Assembly: GCA_947177825.1 (NCBI GenBank)
Contig: CAMWWA010000028.1
Location: 1 to 11,062 of the forward strand
DNA: 11,062 nt
DNA from: an uncultured Clostridia bacterium
Lineage (GTDB): Bacteria > Bacillota > Clostridia > Christensenellales > Borkfalkiaceae
Reading direction: 5' to 3'
Shown: piece after piece, positions 1 to 11,062 of the stretch
How the letters are laid out: the number at the start of each line of letters is the position of its first letter
How positions within the stretch are numbered: position 1 is the stretch's first letter
Notes under the pieces: generated by a model
The model's database searches: none
The model's input: the letters and a program-made list of their open reading frames with translations, nothing else
Told to the model about the DNA's origin: nothing
Translations under genes and position numbers: made by a program

Positions 1-465
1 CGTGTAAACTCCGTTTTTAAAGCTTTCGGCGGTATCGCTGAAAGACGTTAAAACTTTCTCGGACTTGCCTGCTATAATCTTGTTTGCAAGACCGGCTGTC
101 AGGTCGGATTCGTGAGTTATGACCGGTATGCCCAGTTTACTTGCCGCCAGAGCGGGAGGAAGCGAAGCGTATCCGCCCTTGCAGAACAGCAAATCGGGGC
201 GGATTTTATTTAAAATATTTTTGCATTGCTTTACGCTTTTGGCAAGTTTAAACGGTATGGCGAGGTTGCACAATATTTTTCCCCTGACCAGTTTAACGCC
301 TTCGAATTCCGAAAAAGGAACTCCGAAGCTTCTGCAAATATTTTTTTCGATTCCGTTCGTGCCGATATAGGAAATATCGTATTTGTCGCGCAAAATTTCG
401 TAAATGGCAATATTGGGCATAACGTGCCCGGCGCTTCCGCCGCCGCAAAACATAATCTTTTTCAT
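1..465 (-). CDS. murG: MurG, lipid II-forming N-acetylglucosaminyltransferase (N-terminal part, cut by window edge)
   Basis: This gene adds GlcNAc from UDP-GlcNAc to undecaprenyl-PP-MurNAc-pentapeptide (lipid I) to make lipid II, on the cytoplasmic face of the membrane. The 155 visible codons start at ATG 465-463 and run off the left edge without a stop; a full MurG is about 360 aa. Visible MurG motifs are the Gly-rich N-terminal loop CGGGSAGHVMPN (residues about 7-18), KGGYASLPPALAA in the middle, and HESDLTAGLANK, which matches the HES(D/N)xxxGLANK acceptor/membrane-side motif. The GxAGHVxPN variant is typical of clostridial MurG. No clear Shine-Dalgarno precedes the ATG, and no promoter was convincing. 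The gene upstream is divergent, so murG is the first gene of its transcript here rather than embedded after mraY/murD/ftsW. Recognition is by motif, with high certainty. Confidence 0.93.
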   Translation of the reverse strand, partial: MKKIMFCGGGSAGHVMPNIAIYEILRDKYDISYIGTNGIEKNICRSFGVPFSEFEGVKLVRGKILCNLAIPFKLAKSVKQCKNILNKIRPDLLFCKGGYASLPPALAASKLGIPVITHESDLTAGLANKIIAGKSEKVLTSFSDTAESFKNGVYT

Positions 466-558
466 CGCAATAATATATTGATTTTTGTCGGTTTTTATGT
501 ATATATAGCGAATCGCGGCGAAACGCTAATATAAAATGTTGAAAAGGATAAACTGTAT

Positions 559-587
559 TTGACAAAACCGCCCGTTGGTGGTAAAAT
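559..587 (+). promoter_or_regulatory. Sigma-A promoter of the 595-945 gene
   Basis: TTGACA (559-564), a 17-bp spacer and TAAAAT (582-587) form a near-consensus promoter. The predicted +1 is about 594-595, which is the A of the ATG at 595 or one base before it. Confidence 0.75.
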
Positions 588-594
588 TCAAAGT

Positions 595-945
595 ATGAAA
601 CCCGAGTACATTTTGCTAATCTGTGCAGGCGGCGTATTTTTATCGCTTTTATTGATATATTCGCTTGTCGCACTCGAAAGGGCGAAGAGCGATAAGAAAA
701 ATAAGGAAAAACTTCATAAGTCGTATTCCGAAGAGAATTTATGCAAAATGGAGTATGACGTCGCTTTTTACGACAAGAATTTCAAGTTCAACAGCAACCG
801 TGAAACCGAGAGGCAGGTTACGATAGACGATTTACTTGTCGAAAATTCGGGCAACGAAATCAAAACTTCCGACGCCGCGGTGTTCACTCAAATCGAGGAC
901 GAGGGAGTAGAGGAAATAGTGGGTACTTATAAGCCCGAAAACTGA
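595..945 (+). CDS. Small single-pass membrane protein of unknown function
   Basis: A 116-aa protein not recognised as a known family. Residues 6-27 form one hydrophobic segment (ILLICAGGVFLSLLLIYSL...) followed directly by a basic, Lys-rich stretch (ERAKSDKKNKEK). This predicts an N-terminal anchor with the acidic remainder in the cytoplasm by the positive-inside rule. The tail is rich in Glu/Asp and has no visible enzymatic motif. I chose ATG 595 because the only longer start, TTG 559, lies inside the -35 box of the promoter. There is no proper Shine-Dalgarno: GGTGG at 577-581 is 13 nt from the ATG and would be upstream of the predicted transcript start. It is divergent from murG and followed by a terminator. 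A link to envelope biogenesis is only suggested by the neighbour. Confidence 0.72.
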   Translation: MKPEYILLICAGGVFLSLLLIYSLVALERAKSDKKNKEKLHKSYSEENLCKMEYDVAFYDKNFKFNSNRETERQVTIDDLLVENSGNEIKTSDAAVFTQIEDEGVEEIVGTYKPEN

Positions 946-960
946 TAATTGAAAATTCAA

Positions 961-994
961 AGCCGTTGGTTTACGCCAACGGCTCTTTTGCTTT
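961..994 (+). terminator. Rho-independent terminator, possibly bidirectional
   Basis: A perfect 9-bp stem (AGCCGTTGG at 961-969 with CCAACGGCT at 976-984), a 6-nt loop and then a T-rich tail CTTTTGCTTT. It sits between the convergent ends of the 595-945 gene and the minus-strand gene ending at 995. On the minus strand the stem is followed by TTGAATTTTC, so it may serve both. Confidence 0.8.
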
Positions 995-1405
995 CTATGA
1001 GGCGAATACCATAACGAGAGGTTTGCCGAGCAGCGGCATACTAATCGTAAATTTGCCGTTTTCAATCTTTGTCGACTGCTTGAACTTGAAACCGAGAATA
1101 CCGACTTCGGCTTCGAACTTTTGCGTTTCGTCGTTGTATTCATAGTCGCAGACGTAAACTTTCCTTTTGCCGTTTTTCTTCTTATAGCTTACTTCCAATT
1201 CTTTATCGTCTAAAATCGTAATTTTCAGGTAATCGTATTTTTCAAGTAAGTCCTCGTCGCCGAAACGCGCAAAATTGCATTCGTAAGTTGTTATATAAGG
1301 TTTCGTAAGCGACTTGACGGAAGAATTTGCGTCAAACGTAAAGGCGCATAGACACATACAGGCGGTTATGGCAAGTAAAATTATTGCGCAAAGTTTCTTT
1401 TTCAT
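995..1405 (-). CDS. Putative small lipoprotein, unknown function
   Basis: A 136-aa secreted protein starting MKKKLCAIILLAITAC. It has a short basic n-region, a hydrophobic core at residues 5-15 and a lipobox-like ITAC with Cys16 as the candidate lipidated residue. Two further Cys (18 and 20) follow closely. The mature part looks beta-rich (YLKITILDDKELEVSY, KRKVYVCDYEY, KFTISMPLL), resembling small lipocalin-like barrels, but I do not recognise a family. ATG 1405 was chosen over an in-frame ATG at 1453 because the longer start lies inside the aldolase terminator hairpin and would bury the signal peptide. No clear Shine-Dalgarno or promoter is seen; transcription may come from aldolase read-through. 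It is convergent with the 595-945 gene. Confidence 0.72.
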   Translation of the reverse strand: MKKKLCAIILLAITACMCLCAFTFDANSSVKSLTKPYITTYECNFARFGDEDLLEKYDYLKITILDDKELEVSYKKKNGKRKVYVCDYEYNDETQKFEAEVGILGFKFKQSTKIENGKFTISMPLLGKPLVMVFAS

Positions 1406-1432
1406 ACAGCAAGAGTATGTGCAACTTGAAAT

Positions 1433-1473
1433 AAAAAAATCAGCCTCCGGCAATTTTTCGCATTACCGGAGGC
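1433..1473 (-). terminator. Rho-independent terminator of the aldolase gene
   Basis: Read on the minus strand, GCCTCCGGTAA (1473-1463) pairs with TTGCCGGAGGC (1453-1443), an 11-bp stem with one G-T pair. It is followed by TG and then ATTTTTTTAT. It lies about 20 nt past the aldolase stop. Confidence 0.85.
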
Positions 1474-1493
1474 TTTGACTTATTAAAATTTAT

Positions 1494-2360
1494 TTACGCT
1501 TTGCCTATGCAGCCGAAGATTTCCATCTTCTCTTTAACCGTTTCCTTGATTGCCGCACAGCCGTCTGCAAGCAGCTTTCTGGGGTCGAAGCCCTTGCCCT
1601 GCAAGTCTTTGCCCGCTTCGATATACTTTCTGGTTGCCGCCTGGAAAGCAAGCTGGCATTCGGTGTTTACGTTGATTTTCGCAACGCCTAGAGAAATTGC
1701 CTTTTTAATCATATCGGTGGGGATACCCGTGCCGCCGTGGAGGACGAGGGGCATATCGCCGACTTTAGCCTTTACAGCCGCAAGCGTTTCAAAACTCAGA
1801 CCTTCCCAGTTAGCGGGGTACTTGCCGTGTATATTGCCTATGCCTGCGGCGAGCATGGTCACGCCCAGGTCTGCAATCTTCTTGCACTCGTCGGGGTCTG
1901 CACATTCGCCTTTGCCCACAACGCCGTCTTCTTCACCGCCGATTGCGCCGACTTCCGCTTCGAGCGACAGTCCAAGCTGCTTGGTTACGGCAACGAGCTC
2001 TTTAGTCTTAGCAATGTTTTCTTCTATGGGCAGGTGGGAGCCGTCGAACATAATGGAGGAGAAGCCCGCCTTTATGCATTTATAGCAGCCGTCGTACGTG
2101 CCGTGGTCGAGGTGGAGCGCAACGGGTACGGTAATTTTCAATTCCTCTATCATGGCTTTAACCATGTCCGCAACCGTCTTGAAACCCGTCATATATTTTC
2201 CCGCACCCTCGGAAACGCCGAGAATAACGGGAGCGTTAAGCTCCTGAGCAGTCTGCAAAATGGACTTCGTCCATTCCAGATTGTTTATGTTGAACTGTCC
2301 GACCGCATATTTTCCGTCCCTTGCTTTTTCAAGCATTTCTTTTGCCGATACCAACGCCAT
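1494..2360 (-). CDS. fba: Class II fructose-1,6-bisphosphate aldolase
   Basis: A zinc-dependent cytoplasmic enzyme that interconverts fructose-1,6-bisphosphate with dihydroxyacetone phosphate and glyceraldehyde-3-phosphate. The 288-aa length is normal for the short class II (FbaA/GatY-like) group. Key residues are visible: catalytic Asp85 and zinc ligand His86 in HLDHG; LEAEVGAIGGEEDG with Glu134/Glu136; zinc ligand His178 in GIGNIHGKYP; and zinc ligand His208 in VLHGGTGIP followed by KINVNTE, the phosphate-binding strand. The start ATG is preceded by GGAGGT (complement of 2366-2371) at good spacing, and by a promoter at 2410-2438. It is divergent from gap, whose enzyme consumes one aldolase product. 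It ends with its own terminator. FbaA versus a tagatose-bisphosphate aldolase cannot be wholly excluded by eye, but the gap context favours glycolysis. Confidence 0.96.
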   Translation of the reverse strand: MALVSAKEMLEKARDGKYAVGQFNINNLEWTKSILQTAQELNAPVILGVSEGAGKYMTGFKTVADMVKAMIEELKITVPVALHLDHGTYDGCYKCIKAGFSSIMFDGSHLPIEENIAKTKELVAVTKQLGLSLEAEVGAIGGEEDGVVGKGECADPDECKKIADLGVTMLAAGIGNIHGKYPANWEGLSFETLAAVKAKVGDMPLVLHGGTGIPTDMIKKAISLGVAKINVNTECQLAFQAATRKYIEAGKDLQGKGFDPRKLLADGCAAIKETVKEKMEIFGCIGKA

Positions 2361-2409
2361 AGAGAACCTCCGAATATCATAAATTAAGGTAAAATAATTA
2401 CCATATTTA

Positions 2410-2438
2410 AGTATAATTCATTACGTCACAAATTTCAA
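2410..2438 (-). promoter_or_regulatory. Sigma-A promoter of fba
   Basis: Read on the minus strand, TTGAAA (2438-2433), a 17-bp spacer and TATACT (2415-2410). The predicted start is about 2403, giving a leader of roughly 43 nt to the ATG at 2360, with the GGAGGT ribosome binding site inside it. Confidence 0.75.
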
Positions 2439-2492
2439 GTATATTTTGAAAAATAACCATAAAAAAATACTTGCGCTAAGTTTGATATTTTG

Positions 2493-2521
2493 TTGACTTG
2501 AAGTAAGTAATTTGCTATAAT
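2493..2521 (+). promoter_or_regulatory. Extended -10 sigma-A promoter of gap
   Basis: TTGACT (2493-2498), a 17-bp spacer and a perfect TATAAT (2516-2521), with TG one base upstream of the -10 (extended -10). The predicted start is about 2528. Such a strong promoter fits a highly expressed glycolytic gene. Confidence 0.88.
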
Positions 2522-2560
2522 GGCAACGCTGGCAATCGATTGAAGTAAAGGCGGTTGCCG
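2521..2560 (+). promoter_or_regulatory. Repeat and hairpin in the gap 5' leader
   Basis: Two tandem TGGCAA units (2521-2526 and 2530-2535, 9-nt period) can each pair with the single downstream GGTTGCC (2553-2559). The second gives the better stem, GGCAATCG (2531-2538) with CGGTTGCC (2552-2559), 8 bp including one G-T. A 10-bp palindrome CAATCGATTG (2533-2542) overlaps it. It could be an mRNA-stabilising hairpin, an operator, or chance. Confidence 0.35.
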
Positions 2561-2599
2561 ATAACACAGGTAATATTTTTTATTCGGAGGAATATATTT

Positions 2600-3616
2600 A
2601 TGGCTAATGTAAAAGTTGCTATCAACGGTTTCGGTCGTATCGGCCGTCTTGCGTTTAGGCAGATGTTTGATGCGGAAGGATATGAAATCGTAGCTATCAA
2701 CGATTTGACAAGCCCCAAGATGCTTGCTCACCTGTTAAAGTACGATTCCGCTCAGGGCAGATACAAGTATGCGGAAACCGTAGTTGCCGGTGAAGACAGC
2801 ATAACCGTAAACGGCAAGACCATTAAGATTTATGCCGAGAAGGACGCTGCTAATCTTCCCTGGGGAACGATTGGCGTAGACGTAGTTTTGGAGTGCACGG
2901 GCTTCTATTGCTCCAAGGAAAAGGCTTCCGCGCACATCACCGCCGGCGCTAAAAAGTGCGTCATCTCCGCACCCGCAGGCAACGACCTGCCCACCGTCGT
3001 TTACAGCGTAAACGAAGATACTTTAAAGGCAAGCGATACGGTCATTTCCGCAGCAAGCTGCACCACCAACTGCCTTGCGCCTATGGCTGCAACCCTCAAC
3101 AAGCTCTGCAAAATCAAGAAGGGCTATATGACGACCATTCACGCATACACCGGCGACCAGATGGTTCTTGACGGACCTCACCGCAAGGGCGACCTCAGAA
3201 GAGCAAGAGCGGCTGCCGTAAACATCGTTCCCAACTCCACGGGTGCGGCAAAGGCAATCGGTTTGGTTATTCCCGAACTCAACGGCGTTCTCGACGGTTG
3301 CGCACAGCGCGTTCCCGTACCCACCGGTTCGCTTACCCAGCTTATCGCGGTTTGCGAAGGCGAAGTTGACGCTCAGAGCGTAAACGCTGCAATGAAGGCG
3401 GCTTCCAGCGCTTCCTACGGCTACACCGAGGACGAAGTGGTTTCCAGCGATATCATCGGTATCACCTACGGTTCGCTTTTCGACGCTACCCAGACCAAGT
3501 GCATGCCTCTCGGCGACGGTACGACCCTCGTAAAGGTAGTATCCTGGTACGATAACGAAAATTCTTACACTTCCCAGATGGTAAGAACGATTAAGTACTT
3601 CGCAGAGTTGAAGTAA
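2600..3616 (+). CDS. gap: Glyceraldehyde-3-phosphate dehydrogenase, type I
   Basis: A cytoplasmic glycolytic enzyme that oxidises and phosphorylates glyceraldehyde-3-phosphate to 1,3-bisphosphoglycerate with NAD reduction. It is 338 aa, the usual length. The Rossmann loop NGFGRIGR is at residues 9-16. Asn34-Asp35 at the end of strand 2 suggests NAD rather than NADP preference. The active-site [10 protein letters not shown] carries catalytic Cys154, and His181 lies in [27 protein letters not shown] forms the phosphate-binding region and SWYDNE is near the C-terminus. ATG 2600 was chosen because GGAGG (2586-2590) sits 9 nt upstream and the protein then begins with the family's [16 protein letters not shown]; an in-frame ATG at 2555 would add an unrelated extension. 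It is monocistronic between its promoter and terminator and divergent from fba. Confidence 0.97.
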
Positions 3617-3634
3617 TTTAAAATCAACTATAAG

Positions 3635-3667
3635 GCGGCTTCCGTTTAGGCGGAAGCCGCTTTTTTT
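3635..3667 (+). terminator. Rho-independent terminator of gap
   Basis: A perfect 10-bp stem (GCGGCTTCCG at 3635-3644 with CGGAAGCCGC at 3651-3660), loop TTTAGG, then seven T (3661-3667). Confidence 0.95.
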
Positions 3668-3694
3668 GCCGCTTACAAAAAATTAATGATTATG

Positions 3695-3723
3695 TTGACA
3701 ATAGTCGGATAATGCCTTATAAT
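3695..3723 (+). promoter_or_regulatory. Consensus sigma-A promoter of the 3764-5169 unit
   Basis: Perfect TTGACA (3695-3700), a 17-bp spacer and perfect TATAAT (3718-3723). The predicted start is about 3730, leaving a 34-nt leader with CGGGAG (3751-3756) before the ATG at 3764. Confidence 0.9.
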
Positions 3724-3763
3724 GTCAGTTAATGACAAATAAATATTATTCGGGAGAATAAAA

Positions 3764-4276
3764 ATGGAAGAATCAAACGTTCAGTACAAAGAATTACTTA
3801 TTTTGAACAACAGGCTTTTGATGCTGGAAAATCTGGTTATCGAATATAAAAACGACGTTAAGGCGTTAAAGATTTGCTCTAACCTGGTTAAAAAGGAAGC
3901 AAAGGCTGTAAAGAACTCCAAGATTCCCGTAGCCGACGGCGATTTGAATTCGGTTCAAGGAAGATACGCCGACTTCGTTGCGGTAATATCCGGACTTATC
4001 AAAGCCAAAAAGGTGGAGGCTCTCAACAAAGCGGTTGCCGACCTCATCGACGTTAAGGCGATGACCGAAGAGGAAATTAAGGCTCTTGAAGAAAAGCTTA
4101 ATCCCGCGCCCGCAGCTGAAGAAAAGCCCAAGCTTGCCGAAACTATCGGAAATGCGGCTCAGAAGCTTGCAAAGAAAATAGAAGCAGGCGCGCAGAAGCT
4201 CGGCACTTCGCTTAGCGAAGCTGTAAACGAGCAGGTTGACGAAATAAAAAAAGCTTTCGCCGGAGACGAAAAGTAA
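3764..4276 (+). CDS. Helical/coiled-coil protein of unknown function, possible frameshift donor
   Basis: A 170-aa soluble protein with no recognised family. It is almost entirely predicted helical and charged. Residues about 1-110 form Leu/Lys/Glu-rich helices, a Pro/Ala linker (NPAPAAEEKPK) lies near 113-123, and residues about 124-165 form an amphipathic Ala/Lys repeat-like helix resembling membrane- or lipid-surface-binding helices. The start ATG 3764 has GGGAG 7 nt upstream and a consensus promoter. Its last seven codons and stop (TAA 4274-4276) overlap the patatin frame, which is in -1 phase. An in-phase A_AAA_AAA heptamer at 4246-4252 could send ribosomes into that frame. In that case this protein would be both a free 170-aa product and the N-terminal domain of a 468-aa fusion. 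Confidence 0.82.
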   Translation: MEESNVQYKELLILNNRLLMLENLVIEYKNDVKALKICSNLVKKEAKAVKNSKIPVADGDLNSVQGRYADFVAVISGLIKAKKVEALNKAVADLIDVKAMTEEEIKALEEKLNPAPAAEEKPKLAETIGNAAQKLAKKIEAGAQKLGTSLSEAVNEQVDEIKKAFAGDEK

Positions 4277-4300
4277 AAATAGGGATAGCGTTCTCCGGCG
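4246..4300 (+). promoter_or_regulatory. Candidate programmed -1 ribosomal frameshift signal
   Basis: In the frame of the upstream gene the codons are ATA AAA AAA GCT, so the seven A at 4246-4252 form an A_AAA_AAA slippery heptamer in correct phase, followed by G. A 5-nt spacer (GCTTT, 4253-4257) leads to a 9-bp stem, CGCCGGAGA (4258-4266) with TCTCCGGCG (4292-4300), with a 25-nt loop that holds the zero-frame stop. AGG at 4233-4235 lies about 10 nt upstream of the heptamer, similar to the stimulatory Shine-Dalgarno-like site in dnaX-type signals. The -1 frame is open only from 4240 (TGA at 4237-4239), so the heptamer lies inside the only 35-nt window where a shift could work. Confidence 0.6.
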
Positions 4301-5169
4301 GCATAAGCAATTGCGCCTATCAGGTCGGATTTACGAAAGCTCTGTTAAATTACGTTTCCCGTGACGAAATAAAGCTGTTGTCCGCCTCGTCGGGCGGCAT
4401 ATTTACGGCTTACGCTCTTTCGGCAAACAAGCTTGAATATATAGAACAGTTATACGAAAACGTCGATATTTCCAAAAAGGCGGAGCTGTTTTATAAGGTA
4501 TTCGCGAAGGGACTGCTTGCCGATTACATAGACGCCGTTTCGGGCGATAACGATAACCTTGAAATACCCACGTGTTTCACGGTCTGTTATATACCGCTCT
4601 ATTCTGTCAGGTATTATTGGATAAACGGCAGTTACAGCAGGATATGGGAGCGCTATTTAAAAGCAGCCGTAAATTATCCCCTTTTAAAATTTTTGCCGTC
4701 GTTTATCAACGGCAGGTTTGCTATAGACGGAGGTGCGGCGGATAATATTCCGCTGTATCCGCTTTTAAAGCAGTCGCGCCCTTTGCCTGCGGATGAGGAG
4801 CTGGATTTGATATTCGTGCTCCATTTCGACGCCCGATACGATTACAGAAAGGACTTTAAAACGGATATTCCTATAGTCGATTTGGACTTGTCTATTTGCA
4901 ACGGCTTTTCAAAGGCGCATTACGATTATTCAAAAAATACAATATCGCAGCGCATAGAAATGTCGTATAAATACGGGGAGAAGATAGCTTCGCGCTTGTT
5001 TTCCGCCGACCACACCAAAGAGGAATATCAGCAAATTGCCAATGAAATTTTCGTTGAAGAGCATACGCTCCGTCAGCAGAATTTCTCGCTTGACCGTCTG
5101 GTTTCGTTTTTGAACGTGGCGGGCAGAACTTTCCGTAACGACACGCGTTGTGTCAAAAAGCTATTTTAA
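4252..5169 (+). CDS. Patatin-like phospholipase, no canonical start; probably expressed by -1 frameshift
   Basis: This is a patatin-fold serine acyl hydrolase acting on lipid acyl esters with a Ser-Asp dyad. Numbering from the GTA codon at 4273 (residue 1), the oxyanion-hole segment is FSGGISNCAYQVG at residues 7-19. The nucleophile elbow is SASSGG with Ser39 as nucleophile; the usual first Gly of GxSxG is Ser. The catalytic Asp is Asp152 in AIDGGAADNIPLYPLL, matching the family DG(G/A) motif. The frame has no ATG, GTG or TTG between the TGA at 4237 and a TTG at 4378, and starting at 4378 would delete the oxyanion hole. The listed start is the first -1-frame codon after the slippery heptamer. 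Alternatives are a rare start (ATA 4279 or GTA 4273, with GGAG at 4262-4265), a degraded start, or a homopolymer sequencing error. Confidence is high for the family and moderate for the expression mode. Confidence 0.82.
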   Translation, partial: SFRRRRKVKIGIAFSGGISNCAYQVGFTKALLNYVSRDEIKLLSASSGGIFTAYALSANKLEYIEQLYENVDISKKAELFYKVFAKGLLADYIDAVSGDNDNLEIPTCFTVCYIPLYSVRYYWINGSYSRIWERYLKAAVNYPLLKFLPSFINGRFAIDGGAADNIPLYPLLKQSRPLPADEELDLIFVLHFDARYDYRKDFKTDIPIVDLDLSICNGFSKAHYDYSKNTISQRIEMSYKYGEKIASRLFSADHTKEEYQQIANEIFVEEHTLRQQNFSLDRLVSFLNVAGRTFRNDTRCVKKLF

Positions 5170-5180
5170 AACTGAATTTA

Positions 5181-5216
5181 ACGCCCGTCCGCAAGACTGC
5201 GGACGGGCGTTTTTTT
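5181..5216 (+). terminator. Rho-independent terminator after the patatin gene
   Basis: A perfect 12-bp stem (ACGCCCGTCCGC at 5181-5192 with GCGGACGGGCGT at 5199-5210), loop AAGACT, then a T-run to 5216. Confidence 0.95.
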
Positions 5217-5237
5217 ATAAAAATTCCGTTTCGATAC

Positions 5238-5266
5238 TTGACAAACGCCTTTGAAGTATATAAAAT
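5238..5266 (+). promoter_or_regulatory. Sigma-A promoter of the tetR-ABC operon
   Basis: TTGACA (5238-5243), a 17-bp spacer and TAAAAT (5261-5266). The predicted start is about 5273, with a leader of 38 nt containing GGAGAGG (5301-5307) before the ATG at 5311. Confidence 0.85.
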
Positions 5267-5272
5267 AGTAAT

Positions 5273-5284
5273 TGTTATATAACA
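5273..5284 (+). promoter_or_regulatory. Probable TetR operator palindrome
   Basis: TGTTATATAACA is a perfect 12-bp palindrome beginning at the predicted transcription start. A further TTGTTAT half-site lies at 5286-5292, repeating 5272-5278. Its position just upstream of a TetR-family gene is that expected for autorepression. That this protein binds it is inference. Confidence 0.5.
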
Positions 5285-5310
5285 CTTGTTATTTAATAAA
5301 GGAGAGGTTA

Positions 5311-5886
5311 ATGCCGCCCAAAGTCAAATTTTCCAAAGAGCAGATAGTTTTTGCCGCCCTGGACATCGTAAGGGAGCAGGGGATTGCTGCGCTTACGGCG
5401 CGTGCCGTTGCCGATAAGCTTAATTGTTCGGTCGCTCCGGTGTTTTCGGTATTCGAAAATATGGACGAATTGCGTGAAGAAGTTATCCGGCAGGCAAAAA
5501 CCGTTTACGACGGCTATATCGAAGAGGGCTTGAAGCAGGTACTGCCCTTTAAAGGCGTGGGCTTAAAGTATATAGAATTTGCAAAAAAAGAGCCCAATTT
5601 ATTCCGCGTGCTCTTTATGTCCGATTATTCCTTCGGGCTGGATAAATTCATGCTGCTTGACAAAAACAATGCGGCAATAGTCAGCGCGCTTATGAACTCG
5701 TGGTCGGTGGATAAAAAAACGGCAGTCGCGCTGCATCAGGACATAATGATTTATACTCACGGTATCGCCGTCATGTGCGCTACCAAATCGTGCGATTTTT
5801 CGGACGAAGAGATAAGCGAGCGGCTTACCTTTGCGTTTATGAGTATGTTGAAGCAAGTTAAAGAGGTAAAAAATGATAAGAATTGA
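5311..5886 (+). CDS. TetR/AcrR-family transcriptional regulator
   Basis: A 191-aa DNA-binding repressor, the usual TetR size. Residues about 8-54 form the TetR N-terminal domain. The helix-turn-helix is at about 29-48 (LTARAVADKLNCSVAPVFSV) and is followed by FENMDELREEVI, the typical post-HTH helix. The C-terminal residues 60-185 are helical and should form the dimer and ligand domain; the ligand is not deducible. ATG 5311 follows GGAGAGG at short spacing; a longer frame from TTG 5272 would start within the promoter region and is rejected. The 3' end overlaps the ABC ATPase by 14 nt (5873-5886), implying translational coupling. The palindrome at 5273-5284 suggests it represses this operon until an inducer, perhaps the transporter's substrate, is present. 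Confidence 0.9.
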   Translation: MPPKVKFSKEQIVFAALDIVREQGIAALTARAVADKLNCSVAPVFSVFENMDELREEVIRQAKTVYDGYIEEGLKQVLPFKGVGLKYIEFAKKEPNLFRVLFMSDYSFGLDKFMLLDKNNAAIVSALMNSWSVDKKTAVALHQDIMIYTHGIAVMCATKSCDFSDEEISERLTFAFMSMLKQVKEVKNDKN

Positions 5887-6565
5887 AAACGTTAAAAAGG
5901 CATACGGCACTGCGGATAACAGGCAGCAGGTATTAAAGGGAATCGACCTTACGGTCAACGACGGGGAGTTCGTCGTTATTTTGGGCGCGTCCGGTTCGGG
6001 CAAGTCCACGCTTATGAACGTCGTCAGCGGCTTGGAGCGCCCCGACGAGGGAAAGATTTATTACGACGACAGGGAAATAACCGCGCTCAGCGATAAGCAG
6101 TTGACTCTTTTCAGGCGCGACGAAGTGGGCTTCGTATTTCAGCAGTATTATCTTCTGCCCGATATGACGGTGGATAAAAACGTGCGTATGGGCGCTGACC
6201 TCGCGAAGAATAAGGACTACCGCAAAATTATCGAAGCAATAGGGCTGAAAGACAAATTGCATAAATATCCGCGCCAGCTTTCGGGCGGCGAACAGCAGAG
6301 AGTTGCGGTTGCGCGCGCTTTGGCAAAGCTTCCAAAGGTGCTGTTTATGGACGAACCTACGGGCGCGCTGGACGAACAGACGGGCAGGCAGTTGCTGGAC
6401 TACGTTCTTAATCTGAAAAAGGAGAGCGGTTTTACGCTTATAATGGTAACGCACAACGCAAACATTGCCGAAACTGCGGAAACCATAGTAAAGCTGAACA
6501 GTGGTGCAATTGTTGAAGTTTGCAAAAACGAGTCGCCAAAGGGCGCATACGAAATAGGTTGGTAA
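5873..6565 (+). CDS. ABC transporter ATPase, MacB/LolD-type
   Basis: A 230-aa cytoplasmic ATPase that powers the FtsX-type permease encoded next. Walker [10 protein letters not shown] is at residues 38-46. The Q-loop is in [10 protein letters not shown], the signature motif is [15 protein letters not shown], Walker B is [12 protein letters not shown], and the H-loop is VTHN. The MDEPTGALD and FQQYYLLP wording is characteristic of the LolD/MacB/FtsE group that pairs with FtsX-fold permeases. GAGGT (5863-5867) precedes ATG 5873 by 5 nt, and the start overlaps the regulator gene. Only two bases separate its stop from the permease ATG. The likely role is export or extraction of a membrane-active compound or lipid under TetR control; the substrate is unknown. 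Confidence 0.95.
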
Positions 6566-6567
6566 TT

Positions 6568-7701
6568 ATGACGGTATCAATTAAAGACGCTTTAAAATTC
6601 ATAGGGATAATTATAACCGTTTGCTGTGCAATATTTGTCTGTAACCTGTTTCTGAACTACGGAATCGATTTGAACGCTGTCGCCGATGCGGTTACGGAAA
6701 AACAGCAAGTTGCGTTCACGGCTTTAAAATTGAATAACAAGGTGGTTTGCGCCGTGACGGGAGGGTGCCTCGGTCTCACTTCCGCAGTACTGCTCGTCTT
6801 CTATATCGGGCACTATATTAAGGAACACTCGGCACGGTTCGGCATCTTAAAGGCGCTTGGCTACGGCGACTTTAGAGTGGCGGCAGGTTGCGCCGTATTC
6901 GGTTTTTGCGTATTTGTGGGAGCGGCGGCAGGCTACGGGCTCAGTTGGGCGATGATGGTCAGATTTTACGCAAAACAAAACGAGGGCGCAATTATACCGA
7001 CGGTAATTCTGCACTATCATCCCGTATTGCTTTTAACGGTTATTCTGCCCACGTTATTTTACTCGGCGCTGTCCGTTTTGATTGCTTACTTCAAATTGAA
7101 ATCGCCTGCACTTACGCTTATAAAGGGCGGAGAAAGAAGGCGGCCGATAAAGGATAAAAAGTCAAAAGAGGGTAGAAGCTTTTTAACCGAGCTGGCTTTT
7201 AACGTATTTAAGGACAGAAAGCTGCTCGTCTTTTTTGTCGGGTTCGGTTGCTTTTGCTTTTCCACTATGACGCAAATGGGACTGTCCATGCGCGATTACG
7301 CAAGCGATATGATGGGGTATATGATTCTCATCATCGGGCTTGTGCTTGCGGCAATGTCGCTGTTGCTTGCGCTAAGCGCGGTTGTGGGCGGCAACGCAAA
7401 GACGATAGCTATGTTAAAAGCCAACGGATATAGTATGAAAGAGAGCGGCATTGCGGTGCTCGGTTTGTATCATATTCCGGCGGTCATAGGTTTTGCTATC
7501 GGAAGCGTATATCAGTGGGGAGTGCTGAACGTTATGATAAATATCGTGTTCTCGTCGGTTGAAGGCACGTTGCATTATTCTTTCGACTGGGCGTTGTTCG
7601 GTATTTGTCTGGCAATTTTTATAGTTGCCTATGAGGGGCTGAACTTTATTTATGCGCTTCTTATAGCAAAGACGCCAGTAAAGTCGGTCATGAGCGAGTA
7701 A
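6568..7701 (+). CDS. FtsX-family ABC transporter permease (compact, two FtsX domains)
   Basis: A 377-aa integral membrane protein with about eight predicted membrane helices in two groups of four: roughly 11-30, 59-82, 103-126 and 146-168, then about 207-226, 236-262, 287-306 and 332-357. Each half carries an FtsX-like coupling segment, RFGILKALGY at 90-99 and AKTIAMLKANGY in the second half. The loop between helices 1 and 2 is only about 30 residues, so the large extracytoplasmic domain of MacB-like permeases is missing. ATG 6568 was chosen because it lies 2 nt after the ATPase stop; an in-frame TTG at 6520 would overlap the ATPase by 46 nt. The Shine-Dalgarno is weak, fitting translational coupling. 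It probably acts as the membrane half of the transporter, each chain supplying both FtsX repeats. Confidence 0.87.
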   Translation: MTVSIKDALKFIGIIITVCCAIFVCNLFLNYGIDLNAVADAVTEKQQVAFTALKLNNKVVCAVTGGCLGLTSAVLLVFYIGHYIKEHSARFGILKALGYGDFRVAAGCAVFGFCVFVGAAAGYGLSWAMMVRFYAKQNEGAIIPTVILHYHPVLLLTVILPTLFYSALSVLIAYFKLKSPALTLIKGGERRRPIKDKKSKEGRSFLTELAFNVFKDRKLLVFFVGFGCFCFSTMTQMGLSMRDYASDMMGYMILIIGLVLAAMSLLLALSAVVGGNAKTIAMLKANGYSMKESGIAVLGLYHIPAVIGFAIGSVYQWGVLNVMINIVFSSVEGTLHYSFDWALFGICLAIFIVAYEGLNFIYALLIAKTPVKSVMSE

Positions 7702-7713
7702 GGACATAATAAG

Positions 7714-7740
7714 AAAAAACGGCGTTCGCGCCGTTTTTTT
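7714..7740 (+). terminator. Rho-independent terminator of the tetR-ABC operon
   Basis: AAAAAACGGCG (7714-7724) pairs with CGCCGTTTTTT (7729-7739) around a stable TTCG tetraloop, ending in seven T. Confidence 0.93.
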
Positions 7741-7753
7741 GCCGTTAAATAAG

Positions 7754-7782
7754 TTGATTTTTAGCGGCTGTTGTTGTATTAT
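7754..7782 (+). promoter_or_regulatory. Promoter of the tRNA-Arg gene
   Basis: TTGATT (7754-7759), a 17-bp spacer and TATTAT (7777-7782). An overlapping TATAAT at 7780-7785 would need a 20-bp spacer. The predicted start, about 7789, is roughly 24 nt before the tRNA. Confidence 0.6.
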
Positions 7783-7812
7783 AATATGGCTTTACGAAAT
7801 AACTTAATAAAC

Positions 7813-7887
7813 GCTTCCGTAGTTAAATGGATATAATAAACCCCTCCTAAGGGTTAGTTATGGGTTCGATTCCCGTCGGGAGTACCA
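7813..7887 (+). tRNA. tRNA-Arg (anticodon CCT)
   Basis: A complete cloverleaf can be folded by hand. The acceptor GCTTCCG (7813-7819) pairs with CGGGAGT (7877-7883) with two G-T pairs. The D stem GTTA/TAAT encloses an AATGGATA loop. The anticodon stem AACCC/GGGTT has loop CTCCTAA, with anticodon CCT at 7846-7848. The variable loop is 4 nt. The T stem ATGGG/CCCGT has loop TTCGATT. Discriminator A (7884) and an encoded CCA (7885-7887) complete the 75-nt gene. It decodes the AGG arginine codon. Its 3' end is duplicated downstream at 7995-8015. Confidence 0.93.
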
Positions 7888-7889
7888 AA
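7869..7889 (+). repeat. Direct repeat copy 1, within the tRNA-Arg 3' end
   Basis: A 21-nt stretch from the T-loop to two bases past CCA, with core TTCCCGTCGGGAGTACCA. It is identical to 7995-8015. Attachment sites of tRNA-targeting integrases typically cover this part of a tRNA gene. Confidence 0.85.
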
Positions 7890-7930
7890 GTCCGCCAATC
7901 GCATTAATGCGGTTGGCGGACTTTAATAAT
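7887..7930 (+). terminator. Hairpin directly after the tRNA, probable terminator
   Basis: AAAGTCCGCCAA (7887-7898) pairs with TTGGCGGACTTT (7913-7924), extended by TCGCA/TGCGG to a 17-bp stem with a TTAA loop. Only a short T-tract (CTTTAATAATT) follows. The long stem begins at the last base of CCA, fitting termination and 3'-end processing. Confidence 0.7.
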
Positions 7931-7994
7931 TCTGACAATTGCGACAAACCATACGGGTTCGCCCCGACTTTGTCGGCACGGAGCGAAGCGCAGT

Positions 7995-8015
7995 ATTCCC
8001 GTCGGGAGTACCAAA
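7995..8015 (+). repeat. Direct repeat copy 2, displaced tRNA-Arg 3' end
   Basis: Identical over 21 nt to 7869-7889, including the T-stem 3' side, acceptor 3' strand, discriminator and CCA. The sequence in front (7945-7994) does not supply the rest of a cloverleaf, so this is a tRNA fragment, not a second tRNA. The 105 nt between the copies hold only hairpins, including CCGAC-TTT-GTCGG at 7964-7976, and no gene. It may be the scar of an integrated element or of a local duplication. Confidence 0.85.
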
Positions 8016-8059
8016 AGCGGCTGTTAATACAGTCCTTTTTTAAAATTTTTAATGCCGTC

Positions 8060-8087
8060 TTGACATTCGCTATAAAAATGATATAAT
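8060..8087 (+). promoter_or_regulatory. Sigma-A promoter of the EAL-protein operon
   Basis: TTGACA (8060-8065), a 16-bp spacer and TATAAT (8082-8087), with TGA directly before the -10 (extended -10). The predicted start is about 8094, 39 nt before the GTG start. Confidence 0.87.
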
Positions 8088-8132
8088 GTATTATGTATTA
8101 TACCGTGCAGAAGCATTGGCGGGGGAAAATCG

Positions 8133-10283
8133 GTGAAAAAAAGAAAAAGAGCTTTACCCGAACTTAATAAATCTTCCGTGTGGAAAATGTTCATTTTCGT
8201 CGCGATAATCGTTCTTGTGGAGGTCGCGGCAGGTCTGTTCATTTTCAGTCAGTTTTCTTCGCGCTCGTATAAGCAGGAATACGCCGCAATTCAGCAGAAG
8301 GCGGACGGCGTATCGAGTAAGATATATCAAGCCCATAGCGACGATATCAATAATATAGAAAGCGACGAAGCTTTGCTTACCGCAATAACGGAAGAGTGTG
8401 CAGCAACCGGCGAATTCGAATATTATATCGTTTTCAGCGAGGCAAGCGGCGGAAAAATCGTAAGCGGCGGCGGACTGAATCTCAGCGGAAATCTCCGCGA
8501 TAACTACGGGCTTTCTTACAACTCGGTCGGTAGAATCGAAGTTAGCGGCAAGACTTACGTCTTTGCACCGTCGGCTCTCGGCAAAAGCGGTTACCGCATA
8601 GGCGGATTGAAAGACTTTACCGAACACCAGAAAATTATCACCAACCTGCGCGGAAATACCGTTGCTATTTTAATTGCCGCGGGTATGGTAATTACGGCGG
8701 CTTTCGTCATTTACGCTTATCTGCTTGCAAACAAGGAGAGGACGCACCACTTCAAATACCGCGTCAAGCTGAATAAGGATGGTAAAATCGTAAAGTCCAA
8801 CGCGGCTTTCAAGCACGAATTTGCGTCTGTTTCCTCGATTGATACGGCAAACCTCAACAAGGACAGCTTCAACCTTGTAAACATGAGCGGCACAACCGGT
8901 GAAAAGCTGGTTACTATGCGGCTTTCGCATTCGCTCGTTCTTGCAGGTGACGTGGCAAACGCAGAATCGTTTATTCAGAGCGGTGGTGACGCCTCGGGCG
9001 AACTCGACGCCGACGGAAAGACGACGTCTTCGCTTTCCAAGGTTTTCGAAGGCTTTACGACAAAGGGCAAAAGAACGCTGCTCGGCGTTATCTTTATAAG
9101 CAATCTCGACAGAATAAAGACGCTGTTCGGCAAGCAGATGGCTATCGATATTCAGCATATCATAGTCAAAAAGGTGCGTGAAAAGTTCACTTATGCCTAC
9201 GAGCTTGATTTCGGTTATATCGGCGTCACGTATCCCGACGGTAAAAAGCTTGACAATCTTATGTCGGATATGGAGGATATCCACAGATATATAAACGCGC
9301 CCATCAAGATGGAGGACAACCTTTTCACTCTTGACATAAAGGCAGGTTTTGCAATGTGCGACGCTTCGATGCAGCCGCTCAATTTCGAGCACGCTTACAA
9401 AGCTGCAGAGGCGGCGCGCCAGCGCGTAATGGATACCAATATTGCCGACTATATCGTTTACCACGAGTCGCAGAGAAAGCTTTACGACAAATATTTCATC
9501 ACCTTCGACATCAAGCAGATGCTTTCGGAAGGCGCGTTCGAGATGGAATATCAGCCGCAATATAATATAAAGGAAGAGAGGATAGAGGGCTTCGAGGCGC
9601 TGTTCCGCGTCAAGAAAAGCTGGAACGTCAACGTCGATACGTTCTCTTTCATAACCTATGCGGAGCGCACGGGCGCGATGGTTCAGCTCGGTGATTTCAT
9701 ATTCGATACGGGCATGCAGTTTGCAAAGAAGCTGGAAGGCAAAAACGTCAGCGTGTCGCTTAACGTGTCGCCCGTTCAGCTGATGCAGGCGGGCTTTACG
9801 GAAAACTTTTTGCGCCTCTATAAAAAATACGATTTAAAACCCCGTTCGATTTGCGTGGAAATAACCGAAAGCTTTTTAATGACCAACTTTACGGAAACGC
9901 TCAAAAAGCTGGATATTTTAACCGCTCAGGGTATCGACGTGCATCTTGACGACTTCGGTACGGAATATTCGTCGTTGCTGTACATCAAAAAGTTGCCTAT
10001 TTCTACAATTAAGATTGATAAAGAGTTCGTCAAAGACGTTCTTACAAGTAAAGAGAGCCAGGCAATTATCAAATTCATTACGAACATTGCAAAGCTTTTA
10101 AACAGAACGACTATCTGCGAAGGCGTTGAAACCACGCAGGAATTCGATATGCTGAACTACCTGGGGTGCGATACCATACAGGGTTGGATTATCGGCAAAT
10201 CTATGAAGCCCGACGCGGCATTAGAAATAGTAGATACTTTCGATTACAAGAAAATTGCGGCGGCTAAGAACGGCGGCAAGTAA
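8133..10283 (+). CDS. Membrane sensor with degenerate GGDEF and EAL domains (c-di-GMP phosphodiesterase)
   Basis: A 716-aa protein likely to hydrolyse cyclic di-GMP to pGpG. Architecture: basic N-terminus, TM1 at about 19-39, an extracytoplasmic sensor region of about 135 residues, TM2 at about 177-198, a cytoplasmic linker at about 205-300 of uncertain fold, a GGDEF-like domain at about 310-450, and an EAL domain at about 460-705. The GGDEF signature is replaced by YELDFG (356-361), so it should not make c-di-GMP but could still bind nucleotide. The EAL domain keeps the catalytic and metal residues: Glu488 (EAL), Asn544, Glu579 (ITE), Asp606-Asp607, Lys627, Glu663/Glu666 (EGVE) and Gln683. 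One change is DDFGTEYSS for the usual DDFGTGYSS in loop 6. The start is GTG 8133, with GGGGGA upstream. It heads an operon with the next EAL gene, 21 nt away. Confidence 0.92.
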   Translation: MKKRKRALPELNKSSVWKMFIFVAIIVLVEVAAGLFIFSQFSSRSYKQEYAAIQQKADGVSSKIYQAHSDDINNIESDEALLTAITEECAATGEFEYYIVFSEASGGKIVSGGGLNLSGNLRDNYGLSYNSVGRIEVSGKTYVFAPSALGKSGYRIGGLKDFTEHQKIITNLRGNTVAILIAAGMVITAAFVIYAYLLANKERTHHFKYRVKLNKDGKIVKSNAAFKHEFASVSSIDTANLNKDSFNLVNMSGTTGEKLVTMRLSHSLVLAGDVANAESFIQSGGDASGELDADGKTTSSLSKVFEGFTTKGKRTLLGVIFISNLDRIKTLFGKQMAIDIQHIIVKKVREKFTYAYELDFGYIGVTYPDGKKLDNLMSDMEDIHRYINAPIKMEDNLFTLDIKAGFAMCDASMQPLNFEHAYKAAEAARQRVMDTNIADYIVYHESQRKLYDKYFITFDIKQMLSEGAFEMEYQPQYNIKEERIEGFEALFRVKKSWNVNVDTFSFITYAERTGAMVQLGDFIFDTGMQFAKKLEGKNVSVSLNVSPVQLMQAGFTENFLRLYKKYDLKPRSICVEITESFLMTNFTETLKKLDILTAQGIDVHLDDFGTEYSSLLYIKKLPISTIKIDKEFVKDVLTSKESQAIIKFITNIAKLLNRTTICEGVETTQEFDMLNYLGCDTIQGWIIGKSMKPDAALEIVDTFDYKKIAAAKNGGK

Positions 10284-10304
10284 TTTGCATTTTAAAGGAG
10301 CGTT

Positions 10305-11062
10305 ATGTTAACCTCGTTACTGGAAGAAAACACATTAAATCTTGATTTGGGCGTTTACATACTTTTGGTAGTATTGTTTTTCGTGTTCTGCATAGGCGCG
10401 TGCGTTTTTCTCTTTTTCGGAATAAGGAAGGACAGGAACAGACTTATTGCCGAAAAGTACAAGATTAAGGAGCTGGACAGGCTCGGCTTCGAGGAGCTGC
10501 TCAAACATAAGTACGAAATTAACCGCGGCGATTTACACTTTTCCGTCATATTGATTCAAATTGACGGAATGTCGGATATGAAGCTTTCGCTTGGCGAAAG
10601 GCAGGTTAAAAAGATTACCCAGATGCTTCGCGAGCGCATTATGCGCGTTATTCCCCGCGGTTCCAAAGTCTGCGACTACGACGACGAGTGCCTTGCGGTT
10701 TATATCGAAGAGCATATGGACAATACAGGCTTGACTAATATTGCAACCGTAACCATATCGGAGTGCAACAAGCCCGTAACTTTGCTTACGCGCGCAAAGC
10801 TTAATATCAACGTCAATCTGGGTATTGCAAGCAACAACGAATTCAGTGCCGACGCCGTTGCGCTGTTGCAGAATATCGAGCTTGCGCTGGTTACCGCAAA
10901 GAAGGACGGATTAAATAAATTCGTTATCTATTCAGAAGTGCTTGCGGAAACGCAGACCGACGAGTACAAGCAGTACCAGGATATCAAAACGGCAATTGCG
11001 GAGCATCAGTTTACGCTGTTCTATCAGCCTATTTACGACCTCAACCGCAATAAGGCTATTGC
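10305..11062 (+). CDS. Membrane-anchored degenerate GGDEF-EAL protein (cut by right window edge)
   Basis: 252 codons are visible, with no stop before the edge. One TM helix lies at about 17-40, then a basic/charged linker. A GGDEF-like domain at about 60-215 has its signature degraded to YDDEC (125-129), so cyclase activity is unlikely. An EAL domain begins at about 233 (EHQFTLFYQPIYDL), matching the FxxxYQPI opening of EAL domains. Its catalytic residues lie outside the window, so activity cannot be judged. ATG 10305 has AAGGAG at 10295-10300, only 4 nt away. It follows the first EAL gene by 21 nt with no terminator, so both are probably co-transcribed from the promoter at 8060. It lacks the large extracytoplasmic sensor of its neighbour and is therefore a likely partner or paralogue with a different input. 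Confidence 0.88.
   Translation, partial: MLTSLLEENTLNLDLGVYILLVVLFFVFCIGACVFLFFGIRKDRNRLIAEKYKIKELDRLGFEELLKHKYEINRGDLHFSVILIQIDGMSDMKLSLGERQVKKITQMLRERIMRVIPRGSKVCDYDDECLAVYIEEHMDNTGLTNIATVTISECNKPVTLLTRAKLNINVNLGIASNNEFSADAVALLQNIELALVTAKKDGLNKFVIYSEVLAETQTDEYKQYQDIKTAIAEHQFTLFYQPIYDLNRNKAI

Follow-up and report, generated by a model that had tools for sequence, protein, structure and literature searches.

A probable programmed -1 frameshift joining a four-helix-bundle protein to a patatin-like phospholipase in uncultured Clostridia

Viruses and mobile elements supply most known examples of ribosomal slippage by one base into the -1 frame, and among ordinary bacterial enzymes it is rare; the SD-like and stem-loop stimulators of such frameshifts are missing in some known cases. 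Few bacterial cellular genes have a demonstrated -1 frameshift. One heptamer survey, which sought SD-like stimulators 6-17 nt upstream, counted dnaX, seven IS elements and two phage genes as the expected and proven cases in its 69 clusters (PMC4066793). A later case of a bacterial cellular -1 frameshift is copA (PMC5009743), and GeneTack yielded two-ORF dnaX in 17 genes from 12 genera (PMC3711429).

Here we consider a locus in which a gene for a small helical protein overlaps a patatin frame that has no usual start codon. We consider it very probable that ribosomes make a conserved, programmed -1 frameshift of the dnaX/IS3 type here, which gives a helix-bundle/patatin fusion beside the free bundle; we infer that slippage occurs and that it is ribosomal, as well as its efficiency. 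In our judgement the comparative support for the frameshift, which comes from related sequences, appears unusually clear for a bacterial cellular gene.

Layout of the locus

The window, by which we mean the whole stretch of DNA analysed (11,062 nt), comes from an assembly of 1.34 Mb in 210 contigs that is 82.6% complete. Its gene order is GAPDH, the 170-aa helical gene, the patatin frame, TetR-like, ABC and FtsX, and two further large neighbour genes lie at 8133-10280 and 10305-11060, the first with an EAL domain and the second leaving the contig. The features of the overlap are as follows.

3764..4276, + strand: zero-frame gene for the 170-aa helical protein (ORF and translation)
4233..4235, + strand: SD-like AGG, 10 nt 5' of the heptamer (sequence; anti-SD pairing across 23 loci)
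4246..4252, + strand: putative slippery heptamer A_AAA_AAA, in phase with the 3764-4276 frame (present in 23/23 start-less loci)
4253-4257, + strand: spacer GCTTT between heptamer and stem (sequence)
4257..4301, + strand: predicted stem-loop, arms 4257-4266 and 4292-4301 (folding versus shuffles)
4274..4276, + strand: zero-frame stop TAA of the helical gene, placed within the loop of the stem-loop
4252..5169, + strand: -1 frame after a slip, an Arg/Lys-rich linker and patatin-like phospholipase domain, 305 aa (stop 5167-5169)

An earlier note on this DNA had claimed that the patatin frame lacks ATG, GTG and TTG ahead of its oxyanion-hole motif, and had placed it in -1 phase to the preceding gene and open only to 4240. 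Both claims agree with the sequence: the frame opens at 4240 directly after a TGA at 4237-4239, there is no ATG, GTG or TTG between 4240 and 4377, and the first such codon is a TTG at 4378, inside the domain and beyond the oxyanion-hole motif. The signal that the note described, an in-phase A7 heptamer, a 5-nt spacer, a 9-bp stem around the stop and an AGG about 10 nt upstream, proved exact to the base. The codons at the heptamer (4244-4255, helical frame) are ATA AAA AAA GCT, and the stem has 9 bp formed from arms 4258-4266 and 4292-4300, or 10 bp counting a U-G pair between 4257 and 4301. Recomputing the lengths of the predicted products from the sequence returned those given earlier, namely 163 + 305 = 468 residues after a -1 slip at the heptamer beside a 170-aa free form.

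In the mechanism that we propose, most ribosomes would terminate at the stop of the helical gene, setting free a four-helix-bundle protein whose tail is flexible. Some of them would pause while the anti-SD of their 16S rRNA is paired with the AGG and, in the clade of the window, also against the downstream stem-loop, whereupon the P- and A-site lysine tRNAs on AAA AAA would slip back by one base. Translation would then run through the Arg/Lys-rich linker into the patatin domain and give the 468-aa fusion. If the slip is the sole route to the patatin, the enzyme would be found only fused to the bundle, at a fixed ratio to the free bundle.

A second in-phase A_AAA_AAA_G (GCA AAA AAA GAG) occurs at 5583-5589, within the TetR-like gene, so a heptamer by itself proves nothing. 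The window holds ten A7 runs on its two strands, compared with 15.5 expected.

Related loci and the conservation of the slip site

Related patatins were sought in 93 genomes of the genus (10 matched at E<=1e-3), 398 of the family (26 at E<=1e-40), a sample of 396 from the order (11 at E<=1e-80), 41 of family f19 (5 at E<=1e-80) and 74 of family f32 (5 at E<=1e-80). A class sample of 391 genomes gave two matches at E<=1e-80, both known already, and no new locus. Because the threshold outside the family was strict, distant stand-alone patatins are under-counted there. A related patatin was found in 36 genomes, and in 30 of these the helical gene stands in front of it; in the other six (L010, L029, L030, L031, L032 and L040, where L031 and L011 are the same gene, counted once) the patatin stands alone, with its own ATG or GTG (ATG in L032) and no helical gene. 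The 30 paired loci divide into 23 with the slippery arrangement, five with a patatin start, one in-frame fusion (L036) and one that is broken (L038). Slippery loci span three families (f1, f19, f32): besides those of genus g1 (L002-L007, L016) and genus g4 (L015, L017-L025), both f19 (L035, L037) and f32 (L034, L039, L041, L042) contain them. Since the loci are related by descent, counts over them overstate their independence and are not independent trials.

In all 23 start-less loci the helical frame has AAA AA(A/C) directly after a codon that ends in A, and this site lies 24-33 nt upstream of patatin residue 1. The A run at this site is six long in one locus (L034, alone in having A_AAA_AAC there), seven in four (the window, L003, L004 and L039), eight in 15, nine in two and ten in one. 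From each locus's own codon usage 1.49 in-phase heptamers would be expected at the site rather than the 23 seen, and elsewhere in the same ORFs there are nine in 10,217 codons. In the GC-rich loci L021 and L022 the CTA at the slip site is the sole CTA among 60 and 55 leucines, respectively. The heptamer thus appears, from these sequence counts, to be conserved beyond protein constraint; a lone A7 is unremarkable, and it is conservation that rules out a chance heptamer.

The missing start is as constant. All 23 slippery loci lack ATG, GTG and TTG between the heptamer and patatin residue 1. In 19 of them the whole open -1 frame ahead of residue 1 is free of these codons; the remaining four (L018, L021, L022, L039) have some far upstream, at 99-396 nt. 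Possible weak starts are TTG (L016, L021) or CTG (L015) as patatin codon 3 and, in L006, L007, L015 and L020, a CTG lying 6 nt ahead of residue 1. At the place of window position 4273, where the earlier note had suggested looking for an ATG or GTG in relatives, the two closest have GTA, the same as the window, and the 23 loci together have CTC (12), CTG (4), GTA (3) and TTA, CTT, CTA and CGA (one each). This codon seems to vary as a conserved Leu/Val would and not as a start; the four CTG are likely the only candidates for one. Distant relatives without the heptamer do carry starts near this position.

Is the stretch between the heptamer and the patatin read in the -1 frame? No stop interrupts that frame between the heptamer and patatin residue 1 in 21/21 loci (L015 and L037, of other lengths, were left out of this comparison). 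Over the seven codons before residue 1 the BLOSUM score of the -1 frame in 13 loci is 2.30, versus 1.10 and 1.10 for the other frames; in another eight, three of which are near-identical, it is 2.42 versus 1.90 and 1.95, a smaller margin than in the 13-locus class. The Arg/Lys-rich linker also resembles the N-terminus of ATG-started relatives, and on these patterns we take the stretch to be coding in the -1 frame.

The loci that do without the slippery arrangement are as telling as those that have it. L026, L027 and L033 have an ATG as patatin start, 27 nt upstream of residue 1; L009 has a TTG that overlaps the stop of the helical gene, and L043 apparently a CTG behind GGGAGG. The heptamer is absent from all five, and in the alignment of helical proteins none has a K-K pair at its place. 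Heptamer and missing start would thus seem to occur together (Fisher's test, 23/0 versus 0/5, 1e-5, descent uncorrected). In L048 (G052:C29:4700-9500) there is a helical gene without a patatin behind it, the next gene reading like what we take to be an acetyltransferase, and genome G052 has no patatin match at E<=1e-3. This protein keeps I-K-K-K, spelt ATC AAA AAG AAA without a heptamer, so that the lysines can persist in its absence. Natural in-frame fusions of the two genes are L036, from f19, and a nearly identical database protein, P0040 (447 aa, 4 member sequences). At the ten-A run of L036 a -1 slip would lead to a stop shortly afterwards, so that slip and read-through may have exchanged roles there. 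The start-less arrangement is therefore not fixed, other loci using a start codon (five) or an in-frame fusion (L036, P0040).

Three loci show further breaks. In L038 (G628), which carries an A_AAA_AAA, the helical ORF ends straight after an A8 run and the patatin could be reached by a +1 or -2 shift, not by -1; this locus is probably broken or misassembled, and its 5' part also seems off frame. L005 (G086) has one extra frame break in the helical ORF upstream of the heptamer, by mutation or assembly error, and the patatin of L028/L033 (G304:C7) is split in two overlapping pieces, as a broken gene or an assembly error.

Stimulatory elements and competing explanations

Averaged over the 23 loci, pairing with the anti-SD peaks at -4.1 kcal/mol in the 8-nt window ending 9 nt before the heptamer, whereas the mean elsewhere is -0.3 to -2.2 kcal/mol at 13-59 nt and -0.3 to -1.0 at 18-23 nt. 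The SD-like element is AGGGAG in L018 and L035, and L015 and L037 have no real one (-1.1 and -1.3 kcal/mol). The stem of the window folds at -22.0 kcal/mol (z -3.34, 1/200 shuffles as good). By z the stem-loop is strong, at -2.3 to -4.5, in L002-L004 and L034, and moderate, at -1.4 to -2.3, in L006, L007, L035, L015 and L037; the remaining 14 loci lie from -1.1 to 1.1. The mean z is -0.9, with 10/23 below -1. The stem-loop is thus unsupported as a general stimulator across the 23 loci and strong in the window clade and L034; to judge from these folds it would be clade-specific, and the SD-like element commoner. Seven window-type rows have 90% of their stem cells paired, three of them with one compensatory change (A-U to C-G), and L005 disrupts two core pairs. 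Pairs with double changes are no more frequent than in shuffles (443/500 reach the count), and the paired share and the covariation score are reached by 14/500, so that covariation lends the stem weak support. A trade-off between the two elements is possible and weakly supported by their strengths, which are anticorrelated (Spearman -0.50, p 0.016, descent uncorrected). Of what the earlier note had hoped to see conserved in related genomes, the heptamer and the missing start held across the 23 loci and the stem did not; its reading of the locus as a programmed -1 frameshift gains support from this comparison.

Could it be the polymerase that slips? In programmed transcriptional slippage an A would be added or dropped, and some mRNAs would carry both frames fused. 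Runs of 7-10 A in 22/23 loci, and of 8-10 in 18/23, would suit this, and Thermus dnaX (9 A) is read in this way and the 10-A two-ORF dnaX is thought to be (PMC3711429, PMC1088944), although one of the same sources reports selection against slippage as evident at nine-A runs in a large proportion of genomes (PMC1088944). We nonetheless regard this explanation as improbable, because the run is only six A long in L034, whose A_AAA_AAC keeps just the X_XXY_YYZ rule, and seven in the window, L003, L004 and L039. Codon phase is kept throughout, which favours the ribosome, and an SD-like element at 9-10 nt would have no evident role for a polymerase. In species with the longer A runs polymerase slippage is possible.

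Translational coupling, by which terminating ribosomes would restart at a non-standard codon (CUG, AUA, AUC or GUA) near the stop and make a free patatin, fits the position of the zero-frame stop, which begins -5 to +7 nt from patatin residue 1 in the 23 loci. L043 seems to use CTG with a strong SD, four slippery loci have CTG at the same place, and IS911, in which AUU initiation is reportedly combined with -1 shifting, offers a precedent. Yet the codon of residue 1 varies (ATA 16, ATC 4, GTA 2 and GGC 1 of 23), as does that at -6, both in the manner of conserved Ile/Val and Leu/Val, and coupling would leave unexplained both the heptamer in 23/23 loci and its loss where there is a usual start or no patatin; we think it very unlikely. 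We find it hardly credible that the two ORFs form a single gene from which an A was lost or miscounted, or that the patatin is dead, having lost its start. The sequence is from a MAG, the A tract is error-prone, and other loci are visibly disrupted (the further breaks of L005 and L038, the split patatin of L033) or fused in frame (L036). The conserved arrangement contradicts such a reading, however: it is shared by 23 genomes, and the patatin domain is well conserved, with internal stops in none of the matches listed. An assembly error at the A tract is also unlikely given that L003 and L004 share both the arrangement and A7 and that 11/11 close database relatives of the helical protein (P0121-P0131, not all independent of L003/L004) end in the same frame. 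The eight A of a direct fusion, which the earlier note had proposed to look for in reads, were sought in assemblies, where close relatives have A7. A programmed ribosomal frameshift is thus the reading that we carry forward.

The fusion product, its possible role and its known counterparts

An AlphaFold2 model of the helical protein (27 homologues) places residues 2-112 in a four-helix bundle, with block-mean pLDDT of 92-98 across residues 11-110, and gives residues 117-170 low confidence; the heptamer falls near the end of this tail. No Pfam family matches the protein at its cut-off and Foldseek found no PDB fold match at E<=0.001, so that no N-terminal bundle was found common to it and solved patatin-like phospholipases. 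The best PDB candidates (E 0.0052 by sequence, 0.22 by fold) were unconvincing, and PADLOC matches to PbeC (E 0.0007 and 0.0028) were judged to be coiled-coil matches.

The -1 frame product matches PF01734 Patatin (E 5.8e-10, 40.1 bits against a gathering cut-off of 27.7), and G7 G8, S38 and D150-G151-G152 are invariant in 11/11 aligned relatives; in these, G7 G8 would presumably form the oxyanion hole, S38 would be the nucleophile and D150 the catalytic Asp. On its sequence, the product would be a member of the patatin-like phospholipase family, and lipase activity is predicted. Its nearest solved folds are the lipase complex 9kh6, CapE, PlpD and CapV (Foldseek E values, patatin domain: CapE 1.8e-7, PlpD 2.0e-7, AbCapV 3.5e-7, VipD 8.9e-4). 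In a model of the natural fusion P0040, the sole fused row of its alignment (A4), block means are mostly >85 in the patatin domain, and the bundle is less confident at 42-79; a joint helical and patatin alignment with P0040 (A3) was dropped, its helical rows having landed on the patatin part, and was replaced by A4 and A5.

What might such a fusion be for? More speculatively, the bundle may serve the lipase as scaffold or partner, positioning or restraining it, and surplus free bundle may co-assemble with the few catalytic copies. We also entertain, tentatively and with considerable doubt, a self-contained accessory device in which frameshifting would adjust how much of a membrane-damaging lipase is made relative to its own free bundle, the latter acting as scaffold or inhibitor, for example in defence or in a toxin/immunity-like role. 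Hints in this direction are the patchy distribution, the family-mixing tree, an enzyme half structurally like CBASS lipases, some of which have been solved as filaments (structure titles), and a divergent regulator, XRE-type by what we take to be its likeness, upstream in 12/30 paired loci (L005, L016, L018-L025, L042, L043; a motif scan in which some loci had shorter upstream sequence, L007 only 710 nt). This regulator is absent from the window; elsewhere it lies about 570-630 nt before patatin residue 1, with a conserved QRN(V/I)SNWE.G..EPD. When the slippery label is mapped on a tree of 35 patatins, 5 changes account for it, compared with a shuffled mean of 10.2. The tree, which has nine open forks and gives no direction of change, intermingles the host families f1, f19 and f32, as transfer or old paralogy might.

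If the frameshift is as we propose, this patatin family seems reachable only via a slip, and the missing start together with the slip would explain why gene callers cut its members short; the database proteins P0007 and P0008 (264 aa) start downstream of the oxyanion-hole strand and have no Pfam label. Four states coexist among the relatives (frameshift, start codon, in-frame fusion, bundle alone), which makes it directly testable how recoding is gained and lost and how a free-to-fused ratio is used. We found no frameshifted bacterial patatin in print in the open-licence literature; an unlabelled cluster is possible in the supplementary tables of the GeneTack and heptamer surveys, which lay outside that search. 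The word "patatin" is absent from PMC3711429 and from the first 300,000 characters of PMC5009743.

How, then, does the locus compare with systems already described? Its enzyme half shares the patatin fold of PlpD, CapV/CapE and VipD. It differs from the CapV/CapE effectors of CBASS in that no PADLOC family matches the patatin at E<=0.01 and no CD-NTase stands among five Pfam-scanned neighbours (the GAPDH, TetR-like, ABC, FtsX and EAL proteins; window >2400). With orfA/orfB of the IS3 family it has in common overlapping ORFs, an A-rich slippery motif with stimulators and, on our reading, a fusion as the active enzyme. Unlike those elements it would encode a cellular lipase and not a transposase: a profile search found no transposase family in either product, phage and plasmid collections yielded no homologues, and none of 14 pattern matches in viral contigs was confirmed as a relative. 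Two-ORF dnaX is likewise a cellular gene that needs recoding for its longer product; there, however, 12/17 are poly-A, of which nine have 10 A and are thought transcriptional, and the protein is another one (PMC3711429). The likeness to E. coli dnaX lies in an A-rich heptamer (A_AAA_AAG in dnaX), an upstream SD-like element and a downstream hairpin, predicted in the window (PMC3711429, PMC5600365 for dnaX), with no suggestion that the proteins are homologous. The E. coli dnaX shift leads to a shorter product (PMC3711429), whereas at the patatin locus the shift would lead to a longer fusion that adds an enzyme domain.
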